From assembly GCF_009932555.1 (NCBI RefSeq), contig NZ_BLJO01000004.1:353174-417173 (forward strand): 64,000 nucleotides of DNA. The letters run 5' to 3'. A program made the translations under genes and the position numbers. The notes beneath the pieces were generated by a model, which did no database searches, was not told where the DNA came from, and saw nothing but the letters and a program-made list of their open reading frames with translations. Within the stretch, counting starts at the first letter, position 1. Every line of letters begins with the position of its first letter. This document shows, piece after piece, positions 1 through 64,000 of this stretch. This stretch comes from Steroidobacter agaridevorans. GTDB lineage: Bacteria > Pseudomonadota > Gammaproteobacteria > Steroidobacterales > Steroidobacteraceae.

Positions 1-1
1 G

Positions 2-523
2 CGCATTCTGGACAGCTTGGGCAACGAACTGATCGAAGCGGTTCGCCGCCGCAAGGTCAAGCGCCTGTTCATCGATGGTTGGGGCGGATTCGCTGCCACC
101 GCGGAGACGCCGGAGCGGCTCAGTCCGTTCTTCGCTGCGCTGGCCAACGAGTTGCGCAGTCTGGGCGTCACCACGATCTGCGCGATGGAGACGCAGAACC
201 TGATCGGACCGGAACTGCTGGTGCCGGCCACCGGCATTTCCGCGGTCACCGAGAACATGATCCTGCTGCGTTATTCAGAGTATCAGGGGCAGCTGCGTCG
301 GCTGATTTCCATCATGAAGATTCGTGGCGGCGGCTTCGATCCCAAGCTGCGCGAGTTCGAGATCGGAGCGCAGGGCCTGCGTTTCATCGACAGCTTCAAG
401 ACTGCCGAAGGTGTGCTGTCCGGCTACAGTACTGAACGGCCGGACACTGCCGCCGCACGTCCCCGCGCAAAGAAGCCAGCTAAAGGACGACGCGCCGCCG
501 CTCGCCGTCGCGGCAAGGCGTAG
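2..523 (+). CDS. KaiC-like RAD55-family ATPase, 3' end (partial)
   Basis: The gene enters from the left edge; the reading frame is open from base 2, so the true start lies outside. The visible 173 residues match the end of a KaiC CII-type RecA-fold ATPase: a beta-strand with LFIDGW near the Walker B position, then MKIRGGGFDPKLREFEI, the segment typical of KaiC C-termini. The last 30 residues are a basic Ala/Arg/Lys tail. Family members bind and hydrolyse ATP; outside cyanobacteria the role is usually signal output, not a proven clock. The response regulator gene begins 2 bases after the stop, so the two are probably one operon. Confidence 0.8.
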   Translation, partial: RILDSLGNELIEAVRRRKVKRLFIDGWGGFAATAETPERLSPFFAALANELRSLGVTTICAMETQNLIGPELLVPATGISAVTENMILLRYSEYQGQLRRLISIMKIRGGGFDPKLREFEIGAQGLRFIDSFKTAEGVLSGYSTERPDTAAARPRAKKPAKGRRAAARRRGKA

Positions 524-525
524 GC

Positions 526-897
526 ATGCAAACCGTGCTGGTCGTCGATGATGAGTTCGGCGTCGCCGAGGTGCTGCAATCCATCCTCGAAGACGAGGGA
601 TATCGCGTCGCCACGGCGATCAACGGCAAGCAGGCCCTGACGCGCCTGAGCGAAGTGACGCCCGATCTCATCATGCTCGACTACATGATGCCCATCATGG
701 ACGGCACACAGACTCTGGCCGCGATCCGCAGCAACGCGACGTTCGCCAGGGTTCCCATCATCATGATGAGCTCCCTGGAGGAGGCGTCGGTGCGCGAGAC
801 CTGCACCGACTACGACAGCTTCCTTCGCAAGCCGTTCCGCGCCATGGCCGTGTTGAAGACGGTCGCGCAGCTGCTGGAACAGTCCCCTCGCAAGTAA
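526..897 (+). CDS. Single-domain response regulator (CheY-like receiver)
   Basis: This 123-residue protein is a receiver domain with no output domain. The acidic pair is D8-D9, the phosphoryl-acceptor aspartate is D52 in LDYMMP, the switch serine is about S82 and the conserved lysine is K102 in RKPF. It would be phosphorylated on D52 by a histidine kinase that is not in the window. It starts 2 bases after the KaiC-like gene, a pairing seen in many proteobacteria where KaiC-like ATPases sit with kinases and receivers. The ATG is the only sensible start. Confidence 0.9.
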   Translation: MQTVLVVDDEFGVAEVLQSILEDEGYRVATAINGKQALTRLSEVTPDLIMLDYMMPIMDGTQTLAAIRSNATFARVPIIMMSSLEEASVRETCTDYDSFLRKPFRAMAVLKTVAQLLEQSPRK

Positions 898-972
898 TCC
901 CAGGGTCTCGGGATTTTCGATATCCATGGCCTCCGCTGCGTGGCTGACGCCAAATTAACCCCAAAATCCGCC

Positions 973-1001
973 TTGACCGGGTCACAATTTCAAAAGAATT
1001 T
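973..1001 (+). promoter_or_regulatory. Possible sigma-70 promoter for the HutX-like gene
   Basis: A TTGACC hexamer at 973-978 is followed 17 bases later by GAATTT at 996-1001, 28 bases before the GTG start. The -35 is good and the -10 is weak, so this is only a candidate. The region is locally AT-rich compared with its surroundings. Confidence 0.25.
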
Positions 1002-1029
1002 CGAATTTATCCCTGTCGAGGATGTCTGC

Positions 1030-1677
1030 GTGAAAACCACTCCTGCCTTGCTGCTGCTCCTGGGCGCCGTATCGCTTGCCCATGCCGAACAAGCTCCCGT
1101 GCCCTGCGCCTCGGCTGCTCAGATCGCGGGCGTCCGCGATTACTTCACCAATCAGCGTCCGGGTCGTCCGTTGCCCGTGCCGGCGCGCGCGTTCAACTGG
1201 CCCGAATCGGTGGTTGCGAGCGGTTTGCCAGTGGCACAGTCGTTCGGCGTGGCGGCTACGCCAGCGCTGGTGCGCGACGTGTGGAAGAGCATCGATGCGT
1301 GGGGCGAGAAGACGTCGGTGAAGCTCGTGCTCTCCTCAGGCGGTCAGCACACCTTTGCATTTCCGAGTTTGGTGCCCATCACTCAAACGCAGAATGCGAA
1401 TGCAGACCTGCTCGATGTGTATGCCGACGGCGGCAACGGCGTGCACACGCATATCAGCACGACGCACGTGAAGGCCATCTACGCCACCGATATTCCCGGC
1501 AAGGATGCGGGCCAGCGCACGCAGGCCATTTCGTTCTATAACCAGGACGGCAGCCTGGCGCTGGCGGTGTACGCGCAGATCGCCGGTGAGAAGCCCGATC
1601 CCGCGGCTATCGAAGGCTTCAAGAAGACAGCGGCCAAGATCGAAGCGCTGCCGCGCGTCTGCCCGCCGCAGTCCTGA
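1030..1677 (+). CDS. Secreted HutX/ChuX-like heme-utilisation family protein
   Basis: I start this gene at the GTG at 1030, which has GAGG about 8 bases upstream and begins a clean signal peptide (VKTTPALLLLLGAVSLAHA); an upstream in-frame GTG at 940 would bury that signal. The mature part, about 195 residues, carries THISTTHVKAIYATDIPG followed by QAISFYNQDGSLALAVYAQ. This resembles the core of HutX/ChuX heme-binding proteins, in which a histidine-containing strand precedes an AIYFVERP-like segment. ChuX and HutX are cytosolic, so a signal peptide is unusual. A TonB receptor follows 190 bases later, which fits a heme or iron role. The family call is by motif only. Confidence 0.6.
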   Translation: MKTTPALLLLLGAVSLAHAEQAPVPCASAAQIAGVRDYFTNQRPGRPLPVPARAFNWPESVVASGLPVAQSFGVAATPALVRDVWKSIDAWGEKTSVKLVLSSGGQHTFAFPSLVPITQTQNANADLLDVYADGGNGVHTHISTTHVKAIYATDIPGKDAGQRTQAISFYNQDGSLALAVYAQIAGEKPDPAAIEGFKKTAAKIEALPRVCPPQS

Positions 1678-1706
1678 CCGAAAGCTGGCGATGATTGGAT
1701 GATCCG

Positions 1707-1740
1707 CGCCACGGCTGCAACGGCCGTGGCGATTTATATT
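1707..1740 (+). terminator. Rho-independent-like terminator after the HutX-like gene
   Basis: A 9-bp perfect stem (CGCCACGGC at 1707-1715 and its complement at 1723-1731) with a 7-base loop is followed by the AT-rich run ATTTATATT. It lies between the HutX-like gene and the TonB receptor, so the receptor probably has its own promoter. Confidence 0.6.
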
Positions 1741-1863
1741 GCGGCGGCTACCACGCGATCCCTCATGCGCTTATAACTTGTCCCCGGGAGAGTCCTGATT
1801 GTGAAATCGGGGCGTCGACCAGAACACTGGCCTGGTTCGGTTGGCTTCAAGAGGAATCATTCG

Positions 1864-4056
1864 ATGCTGGCCCATCACCAAGGCCGCGCCGTGTCGCGGC
1901 ACATTCCCTTGTTCCTGAGTGTCGCGCCGTGCCTGCTGGCGGCGCACAGTGTTTCGGCCGACCCGGCGCAGGACGCGGCGAGCGATAAAGACGAGATCAT
2001 CGATTACGTGATCGTGACCGGCTCGCAGGTGATGCTGCCGCCGGACTATGCGGGCGGGCAGGTGGCGCGCGGCGGACGCGTCGGCTTGTTCGGCAACCTG
2101 GACATCATGGATACGCCGTTCAACAGCACCAACTACACCGCCGAGTTCATGCGCAATCTGCAAGCTCATAGCGTCGCGGACGTGGTGCAAAGTGATCCTG
2201 GCGTTCGCGTCGCTCGCGGTTTCGGCAACTTTCAAGAGCTGTATGTGGTTCGAGGCTTTCCTGTGTACTCGGACGACATGGGTTACAACGGCCTGTACGG
2301 TCTGTTGCCACGGCAGTACGTCGCCGCCGAATTTCTGGAACGCGTCGAAGTATTTCGTGGCGCGAACAGCTTCCTCAATGGCGCCGCGCCGGGCGGCAGC
2401 GGCATTGGCGGCTCATTCAATCTCGTGCCCAAGCGCGCACCCGATCGCGCTCTGAACCGGGTGACGGTCGGAGCGGAGAGCGGTGTCGAAGGTTACGGTG
2501 CACTCGATTTCGCTCGACGCTTCAACGATGGCGACATCGGCGTTCGTGCCAATGCAGTTCGGCGCGACGGTGAAACATCGGTGGATGACCAGAAGCGGGA
2601 GCTGACGATGGTGTCGCTCGGCATGGACTACCGTAGCGACCATGCGCGACTGTCGGCGGATTTCGGTTATCAGGACCACAGCATCGACGCGCCTCGCCCG
2701 AGCGTCACGCCGTTCGGTGGAATTCCGCGCGAGCCCGATTCTTCGGAAAACTTCGCGCAGAACTGGACGTTCAGCAGCGAGAAGGATTTCTTCGGCGTGG
2801 CGCGCGGTGAATATGACTTTGCCGCAGGCGTCAGCGCCTGGCTGGCGGCGGGCTTCAGGGACAGCGAAGAGCACAACAACCTGGCGAATCCAACGGCAGC
2901 GCCCGGCGGGGCCGCGACCACGTATCGCTTCGAGAACTATCGCGAAGACCTGGTGAAAACCGGCGATGCCGGCATCCGCTTCGAGGTCGAGACGGGGCCG
3001 GTCGGTCATCGCGTCGTCGCATCCGTGTCGTACTTCGATCTGGATTCGAAGAACGCCTTTGCGCTGTCGCCATTCGGTGGGCTGGCGTTCGACTTATATG
3101 ACCCCGTGCAACTGGCGCAGCCGACCGCGGACTTCTTCGTGGGCGGCGTTCTGTTCTCACCGAGGACGACAACCAAAACAAAGACGCAGAGCCTGGCGCT
3201 GGCCGATACGTTGTCGTTCAGCGAGGGCCGGGTGCTGGTCACGCTCGGTGCGCGTTATCAGAGCATCGAGCAGAACAGCTACGACTACAACGACGGCTCG
3301 GAGGTGTCCGCCTACGATGAGGCCACCGTGACTCCCGTCGTCGGCGTGGTGGTGAAGCCCTGGGAGCGTATCTCGCTGTATGCCAATTACATCGAAGGCC
3401 TGCTCCAGGGCGAGGAAGTGCCGGAGGTCATCGGCGGCGTGGCCATCGCCAATGCCAACGAGATCTTCGACCCCTTCAAATCCAAGCAATACGAGGTTGG
3501 CGCCAAGTACGATGGCGGCACCCTCGGCGGCAGCGTCGCAATCTTCCGCATCAATCAGCCGAGCAGCCTGCTGGTCGGCAACGTGGTGACGCAGGATGGC
3601 GAGCAGCGTAACCAGGGGATCGAGCTCAGCGTGTACGGGCAGCTCAGCACAGCGGTGCGTCTGCTTGGTGGAGCGACGTTACTCGATGCCGAGTATCGGC
3701 GTGCGTCTGAGCCCGCGAACGACGGCAAGGACGTCATTGGCGTGCCCGACACGCAGGCGAACCTGGGTATCGAATGGGATCTGACGTCGGGACTGAGCGT
3801 GGATGGTCGCGTGGTCTATACGATCTCGCAGCCGGCCAGCGCCGACAACACGCTCGAGATTTCCTCGTGGACTCGTCTCGACGTGGGTGCTCGCTATGCG
3901 CTCAAATGGGATCGGCGCGAAGTCACGGTGCGGGCGCGCGTGGACAACGTCACGGATGAGAATTACTGGGCATCCGTCGGCGGTTCGTTCGGCGCGAACT
4001 ATCTCGTGCTGGGTGGGCCGCGGACATTCGTGATATCGGCATCGTTCGATTTCTAA
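1864..4056 (+). CDS. TonB-dependent outer-membrane receptor (siderophore/heme type)
   Basis: The 730-residue product has a signal peptide (start ATG at 1864 with AGAGGA at 1850-1855), then an N-terminal plug domain with VADVVQSDPGVRV and RVEVFRGANSFLNG, and a long beta-barrel ending in FVISASFDF with the C-terminal aromatic residue expected of outer-membrane proteins. It would import a ligand across the outer membrane using TonB-ExbBD energy. The plug is of the siderophore-receptor type (ferrichrome/FepA-like) more than the sphingomonad sugar type. The ligand is not known. The following gene starts 25 bases later, so receptor and two amidohydrolase-fold genes probably form one operon, suggesting uptake coupled to processing of an amide- or ring-containing compound. 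Confidence 0.92.
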   Translation: MLAHHQGRAVSRHIPLFLSVAPCLLAAHSVSADPAQDAASDKDEIIDYVIVTGSQVMLPPDYAGGQVARGGRVGLFGNLDIMDTPFNSTNYTAEFMRNLQAHSVADVVQSDPGVRVARGFGNFQELYVVRGFPVYSDDMGYNGLYGLLPRQYVAAEFLERVEVFRGANSFLNGAAPGGSGIGGSFNLVPKRAPDRALNRVTVGAESGVEGYGALDFARRFNDGDIGVRANAVRRDGETSVDDQKRELTMVSLGMDYRSDHARLSADFGYQDHSIDAPRPSVTPFGGIPREPDSSENFAQNWTFSSEKDFFGVARGEYDFAAGVSAWLAAGFRDSEEHNNLANPTAAPGGAATTYRFENYREDLVKTGDAGIRFEVETGPVGHRVVASVSYFDLDSKNAFALSPFGGLAFDLYDPVQLAQPTADFFVGGVLFSPRTTTKTKTQSLALADTLSFSEGRVLVTLGARYQSIEQNSYDYNDGSEVSAYDEATVTPVVGVVVKPWERISLYANYIEGLLQGEEVPEVIGGVAIANANEIFDPFKSKQYEVGAKYDGGTLGGSVAIFRINQPSSLLVGNVVTQDGEQRNQGIELSVYGQLSTAVRLLGGATLLDAEYRRASEPANDGKDVIGVPDTQANLGIEWDLTSGLSVDGRVVYTISQPASADNTLEISSWTRLDVGARYALKWDRREVTVRARVDNVTDENYWASVGGSFGANYLVLGGPRTFVISASFDF

Positions 4057-4081
4057 CAACACTGACCGGGGACGGGGTTTG

Positions 4082-5482
4082 ATGAGACCAGGTTTGTTTC
4101 GTGGCTTGGGCCACGCAGGTGTGATGTTGGTTGCCGCTTTTGCCGCTACAAGTTTGCACGCCGCGAGGCCCGAGCCGCCGTTCACCATCGATCCCTATCC
4201 CAGCACTTATCAGCCGCTGCCGCGCACCGATACGCTGATCGTCGACGTGACCATCCTCGATGGCGCGGGCGGCCGCATGGATCAGGGCGAGATCCTGTTG
4301 CGCGATGGGCGCATCGCAGCCGTCGGCCGCGGATTGTCACGGGACAATGTGACCGTCGTGCAAGGCGAAGGGCGTTGGGTCACGCCTGGCATCATCGACG
4401 TTCACAGTCACAACGGCACGTACGTGCTGCCGCTCACATCGCTCGATCGCAAGGCATCGGATGTATCCGAGACCAGCGATCCCAACGTTGCCGACACCTG
4501 GATCGAGCACGCGGTGAATCCACAGGACCCGGCCTTTGCGGTCGCTCTGCGCAGCGGCGTGACGACGATCCAGGTGCTGCCAGGCTCGACGCCGTTGTTC
4601 GCCGGCCGCTCGGTGATTGTGAAGCCGATGCCGGCGACGAACGTGCGAGCGATGAAGTTTCCCGGCGCCGTGCAAGGCTTGAAGATGAGCTGCGGCGAGA
4701 ACGCCAAGAGTTACTTCGGCGACAAGGACGAAGCGCCGAACAGCCGCCAGGGTGAAATCGCCATCATCCGCGAAGCGTTCCTGCGTGCGCAGGAATATCG
4801 CGACGAGTGGCGCGAATACTCACGCGGCAAAAGCAAGAAGCCACCCCAGCGGGATCTGAAGTTGGACACGCTGGCCGCCGTGCTCGATGGCGCCATTCCG
4901 GTTCACATGCATTGCTATCGAGCCAGCGACATGACGGTGATGATGGGCATCGCGCAGGAGTTCGGGTTCAAGATCGCTGCGTTTCATCACGCGACCGAGG
5001 CCTACAAGATTGCGGCTCAGCTGAAACAAGCGGGCACTTGTGTGGCCGTGTGGTCGGACTGGTGGGGATTCAAGATGGAGTTGCAGGACTCCATTCGCGA
5101 GAACGCGGCGATGGTGGACGCGGCGGGTGTGTGCACGATGATGCACTCCGATTCGCCCGTCGTCGGGCAACGATTGCAGATCGAAGCGGCCAAAGCTGCG
5201 GGCGCGGGCCGACGTGGAGGGTTGAATCTGCCGCCCGAGCGCGTCATCGCTTGGGTCACGAGCACGCCGGCCCGGCTGCTGCGCTTGGGCGACCGCATCG
5301 GCACGATTGCTGCCGGTTTCAATGCCGACCTGGTGGTGTGGTCCGGCAATCCATTCTCTATCTATACGAAGGCGGAGCGAGTGTTCATCGACGGGGCTCA
5401 GGTCTACGACAGCGCCGCGCCGGCGCGCTCGCCCGAATCGGACTTCGGGCTGGGTCGCCCGGAAATGGGAGGCCGTCAATGA
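4082..5482 (+). CDS. Exported amidohydrolase (imidazolonepropionase-like fold)
   Basis: The ATG at 4082 follows a GGGGACGGGG stretch and opens a signal peptide (GVMLVAAFAATSLHA), so the 466-residue protein is likely periplasmic. It has the metal-dependent amidohydrolase pattern: HSH in IIDVHSHNGT, HMH about residue 278, HH in AFHHATEAY and a catalytic aspartate in MMHSDSPVV, then the C-terminal ADLVVWSGNPF strand typical of the family. These residues would hold one or two metal ions that activate water to cleave an amide or cyclic amide. Substrate is unknown. Its stop overlaps the next start (ATGA), so the two are translationally coupled. Confidence 0.9.
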   Translation: MRPGLFRGLGHAGVMLVAAFAATSLHAARPEPPFTIDPYPSTYQPLPRTDTLIVDVTILDGAGGRMDQGEILLRDGRIAAVGRGLSRDNVTVVQGEGRWVTPGIIDVHSHNGTYVLPLTSLDRKASDVSETSDPNVADTWIEHAVNPQDPAFAVALRSGVTTIQVLPGSTPLFAGRSVIVKPMPATNVRAMKFPGAVQGLKMSCGENAKSYFGDKDEAPNSRQGEIAIIREAFLRAQEYRDEWREYSRGKSKKPPQRDLKLDTLAAVLDGAIPVHMHCYRASDMTVMMGIAQEFGFKIAAFHHATEAYKIAAQLKQAGTCVAVWSDWWGFKMELQDSIRENAAMVDAAGVCTMMHSDSPVVGQRLQIEAAKAAGAGRRGGLNLPPERVIAWVTSTPARLLRLGDRIGTIAAGFNADLVVWSGNPFSIYTKAERVFIDGAQVYDSAAPARSPESDFGLGRPEMGGRQ

Positions 5483-6711
5483 AGTTACAAACATTCGCCG
5501 CGGCATTGCTGCTGCTCGGCACGAGCGCGTACGCGCAGAACGTTGCGATCGTAAACGCGAAGGCGTGGACACTCGCCACCGATACGCCGACCGACAACGC
5601 CACGATTGTCATCAACGACGGAAAGATCGCTTCGGTGAGCGTAGCGACGCCAGCGCCTCCAGGGATACGCGTGATCGATGCGGGCGGCAAGATCGTGACG
5701 CCAGGGTTGATGCATCCGGCCACGCGACTGGGCTTGATCGAAGTCAGCTCGGCGGCGGAGACGGTCGATCACGCTGCCAAGGCCGGTGCGCCCGGCGCTG
5801 GCTTCGACGTGCAATACGCAGTCAATCCAAACTCCGTGTTGATCGATCTGGCACGCGCCGATGGGGTCACTCGATCGCTGAGTTATCCGAGCTCCAGCAA
5901 CACGCCGCCGTTCGCCGGCTCCGCATCGCTGCTGCACTTGTTCGATGGCGGGGATGTGGTCGAGCAGGCGCGCGTCGCTGTGTTTGTCACGATCAGCAAT
6001 CGCAGCGCCAATTCCACGGTTGGTTCGCGAGCCGCGCAATGGCAATTGCTCAGGGCTGCGCTCGATACGGCCAAAGCGGCCAAACCGACGCTCAACGGTA
6101 CGGCTGACAGCACTGCGCTCGAAGCCGTCGTCCAAGGCAAGGCGCCGCTCGCCATCAGCACGAATCGCGAGTCCGATTTGCGTCAGGCCATCCGGCTCGC
6201 GAGCGACTACGGCATTCGCGTCGTCATCGTGGGCGGCGCCGAGGCATGGCGAGTCGCGGATGAATTGGCCGCTGCGAAGATTGCTGTCATCGTCGAGCCC
6301 ATGTCGAACCTGCCGTCATCGTTCGATGAGCTCGGTTCGCGCCTGGACAATCCGGCGTTGCTGCGTAAAGCGGGCGTGACGGTGGCGATGAGTCTCGACG
6401 GCGTGCAGAGCTACAACGCGGGGCTGTCGATTCGCGAAGGCGCCGGGCTCGCGGTGGCGAATGGCTTGCCCTATGTCGACGGCCTGCGCTCCATCATTAC
6501 CGCGCCTGCCGAGATCTGGGGTGTGGCCGATCGCTTTGGAACGCTCGCGTCCAGCAAAGATGCGGACGTGGTCATCTGGGACGGCGATCCCTTGGAGCCG
6601 TCGTCCGCGCCGACGACGGTGTTGGTTCAGGGCAGGGAAGTGTCGCTGACGACGCGACAGACCGAGCTGCGCGATCGCTACATGCCCGCGATCAAAGCAC
6701 TACGGCCTTGA
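5479..6711 (+). CDS. Exported amidohydrolase-fold protein lacking metal ligands (pseudoenzyme)
   Basis: The start is the ATG overlapping the previous stop, and it opens a signal peptide (MKLQTFAAALLLLGTSAYA). The 410-residue protein keeps the family frame: an N-terminal composite beta domain, ...GKIVTPGL..., and the C-terminal DADVVIWDGDPLEP strand. But HxH is replaced by LMHPATRL, and the protein has only three histidines, none at the mid-barrel ligand positions. The metal site is therefore absent. It may be a structural or regulatory partner of the preceding active-looking enzyme. Translational coupling supports a complex with roughly equal amounts. This is inference. Confidence 0.85.
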   Translation: MKLQTFAAALLLLGTSAYAQNVAIVNAKAWTLATDTPTDNATIVINDGKIASVSVATPAPPGIRVIDAGGKIVTPGLMHPATRLGLIEVSSAAETVDHAAKAGAPGAGFDVQYAVNPNSVLIDLARADGVTRSLSYPSSSNTPPFAGSASLLHLFDGGDVVEQARVAVFVTISNRSANSTVGSRAAQWQLLRAALDTAKAAKPTLNGTADSTALEAVVQGKAPLAISTNRESDLRQAIRLASDYGIRVVIVGGAEAWRVADELAAAKIAVIVEPMSNLPSSFDELGSRLDNPALLRKAGVTVAMSLDGVQSYNAGLSIREGAGLAVANGLPYVDGLRSIITAPAEIWGVADRFGTLASSKDADVVIWDGDPLEPSSAPTTVLVQGREVSLTTRQTELRDRYMPAIKALRP

Positions 6712-7692
6712 AGGTTCCAACGTTTCACGCAGCCACCGCGCGGTGTCATCGATCGCTCGGTTGCTGAGGGCCGAGATCGACATGGCTTCCAGAAAGCTAT
6801 GGGACGCGCCTTCATAAAACGAGGGGGTGACTCGAACGCCGGCTTGCTCGAGTTGTCTGGCGAGCCGCCAGTTCTGTTCGGTGAGAATGTCACATTCGGG
6901 AATGACCATGAACACTGGCGGCAGTCCGCGCAAGTCCGCATGCACGGGGCACACGAGCGGGTTCTTCGAGTCTTCCGGGCTGCGCAGATAGTTCTCCCAG
7001 AAGTTGGCCATCTCGTCCGCCCCGAGCATGTAGCCTTCATGGCCGTAGCGCTGGAGTGCTTCCGGTGTGCTGTAGATGTCGGTGACTGCGTAGTTGGTCA
7101 CGATTGCGTGAACTGCGCCGGCATCGCCTTCGTCGCGCAATCTCAATGCGGTCGTGATCGCGAGATTGCCGCCAGCGGAATCGCCGCCCAACGCAATTCG
7201 CTCGCGATGAATGCCCAGCTCCGCGCCGTGCTGACGAGCCCAGCGCGCGACAGCGGCAATTTGCTGCTGGGCCGCCGGGAACTTCACTTCCGGGGAAAGG
7301 GCATAGTCCACGCCGATGACGACGACGTCGCCACGAGCGGCGTATTCGCGCATCAGCCGGTCGTGAGTGTCGATGCTGAACGTGGTCCAGCCGCCGCCGT
7401 GCATATAAATGAGCGCCGGCTTTTCAGCGCGCAGCGAGGGGTTGTGGATGCGCACACGCACGTCGCCCGCAGGTGTCGGGACCATACGCTCCGTTCTCTG
7501 TGACATGACCGGACCACCGGCGGCCCAGGGCGCCCGCACCTGTTCGCAGGCGCGTCGCATTTCGGGAAACGGTAAGTTGTTGAAATTCGGATAACTGGCG
7601 AACGCCGCGCTCATCCTGGCGACGAACTGTCGAATGTCGGGATCGAGGTCGGCGCCGCGCGCCGAGCTCACTGTGGAAGTCTGATCGGTCAA
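6700..7692 (-). CDS. Alpha/beta hydrolase, hormone-sensitive-lipase family esterase
   Basis: The product has the HSL hallmark HGGGW (oxyanion hole) and the nucleophile elbow GDSAGG, with the acid in PECDILTE and the histidine in GASHSF. It would hydrolyse short-chain carboxyl esters in the cytoplasm; no signal peptide is seen. I prefer the TTG start at 7692 (330 residues), which has AGGGA 9 bases upstream; the frame is open to 7755, and a longer start there would run close to the divergent AraC gene. The 3' end overlaps the convergent amidohydrolase-like gene by 12 bases. Confidence 0.85.
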   Translation of the reverse strand: MTDQTSTVSSARGADLDPDIRQFVARMSAAFASYPNFNNLPFPEMRRACEQVRAPWAAGGPVMSQRTERMVPTPAGDVRVRIHNPSLRAEKPALIYMHGGGWTTFSIDTHDRLMREYAARGDVVVIGVDYALSPEVKFPAAQQQIAAVARWARQHGAELGIHRERIALGGDSAGGNLAITTALRLRDEGDAGAVHAIVTNYAVTDIYSTPEALQRYGHEGYMLGADEMANFWENYLRSPEDSKNPLVCPVHADLRGLPPVFMVIPECDILTEQNWRLARQLEQAGVRVTPSFYEGASHSFLEAMSISALSNRAIDDTARWLRETLEPSRP

Positions 7693-7787
7693 AGTTCGAG
7701 TTCCCTGCTGGCGCAATGTCTGCCCGGTCGATTTTGTGGTATCACTGCGGGGCAAGCTAACAGTCAGCCTTTAGTGTGCCGTCGCCG

Positions 7788-8660
7788 ATGGAGCAACATT
7801 CATCTCGTCCGGGCCAGCGTCGCGGCGCTGTCAAAAGCGCACTGAGTCGTGCGTCGGCGTCCGATAACGCCGCGCCGGGCACACCCCCTCGCAGCACGCA
7901 AAGCATCGACTATCAAGATGTGCCGCGTCCAGTCGCCGCCCTGGCCGATGAATACGAGTCGGGCAGCGTACAGCCGCGCCACTCGCACAAGCGTGCGCAG
8001 GTGCTGTACTCGATTTCCGGTGTGGCTTCGGTCACCACCGATCACGCCAGTTACATCCTGCCGCCACAGCGTGCGCTCTGGATTCCGAGTGGCGTCGCGC
8101 ACGAGATGGCGTGCCGTGGCCATGTCTCGGTGCGAACCCTTTATATCGACGAGCGCGTGCGGGGCGATCTGCCCGAAGCCTGCCGCGTATTCGAAGTCTC
8201 CGACCTGCTGCGTGAGCTGATCATCGCCGCAGTTCGCATGCCCATCGAATACGACGAACAAGGCCGCGACGGTCGGGTGATGCGACTGATCCTGGACGAG
8301 ATCGCGAGCGCGCCGAGCATTCCGTTGGACATCTCGATGCCGCAGGATCAGCGCCTGCTCAAAGTGTGTCGGGCGATTCTGGAAGATCCGGCGCACGCCG
8401 ATACGCTGGATGATTGGGCGCGGGTCGCGGGCATGGGGCGTCGCACATTCACACGAATGTTTCGTCGCGAGACGCAGATGAGCTTCGCCACCTGGCGGCA
8501 GCACGTTCGGCTGATGGAAGCGATGTCGCGGCTGGCGACCGGCGAGCCGGTGACAGCGGTGGCATTCGATGTCGGTTACAACAGCCCGAGCGCCTTCACC
8601 GCCATGTTCCGCAAAGCGTTCGGCGCCGCGCCGACGCGTTATATCAGCGAACAAACCTGA
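7788..8660 (+). CDS. AraC-family transcriptional regulator with N-terminal cupin
   Basis: The 290-residue protein (ATG at 7788; a GTG at 7776 is also possible) has a cupin sensor with RHSHKRAQVLYSISG, then a C-terminal double helix-turn-helix with GMGRRTFTRMFRRETQMSF and VAFDVGYNSPSAFTAMFRKAFG. This arrangement resembles the NimR/YeaM group. It is divergent from the HSL esterase gene, so that esterase is its most likely target. No strong ribosome-binding site was seen at either start. Confidence 0.88.
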   Translation: MEQHSSRPGQRRGAVKSALSRASASDNAAPGTPPRSTQSIDYQDVPRPVAALADEYESGSVQPRHSHKRAQVLYSISGVASVTTDHASYILPPQRALWIPSGVAHEMACRGHVSVRTLYIDERVRGDLPEACRVFEVSDLLRELIIAAVRMPIEYDEQGRDGRVMRLILDEIASAPSIPLDISMPQDQRLLKVCRAILEDPAHADTLDDWARVAGMGRRTFTRMFRRETQMSFATWRQHVRLMEAMSRLATGEPVTAVAFDVGYNSPSAFTAMFRKAFGAAPTRYISEQT

Positions 8661-8898
8661 CGCCGGAATCCTCCCTGTCTCGATCGTCATAGCGGCCCTC
8701 GTGCTGCGCGATGGATTGCCGGCCGTGCTGCCTGCAAATATTCCCGCTATCATTGGATATCTGCTGGCGGCCCGCAGCGTTCGCAACGATTGGCACGAAT
8801 AGCGTTGCCCGGCATCCGGGAAACACCCAACGGACGATTGCGCATTCGCTTGCGATTATCGCGGGCCTGTCCGGAGCGGGATGTCGAAAGGAGTTCAC

Positions 8899-11187
8899 AT
8901 GAGCAGCAAGACTGGGGATGGCAGGACTGGTTTGTTAGATCCCCGCGTCGCTGTTGCGCTGCCCATGCTTTGTATGCTCGGCGCTGCGGACGTGACGGCC
9001 GCCGAGAATGCGTCCACTGAAGCGGCGGTCGACACCGATCGGATTGAAGAAGTGTTGGTAAGCGCTCGCCGGCGCGGCGACGAGCGGCTGCAGGATGTGC
9101 CGGTCGCGGTGAGCGTGTTGTCCGATGAGGCTCTGCGCAAGGCGGGCATCACGGACTTGTCCGAGGTGGCCGCCCGCACGCCCAGCTTCACGTTCGGTCA
9201 GCAGATCGGCAATCAACAGGAAGTCGTGATTCGTGGCATCGGCACGTTGCGCTTGACTGGATCGGCGGCCGAGCCTTCGGTGGGCTTGTTCATCGATGAG
9301 GTTTATGTCGGTCGCCGCGGTACGGCGACACCGCCGCTGTTCGACCTGGAGCGCGTCGAAGTCGTGCGCGGCCCGCAAGGCACGCTGTATGGAAAGAATG
9401 TGGTCGGTGGGGCGGTGAATCTGATCGCAGCTCGGCCGAGCGATGAAACATCGGCGCGCGTGGCGGTTTCATACGGACAGTTCGACGTCTTTGGCGGCCG
9501 CGACATGTGGGAAGGGTCGGCGTACGTCACAGGTGCTTTGAGCGATTCCGTCGCTGCCCGGGCGGCCGTCTTCTACCGCAAGCACGATGGCTATTCTCAA
9601 AGCACTCTGCTCGACGAGCAGCTCGACGATCAAGACAACTACGCAGTGCGCGGCTCGCTATTGTTTCAGCCGACGGACGCGCTCGATATTCACGTCGTCG
9701 CCGACTTCAGTCACAACGAAAGCAACGGGCAATCGCGGCGGGCGGTCGATGATCCGACCGTTCCAGGCTTCGGCGTTGTCGTGGCATCGGGCCTGCTCAG
9801 TGACAATGTGCGCGAGAGCGATGCGCCCTGGACTCAGTGGGAAGATCAAGACACTGCCGGCTTGACGGCGCGCTTCGACTATCGACTGGGGGGCGGCCAT
9901 ACGCTGACGTATCTATCCGCCGTTCGCTATGGCGACTTCAACGGCCGCTACTCCCTGGTGGGCACGGGTTCGCCGCCGTCGCTGACAGACGCAGCCAACG
10001 GTCAGCGCGAAAAGTACGTCGGCATCACGCAAGATCTGCGCTTGAGCTCTCCTGCCGACGGCGGCTCGTTGCGCTGGGTCGCGGGCTTATACTTCCTGCG
10101 CGAGGACACTGACGTCATCGATAACAGCATCGCGACAACGTTTCTGTCGGTGCTGGGTCCGGGCAGCGTCGGTGACATCCTCGACGGCGAGTTTATCTAC
10201 GATCAGGAGAACATCACCAAGAGCTCCGCCGTGTATGGCGAATTGAGTTGGGCGCTGGCGGAGACCTTGTCGCTGACGGTGGGCGGCCGTTACACGTACG
10301 ACGACAAGGACTATCGTAACCGGTCCGAATGTCTGGATTTCGGCGCGCAGCCCGACTTCATCTTTTGCGTGGCGCCGCTCGGCGCGGAGTTCTGGGATAT
10401 TCGTACCAGCAAGAGCTGGAGTGAATTCACGCCGAAGGCCAGCCTCGACTGGCGCGCCAGCGACGACGCGTTGTTATATGTGAGCGCGGCGAGAGGCTTC
10501 AAAGGCGGCGGCTGGCAGGGCAAGCCCGGGACGGAGGCGGCTGCGCTGCTGCCCTATGATCCGGAAATCGCGTGGACCTACGAGATTGGCGCAAAGATGC
10601 GCTGGGCCGATGGCCGGGTGCTCGCCAATGTCGCTGTGTTCCATACCTCCTTCGACGATCTGCAGGTGGAACAGCTCGATGATGCGGGTTTGTCTTTGAT
10701 CATCGATAATGCCGCGTCGGCGCGGATCAATGGCGTCGAGTTGGAATTGCAGGTGCGGCCAGTGTCGGCGCTCCAGCTGTGGTTGAGCGGGTCGTATCTG
10801 GATTCGGAGTATCGTGACTTCATCGACTCGGCGGGCAACGATCTCTCGGGCAACCGCCTGGCGCGCACGCCAGAGCTGCGATTCACTGGCGGCGCCGATT
10901 ACACGATGCCGATCGATAGCGAGCTGTCGCTCGACGCCCGAGTGGAATATCAATGGCAGGACGAGATGCCGTGGCTGGTGGAGAACACGGTGTTCGAAGA
11001 CTCATATGGTTTGCTCGATGCTCGCGTCGCGCTTCAAGCGCGCGAAGCGCAATGGGAGGTCGCGTTGTTCGGCAAGAATCTGACGGACGAGCTGTACCGT
11101 CTCGACGCCATTCCGTTCCTCGGCGATGTTTTCTCCCGCTTCGGCGCGCCGCGCAGCTACGGCGTCCAATTCACAAAATCGTTCTAA
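8899..11187 (+). CDS. TonB-dependent outer-membrane receptor
   Basis: The start is ATG 8899 because AAAGGAG lies just upstream at 8886-8892, inside a longer frame opening at 8881. The 762-residue protein has a signal peptide, a TonB-box region (IEEVLVSARRR), a plug domain with LQDVPVAVSVL and VEVVRGPQGTLYGKNVVGG, and a beta-barrel ending FGAPRSYGVQFTKSF. This plug style is shared by the large receptor expansions of sphingomonads and relatives, which import many plant- or steroid-derived molecules. The GMC oxidoreductase begins one base after the stop, so uptake is likely coupled to oxidation of the imported compound, possibly an alcohol. Confidence 0.93.
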   Translation: MSSKTGDGRTGLLDPRVAVALPMLCMLGAADVTAAENASTEAAVDTDRIEEVLVSARRRGDERLQDVPVAVSVLSDEALRKAGITDLSEVAARTPSFTFGQQIGNQQEVVIRGIGTLRLTGSAAEPSVGLFIDEVYVGRRGTATPPLFDLERVEVVRGPQGTLYGKNVVGGAVNLIAARPSDETSARVAVSYGQFDVFGGRDMWEGSAYVTGALSDSVAARAAVFYRKHDGYSQSTLLDEQLDDQDNYAVRGSLLFQPTDALDIHVVADFSHNESNGQSRRAVDDPTVPGFGVVVASGLLSDNVRESDAPWTQWEDQDTAGLTARFDYRLGGGHTLTYLSAVRYGDFNGRYSLVGTGSPPSLTDAANGQREKYVGITQDLRLSSPADGGSLRWVAGLYFLREDTDVIDNSIATTFLSVLGPGSVGDILDGEFIYDQENITKSSAVYGELSWALAETLSLTVGGRYTYDDKDYRNRSECLDFGAQPDFIFCVAPLGAEFWDIRTSKSWSEFTPKASLDWRASDDALLYVSAARGFKGGGWQGKPGTEAAALLPYDPEIAWTYEIGAKMRWADGRVLANVAVFHTSFDDLQVEQLDDAGLSLIIDNAASARINGVELELQVRPVSALQLWLSGSYLDSEYRDFIDSAGNDLSGNRLARTPELRFTGGADYTMPIDSELSLDARVEYQWQDEMPWLVENTVFEDSYGLLDARVALQAREAQWEVALFGKNLTDELYRLDAIPFLGDVFSRFGAPRSYGVQFTKSF

Positions 11188-11188
11188 C

Positions 11189-12814
11189 GTGAACCACGAT
11201 CCCACCGAGACATTGGAAGCAGACTACGTTATCGCTGGCGGCGGCTCGGCAGGATGTGTCGCCGCGCGCCGGCTCATCGACGCGGGGCACAGCGTGATTC
11301 TGCTCGAGGCTGGCGGCGACGATCGGAGCGCTGCGGTGTATGTGCCGGCGGGGTCGGCCCGACTGGTCGGCGATCCTCAGTACGATTGGAAATACGAGGT
11401 CGAGCCCGACCCGTCGCGCAATGGCCGCGTCGACACCTGGCCGTCGGGCAAAGTGCTCGGGGGCGGGGGTTCCATCAACGGAATGCTTTACTTGCGCGGC
11501 AACCCGGCGGACTACGATCGCTGGGTTCAGCAAGGCGCCAGAGGCTGGAGCTTTCCCGAAGTGCTGCCCTATTTTCTGCGCGCCGAGCGCAACGAAAACG
11601 GCGCCAGCAAATTCCACTCCGACAAGGGGCCGCTAGGCGTCGCGAATCTCCGGGTCAGTCATCCTTTCAATCGCTTGTTCGTCGACGCCTGCGTTGCTGC
11701 CGGCATTCCGCGCAACAATGACTTCAATGGCGCCACTCAGGAAGGTGTCGGTTACTACCAGGCAACTCAATGGGGCGGGTTGCGTTGTAGCGCTGCGCGC
11801 GGGTACCTGCGTCCGATCAGCGGCCATGCCAAGCTGAAGTTGATGAAGCGCGCCTTCGTCTCTCGCATTCGAGTGCGCAATGGCGTTGCTGAGGCCGTGG
11901 AGTTCAGCCACTACGGTGTCGCCAAGCTGGCGCGTGCCCGTCGTGAAGTGCTGCTCGCCGCGGGAACGATCGGTTCGCCGAAAATTCTGATGCTGTCCGG
12001 GATCGGGCCGCGCGCGGAGCTGGAGCGTCATGGCATCGCCTGTGTGAACGATCTGCCCGGCGTGGGGCGCAATCTGCACGAGCATCCGGGCATCATCCTG
12101 AGTTACGACGTCAACATGCGCACGATGAACGTCGATGCGCATTCCCGGTGGCGCTTCGCCCTGCGGGCCTTGCAGTTCGCGCTGCTGCGTCGAGGGCCGG
12201 GCACTTCACCGATTTCTCACGTCGGTGCGTTCTTCCGGACGCGGCCCGAGTTGCCGGCGTTCGACGCGCAGCTTCACTTTCAGCCGATGGGTTACGAAGT
12301 CACGCCGGACAAAGTGCTTCTGGCCCGGGCGAACCGTGTAAGTCTGGCTGTGAATGTCACCCAGCCCGGGACGCGCGGTTCGATCAAGCTGCGCTCTCCC
12401 CATCCGCAGGATGCGCCTCTCATCGAGCATTCATTGGTAGGTGCTGAAGCCGACATTCGAACCCTGATCGATGGCGCGCGCGCGATGCGTAAGATATTCA
12501 GCTCACCGGCGCTGCGTGATCACGTTCAAAAGGAATATCTGCCCGGCGAAGGGGTGAGCACCGACGAGCAGTGGGAGGCTTACGTGCGTGCTGGCGCGTT
12601 CGCGATGTATCACCCGATCGGCACGTGCCGGATGGGCGATCTCGCCGATCCGAGCTCAGTCGTGGATCCCGAGTTGCGCGTGAAGAACATTCGGCAACTG
12701 CGCGTGATCGATGCTGCTGTCATGCCGAGCCTGCCTTCGTGCAACACCAACGGCCCGACCATCATGGTCGCCGAGCGCGCCTCGGCTCTCGTGCTCGGCG
12801 CGCCGCTTGCCTGA
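11189..12814 (+). CDS. GMC-family FAD oxidoreductase (alcohol/choline dehydrogenase-like)
   Basis: The start is GTG 11189, one base after the receptor stop; earlier in-frame codons lie inside the receptor gene. The 541-residue protein shows the FAD-binding GGGSAG near residue 16 with the acidic end of strand 2 (LLEAGGDD), GGGGSINGM, the GMC signature AAGTIGSPKILMLSGIGP, and the catalytic histidine region MYHPIGTCRMG with NTNGPT near the end. It would oxidise an alcohol to an aldehyde or ketone in the cytoplasm, passing electrons to an unknown acceptor. Tight coupling to the TonB receptor indicates a shared substrate. Confidence 0.92.
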   Translation: MNHDPTETLEADYVIAGGGSAGCVAARRLIDAGHSVILLEAGGDDRSAAVYVPAGSARLVGDPQYDWKYEVEPDPSRNGRVDTWPSGKVLGGGGSINGMLYLRGNPADYDRWVQQGARGWSFPEVLPYFLRAERNENGASKFHSDKGPLGVANLRVSHPFNRLFVDACVAAGIPRNNDFNGATQEGVGYYQATQWGGLRCSAARGYLRPISGHAKLKLMKRAFVSRIRVRNGVAEAVEFSHYGVAKLARARREVLLAAGTIGSPKILMLSGIGPRAELERHGIACVNDLPGVGRNLHEHPGIILSYDVNMRTMNVDAHSRWRFALRALQFALLRRGPGTSPISHVGAFFRTRPELPAFDAQLHFQPMGYEVTPDKVLLARANRVSLAVNVTQPGTRGSIKLRSPHPQDAPLIEHSLVGAEADIRTLIDGARAMRKIFSSPALRDHVQKEYLPGEGVSTDEQWEAYVRAGAFAMYHPIGTCRMGDLADPSSVVDPELRVKNIRQLRVIDAAVMPSLPSCNTNGPTIMVAERASALVLGAPLA

Positions 12815-12825
12815 TGATATGACTG

Positions 12826-13497
12826 TCAGTTCGCGCCGGCGGTGCGGGCTTTGCGGCCGACCATGCGCTCCACGTTCCGGATCAGGTGCATGACCACGTC
12901 GTGCTGCGTCCAACGGCCGTTCGGACGCCACCACAATGCCGCCCAGGTGAGCAGGCCGCCGATGGCCAGCGCGGTGAAGTCGGTATCGTCGAATGTGAAT
13001 TCGCCGCGCTTCGCGCCGTCCACCAGCAACGAGGACAACTTGCGATCGAACTCCAGCTTCAGGTCGGCGAGTATCTGATACTCCTCGCGCTCGAGATTCA
13101 TCTCCTCGCGCCGATACACCACGATGCACTGATGATTCTCGAGCACTGCCGAAGTCACCCGCTCGATCGCCAGCCGCAGCTTTTCCCCGGGCGGCAGCTT
13201 GGTCGAGAGCGCCGCATCCAGCGCCGCCAGAGGCGAGCGGATGCCGATCTCACAAATGGCGTTGAGGATTTCGCTCTTGTTCCGGAAGTACGAATATAAA
13301 AACGGCTTGGTGACTTTCAGCTCGGCCGCAATGGTGTCGAGGGTAGTCGCTTCATAACCCTGCGCAAAAAACAGTTCGCGTGACTGTTCCAGAATCCGCC
13401 GCCGCTTGAATTCCTGAACCTCGGTTCGTAATTCATGCTTGTGCGACTGCACTTCGGATTTCTTATTTGCCTTCGAGGCGCTCACCCGCGCAGCCAT
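12826..13497 (-). CDS. TetR-family transcriptional regulator
   Basis: This 223-residue protein has an N-terminal TetR helix-turn-helix (RRILEQSRELFFAQGYEATTLDTIAAELKVTKPFLYSYFRNKSEIL) split here only for recognition: residues 33 to 80. A lysine-rich extension precedes it and a ligand-binding helical domain follows. GAGGGA sits 7 bases before the ATG. It faces the TonB receptor/GMC operon convergently and probably controls it or itself. A perfect 12-bp palindrome lies about 126 bases upstream. Confidence 0.9.
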   Translation of the reverse strand: MAARVSASKANKKSEVQSHKHELRTEVQEFKRRRILEQSRELFFAQGYEATTLDTIAAELKVTKPFLYSYFRNKSEILNAICEIGIRSPLAALDAALSTKLPPGEKLRLAIERVTSAVLENHQCIVVYRREEMNLEREEYQILADLKLEFDRKLSSLLVDGAKRGEFTFDDTDFTALAIGGLLTWAALWWRPNGRWTQHDVVMHLIRNVERMVGRKARTAGAN

Positions 13498-13622
13498 AAT
13501 CTTCCCTCAGCAATACTCGTGCAAAAAAGCCCGTGAATGATGAGGCAGAACGACAGGCATCGCAATCAACGCTGTGATGTATCGCTGTCGGCAAATTTGG
13601 CTGGCCGCTGTGCCTCCTATAC

Positions 13623-13634
13623 ATCTGTACAGAT
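13623..13634. promoter_or_regulatory. Perfect palindrome, candidate TetR operator
   Basis: ATCTGTACAGAT is a perfect 12-bp palindrome in an AT-rich pocket upstream of the minus-strand tetR gene. TetR-type repressors usually bind such dyads near their own promoter. The distance of about 126 bases from the start codon is long, so the link is only a suggestion. Confidence 0.4.
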
Positions 13635-13672
13635 AATCGACACTCACGCGCGCCATCAGCGAGCCGCTCACC

Positions 13673-13699
13673 GTCGCCGAGTAGCGGCTACTCGGCGAC
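13673..13699. other. Perfect 12-bp hairpin
   Basis: GTCGCCGAGTAG at 13673-13684, a 3-base loop CGG, and the exact complement CTACTCGGCGAC at 13688-13699 form a perfect inverted repeat. There is no following T-run, so it is not a classical terminator for either strand. It could end tetR-region antisense transcription or be a repeat-type element. Confidence 0.5.
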
Positions 13700-14062
13700 A
13701 CAGAGCTCGATGAAGTGGTCGCGAGGCTCGCCGGGAGACCGCCGAGGGCCGGGTAAAGAATTTGCGGCCCTCCAGCAGAGGACTAGCTGCATCTGCCGAT
13801 TGTTGTGGTAGGATGCGCGCCCTCGCGGCGAATGCGCCCGAGAATGTCAGCGGATGGCTCGGCAAAGGGTTCGGCGGGATGCAGTAAGTTACTGATCCTG
13901 CTAGGGAAAAGCCCTCAGTGTCGAGGCGGCCTCAAAACGGCCCCCGACCCCGGTCCCGCCTGCGACATGGCCCCGCTGCCCCGGCTCCGGCTCATGCAAA
14001 TGAGCGGCACACGGCCGCGGCGGATGGATGGGCGGCTCCGAGCCGTCGGCCAAGTCAGTGCT

Positions 14063-14139
14063 GCGCCCGTAGCTCAGTTGGATAGAGCGCATGGCTACGA
14101 ACCATGAGGTCGGGAGTTCGAATCTCTCCGGGCGCGCCA
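14063..14139 (+). tRNA. tRNA-Arg(ACG)
   Basis: The 77-base sequence folds as a full cloverleaf. The acceptor arm GCGCCCG pairs with CGGGCGC, the D arm is GCTC/GAGC, the anticodon stem CATGG/CCATG carries the 7-base loop CTACGAA with anticodon ACG, and the T arm is GGGAG-TTCGAAT-CTCTC. The discriminator is G and the CCA end is encoded. The ACG anticodon is normally edited to ICG and reads CGN arginine codons. Confidence 0.97.
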
Positions 14140-14395
14140 TCTCCTCCTTTCGCACATCCCAATCTCTTCTCATCGCTGTCGCGAATTTTTTTCGCTGCGC
14201 GTGAGAGTTCGTGCGCTCAGGCAACAGATAACCTTTTGGCTCAGTGTCTTTGCACGATTGATTCGCTCAGCTTGCGCGCAATTTGCGCAAATGTTTCCTG
14301 TCCCTTGCGAGGTCTCTGCACCGAACGCGTCCCAGGGGGTTGTTGACGCCTTGCAGCGGTCTATTGGAGCAGAGAGAGCAAGGATCACTGCATAA

Positions 14396-15247
14396 GTGGC
14401 CAAGAAACAAACCACCAAACCGGTGAATGGACGTCGAGTTGCCCTCAAACCTGCCATTCAAAGCGCGTGCTGCTTCGTCATCATGCCTTTCGGAGGGTGG
14501 GCGGACGGTTATTACGACGCAATCTACCAGCCGGCGATTGAAGCCGCCGGTCTGCGGGCCCATCGCGCCGACGATCTTTACCGGCCAAGCACTATTGTAA
14601 ATGACATCTGGGCGTACACCCGCAAGGCCAAGCTGCTCATAGCCGACTTGACCGGCAAGAACCCGAATGTGTTCTATGAGCTGGGACTCGCGCACGCCCT
14701 TGCCAAGCCGGCAATCCTGGTCGCTGAATCCATCGACGATATTCCCTTCGATCTTCGGGCGCTGCGGGTCATTCTCTACAACAAGAACGCGCCGAGCTGG
14801 GGGCCAATCTTGCAGGCGAAGATCGAAGCAGCGATCAGGGAAGTCCTCTCTGCCCCACAGGAAGCGGTTCTTCCTGCTTTTCTCCATATCCGTGAGACGA
14901 GTGGGGCGCCAAAAGTCTCGCCGCGAGAGAAGGACATCATTGAGATCAAGCAAGAGCTGGATCTGTTGCGGAGAGAAGTCCGCAGACGGCCATCAGATGA
15001 AGCGCCCGAGACTGTTCCTGTGTCTGCTGATGAAGCGCGCGAGTTGATTCGCAAGTACATGCTGACAGGACTGCCGTTCAACGTCATCGAATCTTGGCTA
15101 GTGGCGCGGGGAGTGCCGCGCACTTTCGCTGTCAGAGAAATGAGAGAAATCGCGCGTGAGGCCCGCGGAACTGCGCCGAAGCCCAGTCGGGACACAGCCC
15201 CGAGCGGCACCGCCTCAAAGGCCGACGGTGCCAAGGCAATCGGCTAG
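14396..15247 (+). CDS. TIR-like / nucleoside-deoxyribosyltransferase-like fold protein
   Basis: The 283-residue protein begins at a GTG with AAGGA 11 bases upstream. Residues 24-155 show a flavodoxin-like alpha/beta domain with FVIMPFGG, a DDL..P..IVNDIW segment, LLIADLTGKNPNVFYELGLAHAL and DDIPFDLR. That pattern occurs in TIR-like and deoxyribosyltransferase-like proteins, in which the glutamate of the FYELG segment acts on a nucleotide or NAD. A coiled region (about 185-200) and a small helical C-terminal domain with LPFNVIESWLVARGVP follow, then a low-complexity tail. It sits just after tRNA-Arg, a frequent insertion point. A defence effector is possible, but no partner gene is present. 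Confidence 0.65.
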   Translation: MAKKQTTKPVNGRRVALKPAIQSACCFVIMPFGGWADGYYDAIYQPAIEAAGLRAHRADDLYRPSTIVNDIWAYTRKAKLLIADLTGKNPNVFYELGLAHALAKPAILVAESIDDIPFDLRALRVILYNKNAPSWGPILQAKIEAAIREVLSAPQEAVLPAFLHIRETSGAPKVSPREKDIIEIKQELDLLRREVRRRPSDEAPETVPVSADEARELIRKYMLTGLPFNVIESWLVARGVPRTFAVREMREIAREARGTAPKPSRDTAPSGTASKADGAKAIG

Positions 15248-15248
15248 A

Positions 15249-16052
15249 TCAGTTCGTCGAGCGCAAGAAGCCGAGCACGGTCTCCAAATATTCCTTCGGC
15301 AACTCGACGTTCGGCAGATGCACGGTCGGGAGCACCTTCAGTTGTGCGCCCGGAATCGTCTCGGCGATCGCGCGGCCGTGACTCGCGGCGGTGACGGGGT
15401 CATGCTCGCCGGCGATCACTAACGTCGGGCGGGTGATCAGCGAGATCGTCCGTCGCAGGTCCGTATCGCGGACCACCGCGAAATTGGCGGCCAGGCCATG
15501 GCGGCTGGTAGATAGCACCATCGCGCGAATCTCATCGATGACCGGACCGCCCGCTGCGAGCATGTCCGCGGGAAACCAGTTGCGTAGAAACATTTCGGCG
15601 CGCTCGGTCATATCCTTCGACTGCAGGACCGAATTGATTGCCTCGTCCCATGGCTGCGCGGGGCCGAGATACGGTGACGTGTTGCTGAGGATCAAGCGGA
15701 CGATGCGCTCGGGTGCATGAATGCCCAGCCACTGGCCGATGAAGCCGCCCAGCGATAACCCCAGAAAGTGCGCGCGCTCGATATTCAGTGCATCCATCAA
15801 CTCGACGACGTCTCGGCCGAGCCGATCGATCGAGTAAGCGCCGGCCGGGACGCCCGACGCGCCATGGCCGCGCGTGTCATAGCGAATCACGCGGAAGTGA
15901 CGGGAGAATTCGGCAATCTGCTGATCCCACATGTGCAGCGTCGTGGCGATGGAGTTCGACAGGATCAGCGTCGGCTGGTCGCCAGAGCCGTCGATACGGT
16001 ACGCGATGCGGGTGCCGTCGCCGGCGGTGACGAAAGAGAGTGAGTCGGACAT
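15249..16052 (-). CDS. Alpha/beta hydrolase, 3-oxoadipate enol-lactonase-like
   Basis: This 267-residue cytosolic hydrolase has the nucleophile elbow GLSLGG with S100, an oxyanion segment LSNSIATTLHMW, the acid in AGEHDPVT and histidine in PTVHLPN. That layout is close to PcaD, which opens 3-oxoadipate enol-lactone in the protocatechuate branch. No other beta-ketoadipate gene is near, so the true substrate may be a different lactone or ester. It is divergent from a LysR gene with a clear operator between them, so it is the probable regulated gene. Confidence 0.8.
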   Translation of the reverse strand: MSDSLSFVTAGDGTRIAYRIDGSGDQPTLILSNSIATTLHMWDQQIAEFSRHFRVIRYDTRGHGASGVPAGAYSIDRLGRDVVELMDALNIERAHFLGLSLGGFIGQWLGIHAPERIVRLILSNTSPYLGPAQPWDEAINSVLQSKDMTERAEMFLRNWFPADMLAAGGPVIDEIRAMVLSTSRHGLAANFAVVRDTDLRRTISLITRPTLVIAGEHDPVTAASHGRAIAETIPGAQLKVLPTVHLPNVELPKEYLETVLGFLRSTN

Positions 16053-16114
16053 CTGCAGCTCCTTACTCGAGTGAGAGTGAGGAGGATGCTAGGGGTGGGG
16101 CGCGTTCGTGGATA

Positions 16115-16140
16115 TTACAAAGTTCAGAAGAACTCTGTAA
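16115..16140. promoter_or_regulatory. LysR-type operator dyad between hydrolase and LysR gene
   Basis: Nested inverted repeats are present: outer half-sites TTACA (16115-16119) and TGTAA (16136-16140), inner half-sites AGTTC (16121-16125) and GAACT (16130-16134), with one unpaired base on each side and a 4-base centre. The dyad ends 12 bases before the LysR start and lies in the divergent gap, the classic position for autoregulation plus activation of the opposite gene. Confidence 0.75.
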
Positions 16141-16152
16141 GGTGCCCGGACA

Positions 16153-17133
16153 ATGAGCCAGTTCACTCTCCACGACCTGCAGTGCTTCGACGCAGTTATT
16201 CGCGAAGGTGGCTTTCAATCCGCCGCAGCGGTGCTACATCGCTCGCATCCGGCCGTATTCGCGGCAGTCGCCAAGCTCGAGCGTCAGCTCGGCCTGAAGC
16301 TGCTCGATCGCGAGGGTTATCGAGTTCGTCCGACGGAGGCGGGGCTGTCGTTGCAGCGTCGGGCGCAGTCGTTGCTGCGGGAGATGGAAACGTTGCGTGT
16401 GCACGCCAAGCAGCTCCTGTTGGGCGAAGAAACACAGCTGCGCGTCGTGATCGGCGATCTTTGTCCACGTCCTCAGTCGCTTGGATTATTGAGCGCCTTC
16501 TTTACGAAGCGACCGGCGACACGTTTGCACGTCGACTACGAAGCCATCATCGGACCGTGGGAGCGGCTGTTCGACGACGAGGCGGACTTGATCCTGCACC
16601 GGATCGACAAATCCGATCCGCGGTTGGAATGGATCGACCTTGGCACGGTGTCGGTCGTGCCCGTAGTCGCACCGAAATTCTTGCCGTTCCCAATAACCTC
16701 ATCAATCTCACCGGAGATGATGCGCGAATTCACCCAGTGCATTATTCGCGACACGGCGCGTCACTCGCCTGAACGCAGCTATTTCGTCGTCGAAGGCGCG
16801 CATCAGTGCTCAGTCGCCGATCATCAGATGAAGAAGGAGCTGATTCTTCACGGCATGGCGTGGGGACATGTGCCGCGATTCTTGATCGAAGAGGAATTAC
16901 GTGACGGCCGTTTGCTCTCGATCGTCGGTCGTCACTTCCCTGGCGTGACCGAGGAACTGGTTGCCGCGCGCCGCCGCGATCGGCCGCAAGGCCCGGTTGC
17001 GAATCAGCTCTGGGAATATCTCGAGGCGCAAGCAGCGAACTTGCGATCCGTATTGACGAGCTCCTCGGCGCGACGGGTGAAAGCGGCTGTCACCCGTCGC
17101 CCGAAGAGGAAGCAAAGTCAGCGACACGCGTAA
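16153..17133 (+). CDS. LysR-family transcriptional regulator
   Basis: The 326-residue protein starts with a winged helix-turn-helix (LHDLQCFDAVIREGGFQSAA, then AAVAKLERQLGLKLLDREG) and continues into a two-lobed substrate-binding domain. The C-terminal 30 residues are an unusual Arg/Lys-rich tail. It is divergent from the PcaD-like hydrolase with an operator dyad directly before its start. The inducer is unknown. Confidence 0.92.
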   Translation: MSQFTLHDLQCFDAVIREGGFQSAAAVLHRSHPAVFAAVAKLERQLGLKLLDREGYRVRPTEAGLSLQRRAQSLLREMETLRVHAKQLLLGEETQLRVVIGDLCPRPQSLGLLSAFFTKRPATRLHVDYEAIIGPWERLFDDEADLILHRIDKSDPRLEWIDLGTVSVVPVVAPKFLPFPITSSISPEMMREFTQCIIRDTARHSPERSYFVVEGAHQCSVADHQMKKELILHGMAWGHVPRFLIEEELRDGRLLSIVGRHFPGVTEELVAARRRDRPQGPVANQLWEYLEAQAANLRSVLTSSSARRVKAAVTRRPKRKQSQRHA

Positions 17134-17149
17134 CGCGTCACCGCCGTAC

Positions 17150-19462
17150 TCACGGAGTGGCCTCCTGTACCACCATCGGGCGATGTTTGATCCGCTCGCC
17201 GAGGAACAGCAGGATCGGTGCGGCAATGAAGACAGACGAGCTGGCCGCCACTACGATGCCGAACACCATCGGCACGGCGAAGCTGGCAACCGTCGCGCCA
17301 CCCCACAGCGCCATCGGCACCATGGCGAGGAACGCCGTCACCGACGTGAATATCGAGCGGGCCAGCGTTTCGTTGATGCTTCGATCGATGATCTGCCGCA
17401 ATGGCACGTCGGGATGCAGGCGCAGGTTCTCGCGCATGCGGTCGTACACCACGACCTTGTCATTGACCGAGTAGCCAATCAACGTGAGCACCGCCGCGAT
17501 CGCGGTCAAATTGAACTCCAGGCCGGTCAGCGCGAAGAAGCCGATGACCTTGGTGGTGTCCAACACCAACGTGGCAATGGCGCCCACGGCGAAGTGCCAG
17601 TCGAAGCGGATCCAGATGTAGATGAACATCGCGACGCTGGCGAACAGCACCGCGAGAATGCCTGCATCCGTGAGCTCGCCGCTGACCTTCGGGCCGATGA
17701 TGTCGACTCGATCGAAGCTTGCGGCGGGCTCGGCTTCGAGGATGGCCGCCTTCGCGCGTTCGGCAACCTCGGTCTGCGCCGCTGCTCCGGCGTCAGGCTG
17801 CTGTTGAATGCGGACCAGGATGGTCGTGCCATCGGCGTTGGCCTGCTGGAGACTCACTTCGCCGAGATCCGCTCGCTCCAGTCCGGCGCGAAGATCTGCC
17901 AGCTGCATGGTCGCGGGAGCAGAAGCTTCGATGATCGTCCCGCCGGTGAAATCCACGCCATAGTTCAGCCCCGGCTTGATGAACAGCACCACCGATGCAA
18001 CCGACAGCACCAGCGAGACGCCCAGGCCGATGAAGCGCGCGCGCATGAACTGGAAGTTTGGAGTGGCGTTACGCCAGCGCGCCGGCAGCAGCGAGCCGAT
18101 GACGAAGTGCTTCGGTCGCCGCCATCGCACCCACACGGACATGATGGCTTTCACGACGGCGACTGCCGTAAACATCGAGATCGCGATGCCCAGCGCCATC
18201 GTGACGGCAAACCCTTGCACTGGGCCCGAGCCCAGCCAGAACAACAACGCCGTCGCGATCAGCGCGGTGACGTTGGAGTCGATGATGGTGGCGTATGCGC
18301 GCTGGAATCCATTCGTCAGCGCCGCCACGGCGGACTTGCCGTTACGCGTCTCCTCACGAATGCGTTCGTTGATCAGCACGTTCGCATCGACGGCCAGGCC
18401 GATGCCGAGCACGATGCCGGCGATGCCCGGCAGCGTCAGTGTGACTCCGAGCAACGTCAACGCTGCGAGCGTCAAGAAGACGTTCACGACCAGCGCCAGG
18501 TTGGCGACCACGCCCCAGCCTCGATACAACACCGTCATGAATGCGAGGACCAGCAGCAGGCCCGCGGCGCCGGTGACTGCGCCCATGCGGATCGCGTCGC
18601 TGCCGAGATCCGGGCCCACCATGCCTTCCTGGATGATTTGTAACGGCACAGGCAACGCGCCTGCGCGGAGCAGAGCGGACAACGAGGAGGTTTCCGCCGC
18701 GGTGAAGTTGCCCGTGATCTGGCCCGAACCGCCGACGATCGGCTCCTGGATCCTGGGAGCGCTGATGACTTTGCCATCGAGCACGATGGCGAACTGTCGA
18801 CCGACGTTCTCGGTGGTGATCTTCGCGAACTCCTTGGCGCCGACATCGTCGAAGCGGAACGAAACTACCGGCTGAGCGGTCTGGCTGTCGAAGCTGGCGT
18901 TGGCTTGCACGAGCCGCTCACCCTGGAGCATCGGCCGCTGTTGCAAGATGTATTCGATATCTTCGTCCGCGGCGGGAACGCGGATGGTTCCGATGCGCGG
19001 CGTTCCTCGTCCGGGCACGCTCCACGATTCGACGCGATGAAATGTCAGCTTCGCCGTGCTGCCGAGCAAGGTTCGAATCGAGGCGGGATCTTGCAATCCG
19101 GGCAATTGCACCAGGATGCGATCGGTGCCGAGCGCTTGAACGGTCGGCTCCGCGACACCGATGGCATCGATGCGGCGTCGGACGATCTCGATACTCTGCT
19201 GAAGCGCCGACTGCCGACGCGCCAATGCAGCGTTGGCGTCCAGACCCTCTTCCTCGATTTCCTTTTGCAGGGCGCGCTCATCGATTTCGAGCACGAGGTG
19301 CGCGCCGCCGCGCAAGTCGAGGCCCAGCGCGACTTGTTTGCTCGGCAACCAGTCCGGCCAGGCCGCCAATTGTTGAGACGAAAGCAGACTGGGTAACGCG
19401 ATAACACTGCCAATGAGGATGATCAGCCCGTAGAGCACGAGTCGCCATTTGGAAAGAACCAT
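17150..19462 (-). CDS. secDF: Fused SecDF protein-export accessory protein
   Basis: The 770-residue protein joins SecD (about residues 1-450) and SecF (about 460-770) in one chain. SecD features include an N-terminal membrane helix, LGLDLRGGAHLVLEID, a periplasmic P1 domain, and the six-helix bundle with GIVLGIGLAVDANVLINERIREE. The SecF part has GVDFTGGTIIE, NLTAIAAVLTLIGYSVNDKVVVYDRMREN and SIFTSVTAFLAM. SecDF uses the proton gradient to pull secreted proteins across the inner membrane. In most proteobacteria secD and secF are separate and follow yajC; here the gene stands alone, so it may be a second, specialised copy. Confidence 0.93.
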   Translation of the reverse strand: MVLSKWRLVLYGLIILIGSVIALPSLLSSQQLAAWPDWLPSKQVALGLDLRGGAHLVLEIDERALQKEIEEEGLDANAALARRQSALQQSIEIVRRRIDAIGVAEPTVQALGTDRILVQLPGLQDPASIRTLLGSTAKLTFHRVESWSVPGRGTPRIGTIRVPAADEDIEYILQQRPMLQGERLVQANASFDSQTAQPVVSFRFDDVGAKEFAKITTENVGRQFAIVLDGKVISAPRIQEPIVGGSGQITGNFTAAETSSLSALLRAGALPVPLQIIQEGMVGPDLGSDAIRMGAVTGAAGLLLVLAFMTVLYRGWGVVANLALVVNVFLTLAALTLLGVTLTLPGIAGIVLGIGLAVDANVLINERIREETRNGKSAVAALTNGFQRAYATIIDSNVTALIATALLFWLGSGPVQGFAVTMALGIAISMFTAVAVVKAIMSVWVRWRRPKHFVIGSLLPARWRNATPNFQFMRARFIGLGVSLVLSVASVVLFIKPGLNYGVDFTGGTIIEASAPATMQLADLRAGLERADLGEVSLQQANADGTTILVRIQQQPDAGAAAQTEVAERAKAAILEAEPAASFDRVDIIGPKVSGELTDAGILAVLFASVAMFIYIWIRFDWHFAVGAIATLVLDTTKVIGFFALTGLEFNLTAIAAVLTLIGYSVNDKVVVYDRMRENLRLHPDVPLRQIIDRSINETLARSIFTSVTAFLAMVPMALWGGATVASFAVPMVFGIVVAASSSVFIAAPILLFLGERIKHRPMVVQEATP

Positions 19463-19975
19463 GAATTTCTCCCGCTCGATCTGCGCGACGCGCGCGCACG
19501 CCGGCCGTCACTGCACGAAGCAATGTCGTTACCGGAACGAAATGACACCGATCAGGTGTTTGCGGGAGGCGCTCGGGGTTGAGCGGGCGAGCGCGTCGGC
19601 CGCGTGGTCGGCCGATGAGTAGTCGCGCCGAGCCATTGAGTTGGCTCGAGAGAAAGATCGACCGTGGCTGCCGACGCGAGCGCAGCGGGTGAACTGCCGT
19701 CACGCGCCGAGTCGGTGCGCCGTCGATCGTTTGTTTGCAGCGATAGATGCCGATCCGCCGAAACAACGGCGGCGGGCAGCTCGAGACCGTCGAAGATGCC
19801 CGACGAGAAAGACCGGGCCTGCGGCGGATTCAGCAGCGCCGCCCACCAGACGACGGCGATGAGCGCAAGCCACGCGGGCCCGCCCATGCTGAAATTCCGC
19901 GTCTGAGATGTGAATGGCTTGCGCATCGGTACCGGGCAGGCTAGAGCATGTTTCGTTCCCGGGCAACTCAGCAGG
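19463..19975. other. Interval between secDF and LysR gene
   Basis: These 513 bases hold only one plausible small frame on the minus strand (19552-19926), listed with low confidence. No tRNA, dyad or clear promoter was recognised. Confidence 0.4.
19552..19926 (-). CDS. Hypothetical protein with one membrane helix (doubtful)
   Basis: A 124-codon frame contains a hydrophobic stretch AWLALIAVVWWAALL at residues 18-32 and then a low-complexity Ser/Thr/Arg/Pro tail. There is no clear ribosome-binding site. Codon third positions are moderately GC-rich, which neither proves nor excludes coding. It lies between secDF and a LysR gene, all on the same strand. I do not recognise it. Confidence 0.3.
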   Translation of the reverse strand: MRKPFTSQTRNFSMGGPAWLALIAVVWWAALLNPPQARSFSSGIFDGLELPAAVVSADRHLSLQTNDRRRTDSARDGSSPAALASAATVDLSLEPTQWLGATTHRPTTRPTRSPAQPRAPPANT

Positions 19976-20890
19976 TCAACTTTGCGAGAACAACTGACGG
20001 GCGTTGTCCGTCATCGCAGCCACCGCCGGATGTTTGATCTTGCGTTCTGCCGAAATGGCATAGAACTCCGCCTTCACGCCTTTTGCCAGCCCAATGCGCA
20101 CAAAACCATGTTGTCGGCGAAACGACGCTTCGAGCACCGATGGCACGGGCGCGAAGCCATGACCTTCACGGGCAAACTCACGCAGCATCGCGTAATCCTC
20201 GAATTCACCGAGCAGGAGCGGTCGCACGTTCTGCCGATCGAGCCATTGATCGAGCGCGCGCCGGATCGCCGTGTCATCGGTGGGCAAGAGTACCGGAACG
20301 CCGTCCAGTGACTTCGGAAAGTCACGGCGCAGCGTCTTCGCCAGCGTCGGTGTCGCCATCCAGTAGACATTGCAGCTGCCGAGCGGGTGGCTGTAGGCGC
20401 GAACGTTGAGCGACGGCGTCACCGGAGAATCGGACAGCACCACGTCGACTTCGTGAATGGCGAGATCGGCAACCAGGCGCTCCAAAGTGCCTTCACGACA
20501 GATGACGCGAACCGGTTGCTTCAACTGCAGACCGGGCTCGACGATTCGATAGGCAATTTCCTTCGGCAGCACGTCGTCGATGCCGATCAGCAATTTCAGC
20601 GGCCGCGTGGACGGGCGCTGCTCGAGGGCTTCCATCAGCTCCTGGCCGAGACCGAAAATCTCGTTCGCGTAGCTGTAGACCAGTCGACCGACTTCGGTCG
20701 GCACGAGCGTACGGCCGGATTTCACCAGCAGTTTTTCGCCGAGCCGCTCTTCGAGCGTGCGCAGCTGCGCGCTGATCGTCGGCGCCGCGAGTGCGAGTTC
20801 TTCGCACGCGCGCGTGAGACTGCCTGTACGGACGACGGACCAGAAATAAAGCAGGTGTTGGTAGTTGAGCCTTCGGATCACCGCGCTCAT
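19976..20890 (-). CDS. LysR-family regulator, NhaR-like
   Basis: The 304-residue protein starts with RRLNYQHLLYFWSVVRTGSL, an N-terminus characteristic of NhaR, followed by the helix-turn-helix (APTISAQLRTLEERLGEKLL) and a co-inducer-binding domain. NhaR activates sodium/proton antiporter genes in response to sodium. No nhaA is visible here, so its target is unknown. It is divergent from the Rnk gene, and the gap holds an 11-base dyad AGAATAATTCT at 20939-20949. Confidence 0.85.
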   Translation of the reverse strand: MSAVIRRLNYQHLLYFWSVVRTGSLTRACEELALAAPTISAQLRTLEERLGEKLLVKSGRTLVPTEVGRLVYSYANEIFGLGQELMEALEQRPSTRPLKLLIGIDDVLPKEIAYRIVEPGLQLKQPVRVICREGTLERLVADLAIHEVDVVLSDSPVTPSLNVRAYSHPLGSCNVYWMATPTLAKTLRRDFPKSLDGVPVLLPTDDTAIRRALDQWLDRQNVRPLLLGEFEDYAMLREFAREGHGFAPVPSVLEASFRRQHGFVRIGLAKGVKAEFYAISAERKIKHPAVAAMTDNARQLFSQS

Positions 20891-21008
20891 GCTGCCTCCA
20901 GGTTAGTGAAAAGCTTCGGCCATAACGAACGGACTACAAGAATAATTCTAATTGATCGAACTGAGCAAAGCCTGCACCATGCTCTCCGAACCTTGTAGGA
21001 GTGGAATG

Positions 21009-21410
21009 ATGCGTGATCATCCGATCGTGATTTCCGAGCCCGATGCCCGCGTGCTGCGAGGGCTGCTGTCGGCTCGTGCCACTGTGGGCCATGATCAGGA
21101 ACATCTCGAAGAGCTGAGCCTGGAGCTGGAGCGCGCGCAAGTGCTGAAGCCCGAGCAGGTTGCAGCCGACGTGGTCACGATGCACAAGCCGCTGCGCATT
21201 CTCGATCTGAGCAATGGCTCGAGACAGGAGCTGACGCTGGTCGGTCCCGCCGAGGCCAACGTGAGTGCGCGCCGCATTTCCGTGCTTGCACCGCTGGGTA
21301 CGGCGCTGCTCGGGTATCGAGAAGGCGATGAAGTCGAGTGGCTGATGCCGGGCGGCGTGCGTCGCATACGAATCGAGTCCGTGCAGTCTGCGCACGTGGG
21401 GGCTCATTAG
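21009..21410 (+). CDS. rnk: Rnk-type nucleoside diphosphate kinase regulator (GreA/GreB C-domain)
   Basis: The 133-residue product has a short N-terminal coiled-coil and a GreA/GreB-type C-terminal domain with LVGPAEANVSARRISVLAPLGTALLGYREGDEVEW. This matches Rnk, which binds RNA polymerase in the secondary channel region. AGGAG at 20997-21001 is 7 bases before ATG 21009; ATG 21006 is also possible, and the longer frame from 20952 is unlikely. A universal stress protein follows after 24 bases and may be co-transcribed. Confidence 0.85.
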   Translation: MRDHPIVISEPDARVLRGLLSARATVGHDQEHLEELSLELERAQVLKPEQVAADVVTMHKPLRILDLSNGSRQELTLVGPAEANVSARRISVLAPLGTALLGYREGDEVEWLMPGGVRRIRIESVQSAHVGAH

Positions 21411-21434
21411 CGATCGATTGAGGAGGGCGTGCGG

Positions 21435-22316
21435 ATGCCGAGGCTGTTGTGTGCGACTGATTTGTTGCCAAAGAGCGAAGCGGCGATTGATCGTGCGGGG
21501 ATGCTCGCCGAGCAGCTGCAAGCACAGCTCTCTCTGTTGCATGTCGTCTCGCCGACGACATCGGAGCTCAATCTCGAGCAGGCGCTGCAAGTGGCCATCA
21601 CGGGCCTCAAGGCGCGCGCCCGCGCCCCCGAGTGGCGCTTCGGTCCATTGCCCGAAGTCGCGGTTCGAACCGGCGGTCCGGCCCGGTTGATTATCGATTC
21701 GATCGACAAGCATCGGGTCGATCTGGTGGTCATCGGCCCGCATCGCAAGCGCGGCCTGCGCGATGTGCTCGAGGGCACGATCGCAGAGAAGATTCTCAAC
21801 ACGCGCCAGTGCCCGCTGCTCATCGTGCGACGGCCCGCCGAAGCCGAATACAAGCAAGTGATGCTGGCGCTCGATGTGTCGGAGGAGTCCGCTGCAGCGG
21901 TGCAAGCAGCCGAGGCGCTGATCTTGAATGCCCGGGCGCAGTCCATGGTGATGCACGTCTGCGAGCCACCGTATCAAGGCATGATGCGCTCCGCCGGCGT
22001 CGGCACCGAGGAAGTCATCTCATACGTCAATCACTCGAGACGCGAAGCGGCGGCGGAGATTCGCGAGCTGCTCAAACGCACGAGTGCCGACCACACGCGC
22101 TATGGAGTGGTGATTGGCGATAGCCATCCCGCAAGAGCCATCCAGCGCGCCGTCGAAATGTACCAGCCCGATTTGCTCGTAATGGGAACGAACGGCGGTC
22201 GGGTACGGCGCGCATTGATCGGCAGCGTCGCGAGCCAGGTCATGGATGCGGCCGACTGCGACGTGCTCGTCGTGCCGCGCGACTCGGTGCCCGCTCGGAA
22301 GTCGAGGTTGCACTGA
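21435..22316 (+). CDS. Tandem universal stress protein (UspA family)
   Basis: Two Usp domains make up the 293 residues. Domain 1 (about 1-140) has RLLCATDLLPKSEAA and VVIGPHRKRGLRDVLEGTIAEKILNTRQCPLLIV; domain 2 (about 146-290) has VMLALDVSEES and LLVMGTNGGRVRRALIGSVASQVMDAADCDVLVV. The G-x2-G-x9-G-S/T pattern expected for ATP binding is seen best in domain 2. AGGAGG at 21421-21426 decides for the ATG at 21435 over the GTG at 21429. The neighbouring anaerobic genes fit the usual induction of Usp proteins by low oxygen, but that link is inferred. Confidence 0.9.
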   Translation: MPRLLCATDLLPKSEAAIDRAGMLAEQLQAQLSLLHVVSPTTSELNLEQALQVAITGLKARARAPEWRFGPLPEVAVRTGGPARLIIDSIDKHRVDLVVIGPHRKRGLRDVLEGTIAEKILNTRQCPLLIVRRPAEAEYKQVMLALDVSEESAAAVQAAEALILNARAQSMVMHVCEPPYQGMMRSAGVGTEEVISYVNHSRREAAAEIRELLKRTSADHTRYGVVIGDSHPARAIQRAVEMYQPDLLVMGTNGGRVRRALIGSVASQVMDAADCDVLVVPRDSVPARKSRLH

Positions 22317-22320
22317 GCGA

Positions 22321-22722
22321 TCAGGCCAGCAGCCGGGCGAATATTCCGGCCGGGCTATGCATGCGGGCGACGCTGATGATGAAGGCGTAAGCGATCAACG
22401 CGGTTACCCAACACGCGATGCGAACCGTCTTGGTCGAGCCGCGTTTCAATGCGAACGTGCCCAGCACGATATAAACGACGAGCAACAGCACCTTGACGGT
22501 GAGCCAGCCGTGCACGAAGGGATACTGATGCAGCATGGTCGCGAGCATCAGCGCGGCGGTCAGCAGCGTCGTGTCGATGGCGTAGGTCAAATAACGCACC
22601 GGAGCAGCCATCGCCCACTTCATGCCGACATGAAGTGAAGCGCCGCGCAGGAAGAACAGCAGGCCGCTGGCCATGACCGCTGCGATATGAACCGATTTGA
22701 TCTGCGGGTAGAACTCGATCAT
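22321..22722 (-). CDS. SirB2-like integral membrane protein
   Basis: The 133-residue protein has four predicted membrane helices, starting IKSVHIAAVMASGLLFFLRG, typical of the SirB2 family. Function in the family is unclear. The ATG at 22722 comes 7 bases after the nnrS stop; a GTG at 22743 would overlap nnrS. It is the last gene of the norB-nnrS operon on the minus strand, so a link with nitric-oxide or heme metabolism is likely by context. Confidence 0.75.
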   Translation of the reverse strand: MIEFYPQIKSVHIAAVMASGLLFFLRGASLHVGMKWAMAAPVRYLTYAIDTTLLTAALMLATMLHQYPFVHGWLTVKVLLLVVYIVLGTFALKRGSTKTVRIACWVTALIAYAFIISVARMHSPAGIFARLLA

Positions 22723-22729
22723 CCCAAAA

Positions 22730-23965
22730 TCATCCCTGTGCACCGTCGACGCGAGGCGTCAGATAGATCCAGCTGGATCGTAACACCCACGGCACGAACG
22801 CCACGAGCCAGCCGAGGGCGGCGATTGCTTGAATGGCGAGCGAGTCCGGCACGAGCTCGGCGACGATGCGGGTGAGCGTGACCAGCTGAATGCAGATGAA
22901 AGCGAACGCTGCGACGTTGCCGAGCACCAGCGGCCTGCCTGAGTGCCCTTGGGTCACGCGAGTGACCATTGCCACCAGCAAGCTGCCGAAGAAGCCAATG
23001 AACAGCGCATGCGCCGGCGCTCGCCCAAGGATGAACTGACTGGTCGCTGCGAACTGCACGCTCTGAACGGCATACAACACGAACGCAATCGGCAACCAGG
23101 CAAAGCCGACGAACAGTACTCGAAGCAAAGCCGGCATTTGCGTTCGGCGCGGCCACCAGCGCCACAGCAGCCAGCCTGTCATTGCGGCCATCGGCACATC
23201 GACGAGCCACAGCCAGGCGTAACCGTGGCGCAGCTCCAGCCACAAGTGAATCAATGTCAGCGGCCAGAACAGCGCGAGCGTCCACATCGGCCGTGTCGGC
23301 TGATAGTTGCGGAGCGCGGAGCCGGCGAAGAAAGGAATCATGCGATGGCAGACGGTGAAGTAGACCGGCAGCAGCACTGCGAACGTTCCCAGCTTGATCG
23401 CGGCGAACACCACGCGCGGGTCGGACACAAAGAGGAACACTGAGTAAAGCGTCAGGCCGAGCAAACCAAAGCCGAGTGCAAAGGCGCAGCTCACGGCGTG
23501 CCAGGTGCGGCCGCCTTCCTGCGAAACGAGTCGCACCAGCCAGAGGGTTCCGATGAGCCAGCCGCTGGTGGTGAGCACCGCGCCGACTTTCAGTAACAAG
23601 TTGGAATCGCCGAATCCTGCCAGCGCGGCGAGCGTGATGAGTTGTCCGCCGAACATGCCGATGCCGACGGGAACGTAGTGCTCTCGTCGCAGCGGCGGTA
23701 ACGCCATCCAGCGCGGGAACACGGTCAACAGGAATCCAAACATGAAGGCCGGGAGCACCTGGTACTGCATGACGATGGCATGCAGCCATCCTGGCGGCAC
23801 CATGGGTTGCGCGCTGGTTCCTCCGAGCCAGCGCGCGCTGATCAGCCACCAGGCCCACCAGACCATTGCCAGCAACGTGTTGGTTGCGCCTATGAAGAAC
23901 ATCAAGCGGTGGGGGGCGGCCGCGATGATGCGCAACGTGCTGGCGGGCAGGGTGACTGTGTTCAT
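22730..23965 (-). CDS. nnrS: NnrS family heme-copper membrane protein
   Basis: The 411-residue protein has about twelve membrane helices and the NnrS signatures MQYQVLPAFMFGFLLTVFPRWM and VCHRMIPFF, plus RAPAHALFIGFFGSLLVAMVTRVTQGHSGR with its conserved histidines. NnrS proteins contain heme and copper and protect cells from nitric oxide. It starts 9 bases after the end of the nitric oxide reductase gene, which makes the two an obvious NO-detoxification operon. Confidence 0.92.
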   Translation of the reverse strand: MNTVTLPASTLRIIAAAPHRLMFFIGATNTLLAMVWWAWWLISARWLGGTSAQPMVPPGWLHAIVMQYQVLPAFMFGFLLTVFPRWMALPPLRREHYVPVGIGMFGGQLITLAALAGFGDSNLLLKVGAVLTTSGWLIGTLWLVRLVSQEGGRTWHAVSCAFALGFGLLGLTLYSVFLFVSDPRVVFAAIKLGTFAVLLPVYFTVCHRMIPFFAGSALRNYQPTRPMWTLALFWPLTLIHLWLELRHGYAWLWLVDVPMAAMTGWLLWRWWPRRTQMPALLRVLFVGFAWLPIAFVLYAVQSVQFAATSQFILGRAPAHALFIGFFGSLLVAMVTRVTQGHSGRPLVLGNVAAFAFICIQLVTLTRIVAELVPDSLAIQAIAALGWLVAFVPWVLRSSWIYLTPRVDGAQG

Positions 23966-23974
23966 GGTCCTATC

Positions 23975-26252
23975 TCAACGTTTTGCGACTTGCGCTCCTT
24001 CAGGCACCACCAGCTTCGGCTGCTTGGGCGCGATCCACAGGCGGAGCACGAACCAGGCAAGTGACAGAGCGCCGACGCTGAAGATGGTGTCGCCGGGAAC
24101 GCGCATCCACACCAGCAGCTGAATGATCGGCTTCTGCATCAACTCGGCGGAGCGTGCGTACCAGTAGCCATGCTCGATCGCCGCGTTGAGCTGAATCACG
24201 CCAAATCGGCAGCAAGGTGAATGCAGCCATGCAAGCGAGACCGATGTTGAAGGCCCAGAAACTGGTCTTCAGCACGCGCTCGTCCCACACGACATTCGGT
24301 TTCAGGCCGCGCAGGCAGAACAGCATGAGTCCGACGCCGAGCAGGCCATACACGCCGAACAGCGCAGTGTGTCCATGCAGCGGAGTGAGATTCAGACCCT
24401 GCATGTAGTACAGCGGCAGCGGCGGATTGATCAGGAAGCCGAACAATCCGGCGCCGACCAGGTTCCAGAACGCCACCGCGGTGAAGAACAGGATCGGCCA
24501 GCGATAGCGCTGCATCCACGGGGTCGCGGAGCCGAGCTTGAATGTTTGATAGGCCTCGAAGCCGACGAACGCGAGCGGCACCACTTCCAGCGCGGAGAAG
24601 CTGGCGCCAAGCGCGATGACGGCCGTTGGCGTGCCCGTAAAGTACAAGTGATGCAGAGTGCCGAGCACGCCGCCGCTCATGAACACGATCGTCGCGAACA
24701 ACACCGCCGCAGTCGCCGTGCTCGTGCGCAACAGTCCCAGTCGTGTGAAGAGGAAGGCGATCACTGCGGTCGCGAACACTTCGAAGAAGCCTTCGACCCA
24801 CAGGTGCACGACCCACCAGCGCCAGTATTCGACCATGGACAGGTGCGTGTGCTCGCCCCACATCAAGCCAGCGCCGTAGAACAGGCCGATGCAAACCGTG
24901 GAAAGAAACAACAGCACGATGATGGATTTTGATTCACCACCTTTCCTGATCGCCGGCCACAGCGCGCGGCCCACCAGCGTCAGCCACAGGCCCAGGCCGA
25001 TGAACAGGAAGATTTGCCAGAAGCGGCCCAGGTCGACGTATTCCCAGCCCTGGTGGCCGAACCAGAAGTTCCTGTCCAGGCCGAGCTTCTGCATCACGGC
25101 CAGCCATTGTCCCGTGAACGCGCCGACCACGATGATGATCAGGCAGGTGAACAGGAAGTTGACACCGAAGCGTTGATACTTGGGCTCGTGCCCGGAGATC
25201 GCAGGCCCGATATACAAACCCATGCCGAGCCACGCGGTCGCGATCCACAGCACCGCGAGCTGCGTGTGCCAGGTGCGACTGAGCGAATAAGGCAGATAGT
25301 TGGCAAGCGCGAAGCCGTACGCTTCCTGGCCTTCCACTTGATAGTGCGCCGTGATCGCGCCCAGCAGGATCTGCGTCAGGAACAGCGCGACCACCAGCCA
25401 GAAATACTTGCCCGTGGCCTTCATGGAAGGCGTGACGCGGATCAGCGCCAGCGGATCGGTCGCGGGCAGCTCGGGCGGCGCCTCATCCTTATGGCGAGCG
25501 TGATGCCAACCGAGCAGCGCGATGCCGGCGATCAGGAACAACACGCTGAACACGGTCCACATGAACAGGTGACCCGGCGGTTCATTGCCGACCAGCGTGT
25601 CATGCGGCCAGTTGTTCGTGTAAGTGATGTCTTTGCCCGGCCGCTCGGTAACAGCTGACCACGCAGACCACCAGAAGAACGCCGTCATGGCGGTGCGATA
25701 CTCGGCGGACAACACCGTGTTGTCCTTCATCGCATACGCCTTGCGCAGCTCCAATGTTTGCGGATCGTTGCTGAACAGCGATTCGTAATGAGCCGCGACC
25801 TGCGCGATTGCGAGCGCGCGGTCCTCCGGGATCGTGACCGTGTCCGTATTCGCGTCGTAAGTGTTCTTGCGAATGCGAGGTTGCAGGCGCGCGGCAAACG
25901 CGGCTTGCGTGTCTTCGGGCAATTGTGAGTAACGCTGCGACGTCTCACGTTGCGCATCGATGTCGAGCCACGCGACGGCCTCGCGATGTAACCAGTCAGC
26001 GGTCCAATCCGGAGCGACGTAACCGCCATGTCCCCAGATGGAGCCGAGTTGCTGGCCGCCGATGGATTGCCACACCTGTCGACCTTTTTGAATGTCGGCT
26101 CGGGTGTAGATCGTCCGGCCATTCTCGGTCACGACCGCCGACGGCACCGGTGGCATCACTCGATGGATTTCGCCGCCCACCCATAGCAGGACGGCAAAGG
26201 AAAGCAGCAGCAGGACTCCCAGTCCCACCCACAACCTGCGACTCGCGTTCAT
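23975..26252 (-). pseudogene. norB: Quinol-type nitric oxide reductase (qNOR), one-base frameshift near the 3' end
   Basis: The protein is a single-chain qNOR: an N-terminal membrane helix, a cytochrome-c-like domain without a heme c site (DIQKGRQVWQSIGGQQLGS), and a 12-helix NorB core with HTQLAVLWIATAWL, WVVHLWVEGFFEVF, GTLHHLYFTGTP and PLHGHTALFGVYGLLGVG. It reduces NO to N2O using quinol. The frame breaks after LLPI: an extra base in the AAA run at 24203-24205 (plus strand) sends it into nonsense ending at 24000. Removing one base restores GVIQLNAAIEHGYW and runs to the stop at 23975, giving about 758 residues. An FNR-type box lies 57 bases upstream. A sequencing error is as likely as a true mutation. 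Confidence 0.9.
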
Positions 26253-26308
26253 GGACCCTCTCCCACTTATTGGTGGAGGGATGATGCGGCCGGGCCGGGG
26301 GAGTCGCC

Positions 26309-26322
26309 CTGATCTAGGTCAG
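26309..26322 (-). promoter_or_regulatory. FNR/DNR-type box upstream of norB
   Basis: CTGAT-CTAG-GTCAG is a near-perfect dyad resembling the FNR/ANR/DNR site TTGAT-N4-ATCAA. Its centre is about 63 bases before the norB start, so the expected start of transcription falls about 20 bases before the ATG. It lies just past the end of the fnr gene. Confidence 0.75.
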
Positions 26323-26329
26323 GTGCGGG

Positions 26330-27079
26330 TCAGGTGCTCCGGAGCACGTCTTCGGCCAGCTTTTCCAGGCGCTTGCGGTCTTTCAGCTCGATCTCGCGCC
26401 GTTCGACCTGGATCATGCCGTCGTCCTGGAAGCGCCGGAACACGCGGCTGACCGTCTCCGACGCCAGGCGCAGATAGTTGGCGATATCGGTCCGCGTCAT
26501 GGTCAGCAAGAACCGGTTGGGCGAAAAGCCGCGCGCGGCATAACGCCGCGACAAGGTGATCAAGAATGCCGCCATCCGCTCATCGGCAGAAAAGTTTCCG
26601 GACAGCAGCGCAGCCTTGCCGATGTCCAGGCTCAGCAGCTTGAACAGCTGCTGCTGCAAGCCGGGCATGCGCGTTGCGAGCGCGGCGATGTTTGGAAAGG
26701 AGAAGCGACAGAGCATGACCGAGTCGAGCGCGACGGCGTTGCTCGGGTAGCGGGCCTGCGAGATGGCGTTGAGCCCGATGACCTCGCCGGGCAGGAAGAA
26801 GCCTTGTACGTGCTCGCGCCCTTCATGGTCCGTCACATATGTTTTGACGGTGCCGGAGCGCACGGCGGCGATCGCCGTGAATGGATCGCCTTCACGAAAA
26901 ATGTGCTCGCCTTCGTGGAAGGGGCCGATGTGCTCGACCAGCACGTGCAGATCCCGCAGCAGGCTCTTGTCGTAGCCGCTCTCCAGGCAGGCTGCCGAAA
27001 ATGCGCAGGTGCTGCAGAAATGGAATTCGTCGCCGTCGTCGGCGATGCCGGGGGTAGGGCGGCGGTTTGCGTCGCTCAT
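26330..27079 (-). CDS. fnr: FNR-type oxygen-sensing CRP-family regulator
   Basis: The 249-residue protein has cysteines C22, C25, C31 and C124, with the same spacing as the four [4Fe-4S] ligands of E. coli FNR. A cyclic-nucleotide-type beta-roll follows, then a helix-turn-helix with TDIANYLRLASETVSRVFRRFQ, whose ESR recognition pattern fits TTGAT-type sites. With the cluster intact it should dimerise without oxygen and activate targets; two matching boxes lie beside norB and hemN. It sits 34 bases after hemN. Confidence 0.93.
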   Translation of the reverse strand: MSDANRRPTPGIADDGDEFHFCSTCAFSAACLESGYDKSLLRDLHVLVEHIGPFHEGEHIFREGDPFTAIAAVRSGTVKTYVTDHEGREHVQGFFLPGEVIGLNAISQARYPSNAVALDSVMLCRFSFPNIAALATRMPGLQQQLFKLLSLDIGKAALLSGNFSADERMAAFLITLSRRYAARGFSPNRFLLTMTRTDIANYLRLASETVSRVFRRFQDDGMIQVERREIELKDRKRLEKLAEDVLRST

Positions 27080-27113
27080 GGCAGCACGCTCGCTGCCGTC
27101 GAGAGACGGCAGG

Positions 27114-28508
27114 TCAGACTGCGCTGGAGTAAGTCGCTCCGCCCGGGAGCCGATGATTGAGGTATCGATCGAAGCACATCGCGATGATACGCAAGAGCAA
27201 ACGCCCGCGCGACGTCGCAGAAATGCGCAGTCGTTCCAATGTCACCAGTCCATCCTTCGCCAGCGGCTGCGCGTGCGCCAGGGCGTCGGCGAAGTAACGG
27301 TGAAAGTCGATATCGTAGCGCCGTTCCACGGCCGCAATGTCGATCGCGCCCCGGCACATCAACTGCTGGATCACGTCGGCGCGCACCTGATCGTCCAGAT
27401 CTAAATGACGGCCGCGCCATACGGGCAGATGATCCGACTCGACCGCCTTTTCCCACGAGGGCAGATCTCTGGGATTCTGACTGAAGCTGTCGCCGATGTG
27501 ACTGATGGCGCTGACGCCCAGGCCGAGCAGGTCGCAGTTGGCGTGCGTGGTATAGCCCATGAAATTGCGCTGTAAGGTTCCGGCATCGTAGGCGCGCGTC
27601 AGGTCGTCATCGGGCAGAGCGAAATGATCCATGCCGATATACACATAGCCTGCCGCGGTGAGCTTGCCGATGGCAAGGGACAGGAGTGCGATTCGTTCGC
27701 TGGCATTCGGCAGGGCGCTGGCGTCGATGCGCCGCTGCGGCTTGAACAGGTGAGGCATATGCGCGTAGCCATACACCGCGAGCCGATCGGGCCGGGATTC
27801 GAGCACGGTGTCGAGTGTGCGGCCGAAGCCATCGAGCGTTTGATGAGGCAAGCCGTAGATCAGATCGACGTTGACAGAACGAAAACCATTGCGGCGACAC
27901 GCGTCGATGACAGTCCGGGTGAGCTGCGCACTTTGGATGCGATTGACGGCCCGCTGCACGATGGGATCGAAATCCTGCACGCCCAGGCTGGCGCGGTTCA
28001 GGCCCATCTGCGCGTAGGCCGCGACATCGGATGTGTCGATGAAGCGGGGATCGATCTCGATCGAGAAATCGCGAATCGGCGCGTTGCTGAGCTGAAACTG
28101 CCGGCCCAGGCTGCTCATGATTTCGCCCAGCTCTTCGGCGCGCAGAAAGTTCGGCGTGCCGCCGCCGAAGTGCACTTGGATCACCTCACGGTCATGATCG
28201 AACAATGGCCCGGCGAGCGAGATCTCCCGAATCAACCGATCGACGTAGCGCGTGCCGGCGCTGCGATCCCGTGTGATGACGCGATTGCAGCCGCAGTACA
28301 GGCACGGACTCGAGCAATAGGGAACGTGCACATATAACGACAGCCGGCGGGGAATCAGCTCTTCGTTGCTGCGACGGATGTACTCCCGAAGCATGTCCTC
28401 CTTGAAATGCGGCCCGAACTGCGGCGCCGTCGGATAGGACGTGTAGCGCGGTCCGGGCTGGTCGTAGCGGCGGAGCAGGTCGAGATCGCACGTCAGACGT
28501 TGGCTCAT
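27114..28508 (-). CDS. hemN: Oxygen-independent coproporphyrinogen III dehydrogenase
   Basis: The 464-residue radical-SAM enzyme begins in the family style (RYDQPGPRYTSYPTAPQF) and carries the CxxxCxxC cluster motif as C65, C69, C72 in YCSSPCLYCGC, followed by HFGGGTPNF. It oxidatively decarboxylates coproporphyrinogen III to protoporphyrinogen IX for heme synthesis without oxygen. An FNR-type box lies 35-48 bases before its start. Grouping with fnr and the NO reductase, which need heme under low oxygen, fits. Confidence 0.95.
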   Translation of the reverse strand: MSQRLTCDLDLLRRYDQPGPRYTSYPTAPQFGPHFKEDMLREYIRRSNEELIPRRLSLYVHVPYCSSPCLYCGCNRVITRDRSAGTRYVDRLIREISLAGPLFDHDREVIQVHFGGGTPNFLRAEELGEIMSSLGRQFQLSNAPIRDFSIEIDPRFIDTSDVAAYAQMGLNRASLGVQDFDPIVQRAVNRIQSAQLTRTVIDACRRNGFRSVNVDLIYGLPHQTLDGFGRTLDTVLESRPDRLAVYGYAHMPHLFKPQRRIDASALPNASERIALLSLAIGKLTAAGYVYIGMDHFALPDDDLTRAYDAGTLQRNFMGYTTHANCDLLGLGVSAISHIGDSFSQNPRDLPSWEKAVESDHLPVWRGRHLDLDDQVRADVIQQLMCRGAIDIAAVERRYDIDFHRYFADALAHAQPLAKDGLVTLERLRISATSRGRLLLRIIAMCFDRYLNHRLPGGATYSSAV

Positions 28509-28542
28509 GGCGCTACCCTATCCGGGCGCGCGATCTCGGGCC

Positions 28543-28556
28543 TTGATCTAGATCAG
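28543..28556 (-). promoter_or_regulatory. FNR/ANR box upstream of hemN
   Basis: TTGAT-CTAG-ATCAG matches the FNR consensus TTGAT-N4-ATCAA in 9 of 10 specific bases. The centre is only about 41 bases from the hemN ATG, so a class II promoter would start transcription at or near the start codon. Confidence 0.85.
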
Positions 28557-28571
28557 CTGGGTGGGCCGCGT

Positions 28572-28979
28572 TCAGCCGCCGTCGAGCGGACGCGTCACCG
28601 GCTTGCCTTGATCCTTGACCACGAACACGACGAACTTGGCCGGCTCGGTCTTGCTCGCGTTCATGGATTGACGGTGAATGTCCTTGGGGTTCTCGCGGAA
28701 CGTTTCGCCTTTGCGCACGGTGACCGGCTCCTTGCCATCCACTTGCATCACGACCGCGCCTTCCAGCACGTAGACGAAAACATCGGCGTCATGTCGATGC
28801 GGCGCCGACGCGCCACCGGGCAAGTACTCGACGGTGAGGACGGTGACCTCCTTGCCCGGAACGCCCGAGAGAGGCTCGGTCAGGAGCGGTTTGACGACCG
28901 CGGGCTTTGGGTCTGCGGCCTGAGAGGTTGCGCCGAGCAGGGTCATCGCCAGCGCGGCGCCGATTGCGAATTTGTTCAT
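28572..28979 (-). CDS. Secreted cupin-domain protein
   Basis: The start is ATG 28979, which opens a signal peptide (MNKFAIGAALAMTLLGATSQA); the longer upstream frame runs into the divergent MocR gene. The 135-residue protein contains one cupin: motif 1 HRHDADVFVYVLEG and motif 2 GETFRENPKDIHR, with the metal-binding histidines in place. It would be a small periplasmic metal-binding cupin of unknown substrate. It is divergent from a MocR regulator 84 bases away, its probable controller. Confidence 0.85.
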   Translation of the reverse strand: MNKFAIGAALAMTLLGATSQAADPKPAVVKPLLTEPLSGVPGKEVTVLTVEYLPGGASAPHRHDADVFVYVLEGAVVMQVDGKEPVTVRKGETFRENPKDIHRQSMNASKTEPAKFVVFVVKDQGKPVTRPLDGG

Positions 28980-29063
28980 GGAAATGGCTTGTTCAGAGTG
29001 GCTGACAACGCCCAGAATGCGCCCGAAACCGGCTCCCTCAAAGAGCCAAAAAGGCGAACTTCG

Positions 29064-30521
29064 ATGGATCCAATTCTCGAGCTGCCGATCCGCATCCCGC
29101 CCCGCAACTCGGGTGAGCGTTTGCGTGCGCTGCATGGGCAGTTGAAGACGGCCATTCTCGAAGGCCGTCTGCGTCCGGGCCTGCGCTTGCCGGCAACCCG
29201 CGTACTCGCCAGCAACTACGGCGTCTCACGGAACACAGCGATTGCGACGTACGACCTGTTGCTGAGCGAAGGTTACATCACGACGCGGCATGGTGCGGGC
29301 ACCTACGTTGCGGATGTCGTGCCTCGTGTGACTCGCCTCGCCAATCAGCAGAAGTCCGACGTGAAGCGTGCGCGTCAGCTGGGTGAGTTCTGGCAACGGC
29401 CGGCGCTGTTCGAAGGTTCGCCGGCGCCCGGCACGGTGCGTTATCAGTTTCGACTTGGCTTGCCCGATGTTTCCAAATTTCCGATGGCGACCTGGCGTCG
29501 CCTGTCCGCGAGGTCGCTGCGTAGTTTTGCCCGTCAGTCGGCTGTCGACGAGACATCGGCGGGTCGAATCTCGCTGCGAGAAGCAATCGCCAAGCATGTG
29601 TCGTTCGCACGGGCTGTCGCTTGCGATTCGGCCGACATCGTCGTGACGAGCGGCGCGCAACAGGCATTCGATCTGCTCGCGCGAATCCTCCTCACGCCAA
29701 AGCGCAATGTCGTCGCCATGGAAGATCCGGGTTACCAGCGAGCCCGCATGGCATTCGTGGCGGCAGGCGCGAAGATCGTTCCGGTGCCGGTCGACGAGGA
29801 AGGCTTGATCGTCGAGAAGCTGCCGGCCACGGCCAGCGTAATCTACGTGACACCGTCGCATCAGTTTCCGACGGGCGCAGTCATGTCGCCGCGCCGTCGA
29901 GCGGAGCTGCTTGCGTTCGCGAGTGCGAATAACGCCGCGATCATCGAGGATGACTACGACGCCGAGTTTCGTTTCGGCGCACGCCCGCTCGATGCCTTGC
30001 AGACGCTGGATCGGGCCGGCTCGGTGTTCTATGTCGGCACGTTTTCCAAGAGTTTGTTTCCGGACCTGCGCTTGGGGTTCGTGGTCGCGCCGTCATGGGC
30101 GCGTCCGGCGCTAGTGGCGGCAAAACATTACGCCGATGGACAGTGCTCGCCGCTGCTGCAAGAAACATTGGCGAGTTTCATCGGGGAAGGCCATCTCGCT
30201 CGTCATGTGCGTCGTATGCGGCAGATCTATAACGGCCGGCGCGAGGCGCTGCTCGATGGGCTGGAGAAACACTTGCGTGCGAATCTGACTCCCGTGCCAT
30301 CGGCTGCGGGCTTGCACCTGGCGGCGTTCACTCAATCGCCGGTGGATGCCGACACAATCGTCGAACGCGCCAGTCGTCTGGGCACGGGCGTTTATTCTCT
30401 ACGCCGATTCCAGATCGGTCGAGCGGGTCGCAACGGATTGGTATTCGGTTATAGCAGTCTGGGCGAGCGGGAGATCGACGAGGGGCTGCTCCGGCTGGCG
30501 CGTGCCTTCGGCGCCCGATAA
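29064..30521 (+). CDS. MocR/PdxR-type regulator (GntR helix-turn-helix fused to aminotransferase fold)
   Basis: The start is ATG 29064; the long open frame upstream is antisense to the cupin and hemN. The 485-residue protein has a GntR winged helix (RPGLRLPATRVLASNYGVSR) and a fold-type-I aminotransferase domain with DDYDAEFRF and the PLP lysine in GTFSKSLFPDLRLG. Such regulators sense PLP or an amino compound. The divergent secreted cupin is the nearest candidate target. Confidence 0.9.
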   Translation: MDPILELPIRIPPRNSGERLRALHGQLKTAILEGRLRPGLRLPATRVLASNYGVSRNTAIATYDLLLSEGYITTRHGAGTYVADVVPRVTRLANQQKSDVKRARQLGEFWQRPALFEGSPAPGTVRYQFRLGLPDVSKFPMATWRRLSARSLRSFARQSAVDETSAGRISLREAIAKHVSFARAVACDSADIVVTSGAQQAFDLLARILLTPKRNVVAMEDPGYQRARMAFVAAGAKIVPVPVDEEGLIVEKLPATASVIYVTPSHQFPTGAVMSPRRRAELLAFASANNAAIIEDDYDAEFRFGARPLDALQTLDRAGSVFYVGTFSKSLFPDLRLGFVVAPSWARPALVAAKHYADGQCSPLLQETLASFIGEGHLARHVRRMRQIYNGRREALLDGLEKHLRANLTPVPSAAGLHLAAFTQSPVDADTIVERASRLGTGVYSLRRFQIGRAGRNGLVFGYSSLGEREIDEGLLRLARAFGAR

Positions 30522-30598
30522 TTCGCTGAAGTGGATCCTCGAGGTTGAGCAGAAGTGGCTCTTCTTGAGGGCCAATCGGAGCGTGACAGTGCGCATCT

Positions 30599-31699
30599 AT
30601 GATGCCATCAATGTCCGGCCTGCTTCGCGTCGCGGCTATCGCTATCGGCGCTGCGCTTTCTCTCATTGCGCATTCATCCGAGCCACCGGCCACGGGCCGC
30701 AAGATCGTCGTCGAGAAGACCGGCGACCGCTATGAATGGAAGTTGGTGCAAGCTCCGTTGCCGACCGTCGGCGATGAGCAGGTGTTGGTGCGCGTGCATG
30801 CGATCAGCCTGAATCGCGGCGAGCTTTCGCGTCTGGAACGACAGGCATTCGACGAGGCCGCGAAGACGCCCGTTTCCGATGCTGCGGGCGAAGTCGTTGC
30901 TGTCGGTCGCGCCGTAAAAGGTGTTCGCCAGGGCGATCGCGTCACCAGTACGTATTTCAGACATTGGATCGACGGTCCTTTCCAGGAACGATACCTCGAC
31001 GACGTGCATGGCTGGACCATCGAAGGGGTCGCGGCTGAGTACATTGCGCTCGATGCAAGAGCGGTCGTGCCGATTGCAAAGGATTTCAGCTACGAGGAAG
31101 CCTCGACGCTACCAACGGCAGCGCTCACAGCATGGAATGCAGTCATCGGTCGCGCCAATACACAGAAGGGCGACGTGGTGCTGGTTCAAGGAACGGGTGG
31201 TGTCTCGACCTTCGCGCTCCAGTTTGCAGTGGCCGCGGGTGCACGTGTCATTGTCACCAGCAGCTCGGATGAAAAGCTGGCGCATGCCTTCAAGCTCGGT
31301 GCACGCGATGGGATCAACTATCGCAAGGAACCCGAGTGGGCGAAAAGTGTTCTGCGTGTGACTGAAGGCCGCGGCGCGGATCTCGTGCTCGATGTGGTAG
31401 GGAAGAGCACGCTTGCGCAATCGGTGGACAGTCTCGCGGATGGCGGCACTCTTGCCATCATTGGCGGCATCACCGGCTATGACGGTTCGCTGCCTGCCTG
31501 GGGAATACTGAAGAAATCGGCGACGGCCGAGGGAATATTCGTGGGATCGCGCGCCGACTATGTTCGAATGAATGAGTTCATTGCGCGGCATCGCCTGCGC
31601 CCGCTGGTCGATCGGGTCTATCCCATCGAGCAGTATTCGGAAGCGTTGCAGGCGATGGCGTCAGGCGGCTTCATGGGCAAGATCGTGCTGACGTTCTGA
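30599..31699 (+). CDS. Exported medium-chain dehydrogenase/reductase (quinone-oxidoreductase-like)
   Basis: The 366-residue MDR protein has a GroES-like N-terminal domain (VRVHAISLNRGELSRL, DAAGEVVAVGRAVKGVRQGDRV) and a Rossmann NAD(P) domain with VQGTGGVSTFALQFA. The cysteines of the structural-zinc loop are absent. Unusually, it opens with a signal-peptide-like stretch (LLRVAAIAIGAALSLIAHS), so it may be exported, although NAD(P) is rare in the periplasm. ATG 30599, 30602 and 30611 are all possible starts. It may instead be a lipid-anchored or mispredicted cytosolic enzyme. Confidence 0.8.
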   Translation: MMPSMSGLLRVAAIAIGAALSLIAHSSEPPATGRKIVVEKTGDRYEWKLVQAPLPTVGDEQVLVRVHAISLNRGELSRLERQAFDEAAKTPVSDAAGEVVAVGRAVKGVRQGDRVTSTYFRHWIDGPFQERYLDDVHGWTIEGVAAEYIALDARAVVPIAKDFSYEEASTLPTAALTAWNAVIGRANTQKGDVVLVQGTGGVSTFALQFAVAAGARVIVTSSSDEKLAHAFKLGARDGINYRKEPEWAKSVLRVTEGRGADLVLDVVGKSTLAQSVDSLADGGTLAIIGGITGYDGSLPAWGILKKSATAEGIFVGSRADYVRMNEFIARHRLRPLVDRVYPIEQYSEALQAMASGGFMGKIVLTF

Positions 31700-31719
31700 C
31701 CGGGCCGTCCATGGCCCGG
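31700..31719. terminator. Hairpin between convergent dehydrogenase and barrel genes
   Basis: CCGGGCC and GGCCCGG form a perfect 7-bp stem with a 6-base loop. It sits in the 43-base gap between two convergent genes and could terminate both, though no T-run follows on either side. Confidence 0.5.
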
Positions 31720-31742
31720 CGCGAGCTGACGCTCGATCGCAA

Positions 31743-32327
31743 TCAGAACTTGAACAGTCCGCTCACCGACAGCATGGTGAAGTCGCCATCCGAGAAGGAA
31801 ATCGCTTCGTATTCGGCGCGCAGCTCGAACTGCGAGCCGACGTTGAGCGCGGCGCCGAGGCCGTAAGCCACATCGTCGTCGCTCACCTCTGCCTCGCCGT
31901 CATCGATCACGTCGCCGTTCACGCGGCCCGTGATCTCGGCATCGTACGAAGCGAGACCGAGCTTGCCGTACACAGCGAACATTTCGCCCAGCGGTATGCG
32001 GCCGATCGCCGAGGCGATCAGGCCGGTCACGCCGACATCGAGCGTGCCCCTGGCGCCAGGCAGGGCGATGACGGTCTCTTCCGGATTGCCGCCGTCCAAG
32101 TAGCTGGCTTCAAGCGCGAAATACTGGTTGAAGTTGTAACCGCCGAACACTTTGAACGCCGTGTCGTCCGCGTCGAATTTGAAACCGTCGAAGTCCGTGT
32201 CGAGCTCGACCGTCGCCGTGCCGACGCCCACGCCCGCATAGAAGCCCGGCTGCATTTCGGCAAGAACGTTCGAGCTCGCGAGCAAGCCGAGCAGAGCCAA
32301 ACCGTTCAAAGCCATTCGCTTACGCAT
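31743..32327 (-). CDS. Small outer-membrane beta-barrel protein (OmpA-like barrel)
   Basis: The start is ATG 32327 with GGGAGAG just upstream, opening a signal peptide (MALNGLALLGLLASSNVLA). The 194-residue protein alternates polar and hydrophobic residues, has glycine-rich turns (FYAGVGVGTATVELD) and ends in VSGLFKF with the C-terminal phenylalanine used by the BAM machinery. An eight-stranded barrel is expected. The role is unknown; similar proteins act as structural or adhesive surface proteins. Confidence 0.85.
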   Translation of the reverse strand: MRKRMALNGLALLGLLASSNVLAEMQPGFYAGVGVGTATVELDTDFDGFKFDADDTAFKVFGGYNFNQYFALEASYLDGGNPEETVIALPGARGTLDVGVTGLIASAIGRIPLGEMFAVYGKLGLASYDAEITGRVNGDVIDDGEAEVSDDDVAYGLGAALNVGSQFELRAEYEAISFSDGDFTMLSVSGLFKF

Positions 32328-32614
32328 TTTAGAAACTCTCCCTTGATGCGCCCCAGGCGTGAGCACCCCGCTCTCGGCTGCTGAGGGCGGGCGAAGTATG
32401 CCGAGGGACATTACATACAGTCGCATCGGAGGGCTTGCAGCGCTTTCAAACTGAGAGGCCCATCACGAGTTGCATATGGCGAACGATTGTGCTCAGCCGG
32501 ACTGTTCCGCGCCGGCCCGGCCGCCGGGCGTTGTCCACAAATTGTCTGCTTAATGACCGGGCGTCCTGATATGCTGCCGGCCGGCTTCGGCGCGGATGTT
32601 CATCGGGTCGTGTG

Positions 32615-35569
32615 ATGTTTTCTCTCTGGCGCAGCATTGGCTGCACCTTGATTCTCTTGCTGCTTGGTTTTCCCGCTGGGGCGCTCGATCGCAGTCGCTC
32701 GCTGCAGCAGTTTCATCACACCAGTTGGAAGGTCAACGAGGGCGCGCCCGGTCAGATCTCCGCGCTGGCCCAGACCGATGACGGCTATCTGTGGCTGGCC
32801 GCTCCCGATGCGTTGTATCGCTTCGACGGTGTGCGCTTCGAAGCCATCGCCGATGACATCGTCCCCGCGACCACCATCCAGTCGTTGCATGCCGCGAACG
32901 GCGGGCTGTGGATCGGGTATCAACGCAACGGCGTCAGCTTCCTGAAGGACGGTCGCGCACGGCACTACGATCAAAACGACGGTCTGCCGTTCGGCACGGC
33001 CATGAGCCTGCAAAGCGACGTCCAGGGCAACGTGTGGCTTGCCACTTCGAACGGTCTGGCTCGCTTCGACGGCCAGCGTTGGCAGAAGATGGCGCCGGAT
33101 CCCGCTCTGCCGGAGCAGGAAGGGCGCGCGATGTTTCTCGATCGGGACCGTACGCTGTGGGTCGCGATCAGGGATCGAGTGTTCTATCTGCGGCCCGGTG
33201 CACAGACGTTTCAGGATAGCGGCGAGCGCGTCGGATTCGCGGGGCGTTTCGCGCAAGCGCCCGATGGCAGAATCTGGCTGGCTGAAGCGGACGGCTCGAC
33301 TCGTCCATTGCGCCTGCCGGGCGAGAAGGCGGCGCCTGCTGCGAAGATCGACGTTCAATCGGCGGGAATTCTGTTCGACCGCGACGGTGCATTGTGGATC
33401 TCCGGTCTCGGCAGCGGCATGCATCGTCAATCACGAGCCGGCGCGCCGCTAGAAACGTTCACTCGCAAGGAGGGCTTGAGCGCCGACTATGCCTGGCCGG
33501 TGCTCGAGGATCGCGAAGGCAATATCTGGGTAGGCACCAGCGGCGGGCTGGATCGCTTTCGTTACTCCGCTCTGGTCAAAGCGCCTTTCCCGGCGGGCAC
33601 GCACGACTTTGCACTGGTGCCCGGCGAGCGCGGCGATGTCTGGGCGGGCTCGACGACTCATCCGTTGATGAAGCTGCATGGCGAGCAGGTCTCCATGCAT
33701 GGACCCGAGCTGCGCGTCACTGCCAGCTATCGAGATCGGTCAGGCTCAGTGTGGCTCGGCGGTCCGAAAGGAATCTGGCGAGTCGTCAGCGGTGCGCCGA
33801 AACTGGTCGCAGCGCTGCCAAATGGCATAGAGGACGATGTTCAGGCGCTGGTGGCGGATCAGGCTGGCGTCGTGTGGGCGTCGATTCAGAGTGCTCCCGG
33901 CCTCTGGAAATATGAGAACAATCGCTGGGCGAATATCGCCAACCCTTCGGGAATCGAAGCTCGCCGTGTGCCGCGGACATTCTTGATCGATTCGCAAGAT
34001 CGGCTCTGGAGCGCGTATGCGAACAACAGTCTGGTGAGAGCCGACGCGTCAAGCGTGCGCGTCTATGCGCAGAACGATGGGTTGTCGGTCGGCGACGTGC
34101 TGGCGCTGTTCGAAGGCCGGCGCGGCCTTTGGATTGCCGGCGAGAAGGGCCTGCAGCTGATGCATTCGGATCGTTTGCAGTCCGTGAGCGTCGCGGATCG
34201 AAAGGCGCTGCTGGGCGTTTCCGGTGTCGTTGAAACGAATCAGGGAGATCTTTGGCTGCATACGATGGGCGGCATCCTGCGCATCGAGGCGGCGGAGCTG
34301 GACCGGGCAATTCAAGATCCGCAGCACGCCGCGCGCTTCGAGCGCTTCGACTATCTCGATGGGCTGGTCGGCCGGCCGACACTGCTGCGACCGCTGCCGA
34401 CGATGATTCAAGGCGATGACGGCCGGCTCTGGTTCGCTACCGACGATGGCGTCGTCTGGATCGATCCGCAACACATCGCTCGCAATCCGCAGGTGCCCTC
34501 GATTGCGATCACGTCCTTGAGCATCCAAGGATCCAGGCAGCAGCTCACGCCTGGGATTCAGCTGCCGGTCGGTACGCGCAATCTCGAAATCGATTTCGCA
34601 GTGCTCAGCCTTTCGATGCCAGAGCGTGCGCATGCGCGCTACCAACTCGAAGGATTGGATGACGGGTGGCGCGACGTCGGCGCGCGTCGGCAGGCCATGT
34701 TCACCAATCTCGGGCCCGGAGACTATCGTTTCCGAGTCATCGGCTCGAACAATGACGGCGTATGGAACGAGGAGGGCGCGTCGCTCGCGTTCGCCATCCT
34801 GCCGGCGTTCTATCAAACGGACTGGTTCCGAGTGCTGGCCATACTCGCGGCGCTGTTGGTGCTCGCCGGCTTGTATCAGCTGCGGATGCGTCAGTTTTCC
34901 AAGCGTATGCACGATCGACTCGCCGAGCGAATGGCGGAACGAGAGCGCATCGCGCGCGAGTTGCACGACACGCTGCTGCAAGGGTTCCAAGGCTTGATCC
35001 TGCGGTTCCAATCCGTCGTGGATCGCATTCCGCCGCAGGAACCGGCGCGGCAACTCCTGGAAAGCGCGCTCGAGCGAGCCGACCAGGTCCTGGTCGATGG
35101 ACGCGATCGGGTGCGCGATTTACGTTCGTCAGAGTCCGCTGACGGCGATCTGGCCGACGCATTCAAACAAGCCGCGCAGGAAGTCGCCGGCGGCAACACG
35201 ACGGTCGAGCTGCAGATCGTCGAGTTCGGGACAATGCGTCGACTGCATCCCATCGTGCGTGACGAAGCGTATTGGATCGGTCGCGAGGCCCTGCTCAACG
35301 CTTTGCGTCACGCGCACGCGAAGTCCATCGAAGTCGAAGTTCACTACGAGCCTCGCGAGTTGCGCGTCAATGTCCGCGATGACGGCCGTGGCATTCCGGA
35401 CGACGTGCTCGAATCCGGCGGCCGGGACGGGCGTTGGGGTTTGATCGGGATGCGCGAGCGCGCTCAAAAAATCCGTGGCCGACTCGAGATCTGGAGCAGC
35501 GGCAATGCCGGCACCGAGGTCCAACTTCGCGTGCCTCGTGCAATCGCCTATGATTCGGGGCGAAAGTAG
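32615..35569 (+). CDS. Large sensor histidine kinase with two-component beta-propeller ectodomain
   Basis: About 984 residues. After a signal/anchor helix come many beta-propeller repeats (WLAAPDALYRFDG, NIWVGTSGGLDRF) over residues 40-640, a Y_Y_Y domain (about 650-720), a membrane helix near 738-760, a HisKA_3 domain with RIARELHDTLLQGF near residue 784, and a HATPase with REALLNALRHAH and DDGRGIP. The periplasmic propeller likely senses a carbohydrate or related ligand, as in Bacteroides hybrid systems. No receiver or output domain is attached and no response regulator lies next to it. The start could be GTG 32612 or ATG 32615. Confidence 0.9.
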   Translation: MFSLWRSIGCTLILLLLGFPAGALDRSRSLQQFHHTSWKVNEGAPGQISALAQTDDGYLWLAAPDALYRFDGVRFEAIADDIVPATTIQSLHAANGGLWIGYQRNGVSFLKDGRARHYDQNDGLPFGTAMSLQSDVQGNVWLATSNGLARFDGQRWQKMAPDPALPEQEGRAMFLDRDRTLWVAIRDRVFYLRPGAQTFQDSGERVGFAGRFAQAPDGRIWLAEADGSTRPLRLPGEKAAPAAKIDVQSAGILFDRDGALWISGLGSGMHRQSRAGAPLETFTRKEGLSADYAWPVLEDREGNIWVGTSGGLDRFRYSALVKAPFPAGTHDFALVPGERGDVWAGSTTHPLMKLHGEQVSMHGPELRVTASYRDRSGSVWLGGPKGIWRVVSGAPKLVAALPNGIEDDVQALVADQAGVVWASIQSAPGLWKYENNRWANIANPSGIEARRVPRTFLIDSQDRLWSAYANNSLVRADASSVRVYAQNDGLSVGDVLALFEGRRGLWIAGEKGLQLMHSDRLQSVSVADRKALLGVSGVVETNQGDLWLHTMGGILRIEAAELDRAIQDPQHAARFERFDYLDGLVGRPTLLRPLPTMIQGDDGRLWFATDDGVVWIDPQHIARNPQVPSIAITSLSIQGSRQQLTPGIQLPVGTRNLEIDFAVLSLSMPERAHARYQLEGLDDGWRDVGARRQAMFTNLGPGDYRFRVIGSNNDGVWNEEGASLAFAILPAFYQTDWFRVLAILAALLVLAGLYQLRMRQFSKRMHDRLAERMAERERIARELHDTLLQGFQGLILRFQSVVDRIPPQEPARQLLESALERADQVLVDGRDRVRDLRSSESADGDLADAFKQAAQEVAGGNTTVELQIVEFGTMRRLHPIVRDEAYWIGREALLNALRHAHAKSIEVEVHYEPRELRVNVRDDGRGIPDDVLESGGRDGRWGLIGMRERAQKIRGRLEIWSSGNAGTEVQLRVPRAIAYDSGRK

Positions 35570-35584
35570 GACGTGGAGAACGTC

Positions 35585-35785
35585 ATGCAACGCTCACTGA
35601 TCGTGCTGGGCCTGGTCATCGCCCTGGTCGGCCTCGCCTGGCCGTGGATCTCCAAGCTGCCCATCGGCCGCCTGCCCGGCGATTTCATGATCGACCGGCC
35701 GGGCTTCAAGTTGTTCTTCCCCTTGACCACCATGATCATCGTCAGCGTGCTGATCTCGGTGATCCTGATGTTCTTCAGGAAATAA
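35585..35785 (+). CDS. DUF2905 small membrane protein
   Basis: This 66-residue protein has two membrane helices separated by the conserved loop PIGRLPGDFMIDRPGFKLFFPL, the DUF2905 signature. Function is unknown. GGAG at 35574-35577 lies 7 bases before ATG 35585. It follows the kinase gene by 15 bases and may be transcribed with it. Confidence 0.88.
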   Translation: MQRSLIVLGLVIALVGLAWPWISKLPIGRLPGDFMIDRPGFKLFFPLTTMIIVSVLISVILMFFRK

Positions 35786-35803
35786 ATCTGTCCCCTTTTG
35801 GCT

Positions 35804-36748
35804 TTATTCCCTGACCGATGGCGCCCATGAGATCGACAGCAGCCAGTTGCTGTCGATGCCGCGATGAATCTTCTGCTCCAGGTACGCCTGCGTGAAGAAC
35901 GTGCCTGCATCGATCGACAGATGGGCCGGCAGATAGGTAATCGTCAGGCCCAGCGTGACGGACGGATCGCCGAAGTGCTTGCCATTGCCGACATCGGCGG
36001 TGTCTCCGGAAATATCGAAGCCTGGACCGGAGATGTGTCCCTGGAATCCCCGCCGCGGCACCGGATAGGCAAGCAATGCATGCGGAGTGAACGACCAATC
36101 GCCTCGGGCGCGCGGCATTTGCAGGCCAACAAACGGCGTGAAGTGATCGTAGTGCGCATCGAAATCGATCTGGCCTTGCAGTCCGGACTGCGGACCGCTC
36201 GCGATGAGATAGTCGAAACGATAGTCCCGCAGCTCGACTCGTTGCCAGAGCAGGCCGGCGACCCAGCTATGCTCGCCGAGCCAACCTTCCGACCGATGTC
36301 GCGACCAGTACAGGCCGGCGCCGAAATCGGTCGCCGTGCCATCGAGATTGGTGAACTCGGCGTCAGCGGGCCGGTCGATGGGCGTAGTCGGCGCGAACAA
36401 GGTTTGTAATGGCCGGCTGTCGTAGTCGGCTTGCAGACGCAGGGGATCGTAGAAGCCGAAGACGCCCAGCCGACTTGCTTCACTCCAGCGTCGGCTGGCC
36501 GATAGCGAGAACATGGGCCCCGCGATGCTCAGATCTCCTGAGGTCGTGGAGGAATAGGCGCCCTGAAGTTGATACGCGGTGCTTTCTGCAGGAACGCCGA
36601 GATCCCACACCGGCAGCGTGGCATAGCGGTTGTCCATCATGGCTTCGGGCAGATGCTCTGCGACGAATTCGATGTCGTGCTCGGCGAAGGCGGGCGCAGC
36701 CATGCTCAACGCCATCGTCCCGAGCAGCGCGGCGCATTGGCGGTTCAT
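35804..36748 (-). CDS. Outer-membrane transporter-like protein, function unknown
   Basis: The start is ATG 36748, opening a signal peptide (LLGTMALSMAAPAFA). The 314-residue mature protein is rich in alternating aromatic/polar strands (DFGAGLYWSRHRSEGWLGEH, FTPHALLAYPVPRRGFQGH) and resembles the phenol-degradation MetA-pathway outer-membrane family in general appearance. It lies alone between DUF2905 and uvrA2 genes. I cannot name a substrate. Confidence 0.7.
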   Translation of the reverse strand: MNRQCAALLGTMALSMAAPAFAEHDIEFVAEHLPEAMMDNRYATLPVWDLGVPAESTAYQLQGAYSSTTSGDLSIAGPMFSLSASRRWSEASRLGVFGFYDPLRLQADYDSRPLQTLFAPTTPIDRPADAEFTNLDGTATDFGAGLYWSRHRSEGWLGEHSWVAGLLWQRVELRDYRFDYLIASGPQSGLQGQIDFDAHYDHFTPFVGLQMPRARGDWSFTPHALLAYPVPRRGFQGHISGPGFDISGDTADVGNGKHFGDPSVTLGLTITYLPAHLSIDAGTFFTQAYLEQKIHRGIDSNWLLSISWAPSVRE

Positions 36749-36842
36749 GAGAGAATGCACGCGGGTTTCGTGACTGGGGCTTGCCTGAGGGTAGGACGGC
36801 GCGCCTGGCGAAACCAATCGCACTCACAGTCGTTATCCAACA

Positions 36843-39377
36843 ATGAAGAAGACCGATTCACGCCTGGACGGGATGGTCCGTGTCCGCGGCGCGCGAGAGC
36901 ACAATCTCAAGAACGTCGATGTAGAGATTCCACGCGATGCGCTGGTGGTGTTCACTGGCGTGTCGGGGTCGGGAAAATCCTCGCTCGCCTTCGGCACGTT
37001 GTACGCCGAGGCGCAGCGGCGTTATCTGGAGTCGGTGTCGCCGTATGCGCGGCGCTTGTTTCATCAGATGGGCGTGCCGCAGGTCGATGAGATCGACGGC
37101 TTGCCGCCGGCCGTCGCGCTTCAACAGCAGCGAGGCTCGCCGACGACGCGCTCGTCGGTGGGCAGTGTGACGATGCTGTCGAACCTGCTTCGCATGCTGT
37201 ATTCGCGAGCCGGCGATTATCCGCGCGGTCAGCCGCTCCTGTACGCCGAATCGTTCTCGCCGAATACGCCGCAAGGTGCGTGTCCCACCTGTCATGGGTT
37301 GGGCAGAATTTACGATGCCACCGAAGCATCGATGGTCCCCGATCCTACGCTCAGCATTCGCGAGCGAGCCATTGCCGCGTGGCCGCCGGCATGGCACGGG
37401 CAGAACTTGCGAGACATCGCGGTCACGCTGGGCTTCGACATCGACAAGCCCTGGCGCGAGTTGGCCAAGAAAGATCGCGACTGGCTGCTGTTCACGGACG
37501 AGCAGCCGACGGTGCCGGTGTATGCAGGTTATGAACCGCACGAGGTGCGTCGCGCGTTGAAGCGCAAGGAAGAGCCGAGCTATCAGGGAACGTTCACTGG
37601 CGCGCGACGCTACGTTCTGCACACGTTTGCGAACACGGAAAGCCCGCTGATGAAGAAGCGGGTTTCGCAGTATCTGGTCAGCACCGACTGTCCGCTGTGC
37701 AAAGGCAAGCGGCTGAAGCTCGAAGCACTGGCAGTGAAGTTTGCCGATCTCGACATCGCGCAGATGTCCGGCCTGCCGCTGAAGGAGCTTGCGAAGCTCC
37801 TGCAGCCGTATGCGTCGGGCACGGCGCCCCGCTGGCGCAAGCTCGAAGCCGAGCATCCGGAAAAGGCGTTAGTCACTCAACGCATCGTCCAGGATCTCGA
37901 AGCCCGCGTCGCCGTGATGCTCAATTTGGGGCTGGGTTATCTGTCGCTAGAGCGCAGTACGCCCACACTGTCGCCCGGCGAGTTGCAACGGCTCAGGCTG
38001 GCCACTCAAGTGCGGTCGAATCTGTTCGGGGTCGTGTATGTACTCGATGAGCCGTCCGCAGGGCTGCATCCCGCGGATACCAAAGCGCTACTGGCGGCGC
38101 TGGATCAGCTGAAGCAGGCGGGCAACTCGCTGTTCGTCGTCGAGCACGAGCTCGATGTGATCCGTCATGCCGATTGGATCGTCGATGTCGGCCCAGCCGC
38201 GGGGGAGCACGGCGGACAGATCTTGTTCAGCGGTCCACCCAAAGGTCTGGCGTCGGTCGAGGCATCGCACACGCGTCGCTTCTTGTTCTCCGAGTTCAAG
38301 CTGCCGCCGCGCGAGCCGAGAGCGCCGCGCGAATGGTTGAAACTCAGCGGTGTGACTCGAAACAACTTGCAGGAGCTCGATGCGCAGTTCCCGCTGGGCT
38401 TGTTGACCAGCGTCACCGGGGTGTCGGGCTCGGGCAAGTCGACGCTGGTGAGCCAGGTGTTGGTTGAACTGGTTGCCACGCATCTCGGCCAGGCTGTCGG
38501 GCCCGACGAAGACGAAGGCAGCGAGCTGGAGCGGACGGTCGTGCACACGCTGGGTGGCAAGATCACGGCCGGCATGAATCGGATCAAACGGCTGGTGCGC
38601 GTGGATCAAAAGCCGATTGGCCGTACGCCGCGGTCCAACCTTGCGACTTACACTGGACTGTTCGACTACGTCAGGAAACTTTTCGCTGCGACCAAGACGG
38701 CGCGCTCACGTCGTTACGACGCTGGCCGCTTCTCTTTCAACGTCGCGAAAGGCCGTTGCGAGACGTGCGAAGGCGAAGGCTTCGTGATGGTCGAGCTGCT
38801 GTTCCTGCCGAGCGTGTACGCGCCGTGCCCGACATGTCATGGCGCTCGCTACAACGCGCAGACGCTGGAGGTTCGATATCGCGACAAGAACATCGCCGAC
38901 GTGCTGGCGATGACGGTCGATGCGGCGTGGCAGTTCTTCAACGACGAGCCGCACATTCATCGCTCGCTGGAGGTGCTTCGCGAGGTCGGGCTGGGCTATC
39001 TGCGGCTCGGGCAGGCGGCAACCGAGCTGTCCGGCGGCGAAGCTCAGCGCATCAAGCTGGCGACCGAGCTGCAGCGCCTGTCCAAAGGCGACACATTATA
39101 TGTATTGGACGAGCCGACCACCGGCTTGCACCCGTCCGACGTAGAACGCCTGGTCGTGCAGCTCGAGCGCCTGGTCGAGGCGGGCAACACTGTGGTCGTG
39201 GTCGAGCACGACATGCGCGTGGTCGCGGGCGGCGATTGGGTCATCGATATGGGCCCAGGCGCGGGCGATGAAGGGGGTTCCATCGTGGCGACCGGTCTGC
39301 CCGCACAGATCGCGAAATCGAAGCGCAGCCGGACAGCGCCTTACCTCGCTGAGTTCATCGAGAGCGCGACCGCATGA
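36843..39377 (+). CDS. UvrA2-type excinuclease ATPase paralogue
   Basis: The 844-residue protein is a UvrA-type double ABC ATPase: Walker A GVSGSGKSS near residue 40 and GVSGSGKST near 525, zinc motifs CPTCHGLG and CETCEGEGF...CPTCHG, and signature motifs TLSPGELQRLRLATQ in the first half and ELSGGEAQRIKLATEL in the second. It is about 100 residues shorter than housekeeping UvrA and lacks much of the UvrB-binding insertion, as in class II UvrA proteins linked to drug or DNA-lesion tolerance. It stands alone, and its 3' end is one base from a convergent gene. Confidence 0.9.
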   Translation: MKKTDSRLDGMVRVRGAREHNLKNVDVEIPRDALVVFTGVSGSGKSSLAFGTLYAEAQRRYLESVSPYARRLFHQMGVPQVDEIDGLPPAVALQQQRGSPTTRSSVGSVTMLSNLLRMLYSRAGDYPRGQPLLYAESFSPNTPQGACPTCHGLGRIYDATEASMVPDPTLSIRERAIAAWPPAWHGQNLRDIAVTLGFDIDKPWRELAKKDRDWLLFTDEQPTVPVYAGYEPHEVRRALKRKEEPSYQGTFTGARRYVLHTFANTESPLMKKRVSQYLVSTDCPLCKGKRLKLEALAVKFADLDIAQMSGLPLKELAKLLQPYASGTAPRWRKLEAEHPEKALVTQRIVQDLEARVAVMLNLGLGYLSLERSTPTLSPGELQRLRLATQVRSNLFGVVYVLDEPSAGLHPADTKALLAALDQLKQAGNSLFVVEHELDVIRHADWIVDVGPAAGEHGGQILFSGPPKGLASVEASHTRRFLFSEFKLPPREPRAPREWLKLSGVTRNNLQELDAQFPLGLLTSVTGVSGSGKSTLVSQVLVELVATHLGQAVGPDEDEGSELERTVVHTLGGKITAGMNRIKRLVRVDQKPIGRTPRSNLATYTGLFDYVRKLFAATKTARSRRYDAGRFSFNVAKGRCETCEGEGFVMVELLFLPSVYAPCPTCHGARYNAQTLEVRYRDKNIADVLAMTVDAAWQFFNDEPHIHRSLEVLREVGLGYLRLGQAATELSGGEAQRIKLATELQRLSKGDTLYVLDEPTTGLHPSDVERLVVQLERLVEAGNTVVVVEHDMRVVAGGDWVIDMGPGAGDEGGSIVATGLPAQIAKSKRSRTAPYLAEFIESATA

Positions 39378-39378
39378 G

Positions 39379-39942
39379 CTAGAAACGCAGCTGCCGCGAG
39401 CTCGTGACTTTCGCCATCAAGGCGTGAGAAAAGATGTACAGGGCATGTTTGGTGTCCGCCGCGGCTCCAGCGCCGATGCAGTCGGAAGGAATGACCAGTT
39501 CGAACTCGCGGACATGCGCATCCATGGCGGTAAACAACACACACTGATGGCTGGTGATGCCGGTCGCGATCAATTTGCCGATCTTCAGACGCTGCAGCAG
39601 GGTGTGCAGCGGCGTGCCGAAGAATGCGGAATGCATGGGCTTGAACATGAAGTAGTCCTCCGGCGTCGGCGCCAGCTGCTGGACTATCTCCCGCCCGCGC
39701 GATTCGGGCTGCATGCAACGATCGATGAAGGATTTCTGATCCGATTCCCACTTGCCGGCCGTGTCATTGACATAGATCACAGGGGCTCCGGCCGCGTGCG
39801 CACGCTCTCTTAGCCGGGCAATGTTCGGCGCGGCCTTGCGCGCGCTGCGCACGATGCGTTCGCCGTGCAGGTAGCGATACTCCGAGATCATGTCCAGGAT
39901 CAGCAGCGCAGTGGCGGATTTGCTTCGTTTGGCCATGTGCAA
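39379..39942 (-). CDS. Isochorismatase-family cysteine hydrolase
   Basis: The 187-residue protein has the family triad: aspartate in LLILDMISEY, lysine in FMFKPMHSAF and the nucleophilic cysteine in TGITSHQCVLFTAMDA. Members hydrolyse amides or vinyl ethers such as nicotinamide or isochorismate. The substrate is not set by context. The third codon is also a possible ATG start. Confidence 0.88.
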   Translation of the reverse strand: MHMAKRSKSATALLILDMISEYRYLHGERIVRSARKAAPNIARLRERAHAAGAPVIYVNDTAGKWESDQKSFIDRCMQPESRGREIVQQLAPTPEDYFMFKPMHSAFFGTPLHTLLQRLKIGKLIATGITSHQCVLFTAMDAHVREFELVIPSDCIGAGAAADTKHALYIFSHALMAKVTSSRQLRF

Positions 39943-40004
39943 AGAATGTGGCAGCGACCTGATGGTTCCTGGACACGGAACCGGACCGGCACGGGAAGAA
40001 TTTC

Positions 40005-40595
40005 ATGCATGGCAGTGGGAGCGTGGTCATGGGCCTGCAAGCCTTGTTGGAAACATTGCTGTGGTGGGGAATCTATCCACTCTGGCTGCTGGCGGGCGCG
40101 GCCGATTATCTGTGTCATCGCCGGACCGACATCGAGCACACCTCGGGCAGCGTCGAGTCCTGGTTTCATCTGCTGCAGTTCCTGGCCTTGCTGATCGCGA
40201 TCGCGGCCGGTGCGCTGCTGGAGCCGAACGCGCTGGTGTTCGGCGTCATGATCGTGGCTGTGTTGGCGCACTCGGTGCTGGCGCATCTGGATGTTTCCTA
40301 CACGGATGGCCAGCGCTACATCTCGCCCTTCGAGCAGCTCGTGCACGGCTTCATGGACGTGCTGCCGCTGGTAGCGGTGGCGATTTTCGGTGTGTTGCAT
40401 TGGCAGGAGATCGGCAACGGGCTGAGTGGCGCCTCGTTGACTCTGCTGCGCGCGGACTCCAGCCGCCTGTTGCTGCTGGCGAGCTTTGCCACGCTAGCGG
40501 GTGTGCCCATTCTGGAAGAGTTGGCGCGAACGCTGCGCTATCGCGCCGAGCGCCGGCAACAGCGTTATCAGGCCGGCTTGGCCACCATCAAATAG
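40005..40595 (+). CDS. Integral membrane protein of unknown function
   Basis: The 196-residue protein has four to five membrane helices and several conserved-looking histidines (YLCHRRTDIEHTSG, SWFHLLQF, LAHSVLAHLDV). These could form a metal site, like some membrane hydroxylases, but no family is recognised. GGGAAG lies just before ATG 40005. It converges with the DUF2269 gene, overlapping it by 28 bases at the 3' ends. Confidence 0.7.
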   Translation: MHGSGSVVMGLQALLETLLWWGIYPLWLLAGAADYLCHRRTDIEHTSGSVESWFHLLQFLALLIAIAAGALLEPNALVFGVMIVAVLAHSVLAHLDVSYTDGQRYISPFEQLVHGFMDVLPLVAVAIFGVLHWQEIGNGLSGASLTLLRADSSRLLLLASFATLAGVPILEELARTLRYRAERRQQRYQAGLATIK

Positions 40596-41032
40596 AACAC
40601 AACGACCAGGGCAGCGAACGCGACGATTCCCAGCGCCACCCACAGCTTCAGGAAAGTCCAATACCGCTGTGGCAATTCCGTGCCATTGGCCGCCGCTGCA
40701 ATAGCCATGTCGCGCATCTTGATCTGCATCCACACGACCGGCAGCCACGCCGCACCGGCGAGGAAATACAAAGCGATCGAGGCGGCGATCCAGGTGCTCG
40801 ACAGCGGAAAGCCGGCCAGATGAATCAGGTACAGGCCGGTCAGCGGTTGAATGATGATGGTCGGCGTCGTGAAAGCGTAGTCCGCGATGACCACATAGCG
40901 CACGACGGTCGCGACGATCCGGGCGTCGCGCGTCAGGCTGGTAAAGAACATGTAGAAGGCCGAGCCCAGTCCCGTGCCGAACAGCAGCGTCGAGGACAGG
41001 ATGTGCAGCCACTTTACGACGAGGTATTCCAT
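40568..41032 (-). CDS. DUF2269-family membrane protein
   Basis: The 154-residue protein has four membrane helices and begins MEYLVVKWLHILSSTLLFGTG, the DUF2269 signature with its histidine. Function is unknown. Its start overlaps the end of the SDR-DoxX gene by 19 bases, so the two are translationally coupled. Confidence 0.85.
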   Translation of the reverse strand: MEYLVVKWLHILSSTLLFGTGLGSAFYMFFTSLTRDARIVATVVRYVVIADYAFTTPTIIIQPLTGLYLIHLAGFPLSSTWIAASIALYFLAGAAWLPVVWMQIKMRDMAIAAAANGTELPQRYWTFLKLWVALGIVAFAALVVVFYLMVAKPA

Positions 41033-42288
41033 CGACGCGCTTCCAGCGTGTAGAGCAGATAAATGGCGGCGAGCATCACCAGGTTCTTGCTCAGCGGCCC
41101 GTACGGATGCAGCCAGAACTCGGGCAGCTTGAACGTAATGATCAGCGTGTAGCCGCCGATGATCGCCAGCTGCAACAGCCACAACCATCGCCGGCGGCGC
41201 AGGAGCATTGTGCCAATGCCGACCAGCAGATCGAGCACGGCGGCGCCATAGAGCATCACTGGCGCCAGCGCGCCGGTGATGCCGACGCGAGCGAGTAGTT
41301 CGTAGCTGTCCTGCGTAGGGTACAAACCCAGCGATACGATGCCTGTCCAGATCCAGACCAGCGCGATGCTGAATCTCAGCAGCGGCAGCAACCAGGCCAA
41401 TTGAGCAGCCATCAGCAGTGCATCGCGTTGGTCGTCGCCGATCAACTGTTCGGTCGCTCGCGGCGGACGGCCGAGCAGTCGTTTTGTGTCGTCGGGCGGA
41501 GCCGTGTTGCCGGCGTTGAGCATGGACAATGTTTCTCGATCCAGTAGCGAACCAGGCAAATGCTCCGCGACCGCGGCAGACGCTCGCATGATGCCGGCGG
41601 GAATGCTCATGAACCTTGCGTGAGGCAATTGTAGCCGCGCGCGTAACTGTTGCAGAAAATCTTTCAGGCTGATCGGCGCCGGCCCCACCAACGCGACGCG
41701 CCGTCGGTCCGTTGCAGAACTTTCGATGATTTCTTCAATGGCGGCGACGGCGTCGTCGATGTGAATCGGCTGAACCTGCTGATGTCCGCCGCCAGGCAAC
41801 GGTACGATGGGCAGGCTCGCGAGCAGTGTGAACAGTGTGGCGCTCGAGCCGCCCGCGCCGAAGACGAGCGACGGCTGGACGATGATCCAGTGGATCGGCA
41901 GTGCTGCCAGATACTGATCTGCCGCATGTTTGCTCGTGAAATACCTGGTGCTGCCCCGGTCGGCGCCGAGCGCGGAGATTTGCACTACCTTCTTAACCCC
42001 CGCTTCCTCACATGCGGCGAACAAAGCCTGTGGGGCTCGCGTATGGATGTTCTCGAAAGTCTGATTGCCGCGCTCTCGAAGAATACCGACGGCATTGACG
42101 ACCACGTCGACGCCGGCGAGTCGAGGCGCCCAGATCTCAGGAGTCAGATCACGAGTGAAGTCGGCCGCAATCGCGTCCGCTCCGGCGGCGTGACGACCGG
42201 TAGTAACAACCCGATGGCCAGCCGCACGCAGTGCTCCGGTCAGCCGGCGACCGATGAACCCTGTGGCGCCAGTGATGAGGATGACCAT
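41014..42288 (-). CDS. SDR/NmrA-like NAD(P)-binding domain fused to DoxX-like membrane domain
   Basis: The 424-residue protein begins with a Rossmann domain (ITGATGFIGRRL) of the atypical SDR type over residues 1-210, then a linker and a four-helix DoxX-like membrane domain (about 300-420). Fusions of this kind are found beside DUF2269 genes in many proteobacteria and may act on quinones or membrane lipids. The overlap with the DUF2269 gene supports a functional pair. The ORF is intact and the ATG is at 42288. Confidence 0.85.
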   Translation of the reverse strand: MVILITGATGFIGRRLTGALRAAGHRVVTTGRHAAGADAIAADFTRDLTPEIWAPRLAGVDVVVNAVGILRERGNQTFENIHTRAPQALFAACEEAGVKKVVQISALGADRGSTRYFTSKHAADQYLAALPIHWIIVQPSLVFGAGGSSATLFTLLASLPIVPLPGGGHQQVQPIHIDDAVAAIEEIIESSATDRRRVALVGPAPISLKDFLQQLRARLQLPHARFMSIPAGIMRASAAVAEHLPGSLLDRETLSMLNAGNTAPPDDTKRLLGRPPRATEQLIGDDQRDALLMAAQLAWLLPLLRFSIALVWIWTGIVSLGLYPTQDSYELLARVGITGALAPVMLYGAAVLDLLVGIGTMLLRRRRWLWLLQLAIIGGYTLIITFKLPEFWLHPYGPLSKNLVMLAAIYLLYTLEARRWNTSS

Positions 42289-42323
42289 GACGGAACCCGG
42301 AACCTGCCTGCGAGGTTGAACTG

Positions 42324-42860
42324 ATGATGTTCAGCAAGGTTCCGTATCGCAAGCAGATTCACCGGTTCGCCCAATGGCGCAAGCCGCGACGTTCCATGGT
42401 GAAACGAGTGGCAAGCGACGCCGTCGTTTCTGGAAGCGCAGCGAGTGTGGCGTCCGCGGCGACGTTGATGGCATGCAGTAAGCTGCACGAGGGCAGTGCG
42501 GCCGGTGGATTGAATGGTCCGAGTCAGTGGCTGTGGGGAGAGTCTGAAGCTTATACCCGCGAGGCAACGCTGCGTCACACAGCCGCCGGCTACGCAATTC
42601 ATCACGCCACGTCGATCTTCTGGGCCATGTTGCACGAGGCTGTGTTTGGTGGCAGTCGGCGCAGCAAGCCTCCGATACAACATTGCGCCGAAGCGGCAGC
42701 CAGCGCGGCCACCGCATATTTCGTCGATTACCATCTAACGCCGCGCCGGCTTCGGCCGGGATTCGAGAAGCACGTGAGCTCGAAAGGGATGGTTGCGGTG
42801 TACGCTGCCTTTGCCGCGGGCCTTGCCATCGCGGCCATCGCGCGCGACCGCCGACGATAG
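42324..42860 (+). CDS. Hypothetical small membrane-associated protein
   Basis: The 178-residue protein has GAGG 8 bases before ATG 42324 (a second ATG follows directly, and another at 42396). It contains two or three weak membrane segments (ASVASAATLMA, AVYAAFAAGLAIAAIA) and a distinctive HTAAGYAIHHATSIFWAMLHE segment with clustered histidines. No family is recognised. It is divergent from the SDR-DoxX gene 35 bases away. Confidence 0.7.
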   Translation: MMFSKVPYRKQIHRFAQWRKPRRSMVKRVASDAVVSGSAASVASAATLMACSKLHEGSAAGGLNGPSQWLWGESEAYTREATLRHTAAGYAIHHATSIFWAMLHEAVFGGSRRSKPPIQHCAEAAASAATAYFVDYHLTPRRLRPGFEKHVSSKGMVAVYAAFAAGLAIAAIARDRRR

Positions 42861-42989
42861 CTGTTGTTGTACAACTTCAACCTGCGTGACATCGTCGCTC
42901 TCTGACAGCGCCCATTCCAGGAACAAACATTCCCGGAACAATGCGCGCCGACTCGTGCATTGCTGACAGATGAGTCGAAGGAGATTCTC

Positions 42990-44747
42990 ATGAGCAATGC
43001 CGCCGACTTGCTGATCCAAACGCTGGCGAACTGCGGTGTCGATACGATCTACGGCCTGCCCGGCGACGGCATCAACGGCATCATGGAGGCGATCCGCACT
43101 CATCCGGACCAGATGCGCTTCATCCAGGTGCGGCACGAGGAATCGGCGGCCTTCATGGCAACCGCGCATGCGAAGCTCACGGGCCGCCTCGGTTGTTGTC
43201 TCGCTACCAGCGGCCCAGGCGGCGTGCATTTGCTCAACGGCCTGTATGACGCGAAAGGGGACGGCGCCGCCGTGATCGCGATCACCGGTCTGCCGTATCA
43301 CGATCTCATCGACACCTATACACAACAGGATGTGGATCAATCGCGCTTGTTTGCTGACGTCGCGGTCTACAGCACTCGGGTGATGAGTGCGGCGCATGTG
43401 GAGAACGTCGTGACGCTCGCGTGTCGCTCGGCACTGTCGAAGCGCGGCGTCGCGCATTTGTCGATTCCTGTCGATGTGCAAGAGGAAAAGCTGGAGGAAG
43501 CCGATCCGTCCACGCGCAACAAGCCGCATCACACCTCTGTGGTGTCTGCGGAAGGCTTGCAGCTGCCCCAGCTCGACCAGGTGGAGCGAGCGGCAGAATT
43601 GCTGAACTCGGCATCGAGAGTTGCGATCCTTGCCGGCCGAGGCGCCGCGGGTGCGCAGGAGGAGTTGCTTCGTACGGCAGACCTGCTCGGTGCGCCGATC
43701 GTCAAAGCGCTGTTGGGCAAGGCGGTTGTGCCGGACACGCATCCTCTGACCACGGGTGGTATTGGCTTGCTCGGCACGCGTCCTTCGCATGAAGCGATGG
43801 AACAATGCGACGCGTTGCTGATCGTCGGCTCGACCTTTCCCTATATCGAGTACTACCCCAAACCTGGCCAGGCGCGCGTCGTGCAGATCGACTGCGACGC
43901 TGCTCGCATCGGGCTGCGAGCGCCGGCCGAAGTCGGATTGGTGGGCGATGCGCGTGCCGTGCTGGAAATGCTCAACGCCAGGTTGCGACGACAGGAGTCG
44001 CGCGAGTTCCTGCAACGAGCTCAGGATGGGATGAGGGAGTGGCGTCGGGTGTTGCGCGAATCGGCGATGACCGATCAGCATCCGATGAAGCCGGGCCGCG
44101 CCGCTATCGAGCTGAGCGAGCGGCTCGCCGACGATGCCATCGTCGCGTGGGACTCCGGGCACAACACCGGTCTGTGCGCACGTTATATCGATGCCGTCGG
44201 CGAGCAAATATTCTTCGGCTCCGGAATGATGGCGTCGATGGGCTGCGCCGTGCCGTATGCAATCGCGGCGGCGCTGATCCATCCGCAGCGCCAGGTCGTC
44301 GCGTTCGTCGGCGACGGCGGCTTGAGCATGTTGCTGGGCGAGCTGGCCACGATCGTGCGTTACGGTCTGTCGATCAAGGTGGTCGTGATCAAGAACAACA
44401 CGCTCGGCCAGATCAAATGGGAACAAATGATGTTCCTCGGCAACCCCGAGTATGAGTGCGACCTGCAGCCCATCGATTTCGCGGCTGTCGCGGACGCCAT
44501 GGGCATCAAAGGCTATCGGGTCGTGCTGCCGGAGGACTGCGGCTATGTGCTCGAGCAGGCCTTGTCGCACGCCGGGCCGGCGCTGGTCGAAATGAATGTC
44601 GATCCGAACGAACCGCTATTGCCGCCCAAGCGCGTCGCGAAGTACGCGGACAATATGGAACATGCGCTCGCGCAGGGTACGGCCGGCGCTCACGAGATTC
44701 GTCAGTCCCTGCAAGAGCAGCCTTCCCGGAGCATGTTGCAGTCGTAG
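42990..44747 (+). CDS. Thiamine-diphosphate enzyme, pyruvate oxidase-like (PoxB/acetolactate-synthase family)
   Basis: The 585-residue enzyme has the three-domain TPP layout: N-terminal PYR domain with VRHEESAAFMATAHAKLTGR (activating glutamate), a central nucleotide-binding domain, and the PP domain with VVAFVGDGGLSMLLGELATI ... NNTLGQIKWEQ. That last segment is close to pyruvate oxidase/PoxB. It probably decarboxylates a 2-oxoacid, passing electrons via FAD to quinone. AAGGAGA lies 7 bases before ATG 42990, deciding against the TTG at 42960. A palindrome GTTGTACAAC is at 42866-42875. Confidence 0.9.
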   Translation: MSNAADLLIQTLANCGVDTIYGLPGDGINGIMEAIRTHPDQMRFIQVRHEESAAFMATAHAKLTGRLGCCLATSGPGGVHLLNGLYDAKGDGAAVIAITGLPYHDLIDTYTQQDVDQSRLFADVAVYSTRVMSAAHVENVVTLACRSALSKRGVAHLSIPVDVQEEKLEEADPSTRNKPHHTSVVSAEGLQLPQLDQVERAAELLNSASRVAILAGRGAAGAQEELLRTADLLGAPIVKALLGKAVVPDTHPLTTGGIGLLGTRPSHEAMEQCDALLIVGSTFPYIEYYPKPGQARVVQIDCDAARIGLRAPAEVGLVGDARAVLEMLNARLRRQESREFLQRAQDGMREWRRVLRESAMTDQHPMKPGRAAIELSERLADDAIVAWDSGHNTGLCARYIDAVGEQIFFGSGMMASMGCAVPYAIAAALIHPQRQVVAFVGDGGLSMLLGELATIVRYGLSIKVVVIKNNTLGQIKWEQMMFLGNPEYECDLQPIDFAAVADAMGIKGYRVVLPEDCGYVLEQALSHAGPALVEMNVDPNEPLLPPKRVAKYADNMEHALAQGTAGAHEIRQSLQEQPSRSMLQS

Positions 44748-44913
44748 CAGCTCACGCCGCGATTTCGCAACGCGATTGATCAATTCAGGCGGGCGGCCGA
44801 CCTGAGGCGGCGATGCGCTACCTTTGAAATTCAGGTTGCGCATCCAGCACCGATATCCCAACATCGGATGTAACAACGATCCGGAATCGGTGCGGGACTG
44901 GCCTCCTCCAGCA

Positions 44914-47868
44914 ATGACCAAATTATGTCGCGGCCGAAATGCGGGTGTGGCGGCGGGGCTTCTGCTGGGAACGCTTTTGTTCATATTCACTCGTTCCGCG
45001 ACGGCCGAAGACGAAGCTCGCTCCCGACAATATGAGTTCGACATTCCGCGTACGTCGCGGACCCTGGCGCTGCATGAGCTGAGTCGCCAGGCGGGCGGCC
45101 TGCTGGTCGCGTACTTGAGCTCCGACGATGAGGAAGAGCAGAGTCTGGTCGGGCCGGTGAAGGGGCGGCTCACGGTCGATGAGGTCTTGCGGGTCCTGCT
45201 GCGCTCGTCGCAGCTCGGGTCGCGCTGGATCGAGGACCGCATGGTGTCGGTCGAGCCCAGGCCGCCCACCGAGGCCACGGTCGAATTGCCTTCCGAAGCC
45301 GTCGCCCGGAGCTTGTCCTATTCGAGTGGCTTCGATCTGTCGCGGTTCGAGCCCGAAGAGGTGCTGGTGCTCGGCTGGCCGATCCGGGATCTGACGCTGT
45401 CGGTAGCGCCCGCGGTCGTCATGGAAAGTGACGAACTGGAGGCCATCGGCGCGTCCACCTTGCCGGACGTGCTGCGTTATTTGTCACAAAGCGCTTACTC
45501 GCGGCCCGAAGGCTACCGCGCCAGCGGCGCCCAGTATGCGGAGATGCGTGGACTGGGTCCGGACACGGCGCTGATTCTCATCAACGGGCGGCGGGCCTTC
45601 CCCAGCGCCAACAGCCTGGCGTCCAGCGCATTCGATCTGAATTCCATCCCGGTCACCGCGGTGGAGCGCATCGAATTTCTGCTGGACTCGGCCGCGGCGG
45701 CTTATGGCAGCGATGCGATTGGCGGCGTGATCAACATCGTGTTACGTGACAAGGTCGCCCAGCCCACCGTCGAGCTGCGTTATGGCGGTACAGATGGGGG
45801 CGCAGAGCAGGAGCGGGTCACGCTCTCCGCCGGCCTGAACAAAGATCGGTTTCATGGCGCCATCGTGTTCGACTACTTCGACATCGGCGGTCTGCTTGGC
45901 GAGGAGCGGAGCCTGTGGCGCGATCAGGATTTTCGGCGCTATGGCGGGCGTGACCATCGCTCGCCAATCAGCAGCCCGGGCAATGTCAGCTCGTTGAGCG
46001 GCAACCTGCCTGGGCTGTCCGCGCCCATTGCCGCCGTCCCTCGGGTGGACAGCACGCCGGGCACGACCATCGACGATTTCGCCGCCACCGCCGGGCAGCC
46101 GAATCTGGAGAGCTTGCTGCGTTATTCCAGCATCGTTCCCGAGACAACACGCCGGACTGTGACAGCGACGGGCACGGCGCGGCTCACGGACCAGATCACC
46201 GCGACCGGCGAGTTGCTCTATGTGAATCGCGACTCTACTTATTACTATGCGCCGCCGGTGCTGGCGAGCATGCCCGTGCCGGGTCCGAGTCCGCTGAGCA
46301 CCGGCAATCCATACAATCCTTTCGGTCGCACCGTGCGGATCAATCGCTTGCTCACGGAATATCCGTCGCAAGTGCAGTCCGTCGATTCGGAGTGGCTGCG
46401 CTGGGTAGTGGGCCTGCATGGCGACTGGGATCGTTGGAGCTGGGAAGTATCGGCGCTGCGCTCGGATGAACAAGCGACTGCCACGCTCGACAACGCTCTG
46501 GATCCGTTGGCGGCGCTGCGCGCGTTGGCGAATCCCGATCCAGCGTTGGCGCTGAATCCTTTCTCTTCCGGCCCGATCGGCAGTGAGACGTTGCTGGCGA
46601 GCTTGCGTTTACCGCCGGACGTGGATGAGTTCAGTTCCGGCGGCCAGCAGTTCACGGGATTCTTGCAAGGCCCGATCTGGACTTTGCCCGGCGGTCCCGT
46701 CACTGCGGTGTTGGGCGCCGAGTGGCGCTCCGAGATGATGCGAGCTTCGAACGAAGTCGCGCGCTCGTTCGATCGCGATCGTGACATTGTCTCGGGCTTC
46801 GCCCAGCTGCGTGTTCCTTTCGTTAACGACAAGCTGCGCGCGACATTGCCCGGTCTGCGCGAGCTGATGTTCACCGCCGGCACTCGCTTGGACGATTACA
46901 GCGAGTTCGGGCACGTGCTGCGCTCACAAATGGGCTTGCTGTGGAAGCCGCATCGTGACTTGAGCGTGCGTGTGTCTGGCGGCAGCAGCTTCCGGCCACC
47001 GTCGTTGTATGAATTGTATCTGCCGCGAATCTCGGTGGTGGCGCCGGTGACAGATCCCGCGCGCCGCGAGTTGGCCGCCGTCACATTGACCATGGGGGGC
47101 AACACCGATCTCGAGCCGGTCACCGCACGATCGCTGACCGCCGGCCTGGTGTTCAGTCCAGACTCGGCGTGGAACTGGAATATTTCCGCCGACTGGTGGC
47201 GCATCGATATGAAGAACCGCGTCGTATCGCTGTCGCCGCAGGTGATGCTGGCCCACGAGGCGCTGTTCCAAGACCGCATCGTGCGCGATCAGTCCACCGA
47301 TGCGGAGCGGCCCGGCGTACTGCGGGCCATCGACGCGTCACGCATCAACATCGGCGGCGTCAAGACCGCCGGCGTGGATCTCGGCATCAAAGCAGATTTC
47401 CTGACCGAGCTCGGACGCTTCACGCCCGAGTTGCAGGCGACGTGGTTCGATCGATTCGAGTCCAGCGATGTGCCGGGCCAGGCGCCGGTCGAGCGCGTCG
47501 ATCTGGCAAGCGAGCTGGGTTCCATTCTCGACTGGCGCGCGGTCCTGTCATTGAGATGGAAGCGCGGAGCGTTCGGCGCCGCCATGTTCGCGCGATACAC
47601 CCCTTCTTATGACGATGCCATTGCCGGCGTACGCACCGGCCGAACTATCGACGCGCAGACTTTGTTCGATCTGCAGGGCTCCTTGGACTTCGGCCTGTTG
47701 TATGGCGGCGAGTCGCGACTGCATGGACTGAAGCTTTGGGCCGGGGCGGTCAACGTGTTCGATGAGCCGCCCAGCTTTGCCGATGTCGGCGACGCCAGCG
47801 GCTTCGACTCGTCGCACAGCGAGCTGAAGCAGCGCTCTTATTACATCCGTCTTGAAAAGGAATTCTAG
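44914..47868 (+). CDS. TonB-dependent receptor with N-terminal STN (secretin/TonB) domain
   Basis: The protein has about 984 residues if ATG 44914 is used; there a signal helix (VAAGLLLGTLLFIFTRSATA) begins well. An STN domain (residues about 40-95) precedes the plug (LPDVLRYLSQSAYSRPEG, RIEFLLDSAAAAYGSDAIGGVINI) and the barrel, which ends SYYIRLEKEF. STN domains usually signal to a FecR anti-sigma factor, but no FecR/FecI pair is near, so the domain may be vestigial or act in trans. The ligand is unknown. A small convergent peptide gene with a lasso-leader-like sequence lies 64 bases beyond its stop. Confidence 0.92.
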   Translation: MTKLCRGRNAGVAAGLLLGTLLFIFTRSATAEDEARSRQYEFDIPRTSRTLALHELSRQAGGLLVAYLSSDDEEEQSLVGPVKGRLTVDEVLRVLLRSSQLGSRWIEDRMVSVEPRPPTEATVELPSEAVARSLSYSSGFDLSRFEPEEVLVLGWPIRDLTLSVAPAVVMESDELEAIGASTLPDVLRYLSQSAYSRPEGYRASGAQYAEMRGLGPDTALILINGRRAFPSANSLASSAFDLNSIPVTAVERIEFLLDSAAAAYGSDAIGGVINIVLRDKVAQPTVELRYGGTDGGAEQERVTLSAGLNKDRFHGAIVFDYFDIGGLLGEERSLWRDQDFRRYGGRDHRSPISSPGNVSSLSGNLPGLSAPIAAVPRVDSTPGTTIDDFAATAGQPNLESLLRYSSIVPETTRRTVTATGTARLTDQITATGELLYVNRDSTYYYAPPVLASMPVPGPSPLSTGNPYNPFGRTVRINRLLTEYPSQVQSVDSEWLRWVVGLHGDWDRWSWEVSALRSDEQATATLDNALDPLAALRALANPDPALALNPFSSGPIGSETLLASLRLPPDVDEFSSGGQQFTGFLQGPIWTLPGGPVTAVLGAEWRSEMMRASNEVARSFDRDRDIVSGFAQLRVPFVNDKLRATLPGLRELMFTAGTRLDDYSEFGHVLRSQMGLLWKPHRDLSVRVSGGSSFRPPSLYELYLPRISVVAPVTDPARRELAAVTLTMGGNTDLEPVTARSLTAGLVFSPDSAWNWNISADWWRIDMKNRVVSLSPQVMLAHEALFQDRIVRDQSTDAERPGVLRAIDASRINIGGVKTAGVDLGIKADFLTELGRFTPELQATWFDRFESSDVPGQAPVERVDLASELGSILDWRAVLSLRWKRGAFGAAMFARYTPSYDDAIAGVRTGRTIDAQTLFDLQGSLDFGLLYGGESRLHGLKLWAGAVNVFDEPPSFADVGDASGFDSSHSELKQRSYYIRLEKEF

Positions 47869-47886
47869 GCCCATTGGCCCAGGCAT

Positions 47887-47914
47887 CCGGGTGCATTCGG
47901 CCGCATGCACCCGG
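47887..47914. terminator. Bidirectional hairpin between TonB receptor and small peptide gene
   Basis: CCGGGTGCAT and its exact complement ATGCACCCGG form a 10-bp stem with an 8-base loop, 18 bases after the receptor stop. It can fold in both directions and also sits past the 3' end of the minus-strand peptide gene. No T-run follows. Confidence 0.6.
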
Positions 47915-47932
47915 ACGATCAGGTTGCAGCCA

Positions 47933-48058
47933 TCAGCCGATATCCGGCACCAGGCCCATGCCGAAGACATTGTCGAAAAAGACCGGAATCGGCAGGAACT
48001 GCCTGGTTTCTTCGGTGGCATCGCCCAGGTCGACCAGCTCGATGGGATCCGTGTTCAT
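47933..48058 (-). CDS. 41-residue peptide with lasso-leader-like N-terminus (candidate RiPP precursor)
   Basis: The gene is too short for routine ORF calls but has an excellent ribosome-binding site, AGGAGAGGG ending 4 bases before the ATG. The N-terminal part reads IELVDLGDATEETR, closely resembling proteobacterial lasso-peptide leaders of the form DLG-A-x-x-ET-(K/R), in which the threonine is two residues before the cut. The rest begins QFLPIPVFFDN and ends GMGLVPDIG, rich in proline and aromatics. In known lasso peptides an Asp/Glu sits at core position 7 to 9; here the first acid is at 10, and no B or C maturation genes are present. The class is therefore open. It is monocistronic and convergent with a TonB receptor. 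Confidence 0.6.
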   Translation of the reverse strand: MNTDPIELVDLGDATEETRQFLPIPVFFDNVFGMGLVPDIG

Positions 48059-48367
48059 TGCCCTCTCCTAAGTTGCACGTCGAACAACACGGGATGCATT
48101 GCCCGGTGCGTTCCGGACCCTGCCATACCAAATGGGATTGGAATTAAGGGGCAGACCGAGGCGCGACCGGCCGCATTGCGATGGTCCGCGTCATCCCTGG
48201 CGTTGGTGCCGATGCGTGCCGGGCGGCTGCTTGGGTGACAGACATGGTGTTATTGGCAATCGAACGGTGTGATCTGCGTCACTGTCTGCGCCTGGGTTGC
48301 ACCGGAGGCGGAATGCGGTAAAGCCTGAAAGCGACCGTCCTGTGTCATGCCGGCCGAAGGCATGCCG
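48059..48367. other. Divergent promoter region between peptide and porin genes
   Basis: These 309 bases must hold the promoters of the minus-strand peptide gene and the plus-strand porin. A strong ribosome-binding site for the peptide is at 48063-48071. I found no clear -35/-10 pair or dyad. A 25-codon frame from 48244 has no ribosome-binding site and is not called. Confidence 0.5.
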
Positions 48368-49564
48368 ATGTATTGCCGCATGAGCTGGGCGATATCGAAA
48401 CCTCTTACTTTGATCGGTGCAGGCATCTGCGTGGCGTGCGCAGCCATGTCCGCGCAGGCGGGCGATCTCGCATCGAGCATGGCATTCGACGCGAGTTACA
48501 CCAGCGACTTCTTTTCCAACCGTCGCGGCGGGCTGGAGCGTGGCGAGCGTCATCTCGCCGATCTCACCGTTTCCGCCACGCTGGATATGGAAGAGCTGTG
48601 GAATGTCCGGGGACTGACGCTGTTTGTTTCCGGACAGAGCAATGACGGCGGCGGCTTTTCGGATCGCTTCGTCGGCGACTCGTTCGCGGTATCGAACATC
48701 GATGCTCCTACGGCGTCGCGCTTCCTCGAGGTGGGTGCGAAGTGGGGATTCGGCGAAGACGGCGAGCACGGCTTGCGCGTCGGTCTGCTCGACTTGAATG
48801 CTGAGTTCGATGTGAGCGATCCGCGCGCCTTGTACATCAATTCGGTGTTCGGCATCGGTCAGGACTTGAGCCAGACCGGCGAGAACGGTCCTTCGATCTT
48901 TCCGACCACCGCCTTGGGTGTGAGCTTGAATCTGCAAGTTGCGCCTCAGTGGCACTGGCTCAATGCTGCCTTCGACGGCGTGGCGGGCGATCCGAACCAT
49001 CCCAAATCGACGACTGTGCAACTTCATCGGCACGATGGCTTGTTGTTGATCTCGGAATTGCAGCGTCTGACCGAGGGTCGCGTGGAAAAGTTAGCCTTTG
49101 GTGTGTGGGGCTACACGCAGGCGGCCGCACATTTGACCGCGGAAGGCTCGGCCCATAACCATGGTTGGTATGTTTCGGCTGACTCGCGTCTCGGTGCGCT
49201 GGATGAAGTGCGGCCCTGGCGCACGTCGCTGCGCATCGGTCAGGCGGAGGAAGTCGTGAGCGATCACGACTGGTCCGTGATCGCCGCTTTGAACTACGAC
49301 GTGTCGCGTCCGATCGGGCGTGAGCAGAGCTTTGGTGTTGCCGCTGCCTGGATCAAAACGTCATCGGCGCTGCGTGAGAGCGCGGAAGATGTGGACGATT
49401 ATGAGACGGCAGTCGAGCTGACGTGGCGCGCGGCGGTCACCGACTGGCTGACGTTGCAGCCCGACGTTCAATACATCATCCATCCCGGATCGCAGCGTTC
49501 GCTACGCAACGCTGTGGTGGTGGGATTGCGCTTCGACATCATCGCACCGACGTTCAGTTGGTGA
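48368..49564 (+). CDS. OprB-family carbohydrate-selective porin
   Basis: The 398-residue protein (ATG 48368, with GAAGG 7 bases upstream) has a signal peptide ending AAMSAQAG and then the OprB signature: a conserved turn SGQSNDGGGFSDRFVGDSF, DPRALYINSVFGIGQDLSQTG and GPSIFPTTALGVSLN. The C-terminus ends DIIAPTFSW with the terminal aromatic. It would let sugars or related small solutes through the outer membrane. A strong hairpin follows, and tonB converges on it. Confidence 0.85.
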   Translation: MYCRMSWAISKPLTLIGAGICVACAAMSAQAGDLASSMAFDASYTSDFFSNRRGGLERGERHLADLTVSATLDMEELWNVRGLTLFVSGQSNDGGGFSDRFVGDSFAVSNIDAPTASRFLEVGAKWGFGEDGEHGLRVGLLDLNAEFDVSDPRALYINSVFGIGQDLSQTGENGPSIFPTTALGVSLNLQVAPQWHWLNAAFDGVAGDPNHPKSTTVQLHRHDGLLLISELQRLTEGRVEKLAFGVWGYTQAAAHLTAEGSAHNHGWYVSADSRLGALDEVRPWRTSLRIGQAEEVVSDHDWSVIAALNYDVSRPIGREQSFGVAAAWIKTSSALRESAEDVDDYETAVELTWRAAVTDWLTLQPDVQYIIHPGSQRSLRNAVVVGLRFDIIAPTFSW

Positions 49565-49566
49565 GC

Positions 49567-49596
49567 GCAGTGCCGGCGCGTGGGCGCCGGCACTGC
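49567..49596. terminator. Strong bidirectional terminator hairpin
   Basis: GCAGTGCCGGCGC at 49567-49579 pairs perfectly with GCGCCGGCACTGC at 49584-49596, a 13-bp GC-rich stem and 4-base loop between the convergent porin and tonB genes. It is the strongest hairpin seen in the window. T-run content is low. Confidence 0.75.
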
Positions 49597-49604
49597 TATC
49601 GACA

Positions 49605-50270
49605 TCACATCCTGGTGTTCAGGCGGAACGTGACGGGCAACTGCTTCCACATCGCCATCGGCTTGCCGTCGCTGGTGCCAGGGACGAAGCGCCATTTCTT
49701 CGCTTCACGCATCGCCGACTGATCGAGCTTGGCGATGCCGCTGGAGCTGATCAATCTCACATCGCCGACCCGGCCATCGGCAAGAATATAGATCGACAGC
49801 ACCACGGTGCCTTCGCCGCCGCCGCGAATCACATCCGGCGGATAGTACGGCTCGCTCAGGCCGCGACGCGCATCGATGCGAGGCTCAACCACCATTGGCG
49901 CCGGCGGCGCCACGTCGCCACCCTCGTCGCCGATGATATTTTTCGGAGGCGTGGGCAAGCCGGTGATGATCGATTCGCGAATGGGCTCCTCCGGGAAATC
50001 GAGCTCCCGCGGCACGATCGTCGGCTTGAGTTCCTTGATGTCGATCCTGGCGTCCTTGATATCGACCTGTTTCGGCGGCTTGGGCTGTTCCGGCAGCGGC
50101 AGCAGCTGCGGCGGTTCGGGCACGAATATTTTGGTGATCTTCTGGGTCATGCCATTGGTCAGCGCCCAGAAGAACCCCAGATGTAACAGCACGATGATCG
50201 CCAGCGCCCACGCGCGTGGCGAATTCCAGTTGTGCATCGATGGAAAACTGTTAACCGTCATCGCAGACAT
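49605..50270 (-). CDS. tonB: TonB energy-transducing protein
   Basis: The 221-residue protein has one N-terminal membrane helix (AWALAIIVLLHLGFFWAL), a proline-rich spacer (PEPPQLLPLPEQPKPPK), and the TonB C-terminal domain with YYPPDVIRGGGEGTVVLSIYILADG and SAMREAKKWRFVPG. It carries proton-motive energy from ExbB-ExbD to receptors such as the three in this window. GGGAG precedes ATG 50270. exbB and exbD are not nearby, so this is an orphan TonB, possibly tied to the STN receptor and porin. Confidence 0.92.
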   Translation of the reverse strand: MSAMTVNSFPSMHNWNSPRAWALAIIVLLHLGFFWALTNGMTQKITKIFVPEPPQLLPLPEQPKPPKQVDIKDARIDIKELKPTIVPRELDFPEEPIRESIITGLPTPPKNIIGDEGGDVAPPAPMVVEPRIDARRGLSEPYYPPDVIRGGGEGTVVLSIYILADGRVGDVRLISSSGIAKLDQSAMREAKKWRFVPGTSDGKPMAMWKQLPVTFRLNTRM

Positions 50271-50437
50271 TCGTTTTACTCCCAACGTGTTTATTTGATT
50301 CCCACCCGTGCGCATTACGCGCCTGTAAGAATCTGCTCCCGCGCGGTATACACCCGGAAGTAAGCACATTCCGGTTGCCCGGTTGGGGAATCTTTTGTGA
50401 GTTGGCGATGTCTTATGGGGCTGGAATGCGAGAACGA

Positions 50438-51295
50438 TCAGGCCGCCGGTTCCGCCAGGCGAAGGCGCTGCTCGAACTCGCGCACCAGCGCGCCGTCGTC
50501 GTGGTCCCAGGGATGGAAGCCGGGACGGAAGAAACTGAGATACGGCACGAAGACTTTGCGCATCATGCCGGGCTTGAACCACAAATAAGTAAACACGCGC
50601 CACCAGGTGCGCGGCGTATTGATCCCATCCTGGCGGAAGAAGTCCGCCATGCGCTGGAAGTTCGAGTACCAGAACTGCGCGCTGATGAACAACATCACCT
50701 GACATCGGATCGCCCAACGCTTGAACGCCGACAGCTCGCGCGTGACAGCGAGATAGGTATCGAACGCCACCGCCTTGTGCTCCACTTCCTCGATCGCATG
50801 CCATTGCCACAGTCGCAGCACTTCAGCGGGCGCACCAGGCAGCGGATCCTTCTCGGTTAGCAAGCTATGCGCCATGATCGCGGTGAAATGTTCCAGCGCC
50901 ACGGTGATCGCAAGTTGGGCGACCGGATGACGTGAGCGCGCGATGTCGAGCCGACGCCGCGTCTCGGCGTCCATCGTGGTGGTGTCGTAACCGGCGCTCT
51001 TGATGAGCTTGTTGAACACCACGTGCTCGCGGGTGTGCGCAGCCTCCTGCTCGACGAAAGCCTTGATCTGTTCCTGCAGCCGGCCGTCGACGCGGTCCCG
51101 GAACCGCCGGACCGACTCGATGAAAAACGTCTCGCCCTGAGGAAATGAGGCCGACAGGGCGTTGAAGTACGCGGTCGCCACCGGGTCGCCGCCATGCCAC
51201 CATCGGGCGCCGAGCGCATTACGGTCCAGGCGCAGATCTCGCGGGGTGATCGTGAGGTCGGCGGGCGTGCCGGTAGCGGGGATGTCCATGGCCAT
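50438..51295 (-). CDS. Predicted metal-dependent hydrolase (PF10118 family)
   Basis: The 285-residue protein (ATG 51295 or 51289) has a helical fold with QEAAHTREHVVFNKL, ALEHFTAIMAHSLL and WHAIEEVEHKAVAFD, giving the clustered Glu/His ligands of a di-metal four-helix bundle. These resemble the PF10118 family. The function is unknown; similar proteins are linked to lipid or ether metabolism. It is divergent from a TetR gene, and the gap holds an inverted repeat. Confidence 0.82.
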   Translation of the reverse strand: MAMDIPATGTPADLTITPRDLRLDRNALGARWWHGGDPVATAYFNALSASFPQGETFFIESVRRFRDRVDGRLQEQIKAFVEQEAAHTREHVVFNKLIKSAGYDTTTMDAETRRRLDIARSRHPVAQLAITVALEHFTAIMAHSLLTEKDPLPGAPAEVLRLWQWHAIEEVEHKAVAFDTYLAVTRELSAFKRWAIRCQVMLFISAQFWYSNFQRMADFFRQDGINTPRTWWRVFTYLWFKPGMMRKVFVPYLSFFRPGFHPWDHDDGALVREFEQRLRLAEPAA

Positions 51296-51340
51296 ATCCG
51301 TGGGAAGCGGGCGGGTCGGGCTGCCGGTATTAAAAATTCT

Positions 51341-51360
51341 TATTGAGAGTATTGTCAATA
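51341..51360. promoter_or_regulatory. Inverted repeat, likely TetR operator
   Basis: TATTGA at 51341-51346 and TCAATA at 51355-51360 form a perfect 6-bp inverted repeat with an 8-base spacer, ending just before the GTG start of the TetR gene and within the gap shared with the PF10118 gene. The region is AT-rich against a GC-rich background. Binding here could repress both divergent genes. Confidence 0.65.
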
Positions 51361-52020
51361 GTGACTCGGCCAAAGAAAGCAGCGAAAACCCCGGTCAAAG
51401 GCCAGGTTCCGAGGGTGCGACGCACCCCCGAGGAGGCGCGGACCCTGGCGCTGGCCTCGGCCCGCCGGCTGCTGCTGGCCGAAGGACCGGACGCCATTAC
51501 CTTGCAGGCAGTGGCCAGCGACCTGGGAATGAGCCACACCAACCTGATTCATCATTTCGGCTCGGCGGCCGGTCTGCAGTCGGAATTGATGCGGCAGATG
51601 GTCAGCGAGCTGACGACCACCATCGAATCGGCCGTCATGCGGCTGCGCGCCGGCAAGGGCGAGGTGAAGGATTTCGTGGATATCGTATTCGATGCGTTCG
51701 ACCGCGGCGGCGCCGGCCGGCTGGCCGCATGGATGGCGCTGACCGGCGAATCCATGCATCTGGCCCCAATCGGCGAGGTTGTACGAGACTATATCGACAG
51801 CGTGGAGCGCGGCGCCGATGCCGAGGGCGATGCGGCTCTAATCCACGAACGTGTGACATCCGCGACTTTATTTGTGACGGTCGCGGCGCTGGGCGACGCC
51901 ATTATCGGCAACGAACTGCGCAAGATGGTGGGCCGGGAGCGCGAGACCGTGCGCAAGCTGATGGGCGCATTATTGCCGGCGGTGCTGGCCGCGCAGCCGA
52001 ATGGCAGCGGCCAGTCCTGA
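51361..52020 (+). CDS. TetR-family transcriptional regulator
   Basis: The 219-residue protein begins at GTG 51361 and has a lysine-rich N-terminus, the helix-turn-helix (ITLQAVASDLGMSHTNLIHHFGS) and an all-helical ligand domain. The true start is uncertain: an upstream TTG at 51343 lies inside the candidate operator. It is divergent from the PF10118 hydrolase, its likely target. Confidence 0.88.
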   Translation: MTRPKKAAKTPVKGQVPRVRRTPEEARTLALASARRLLLAEGPDAITLQAVASDLGMSHTNLIHHFGSAAGLQSELMRQMVSELTTTIESAVMRLRAGKGEVKDFVDIVFDAFDRGGAGRLAAWMALTGESMHLAPIGEVVRDYIDSVERGADAEGDAALIHERVTSATLFVTVAALGDAIIGNELRKMVGRERETVRKLMGALLPAVLAAQPNGSGQS

Positions 52021-52150
52021 CCAAAGACAGTGCACCCAAACGCCACTTGAACGCAGCTTGCACGCAGCAAATACTCCGCCCATCAACCGCGCGCAGAACC
52101 CTCCCGTGAGCTCCGGAATACTGCGAATCGAAGGCCGCGACGGGCCCGCC

Positions 52151-53812
52151 ATGAGCGAGCCTTTCAATACTATTCTGGAAGAAATCGCCAGCGAGCTGGA
52201 GCTGCGCCCGCTGTTGACCAGCATCATCACGCGCGCGTGCGAGCTGCTCGGCGCGGATGGCGGCTCCATCGGTTTGTATGTGCCGCGCCGGCACACGGTG
52301 CAGGTCGAGGCCATTCATCAACTGCCGCTCACCGAGCTGGGCATGGAGTTCGAGCCGGGCGAGGGTCTGATCGGCAAGGTGCTCGCGACGGGGCGGCCGG
52401 TGATCGTCGATCGCTATGGCGAGCTGCAGCGCATTTCGTTGCCCGAAATGCGGGATTACACCGTGATTGGCGTGCCGATTCCCGGGCCGGGCGGTGGATT
52501 GCTCGGCGTGTTCGGTATCGGCGCGCCGCCGCCACGCAAGTTCGGCGCATCCGATCTCGATACGTTGCGGCTGTTCGCGCGACACGCTGCGATCGCAATT
52601 CAAAACGCTATGCGCTACGAGCGCGAGAGACGCCGCACCGAGCGCATGACGTTGATTGCTCACATCGCTCGCGTCATCACCGCCGGTCTGGACGCAAACG
52701 AACTGGTTGCGACCGCGGCGCAGGTGATCCACGAGCATCTGGGTTATCCCAATGTCGTCATCCCGCTGCTCCATCGCGATGAGGATGGGGAATATTTGAT
52801 ATTCGACGGGCACGCTGGCAACTACGGCGACATCGGAGATCTGTCGCATACCATGCCTGTGACCAAAGGCGTCACCGGCACGGCGGTGCTGACGCGCACA
52901 CCGCAGATCGTCAACGATGTTCGCAAAGATCCGCGCTATGTGCCGCCGCCGATTCCTATCAATGTGCGCACCGAGCTGGCCATGCCCATCGTGCTCGGCG
53001 ACGAGGTGTTCGGTTGTATCAACATCGAAGGCCTGAATCCTTTCGATGAGGACGATGTCGCGAGCATTCAAATCATCGCGGATCATCTGGCGGTTGCGAT
53101 CAAGAACGCCAGCTTGTCGCGCGAGGCTCGGCAGGCGGCGGTGATGCGTGAACGCCAGCGTCTGGCGCGCGATCTGCACGACGCGGTGAGTCAGGCGTTG
53201 TCCTCGATCAGCTTGATGTCACAGTCCATCGTGCCGGCGTGGCGTCGCGATCCGGCGGAAGGCGAGCGTCGCGCTCGCCGCATCGAAGAACTGGCGCGTC
53301 TCGCATTCGCGGAGATGCGAGCTTTGCTGCGAGAGTTGCGGCCGGATCCGTCGGCGGGCGTGAGCTCGGTGGAGAATGCCGGCGTCGGTGACGTGAAGAA
53401 GATGGGGCTGGCGGCAGCGTTGCAACGGTTCGCGTTCATCCTGGCGCCGCAGACGCCGAGCATCCGGCTGGACTTCGCCGCCTATCGTTCACAGTCGCCG
53501 TCGCTGGAAGAGCGGTTGTATCTGATCTGCCGCGAGGCGCTGTCGAACGCGATTCGCCATTCAGGCGCGGATAAGCTGGATGTGAGCGCTGCCGTCAACG
53601 ACGACGTGCTGATGTTGAGCATTCAGGACAACGGCCGCGGCTTCGACGTCGCCGCCCGCGCCGAAGTCACTGGAGATTCTCCCGAACAAGGCATCGGCCT
53701 GCAGACCATGAGCGAGCGCGCCGCCGCGCTCGGCGGCGTCTGCGAAGTTCAATCCCAGTCTGGACGAGGGACGACCGTATGCATTCGCATTCCGCTGCTG
53801 GCGACACCATGA
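52151..53812 (+). CDS. Cytosolic sensor histidine kinase with two GAF domains (NarL-type system)
   Basis: The 553-residue kinase has no membrane helix. Two GAF domains (about 15-165 and 175-330) precede a HisKA_3 domain with RERQRLARDLHDAVSQAL near residue 340, and a HATPase with CREALSNAIRHSGAD and DNGRGFD. Its stop overlaps the next gene's ATG, so it pairs with that NarL-type regulator. ATG 52151 is chosen; a GTG at 52106 is possible. The GAF ligand is unknown; GAF domains often bind nucleotides, heme or small molecules. Confidence 0.9.
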   Translation: MSEPFNTILEEIASELELRPLLTSIITRACELLGADGGSIGLYVPRRHTVQVEAIHQLPLTELGMEFEPGEGLIGKVLATGRPVIVDRYGELQRISLPEMRDYTVIGVPIPGPGGGLLGVFGIGAPPPRKFGASDLDTLRLFARHAAIAIQNAMRYERERRRTERMTLIAHIARVITAGLDANELVATAAQVIHEHLGYPNVVIPLLHRDEDGEYLIFDGHAGNYGDIGDLSHTMPVTKGVTGTAVLTRTPQIVNDVRKDPRYVPPPIPINVRTELAMPIVLGDEVFGCINIEGLNPFDEDDVASIQIIADHLAVAIKNASLSREARQAAVMRERQRLARDLHDAVSQALSSISLMSQSIVPAWRRDPAEGERRARRIEELARLAFAEMRALLRELRPDPSAGVSSVENAGVGDVKKMGLAAALQRFAFILAPQTPSIRLDFAAYRSQSPSLEERLYLICREALSNAIRHSGADKLDVSAAVNDDVLMLSIQDNGRGFDVAARAEVTGDSPEQGIGLQTMSERAAALGGVCEVQSQSGRGTTVCIRIPLLATP

Positions 53813-54450
53813 CCGCCACTATCAAGCTGCTGCTCGTCGACGATCACGGCATCGTTCGCGAAGGCCTCCGGGCACTGCTCGACGACGGCGAGGAATTCGT
53901 CATCGTCGGCGAAGCGGGCAATGGCGATGAGGCCTGCGATGCCGTTCGTCGCTTGCATCCCGACATCGTGCTCATGGACTTGAAGATGCCCGGCATGGCG
54001 GCGAGCGATGCCATCCGCGTCATTCGCGCGACGTCGCCTTCTGTGAAAGTCATCGCGCTGACTTCCTACGCCGAAGACGGCCAAGTCCGCGAAATCATGG
54101 CCGCCGGCGCTGCCGGTTATATCTTGAAAGACGTCACCAAGTCCGATTTCGTCACCGCCCTTCGCACCGTCGCCGGCGGCCAGACCTGGCTCCATCCGTT
54201 GGCCCAGCGCTCTCTCGTCGAGCAGTTGCGCAATCGCCAGGCCGATCCCTTGGCGTTGTTGACTCAGCGCGAGCGCAGCGTGCTGGATCTCATCGCTCGC
54301 GGCATGAGCAATCGCCAGATCGGCGATGAACTTCATCTCACGGAGGGAACGGTGAAAGGGTATGTGAGCACGATCCTGGCGAAGCTGAAGCTCGAAGATC
54401 GGACGCAGGCGGCGTTGTTTGCGGTTCAGCGGGGCTTGGGGCGGCGGTGA
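53809..54450 (+). CDS. NarL/FixJ-type response regulator
   Basis: The 213-residue protein has a receiver with D11-D12 and phosphorylation site D57 in IVLMDLKMPG, and a LuxR-type helix-turn-helix with LTQRERSVLDLIARGMSNRQIGDELHLTEGTVKGYVSTIL. It starts inside the kinase stop (ATGA) and is its cognate regulator. It overlaps the convergent zeta toxin gene by 25 bases at the 3' ends. Confidence 0.93.
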   Translation: MTATIKLLLVDDHGIVREGLRALLDDGEEFVIVGEAGNGDEACDAVRRLHPDIVLMDLKMPGMAASDAIRVIRATSPSVKVIALTSYAEDGQVREIMAAGAAGYILKDVTKSDFVTALRTVAGGQTWLHPLAQRSLVEQLRNRQADPLALLTQRERSVLDLIARGMSNRQIGDELHLTEGTVKGYVSTILAKLKLEDRTQAALFAVQRGLGRR

Positions 54451-55121
54451 GATGCAACGCGCGATCTGGAATTTGACGGGCTCTGTTCGTGGATTCGAAT
54501 CGCAGCAGCCACCACTGGCCTGGCCCATTCCGGCGCAGTCGGAACAAGCTGATCCGGCTTCGGCTTCACTATTCGTCCTCGTGACATGCTGAGCACCAGG
54601 TGGGCGCGCGGCCGGCCGTCCTCGGATTCATCAGAATTGTCGTAAATGCGAACCTCGCTTGCGCAGGCGAGGAGCTTGATGAGGTTCGCCAGGCTCTTTG
54701 GATATCGCTCTCGGATCTTTTCCGCAGCGATTGGATGGCCGCCTCGACGCACTCGTGCTGCGACTCGAGCGATGTGCCGCTCCGGTGAATCGAGTCCCAC
54801 ATAAAAGATAAAAAGCTCCAGGCCCGAGGCCGCGGCGCGCAACAGCGCCTGGGTCATGCTGTTGCCCCCGAGCGTTGTTTCGAAGCTGAAATCCTGGTTG
54901 CGCTCGATCGAGCGATTCAAAAGATCGAAGCCGATGTTCCATGCTCGCGCATTTGCATCGGCGAGCGTAAGGCCGTCTCTTTCTGTCATCGCTTTCGCCG
55001 CGAGGTCCGGATTGAAATAGACCCCACCGGCGCGCGCCGAGAGAAACTCTCCAGCTATGACGCTTTTGCCCGCGCCGTTGGTCCCCGCTGCTACGACGAT
55101 CCGGCCGCGACGCTTTGGCAC
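54426..55121 (-). CDS. Zeta-toxin family kinase
   Basis: The 231-residue protein has a Walker A P-loop AGTNGAGKSV (residues 12-21), the catalytic-type FNPDLAAKAM, FSFETTLGGNS and an arginine-rich lid (ARVAARVRRGGHPI). These match zeta toxins, which phosphorylate UDP-N-acetylglucosamine and block peptidoglycan synthesis. It starts 4 bases after the antitoxin stop. The C-terminal tail (about 45 residues) is basic and of low complexity and overlaps the response-regulator gene, so it may be an extension. The Phd-type antitoxin pairing is not the classical epsilon or PezA one. Confidence 0.85.
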   Translation of the reverse strand: MPKRRGRIVVAAGTNGAGKSVIAGEFLSARAGGVYFNPDLAAKAMTERDGLTLADANARAWNIGFDLLNRSIERNQDFSFETTLGGNSMTQALLRAAASGLELFIFYVGLDSPERHIARVAARVRRGGHPIAAEKIRERYPKSLANLIKLLACASEVRIYDNSDESEDGRPRAHLVLSMSRGRIVKPKPDQLVPTAPEWARPVVAAAIRIHEQSPSNSRSRVASHRRPKPR

Positions 55122-55125
55122 GCGT

Positions 55126-55530
55126 TCAGGTGTCCCTGTAATTCAGCTCGGTGTCGGTCGCAGAAAACAGTGCATCCACTGCTTGCCGCGCCTTGTCGCC
55201 TTGCATCTTGGCGTGAAGTGCATCGAACTCGCGAGTCCAATAATCGAGCTCGCGCTCCTGAGGTGTGCGTTCTCTATTTGACGTGAGCTTGTTGTAAGCG
55301 TCGATGCCGAGCACGACCGCTTGCGCCTGGCCATGGCGTTCAATGAAGACCGGTCCGGAGTCGCGGACTGTCTGCAGGATTTCGCCGAAACGATTTTTTG
55401 CCTGGGTGGCGGGTACGGACCTGCGATCCGATCGGGTAGCAACGGCGGCCGGGGCAATGCTCGCCCCGGCCTCAACTTTAGAGTTGCGGCTCGAGGATTT
55501 CGGAGCCCTTTTCAGGATGCGTCTGGCCAT
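55126..55530 (-). CDS. Phd/YefM-type antitoxin
   Basis: The 134-residue protein (ATG 55530) has a basic N-terminal extension of about 45 residues and then a Phd-family domain, VPATQAKNRFGEILQTVRDSGPVFIERHG with VVLGIDAYNKL, which forms the DNA-binding, dimerising part. The C-terminal region would neutralise the toxin. A longer start at 55599 would cover the operator, so I reject it. An operator dyad lies 31 bases upstream of the ATG. It is followed directly by a zeta-type toxin gene. Confidence 0.8.
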   Translation of the reverse strand: MARRILKRAPKSSSRNSKVEAGASIAPAAVATRSDRRSVPATQAKNRFGEILQTVRDSGPVFIERHGQAQAVVLGIDAYNKLTSNRERTPQERELDYWTREFDALHAKMQGDKARQAVDALFSATDTELNYRDT

Positions 55531-55561
55531 GGCGGTAGCCCCAGTCGAGGACAGGCCGAGT

Positions 55562-55588
55562 TTAGCTAATTTGTGGAGAATTAGCCAA
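55562..55588. promoter_or_regulatory. Operator dyad of the Phd-zeta module
   Basis: TTAGCTAAT at 55562-55570 and ATTAGCCAA at 55580-55588 form an inverted repeat with one mismatch and a 9-base spacer, in an AT-rich pocket before the antitoxin start. Phd-family antitoxins typically autoregulate by binding such dyads. Confidence 0.7.
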
Positions 55589-55806
55589 TATGCGGTCACG
55601 GGCGGACACAGGCTAGGGTGTCCTTCGGCGTATCGACGGCCGGCAGCGACGTGCTTCGGGCCATCGAGGTTGGGACCGGCTTCGGCAAGCTGTGGAAACT
55701 ATCTGAGACGTCGGATGTGCGCGTGCTCGAGGATACGTTTACGCCAGACGATCCGAGCTACAATCCAAACGATAAGGCAATGACGCAGATCTACTGCCGG
55801 CTCTGA
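55585..55806 (+). pseudogene. Possible 3' remnant of an unrecognised gene
   Basis: A plus-strand frame open from 55585 to the stop at 55806 encodes about 73 residues, with GTGFGKLWKLSETSDVRVLE and TFTPDDPSYNPNDKAMTQIY, a composition that looks like a real protein C-terminus. There is no proper start with a ribosome-binding site; GTG 55618 is the only option. It begins exactly at the toxin-antitoxin operator, as if a gene had been truncated when the module arrived. It lies head-on to the hypothetical gene on the other strand. Confidence 0.35.
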
Positions 55807-56352
55807 TTACGAGATCGCATCCACGACGTGCAGCACCACTTTTCCATCCGGCGTCTTGAAGGAGCGGCCGCGGCTGCAGATGTCGGTGTAGCGGTCCAGT
55901 TTGATCTGTGACAGGTCTCGATGGGACGACAGATCGGTGACGGACGCTTTGCCTTGTTCCAGCAGGCTTGCGAAGGCGTAGCGGAGCTTCAGGATGGCCT
56001 GCTTAGCTGCCCAGCGCTGCGTTTCAGGGTCGGAAGACAACGCGGGGAGATGCCGTGTGTCGAAGTCCTCGCCGAGCGCCATTTTGGAACGCACCGCCTT
56101 GCTCAGGTCGTTGGGGGAGGCGATCGAAACTTGCTCCTTGGAGAGCAATGACGCGAGATCGTTGGCAAGCACGCGCACCGCATAACCTTCCGACTGGAGC
56201 ACGACGCCAATGCCGATCGCGGCTCGAGGCAGCTCGACGACGCTGATTGCGTGGGTCGGCTTGGCGCCGGGTGCTGGGAAGCAGGCCCATGCGGGCAGCG
56301 CAAAAGCGGCAATGCCAAATAGGGTCGCCCAGCGGAGCAACACATCGACCAT
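55807..56352 (-). CDS. Hypothetical secreted protein
   Basis: The 181-residue protein has an AAGGAG ribosome-binding site 6 bases before its ATG and a signal peptide (TLFGIAAFALPAWA) followed by a cysteine. The mature part mixes helices (LSKAVRSKMALGEDF, KQAILKLRYAFASLLEQGK) and one CSRGRSFKTPDGKVVLHVVDA segment at the end. I do not recognise a family. It lies before the IorAB-type genes on the same strand but with a 62-base gap after. Confidence 0.7.
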   Translation of the reverse strand: MVDVLLRWATLFGIAAFALPAWACFPAPGAKPTHAISVVELPRAAIGIGVVLQSEGYAVRVLANDLASLLSKEQVSIASPNDLSKAVRSKMALGEDFDTRHLPALSSDPETQRWAAKQAILKLRYAFASLLEQGKASVTDLSSHRDLSQIKLDRYTDICSRGRSFKTPDGKVVLHVVDAIS

Positions 56353-56414
56353 GGTCTACTCCTTGTGACAAGCATGGCCCGGAGGCGCCTGCACGGCGCC
56401 TCCTTGAAACATCC

Positions 56415-58667
56415 TTAGACCGAATACCCTTCCTTCGTAAACGGCATCGACCGCACCCGATGACCGGTCGCCGCGAAGATCGCATTCGCAATCGCCGGAG
56501 CAGCCGGAGGCAACGCCGGCTCGCCGATGCCGGTCGGGGTGAAATCGCTTTCGATGAAATACGACTCTACTTTCGGCGCGTTGGGCATGCGCAGGATCGA
56601 GTACGTGTCGAAGTTGTTCTGTTGGATGCGGCCGTTCTCGAAATCGATCTGCTGGCCGAGCGCGGCGCTGAAGCCGTCGATGACGGCGCCTTCGGTCTGA
56701 TTCTCCGCGCCGCTCATGTTGACGATGGGGCCGACGTCGCCGGCGACGACGATGCGATGGATGGTCAGTTTGCGATTGGCGTCGACGCTCACGTCGGCGA
56801 CTTCGGCGAAGTGGCCGGCGTGGCTGAAGTGGAAGGCCAGGCCGAGGCCGCGGCCTTTGGGCAGCGGCTTGCCCCAGCCGGCCTTCTCGGCAGCCAGTTT
56901 GATGACAGCAGCTGCGCGTCCTGTGTTCAGCGCGAACTCGTTGCCTTGTTGCAGCCAACGCGGCTCGCCCATGATTTCCAGCAGGAATTCCAGATGATCG
57001 CGCTTCGCAGCGACAGAGCACTCATGCAGGAACGACTGCGTCGCGAACGCGATCGAGCACGAGCGCGGTGCGCGCCACGGCCCGGTGGGAATCTTCAGCG
57101 GCAGCTTTGTTTGAGTGAGACGAGCATTCGGCAACACCTGAGCGGGGAACTCATCCGCCGCCAGATCGCCACCGCTGGTCGGGCGCTGCCCGTCCTGCGT
57201 GAAGGTGATGAAATGATCCTGCCACGCGATCAACTTGCCGGACTTGTCCAAGCCGCCCTTGAACGAATGGAAGCCGCCGACGCGATAGAAGTCATGATGC
57301 ATGTCGTCTTCGCGCGTCCATTGCAGCTTGACCGGCACACCGGCTTGCTTGGCGATCGCTGCCGCTTCGCACATGTAGTCGTTCATCAAGCGACGGCCGA
57401 AGCCGCCACCGACGCGCGTCTGATGCAATGTGACTTTGTCCGGCGTGATGCCGAGCACATCGGACACCAGCTTCAAGCCGGCCTCCGGGGTCTGTGTCGG
57501 CGACCAGAGCTCGATCGCGCCGTCTTTGAAAACAGCAGTCGTGTTCATCGGCTCGAGCGGTGCGTGGGCGATGAACGGATAGGTATAGAACGCCTCGACC
57601 GGCTTCGAGTCGGCGAACGCTTTGTCGACATCGCCGGTGTTACGAATCGAATCCGGCCCCGACTGAGACGCGAGCTTCTTCGCCTGTTCGACGTACGCAG
57701 CCCAGCTGTCCTTGGAGGCAGCCGATTCGTCCCACTTCACTTGTAACTTCTGGCGCGCGCTGAATGCAGCCCACGTGGACTTGGCGAGAATCGCCACACC
57801 CGGCATGACCTCGGTGGGCTTGCCAGTGCCATTCACCACGAACGCCTGCGTCACGCCCGGCAGCTTCTTGATCTCTTCGAGATTCGCTTCAACCACCTTG
57901 CCGCCCACCGCAGGGCACTTCACGAACACGGCGTACTGCATGCCCGGCAACACTTGATCGATGCCGAACAGCGGCTGGCCCGTGACGATGGCGCGATTGT
58001 CGACGCCGGTGATGCGCTTGCCGAGCAGTTTGTATTCGCTGCGAGGCTTGAGTTTGACAGCCTTCTCGTCCGGCACCGGCAACGAAGCGGCCGCAGTGGC
58101 CAGCGACGCATAGGTCGCCTTGCGATTGCTCGCCTTGTGGAAGACGGTGCTGTTCTCGGTCGTGAGCTCGGTTTCGCTCACATTCCACTGTTTCGCCGCG
58201 GCACTCACCAACATCGCGCGGCCCACCGCGCCGGCAGTGCGCAGCTGATTCCACGAAGTAGGAATGGAACGCGAGCCGCCCGCGCTCTGGCGGCCGTACA
58301 CGGCAGGATTGATTGCCGCCTGTTCGACCTTCACCTGCGCCCAATCCGCATCGAGCTCTTCGGCGATGATCATCGGGAAGGCGGTCTTGATGCCCTGACC
58401 GATCTCCGGCGCCTTGGAATACAGCGTGATCGGGCCTTCCGGCGAAATGCGCAGGAACGCATTGGGCGCGAAGTCCGCGCTCTTGGCGAGGGCAACGCCT
58501 TTCTCGCCGACGTAAAACGCCAGCACCAAGCCGCCGCCAACCAGGCCGGTGACTTTCAGGAACGTGCGACGGCTGACCGTGCCGGGCGCGGACTGCGCTT
58601 CGGCGGCGCGAAGCATGTCCTGCACATATGCATCGGCGGACAGAATCGAAGATTCGAGGGCGCTCAT
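56415..58667 (-). CDS. Molybdenum hydroxylase large subunit (isoquinoline 1-oxidoreductase beta type)
   Basis: The 750-residue protein has a twin-arginine-type signal near residues 32-52 (SRRTFLKVTGLVGGGLVLAF), so the complex is probably exported folded with its cofactor. Moco-binding regions include PEIGQGIKTAFPMIIAEELD, GGGFGRRLMNDYMCEAA and the C-terminal glutamate of GIGEPALPPAAPAIANAIF, the catalytic base. It would hydroxylate an N-heterocycle or oxidise an aldehyde, with water as the oxygen source. It follows the [2Fe-2S] subunit by 13 bases; the FAD subunit of the xanthine dehydrogenase type is absent, as in IorAB. Confidence 0.9.
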   Translation of the reverse strand: MSALESSILSADAYVQDMLRAAEAQSAPGTVSRRTFLKVTGLVGGGLVLAFYVGEKGVALAKSADFAPNAFLRISPEGPITLYSKAPEIGQGIKTAFPMIIAEELDADWAQVKVEQAAINPAVYGRQSAGGSRSIPTSWNQLRTAGAVGRAMLVSAAAKQWNVSETELTTENSTVFHKASNRKATYASLATAAASLPVPDEKAVKLKPRSEYKLLGKRITGVDNRAIVTGQPLFGIDQVLPGMQYAVFVKCPAVGGKVVEANLEEIKKLPGVTQAFVVNGTGKPTEVMPGVAILAKSTWAAFSARQKLQVKWDESAASKDSWAAYVEQAKKLASQSGPDSIRNTGDVDKAFADSKPVEAFYTYPFIAHAPLEPMNTTAVFKDGAIELWSPTQTPEAGLKLVSDVLGITPDKVTLHQTRVGGGFGRRLMNDYMCEAAAIAKQAGVPVKLQWTREDDMHHDFYRVGGFHSFKGGLDKSGKLIAWQDHFITFTQDGQRPTSGGDLAADEFPAQVLPNARLTQTKLPLKIPTGPWRAPRSCSIAFATQSFLHECSVAAKRDHLEFLLEIMGEPRWLQQGNEFALNTGRAAAVIKLAAEKAGWGKPLPKGRGLGLAFHFSHAGHFAEVADVSVDANRKLTIHRIVVAGDVGPIVNMSGAENQTEGAVIDGFSAALGQQIDFENGRIQQNNFDTYSILRMPNAPKVESYFIESDFTPTGIGEPALPPAAPAIANAIFAATGHRVRSMPFTKEGYSV

Positions 58668-58680
58668 GGTGAACCTCCGA

Positions 58681-59175
58681 TTAGTTCTGGCTGATCAGTT
58701 CGCCGTTCGCGCCTTTCGCAATATTGGCAGCGGCGGCGTGAATGGCTTTACGGATGCGGATGTACGTGCCGCAGCGGCACAGATTGCCGGCCATCGCAGC
58801 GTCGATATCGGCATCGGTGGGCTTGGGGTTGCTCTTCAGCAGCGCGGTGGCCGTCATGATCTGGCCCGCCTGGCAGTAGCCGCACTGAGCCACGTCGTGC
58901 TCGATCCATGCCGCCTGCACGGCATTCAATTTGCCGTCTTTGTTGGCCAGGCCTTCGATCGTCGTGATCTTCTGGCCCGCCACGGCGCTCGCCGGAATGG
59001 AACAAGAGCGCATCGGCGCGCCATTGAGATGCACGGTGCAAGCCCCGCACTGAGCGACACCGCAGCCGTACTTGGTGCCGACCAAGCCGAGGTGATCGCG
59101 GAGGACCCACAGGAGTGGCGTGGTCTCGTCGACGTCGGTCACTTCGACATCTTTGCCGTTGATGTTCAGGCGCAT
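58681..59175 (-). CDS. [2Fe-2S] small subunit of the molybdenum hydroxylase (isoquinoline 1-oxidoreductase alpha type)
   Basis: The 164-residue protein has two cluster domains. The plant-ferredoxin-type one has [22 protein letters not shown]; the four-helix one has [18 protein letters not shown] and [12 protein letters not shown]. All eight expected cysteines are visible. It passes electrons from the Moco subunit to an acceptor. It is the first gene of the operon with the large subunit. Confidence 0.93.
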
Positions 59176-59405
59176 GGAAATCTTCCTGGCTGCGAGCTGG
59201 GATGACGGTCGATTCTTTCATGGCCTCCGGTCATGAACAATGCAGCCGGCCGCGCGCGAGTGGCGATTTGTCGAAACTTATCGCCCGCGCTGACAATGCG
59301 CTGACTGGCGCCTGACAAGATCAGTGCGCACCGTGGAACTGACGCAACGGACGGCTTGTGTAGAATCGCCGCGACACTTCCTGACCGACTCTGGGGAGAG
59401 CAGTT

Positions 59406-60482
59406 TTGAGCACCAATGTGAGTGATAGCGCCACAGCCGCCGGTGTCGACGGCGCCATTCAGGCCGATGCGGTCATCGTCGGGGCGGGCCCGTGCGGCCT
59501 GTTCCAGATCTTCGAGCTGGGATTGCTGGGCATTCGCGCCCATATCATCGATTCGCTCAAGCATCCCGGCGGCCAGTGCAGCGAGCTGTACCCGGAGAAG
59601 CCGATCTACGACATCCCGGCGCTGCCTGTGTGCGGCGCGCAGGAATTGGTCGACCGATTGTTACAGCAGGCCAAGCCGTTCAACGCGCAGTTTCATCTGG
59701 GGCAGGAGGTCACCGAGCTGCAGGTGCTGCCCGACCACACATTCCTGTTACGCACCTCGCTCGATACGCGCTTTCACGCCAAAACTGTGATCATCGCTGG
59801 CGGCCTTGGCTCGTTCCAGCCACGGCGACTGGGTTGTGAGGGTGTCGAGGCGTTCGAGAACACCAGCATTCATTACAAAGTGAAGAACTCGGCTGAGTTC
59901 ACCGGCAGGCATTTGCTGATCTTCGGCGGCGGCGATTCGGCGCTCGACTGGACACTGGAATTGGCGGGCAAAGCGCGCAGTCTCACGTTGATTCATCGTC
60001 GTCCGGATTTTCGCGCGGCGCCGGCTTCAGTCGCGAAGATGCACGACCTCGTCAACTCGGGAAGCATGCGCTACGTTGAAGCGATCGCGCAGTCGCTCAT
60101 CACGGACGGCGGCGAGTTCAAAGGCGTGCGTGTGAAGAAGAGCGATGGTGCGATCGAGGAACTGCACGCCGAACGCGCCTTGGTGTTCTTCGGCCTGCAT
60201 CCGAAGCTGGGCCCGATCGCCGAGTGGGGCCTGGGGCTCGACAAGCGCGCCATCCTGGTCGACACCGAGAAATTCCAGACCAACATTCCCGGCATCTTCG
60301 CGGTCGGCGACATCAATACCTATCCCGGCAAGAAGAAGCTGATTCTCTCGGGTTTCCACGAGGCAGCACTGGCGGCGTTCGCGGTCGCCGCGCACTTGAA
60401 TCCCGCCAAGAAAATTCCACTGCAATACACGACCACCAGCCCCATCATGCAAAAGCGCTTGGGAGTCGCGGGAGAGCAGTAG
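59406..60482 (+). CDS. Ferredoxin--NADP+ reductase (thioredoxin-reductase-like type)
   Basis: The start is TTG 59406 with GGGGAG about 8 bases before. The 358-residue flavoprotein has an FAD motif [10 protein letters not shown] near residue 26, an NADP motif [11 protein letters not shown] near 172, and [27 protein letters not shown] near the C-terminus, the FNR2 signature. It lacks the redox CxxC of thioredoxin reductase. It exchanges electrons between NADPH and ferredoxin and may feed the sulfite reductase downstream. The TesB gene starts 2 bases after its stop. Confidence 0.9.
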
Positions 60483-60484
60483 TC

Positions 60485-61345
60485 GTGAATGCGTTGTTGG
60501 CGGATCTGCTTCAGGTGCTGAAGCTGGAGCGCTTGGAAATCGATTTGTTTCGGGGCCAGAGCCGCAAGCTCGCCGGCGGACGCGTGTTCGGCGGGCAGGT
60601 GCTGGGCCAGGCGCTCGCGGCGGCGTACGCGACCATCGAAGGTCGTGAGGCGCATTCGCTGCATGCGTATTTCCTGCGTGCCGGCGATCCCGATCATCCC
60701 ATCGTGTACGAAGTGGACCGCAGCCGGGATGGCCGCGGCTTTTCTTCACGTCGCGTCGTCGCCATTCAGCATGGCGAGCAGATCTTTCACATGTCGGCCT
60801 CGTTTCAGATTCCGGAAGCGGCCATCGATCGCCAGGCCGACATGCCCGAGGTGCCGGCGCCCGAGTCGGTGCCCGATCTGGCCACCGCCGTCGCGGAGGC
60901 AAAGCTCAAAGCACCGGATCGGCCGTCGCCTTTCCGGATTCACGAACATCCGTTCGAATTCCGGCCTGCGGAGTTGCCCGATCCGCTCGCGGACGTGCCG
61001 CGTGAGCCGCGGGTCAAAGTGTGGATCCGGCTGGTGGAGCGGGTGCCCGACGATCCCATCCTGCATCGCTGCCTGCTGGCCTACACCTCGGATTACTTCC
61101 TGCTCGGCGCGGCCAGCATGGACGCCCGGATGTCGAGCGAGCGGGAGCAATTGCAGATGGCCAGCATCGATCACGCGATGTGGTTTCATCGCCCGGCGCG
61201 GCCGGACGAGTGGCTGCTTTACGTCCTGGATAGCCCGACGGCGTCCGGAGCTCGCGGGTTCGCGCGAGGCAGCCTGTTCACCCGGGACGGCCGGCTGGTC
61301 GCATCGACTGCTCAGGAGGGCTTGGTTCGGCGGCTAAGTTCTTGA
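60485..61345 (+). CDS. tesB: Acyl-CoA thioesterase II (TesB)
   Basis: The 286-residue double-hotdog protein begins at GTG 60485. It shows LFRGQSRKLAGGRVFGGQVLGQAL, AHSLHAYFLRAGDPDHPI, and the C-terminal hotdog with LAYTSDYFLLGA, SIDHAMWFHRP and SPTASGARGFARGSLF, covering the Asp/Thr/Gln catalytic set. It cleaves medium- to long-chain acyl-CoA to the free acid and CoA. It is translationally coupled to the ferredoxin reductase gene. Confidence 0.93.
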   Translation: MNALLADLLQVLKLERLEIDLFRGQSRKLAGGRVFGGQVLGQALAAAYATIEGREAHSLHAYFLRAGDPDHPIVYEVDRSRDGRGFSSRRVVAIQHGEQIFHMSASFQIPEAAIDRQADMPEVPAPESVPDLATAVAEAKLKAPDRPSPFRIHEHPFEFRPAELPDPLADVPREPRVKVWIRLVERVPDDPILHRCLLAYTSDYFLLGAASMDARMSSEREQLQMASIDHAMWFHRPARPDEWLLYVLDSPTASGARGFARGSLFTRDGRLVASTAQEGLVRRLSS

Positions 61346-61429
61346 TTCCTGTGACCCCTTTCTAACCGGCATCTGGTCATATCCAAGTCGAATTTCTCCC
61401 TTCATGGCGGGGGCTTAGAGTCCCCGACC

Positions 61430-63088
61430 ATGTATCAGTACGACCAGATCGACCAATCGCTCGTGGATCAGCGCGTCGCCCAGTACCGGGACCAGACGCA
61501 GCGTTATCTCGCGGGCCAGCTGTCCGAGGACGATTTCCGTTCTCTGCGACTGCGCAATGGCCTCTACATCCAGAAGCATGCGCCGATGCTGCGCATTTCG
61601 ATTCCGTATGGCCTGTTGCGGCCGGCGCAGGTTCGCATGCTCGCCCGCGTCGCGCGCGAGTACGACAAAGGTTACGGCCACTTCTCCACGCGCCAGAACA
61701 TGCAGTTCAACTGGCCGAAGCTCGAGCTGGTGCCGGACATTCTGGCGCTGCTCGCGACGGTTCAGCTGCACGGCATTCAGACCAGCGGTAACTGCATTCG
61801 CAACGTGACCGCCGATCACCTCGCGGGCGTTGCCGTCGATGAGTTGGAAGATCCGCGTCCGTGGTGCGAATACATTCGCCAGTGGGCGACGCTGCATCCC
61901 GAATTCTCGTATCTGCCGCGCAAGTTCAAGATCGCGGTCACCGGCTCGCCGGCGGATCGTGCCGCTTCCCGCGTGCATGACGTTGGTCTGCACCTGAGGA
62001 AGAACGAGCAGGGCGAAGTGGGGTTCGAAGTGCTGGTCGGCGGCGGCCTCGGTCGCGCGCCGATGATCGGTCACGTGATTCGCGAGTTCCTGCCGAAGAA
62101 GGATCTGCTCGCGTATCTCGAAGCGATCCTGCGCGTGTACAACCTCGAAGGTCGTCGCGACAACATTCACAAGGCGCGTATCAAGATCCTGGTGAAGGCG
62201 ATCGGCCCTGCAAAGATGCGCGAGTTGGTCGAAGAGGAATTCGCCGCCGCGAAAGACACCGCACCGGTGTTCGATGCCGCCGAGTTCGAGCGCATCAAGG
62301 CGTTCTTCGCACCGAAGGTTTACGAGTCGCTGCAGGACCAGGATGTGATTTCCGGCAAGCCGCAGGAATTCCGCAACTGGTTCCAGTACAACACCCGCAA
62401 GCACAAGGTCGCGGGTTATCGCGCGGTGTTCCTGTCACTGAAGTCGCCGACGCGTCCGCCGGGCGATATCACTGCGGATGAGTTGGATCGGGTTGCCGAT
62501 CTGGCCGAGCAATATTCGCTGGGCGAGATCCGCTCGACGCACGATCAGAACGTGCTGTTCGCGCATGTGAAGCAGAGCGATCTGTTCGCGTTGTGGCAGC
62601 AGCTGAAGCTGATCGATCTGGCGACGGCGAACATCGGCACGCTCACCGACATGATCTGCTGCCCCGGCGGCGATTTCTGCGCGCTGGCGAATGCGCGCTC
62701 CATTCCGCTGGCCACGCAGATCAACGAACGTTTCGACAGCCTCGACTACCTCTACGATCTGGGCGAGATCCAGCTGAAGATGTCGGGCTGCATGAACGGC
62801 TGCGGCCATCACTCGGTCGGCCACATCGGCGTGCTCGGCGTCGATAAGGACGGCGAGGAGTGGTATCAGATCACCCTCGGCGGTTCGACCGGCGGCCACG
62901 ACGCATCGTTGGGCAAGGTCATCGGCCCGTCCGTCGCGCATGACGACGTTGCCGAGACCATCGAACGCATCATCCATGTTTTCGTCGAGCACCGGCAGGA
63001 AGAGGAACGTTTCCTCGATACCTTCCGTCGCATCGGCGTCGCTCCCTTCAAGGCAAAGGTTTATGCGCCAGCTGATCAAGCAGCGTGA
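61430..63088 (+). CDS. cysI: Nitrite/sulfite reductase hemoprotein (CysI-like)
   Basis: The 552-residue protein has two ferredoxin-like halves and the siroheme/[4Fe-4S] motifs CPGGDFC and CMNGC, followed by GHHSVGHIGVLG. The first half has HFSTRQNMQFNWPKL and TSGNCIRNVTAD, residues that bind siroheme and anion. It reduces sulfite to sulfide (six electrons) in cysteine synthesis, probably from ferredoxin or NADPH supplied by the upstream FNR2 gene. It is followed by a DUF934 gene that overlaps its end. Confidence 0.9.
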   Translation: MYQYDQIDQSLVDQRVAQYRDQTQRYLAGQLSEDDFRSLRLRNGLYIQKHAPMLRISIPYGLLRPAQVRMLARVAREYDKGYGHFSTRQNMQFNWPKLELVPDILALLATVQLHGIQTSGNCIRNVTADHLAGVAVDELEDPRPWCEYIRQWATLHPEFSYLPRKFKIAVTGSPADRAASRVHDVGLHLRKNEQGEVGFEVLVGGGLGRAPMIGHVIREFLPKKDLLAYLEAILRVYNLEGRRDNIHKARIKILVKAIGPAKMRELVEEEFAAAKDTAPVFDAAEFERIKAFFAPKVYESLQDQDVISGKPQEFRNWFQYNTRKHKVAGYRAVFLSLKSPTRPPGDITADELDRVADLAEQYSLGEIRSTHDQNVLFAHVKQSDLFALWQQLKLIDLATANIGTLTDMICCPGGDFCALANARSIPLATQINERFDSLDYLYDLGEIQLKMSGCMNGCGHHSVGHIGVLGVDKDGEEWYQITLGGSTGGHDASLGKVIGPSVAHDDVAETIERIIHVFVEHRQEEERFLDTFRRIGVAPFKAKVYAPADQAA

Positions 63089-63557
63089 AGTTATCGTCGA
63101 TGAGTGGCGCTATGCCGACGAAGATCCGGTCGGCCGCGAACGCGCGCTGATCCTGCCGTTCGCCCGCTGGAAGGCGGAGCGCGAGCAGTGGTGGCTGTGG
63201 GACGGCCGCCTTGGCGTGCGCATCGGGCCCACCGATCCGATCGCCGACCTGAAGAACGATTTCACTCGCATCGGGCTGGTCGCTGTCGAATTTGGCGGCC
63301 TGGCCGAAGGCCGGGGTTACAGCCAGGCGGCGCTGCTTCGCTCGCGCTACAAGTTCACGGGCGAGCTGCGTGCCGTGGGCAAGATCCAGCGCGATCAGTT
63401 GTTCTACATGGCGCGCTGTGGCTTCGATACGTTCGAGCTGCCCGAGGGCGCCGATCTGAGCGTCGCGCTCACGGCGTTCGACGATTTCTCGGTCGCGTAT
63501 CAGGGCGCCTTCGACGCCGCCGGCGTGCACGTTCAGCGTCGCACCGTCGCGGCCTGA
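63063..63557 (+). CDS. DUF934 protein (sulfite-reductase partner)
   Basis: The 164-residue protein starts at ATG 63063 within the end of the cysI gene (26-base overlap). It has the DUF934 pattern with RIGPTDPIADLKNDFTRIGLVAVEFGGLAEGRGYSQ in the middle and FDTFELPEG near the end. DUF934 genes are almost always coupled to cysI-type genes in beta- and gammaproteobacteria, so it likely assists sulfite reduction, but the mechanism is unknown. Confidence 0.9.
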   Translation: MRQLIKQREVIVDEWRYADEDPVGRERALILPFARWKAEREQWWLWDGRLGVRIGPTDPIADLKNDFTRIGLVAVEFGGLAEGRGYSQAALLRSRYKFTGELRAVGKIQRDQLFYMARCGFDTFELPEGADLSVALTAFDDFSVAYQGAFDAAGVHVQRRTVAA

Positions 63558-63657
63558 TCTAAACAGCCTGTCTCTTTGCGCCACTCGCCGTGACAGCGGC
63601 GGGTGCGTGCGTGCACACTTCACTCAATCGATTGCGATTGCTGGTGAAGGTTGAATC

Positions 63658-64000
63658 ATGGCCTCGGGCAATGTTTGTATCGTCACGGGTTCCGCCACTG
63701 GCATCGGCGCAGCCTGCGCCGTGGAACTGGCGAAGCGCGGCTGGCGCACTGTCATCAATTACACCAAGAGCGAGGCTGAAGCTCAGCAAACCGCGCGTGA
63801 ATGTGAGAAGCACGGCGGTGAGACGCTGCTGGTGCGCGCGAACGTTGCCGAAGACGCCGATTGCCGTCGCATGGCCGAGGCGGCGTTGGAAAAGTGGGGC
63901 CGCATCGACGGCCTCATCAACAACGCCGGCACCACCAAGGTCGTGTTCAATCACGCCAATCTGGAAGCGTTGTCGGCGGAAGATTTCCAGAAGATCTACG
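63658..64000 (+). CDS. Short-chain dehydrogenase/reductase, 5' part (runs off the window)
   Basis: The first 114 codons are present and no stop is reached. GGTGAAGG lies just before ATG 63658. The visible part has the Rossmann glycine motif TGSATGIGAA, VINYTKSEAE and NNAGTTKV, as in FabG-like and sugar/alcohol SDRs. The catalytic Ser-Tyr-Lys lies beyond the edge. It may be a 3-oxoacyl-ACP reductase relative; context after the sulfite reductase does not define the substrate. Confidence 0.88.
   Translation, partial: MASGNVCIVTGSATGIGAACAVELAKRGWRTVINYTKSEAEAQQTARECEKHGGETLLVRANVAEDADCRRMAEAALEKWGRIDGLINNAGTTKVVFNHANLEALSAEDFQKIY

Follow-up and report, generated by a model that had tools for sequence, protein, structure and literature searches.

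The lasso peptide clusters of the astexins, benenodin-1 and sphingopyxin I combine the precursor, protease and cyclase genes (A, B and C) with a TonB receptor and sigma/anti-sigma genes, and clusters of this isopeptidase type keep A, B, C and the isopeptidase together, whereas the precursors described here are scattered (covered parts of PMC9266682). What isopeptidase-type lasso peptides do in proteobacteria has been called enigmatic, and a siderophore-like role has been proposed for them (PMC9266682, same parts). The ring acid of lasso peptides usually lies at core position 7 to 9 (PMC11006600, in the part available). Metanodin, from the Steroidobacterales, resembles the present peptide in coming from a related bacterial order, in its Thr at −2 and in an unusual first ring residue (Asn1 was observed, and Gln is predicted in a related cluster), but there precursor, B, C and an isopeptidase are encoded together in one cluster; its ring has nine residues, as counted here from its fragments, and no dispersed paralogues are reported in the covered parts of the paper (PMC12670498). 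The citrulassin deiminase is a case of a lasso pathway using an enzyme encoded elsewhere in the genome; there, in the text available, only a tailoring enzyme is distant, whereas here several precursors would rely on distantly encoded core enzymes, B and C (PMC12971885).

We analysed a window of 64,000 nucleotides (the whole stretch of DNA under study) from the soil bacterium Steroidobacter agaridevorans, in which an earlier note, made from the sequence alone, had pointed out a small gene with a lasso-like leader. Among lanthipeptides, the prochlorosins provide a precedent in which a single RiPP enzyme acts on numerous precursors encoded at scattered sites, although we know of no dedicated receptor for each prochlorosin. 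The parts of the present system (a lasso-like precursor, B, C and a signalling TonB receptor) are known, but their arrangement as dispersed cassettes was not found in print: in the literature listings searched, with subscription journals thinly covered, nothing was recognised as dispersed lasso precursors paired with receptors.

The predicted precursor gene and its locus

The genome comprises 8.0 Mb in 26 contigs, and the window peptide is encoded on contig C4. The gene is flanked by an OprB porin gene (48347-49564) on one side and, on the other, by a TonB receptor ORF convergent to it. The features of the locus were as follows:

48058..47933, minus strand: predicted precursor gene (A), 41 codons and stop (ORF; paralogues; orthologues in G011, G002 and G008)
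48058..48002, minus strand: leader, codons 1-19 of the precursor gene
48001..47936, minus strand: putative core QFLPIPVFFDNVFGMGLVPDIG, part of the precursor gene
48069..48061, minus strand: ribosome-binding site AGGAGAGGG (sequence; kept with small changes in the three orthologues)
47917..47884, minus strand: hairpin with a 13-bp stem, lying over the C scar (z-score −2.6 for an 80-nt stretch)
47906..47865 (42 nt), minus strand: scar left by the deletion of a lasso C (cyclase) gene, with the reading MRPNAPGCLGQWA followed by a stop, its first nine codons matching the C start of G002
47882..47865, minus strand: terminator-like stem followed by a T-rich tail (pattern scan only)
44824..47868, plus strand: putative cognate TonB-dependent receptor, 1014 codons, start codon uncertain (PF00593 and PF07715, plug and barrel)

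The full translation of the precursor in the ORF list is MNTDPIELVDLGDATEETRQFLPIPVFFDNVFGMGLVPDIG. A chance ORF was ruled out by paralogues in the same genome and by orthologues in Peristeroidobacter agariperforans (G011, 85% peptide identity), P. soli (G002, 73%) and a Steroidobacter MAG (G008, 68%), and the reading frame is kept in these relatives. Two of the conditions under which the earlier note would have been refuted, a lack of homologues and a frame that is not conserved, therefore do not hold. The gene and its strong ribosome-binding site were correctly recognised in the earlier note. The terminator hairpin it named corresponds to the 13-bp stem and the terminator-like stem listed above; the pattern scan returned two terminator-like sites on both strands against 0.5 expected. 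For the promoter region also claimed for the gene, no sigma-70-like site was found by pattern scan in 47840-48380. The description of the gene as an orphan held locally, in that no B or C gene adjoins it, but not genome-wide, where it has four paralogues. These paralogues, the matched receptor group, the adjacent scar of a C gene and a conserved Asp just past the usual ring positions had all been overlooked.

A palindrome, TGTGATCTGCGTCAC, lies at 48268-48282, 65 bp before the OprB porin gene, and is presumably CRP-like. The pattern TGTGA-N6-TCAC, for which 0.39 chance matches are expected in the window, also occurs in the aligned upstream DNA of G011, G002 and G008.

Paralogues and paired receptors in one genus

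Queried against its own genome, the window peptide retrieved two paralogues at E 1.4e-5 and 2.3e-4 and two further ones only at E 0.05 and 1.9. With a profile built from these five rows, all five members (on C4, C1, C19 and twice on C9) scored at least 62 bits, and the next candidate scored 12.3. One of the two on C9, C9a, precedes a lasso B gene by about 130 nt, a lasso C gene comes next, and this A-B-C operon was present in 5/5 genomes with a C9a-type precursor. The other four precursors, including that of the window, have no B or C gene beside them. The C9a and window leaders are identical at 11 of 14 positions when compared by eye (IELVDLGDATEETR in the window, IELLDLGDATIETK in C9a). A genome-wide search for lasso B and C genes found two B genes, on C8 and C9, and cyclases on the same two contigs. 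The C8 precursor has a different leader (MIKLGKVSKETK) and a normal Gly1 core, and the C8 cyclase is only 29% identical to the C lost at the window locus; the window peptide was rejected as a precursor for the C8 cluster on account of leader and cyclase. The C8 cluster (L010) itself resembles the known clusters named above; it carries an isopeptidase gene that passes the lasso isopeptidase model (509 bits, cut-off 400), sigma/FecR genes and a receptor of low similarity, and its precursor core begins GVKVVVASE.

Across the genus (Peristeroidobacter/Steroidobacter), 26 peptides of this family were found in 10 of 14 genomes. A family-wide scan with a 22-row profile found peptides in 10 of 217 genomes, all ten within the genus, and among 398 genomes drawn from the phylum, the window's own was the only one with the peptide family. 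Because all members come from one genus, they are not independent evidence. Lasso B was present in the same ten genus genomes and absent from the other four. Receptors scoring above 430 bits were likewise found in these ten; two of the remaining four had no match, and the best scores in the other two were 188 and 180. No B gene was found near 15 of the 26 peptides in the stretch examined (mostly 18 kb, with two on contigs shorter than 9 kb), and 13 of these 15 had neither B nor C. In the C1, C9b and C19 groups, no B or C adjoins any of the ten loci examined, and the cassettes are conserved between genomes together with their receptors. The four C9b cassettes are each separated by approximately 18 to 24 kb from the C9a operon in their genome.

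Some members differ in layout. The peptide on G005 C93, which has B and C, is the one among the 26 with no receptor in the 13 kb covered. On G005 C43 (L133, 8802-8918), a member with Cys1 and Asp10 (CSLAGGPQIDAFYGPFHWSC) is followed by a lasso B gene that reaches the contig end. In G016, from the same family but another genus, a Gly1 precursor-like peptide (L142, 8800-8964; ...ELGEVTTETKGYLSGLAYDGGYWWWG) faces a convergent receptor gene, which comes after B and C on the opposite strand, possibly an intermediate layout.

For four of the five peptides in the window genome, the gene directly faces a convergent TonB receptor gene, and the C9a operon as a whole converges on one. The earlier note had called the window receptor STN-type; it is a convergent TonB receptor and is STN-like by profile, but the Pfam STN model was not called on it. 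The profile, built from six receptor N-termini of the window and C9a types (the window's included), matched the signalling domains of FpvA, PupB and PupA in the PDB (best E 1.3e-5). When the window receptor was searched against its own genome, with 69 places listed from 129 scored candidates, the top matches were the receptors of the four other peptides (658, 516, 445 and 438 bits), and the next score among the matches listed was 194. The genome has at least 116 receptor-barrel places (116 of 181 candidates scored, the window's own not among them). In a tree of 46 receptors, drawn with a midpoint root for display only, the 25 peptide-linked receptors clustered in a single group of 33 with support of 100/99, together with seven for which no peptide was found and one located at a contig end; outside it were seven further peptide-less relatives and six other receptors of the window genome. 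Each peptide group (window, C9a, C9b, C1 and C19) pairs with one receptor group with strong support. This suggests private peptide-receptor pairs, one matching receptor for each of the five peptides, around one shared assembly line.

Strict one-to-one pairing across the genus was rejected, as 6 of at least 32 receptors above 430 bits had no peptide found (25 had one, and one lay at a contig end); the total may be low, since scoring covered no more than 61 candidates per genome in seven of the genus genomes. In G002 (L203, L205, L207, L208 and L209) and G011 (L206), receptors of the same group had no family peptide within 900 bp downstream. These are possibly listeners without a peptide of their own, or pairs whose peptide was lost. 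Such receptor-only paralogues would also fit antibacterial lasso peptides that enter kin through the paired receptor, with the producer's own receptor serving re-uptake or clearance. The cores differ strongly between groups, in line with that role, and MccJ25 enters through a siderophore receptor (PMC11006600, in the part available). However, the labelled genes included none recognised as serving export or immunity, and the sigma and FecR genes that adjoin the receptors of C9b and of most C9a operons point to signalling. An antibacterial function is considered very improbable. No sigma or FecR genes were recognised beside the window receptor.

Loss of the cyclase gene and selection on the precursor

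In G002 and G008, the orthologous locus reads receptor, convergent lasso C, precursor and porin, with no B gene; each genome has two lasso B genes, both away from this locus. The C gene is intact in both (dN 0.20, dS 1.09; SGGLDSS motif kept) and, judged by these rates, is under purifying selection. It starts with MRPNAPGCLEEC in G002 and MRPNAPGCNERC in G008. As the first nine codons of 47906..47865 in the window match the G002 start, a C gene once stood here and was then deleted. The earlier note was right that no maturation gene adjoins the precursor. A relocated C gene was rejected: apart from the cyclases on C9 and C8, the window genome gave only weak matches (at most 32.6 bits). Within this genome, the cyclase on C9 comes closest to the C of G002, at 45% identity.

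Complete A-B-C clusters occur near the base of the receptor group in G001, G007, G009 and G013. The gene between C and the receptor scored 148 bits in G007 and 183 bits in G009 with the lasso isopeptidase model (cut-off 400), and ORFs of similar size occupy this place in G001 and G013. At the window locus only the C scar lies between precursor and receptor, with no isopeptidase gene, and in the C9 operon C abuts the receptor. The family looks like a reduction from full clusters to peptide-receptor cassettes, a direction that we infer.

The main alternative is that the window locus is a relic, formerly an A-C-receptor lasso locus; once C was lost, maturation of the precursor would have ceased, leaving it to decay, and its conservation would date from before the loss. 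The C gene is scarred in both the window and G011, where a different scar is accompanied by a second piece of C. The receptor of G011 (L049, 7286-8815) is reduced to the C-terminal 509 codons, lacking its N-terminal half; the precursor there is still intact. Between the window and G011, the precursor genes differ at 13 positions (3, 2 and 8 by codon position), with 6 amino-acid changes against a mean of 8.8 in neutral simulation (P = 0.07; dN 0.078, dS 0.242), and the upstream DNA is nearly as conserved as the gene (86% over 285 aligned bases with 65 gap columns, vs. 89%), so constraint between these two alone would not contradict decay. The other five orthologue pairs, which are not independent, showed fewer amino-acid changes than the simulation (P 0.001 to 0.036). 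In group C1, the G000-G011 pair showed no constraint by dN/dS (dN 0.20, dS 0.20). Against decay, the receptor ORF of the window has its full length; the frame, ribosome-binding site and core of the precursor persist both there and in G011; and the C1, C9b and C19 groups are conserved with their receptors despite having no adjoining enzymes. Overall, we regard a relic as unlikely, though it carries more weight than any other alternative.

Ring position, candidate enzymes and a reading in trans

All 26 members carry [EV]T[KR] ahead of residue 1, which in the window peptide is ETR before Gln1. With the conserved Thr numbered −2, the core begins at Gln; if cleavage occurs one residue later, Thr is at −3. 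In the first numbering, residue 1 is Gln in 21 members, Glu in three, and Cys and Gly in one each. Among the first 12 residues, the last Asp stands at position 10 in 20 of the 26, at 9 in five and at 8 in one. Four members (three C19 and the C9b of G010) also have an acid at position 7, which could be used for the ring in place of the later Asp. In the clusters near the base (G001, G007, G009 and G013), Asp is at 8 or 9, giving the usual sizes. The ring acid of the window peptide would be Asp10 with Gln as residue 1, or Asp9 if the core starts after Gln; the earlier statement that no acid falls at core position 7 to 9 is right in the first case. The cassette family therefore has either a 10-residue ring, or a B enzyme that cuts one residue later and a ring of nine. 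Gln1 is favoured, because with the later cut the Pro at residue 2 in three members would bear the ring amine. No report of a 10-residue lasso ring was found in the literature searched, and a 2026 review contained neither "10-membered" nor "ten-membered". Among the C9b peptides (L009, 8679-8822, and its orthologues in G011, G002 and G010), Asp is at 9 or 10, and CC follows the ring in three of the four.

With Gln as residue 1, the window peptide has the penultimate leader Thr of lasso precursors and lacks an acid at core 7 to 9; B and C are not in the same cluster. As acid position and local enzymes both departed from the usual lasso pattern, we did not file the gene as a lasso precursor; it is nevertheless predicted to work like one. 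An alternative is that the peptide never forms a lasso and serves as a linear or differently modified ligand, or as a decoy for the leader-binding domain of B. The Gln1 and the Asp at 10 rather than 7-9 would suit this, and the peptide passed no curated precursor model of NCBIfam or Pfam; its leader resembles the benenodin and subterisin models, with scores below the cut-offs (lasso_benenodin 17.7 bits, cut-off 33; Pfam Subterisin 19.2, cut-off 27), and it reached 15.2 bits with lasso_albusnod (cut-off 30). Yet C9a has the same Gln1...Asp10 spacing and sits in its A-B-C operon in every genome that has it, and two relatives keep a constrained C beside the window-type precursor. In lasso peptides of the Steroidobacterales, moreover, Asn1 is proven and Gln1 predicted (PMC12670498, in the parts covered), and a pure leader decoy would need no conserved core. 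A non-lasso product therefore appears still less probable than a relic.

The C9 B protein passes the lasso_biosyn_B2 model (58.8 bits, cut-off 33). An AlphaFold model was built from an 18-row alignment (pLDDT 85, pTM 0.84), and the best PDB match of its N-terminus was TbiB1 with bound leader (probability 1.00, TM 0.63 over the target, E 0.016); no PDB match in this fold search reached E 0.001. By sequence, the N-terminus best matched TfuB1 (E 0.014), and the NCBIfam PqqD-type model gave 21.5 bits, below its cut-off of 70. Going by the modelled fold, C9 B probably carries a leader-binding RRE. The C9 C protein matched PF00733 (71.1 bits, cut-off 21) and fell below the cut-offs of the NCBIfam lasso cyclase models; the SGGLDSS motif was present in all five C proteins aligned.

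Five paralogues with one in an A-B-C operon, a C gene without B in relatives, and the scar together make it most likely that the window peptide depends on the C9 B and C in trans. We accordingly favour, at a probability of about 0.55, that the window gene encodes the precursor (A) of a lasso-like peptide, matured in trans, and forms with its receptor a cassette that no longer has processing genes of its own. Of the three options raised in the earlier note (a new precursor class, an in-trans substrate or a leader-like small protein), the in-trans substrate is the best supported, by the A-B-C paralogue in the same genome and by C without B in two relatives. For maturation and receptor binding, we infer the following course. 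The C9 B protease and C9 cyclase would act in trans on the window peptide, with B cleaving after Arg19 and C linking the Gln1 amine to Asp10, or Phe1 to Asp9 if cleavage occurs one residue later. The product would exit the cell and be bound by its own TonB receptor, which would then import it and/or signal inward through the STN-like domain. The family would then consist of private peptide-receptor pairs served by one common maturation machine. A fuller version, which we offer as tentative, is that the five cassettes on this machine encode private lasso ligands, mostly with a 10-residue Gln1-Asp10 ring, and their own signalling receptors, and that they spread by copying precursor and receptor while dropping B and then C.

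Genome mining that takes clustered B and C genes as its starting point would overlook precursors of this kind. If the Gln1...Asp10 spacing makes a ring, the known ring sizes would be widened, and supply in trans would show from natural cases how tolerant B and C are of different substrates. Enzyme-less peptide-receptor cassettes also make the receptor-ligand idea directly testable, with five pairs in one cell.
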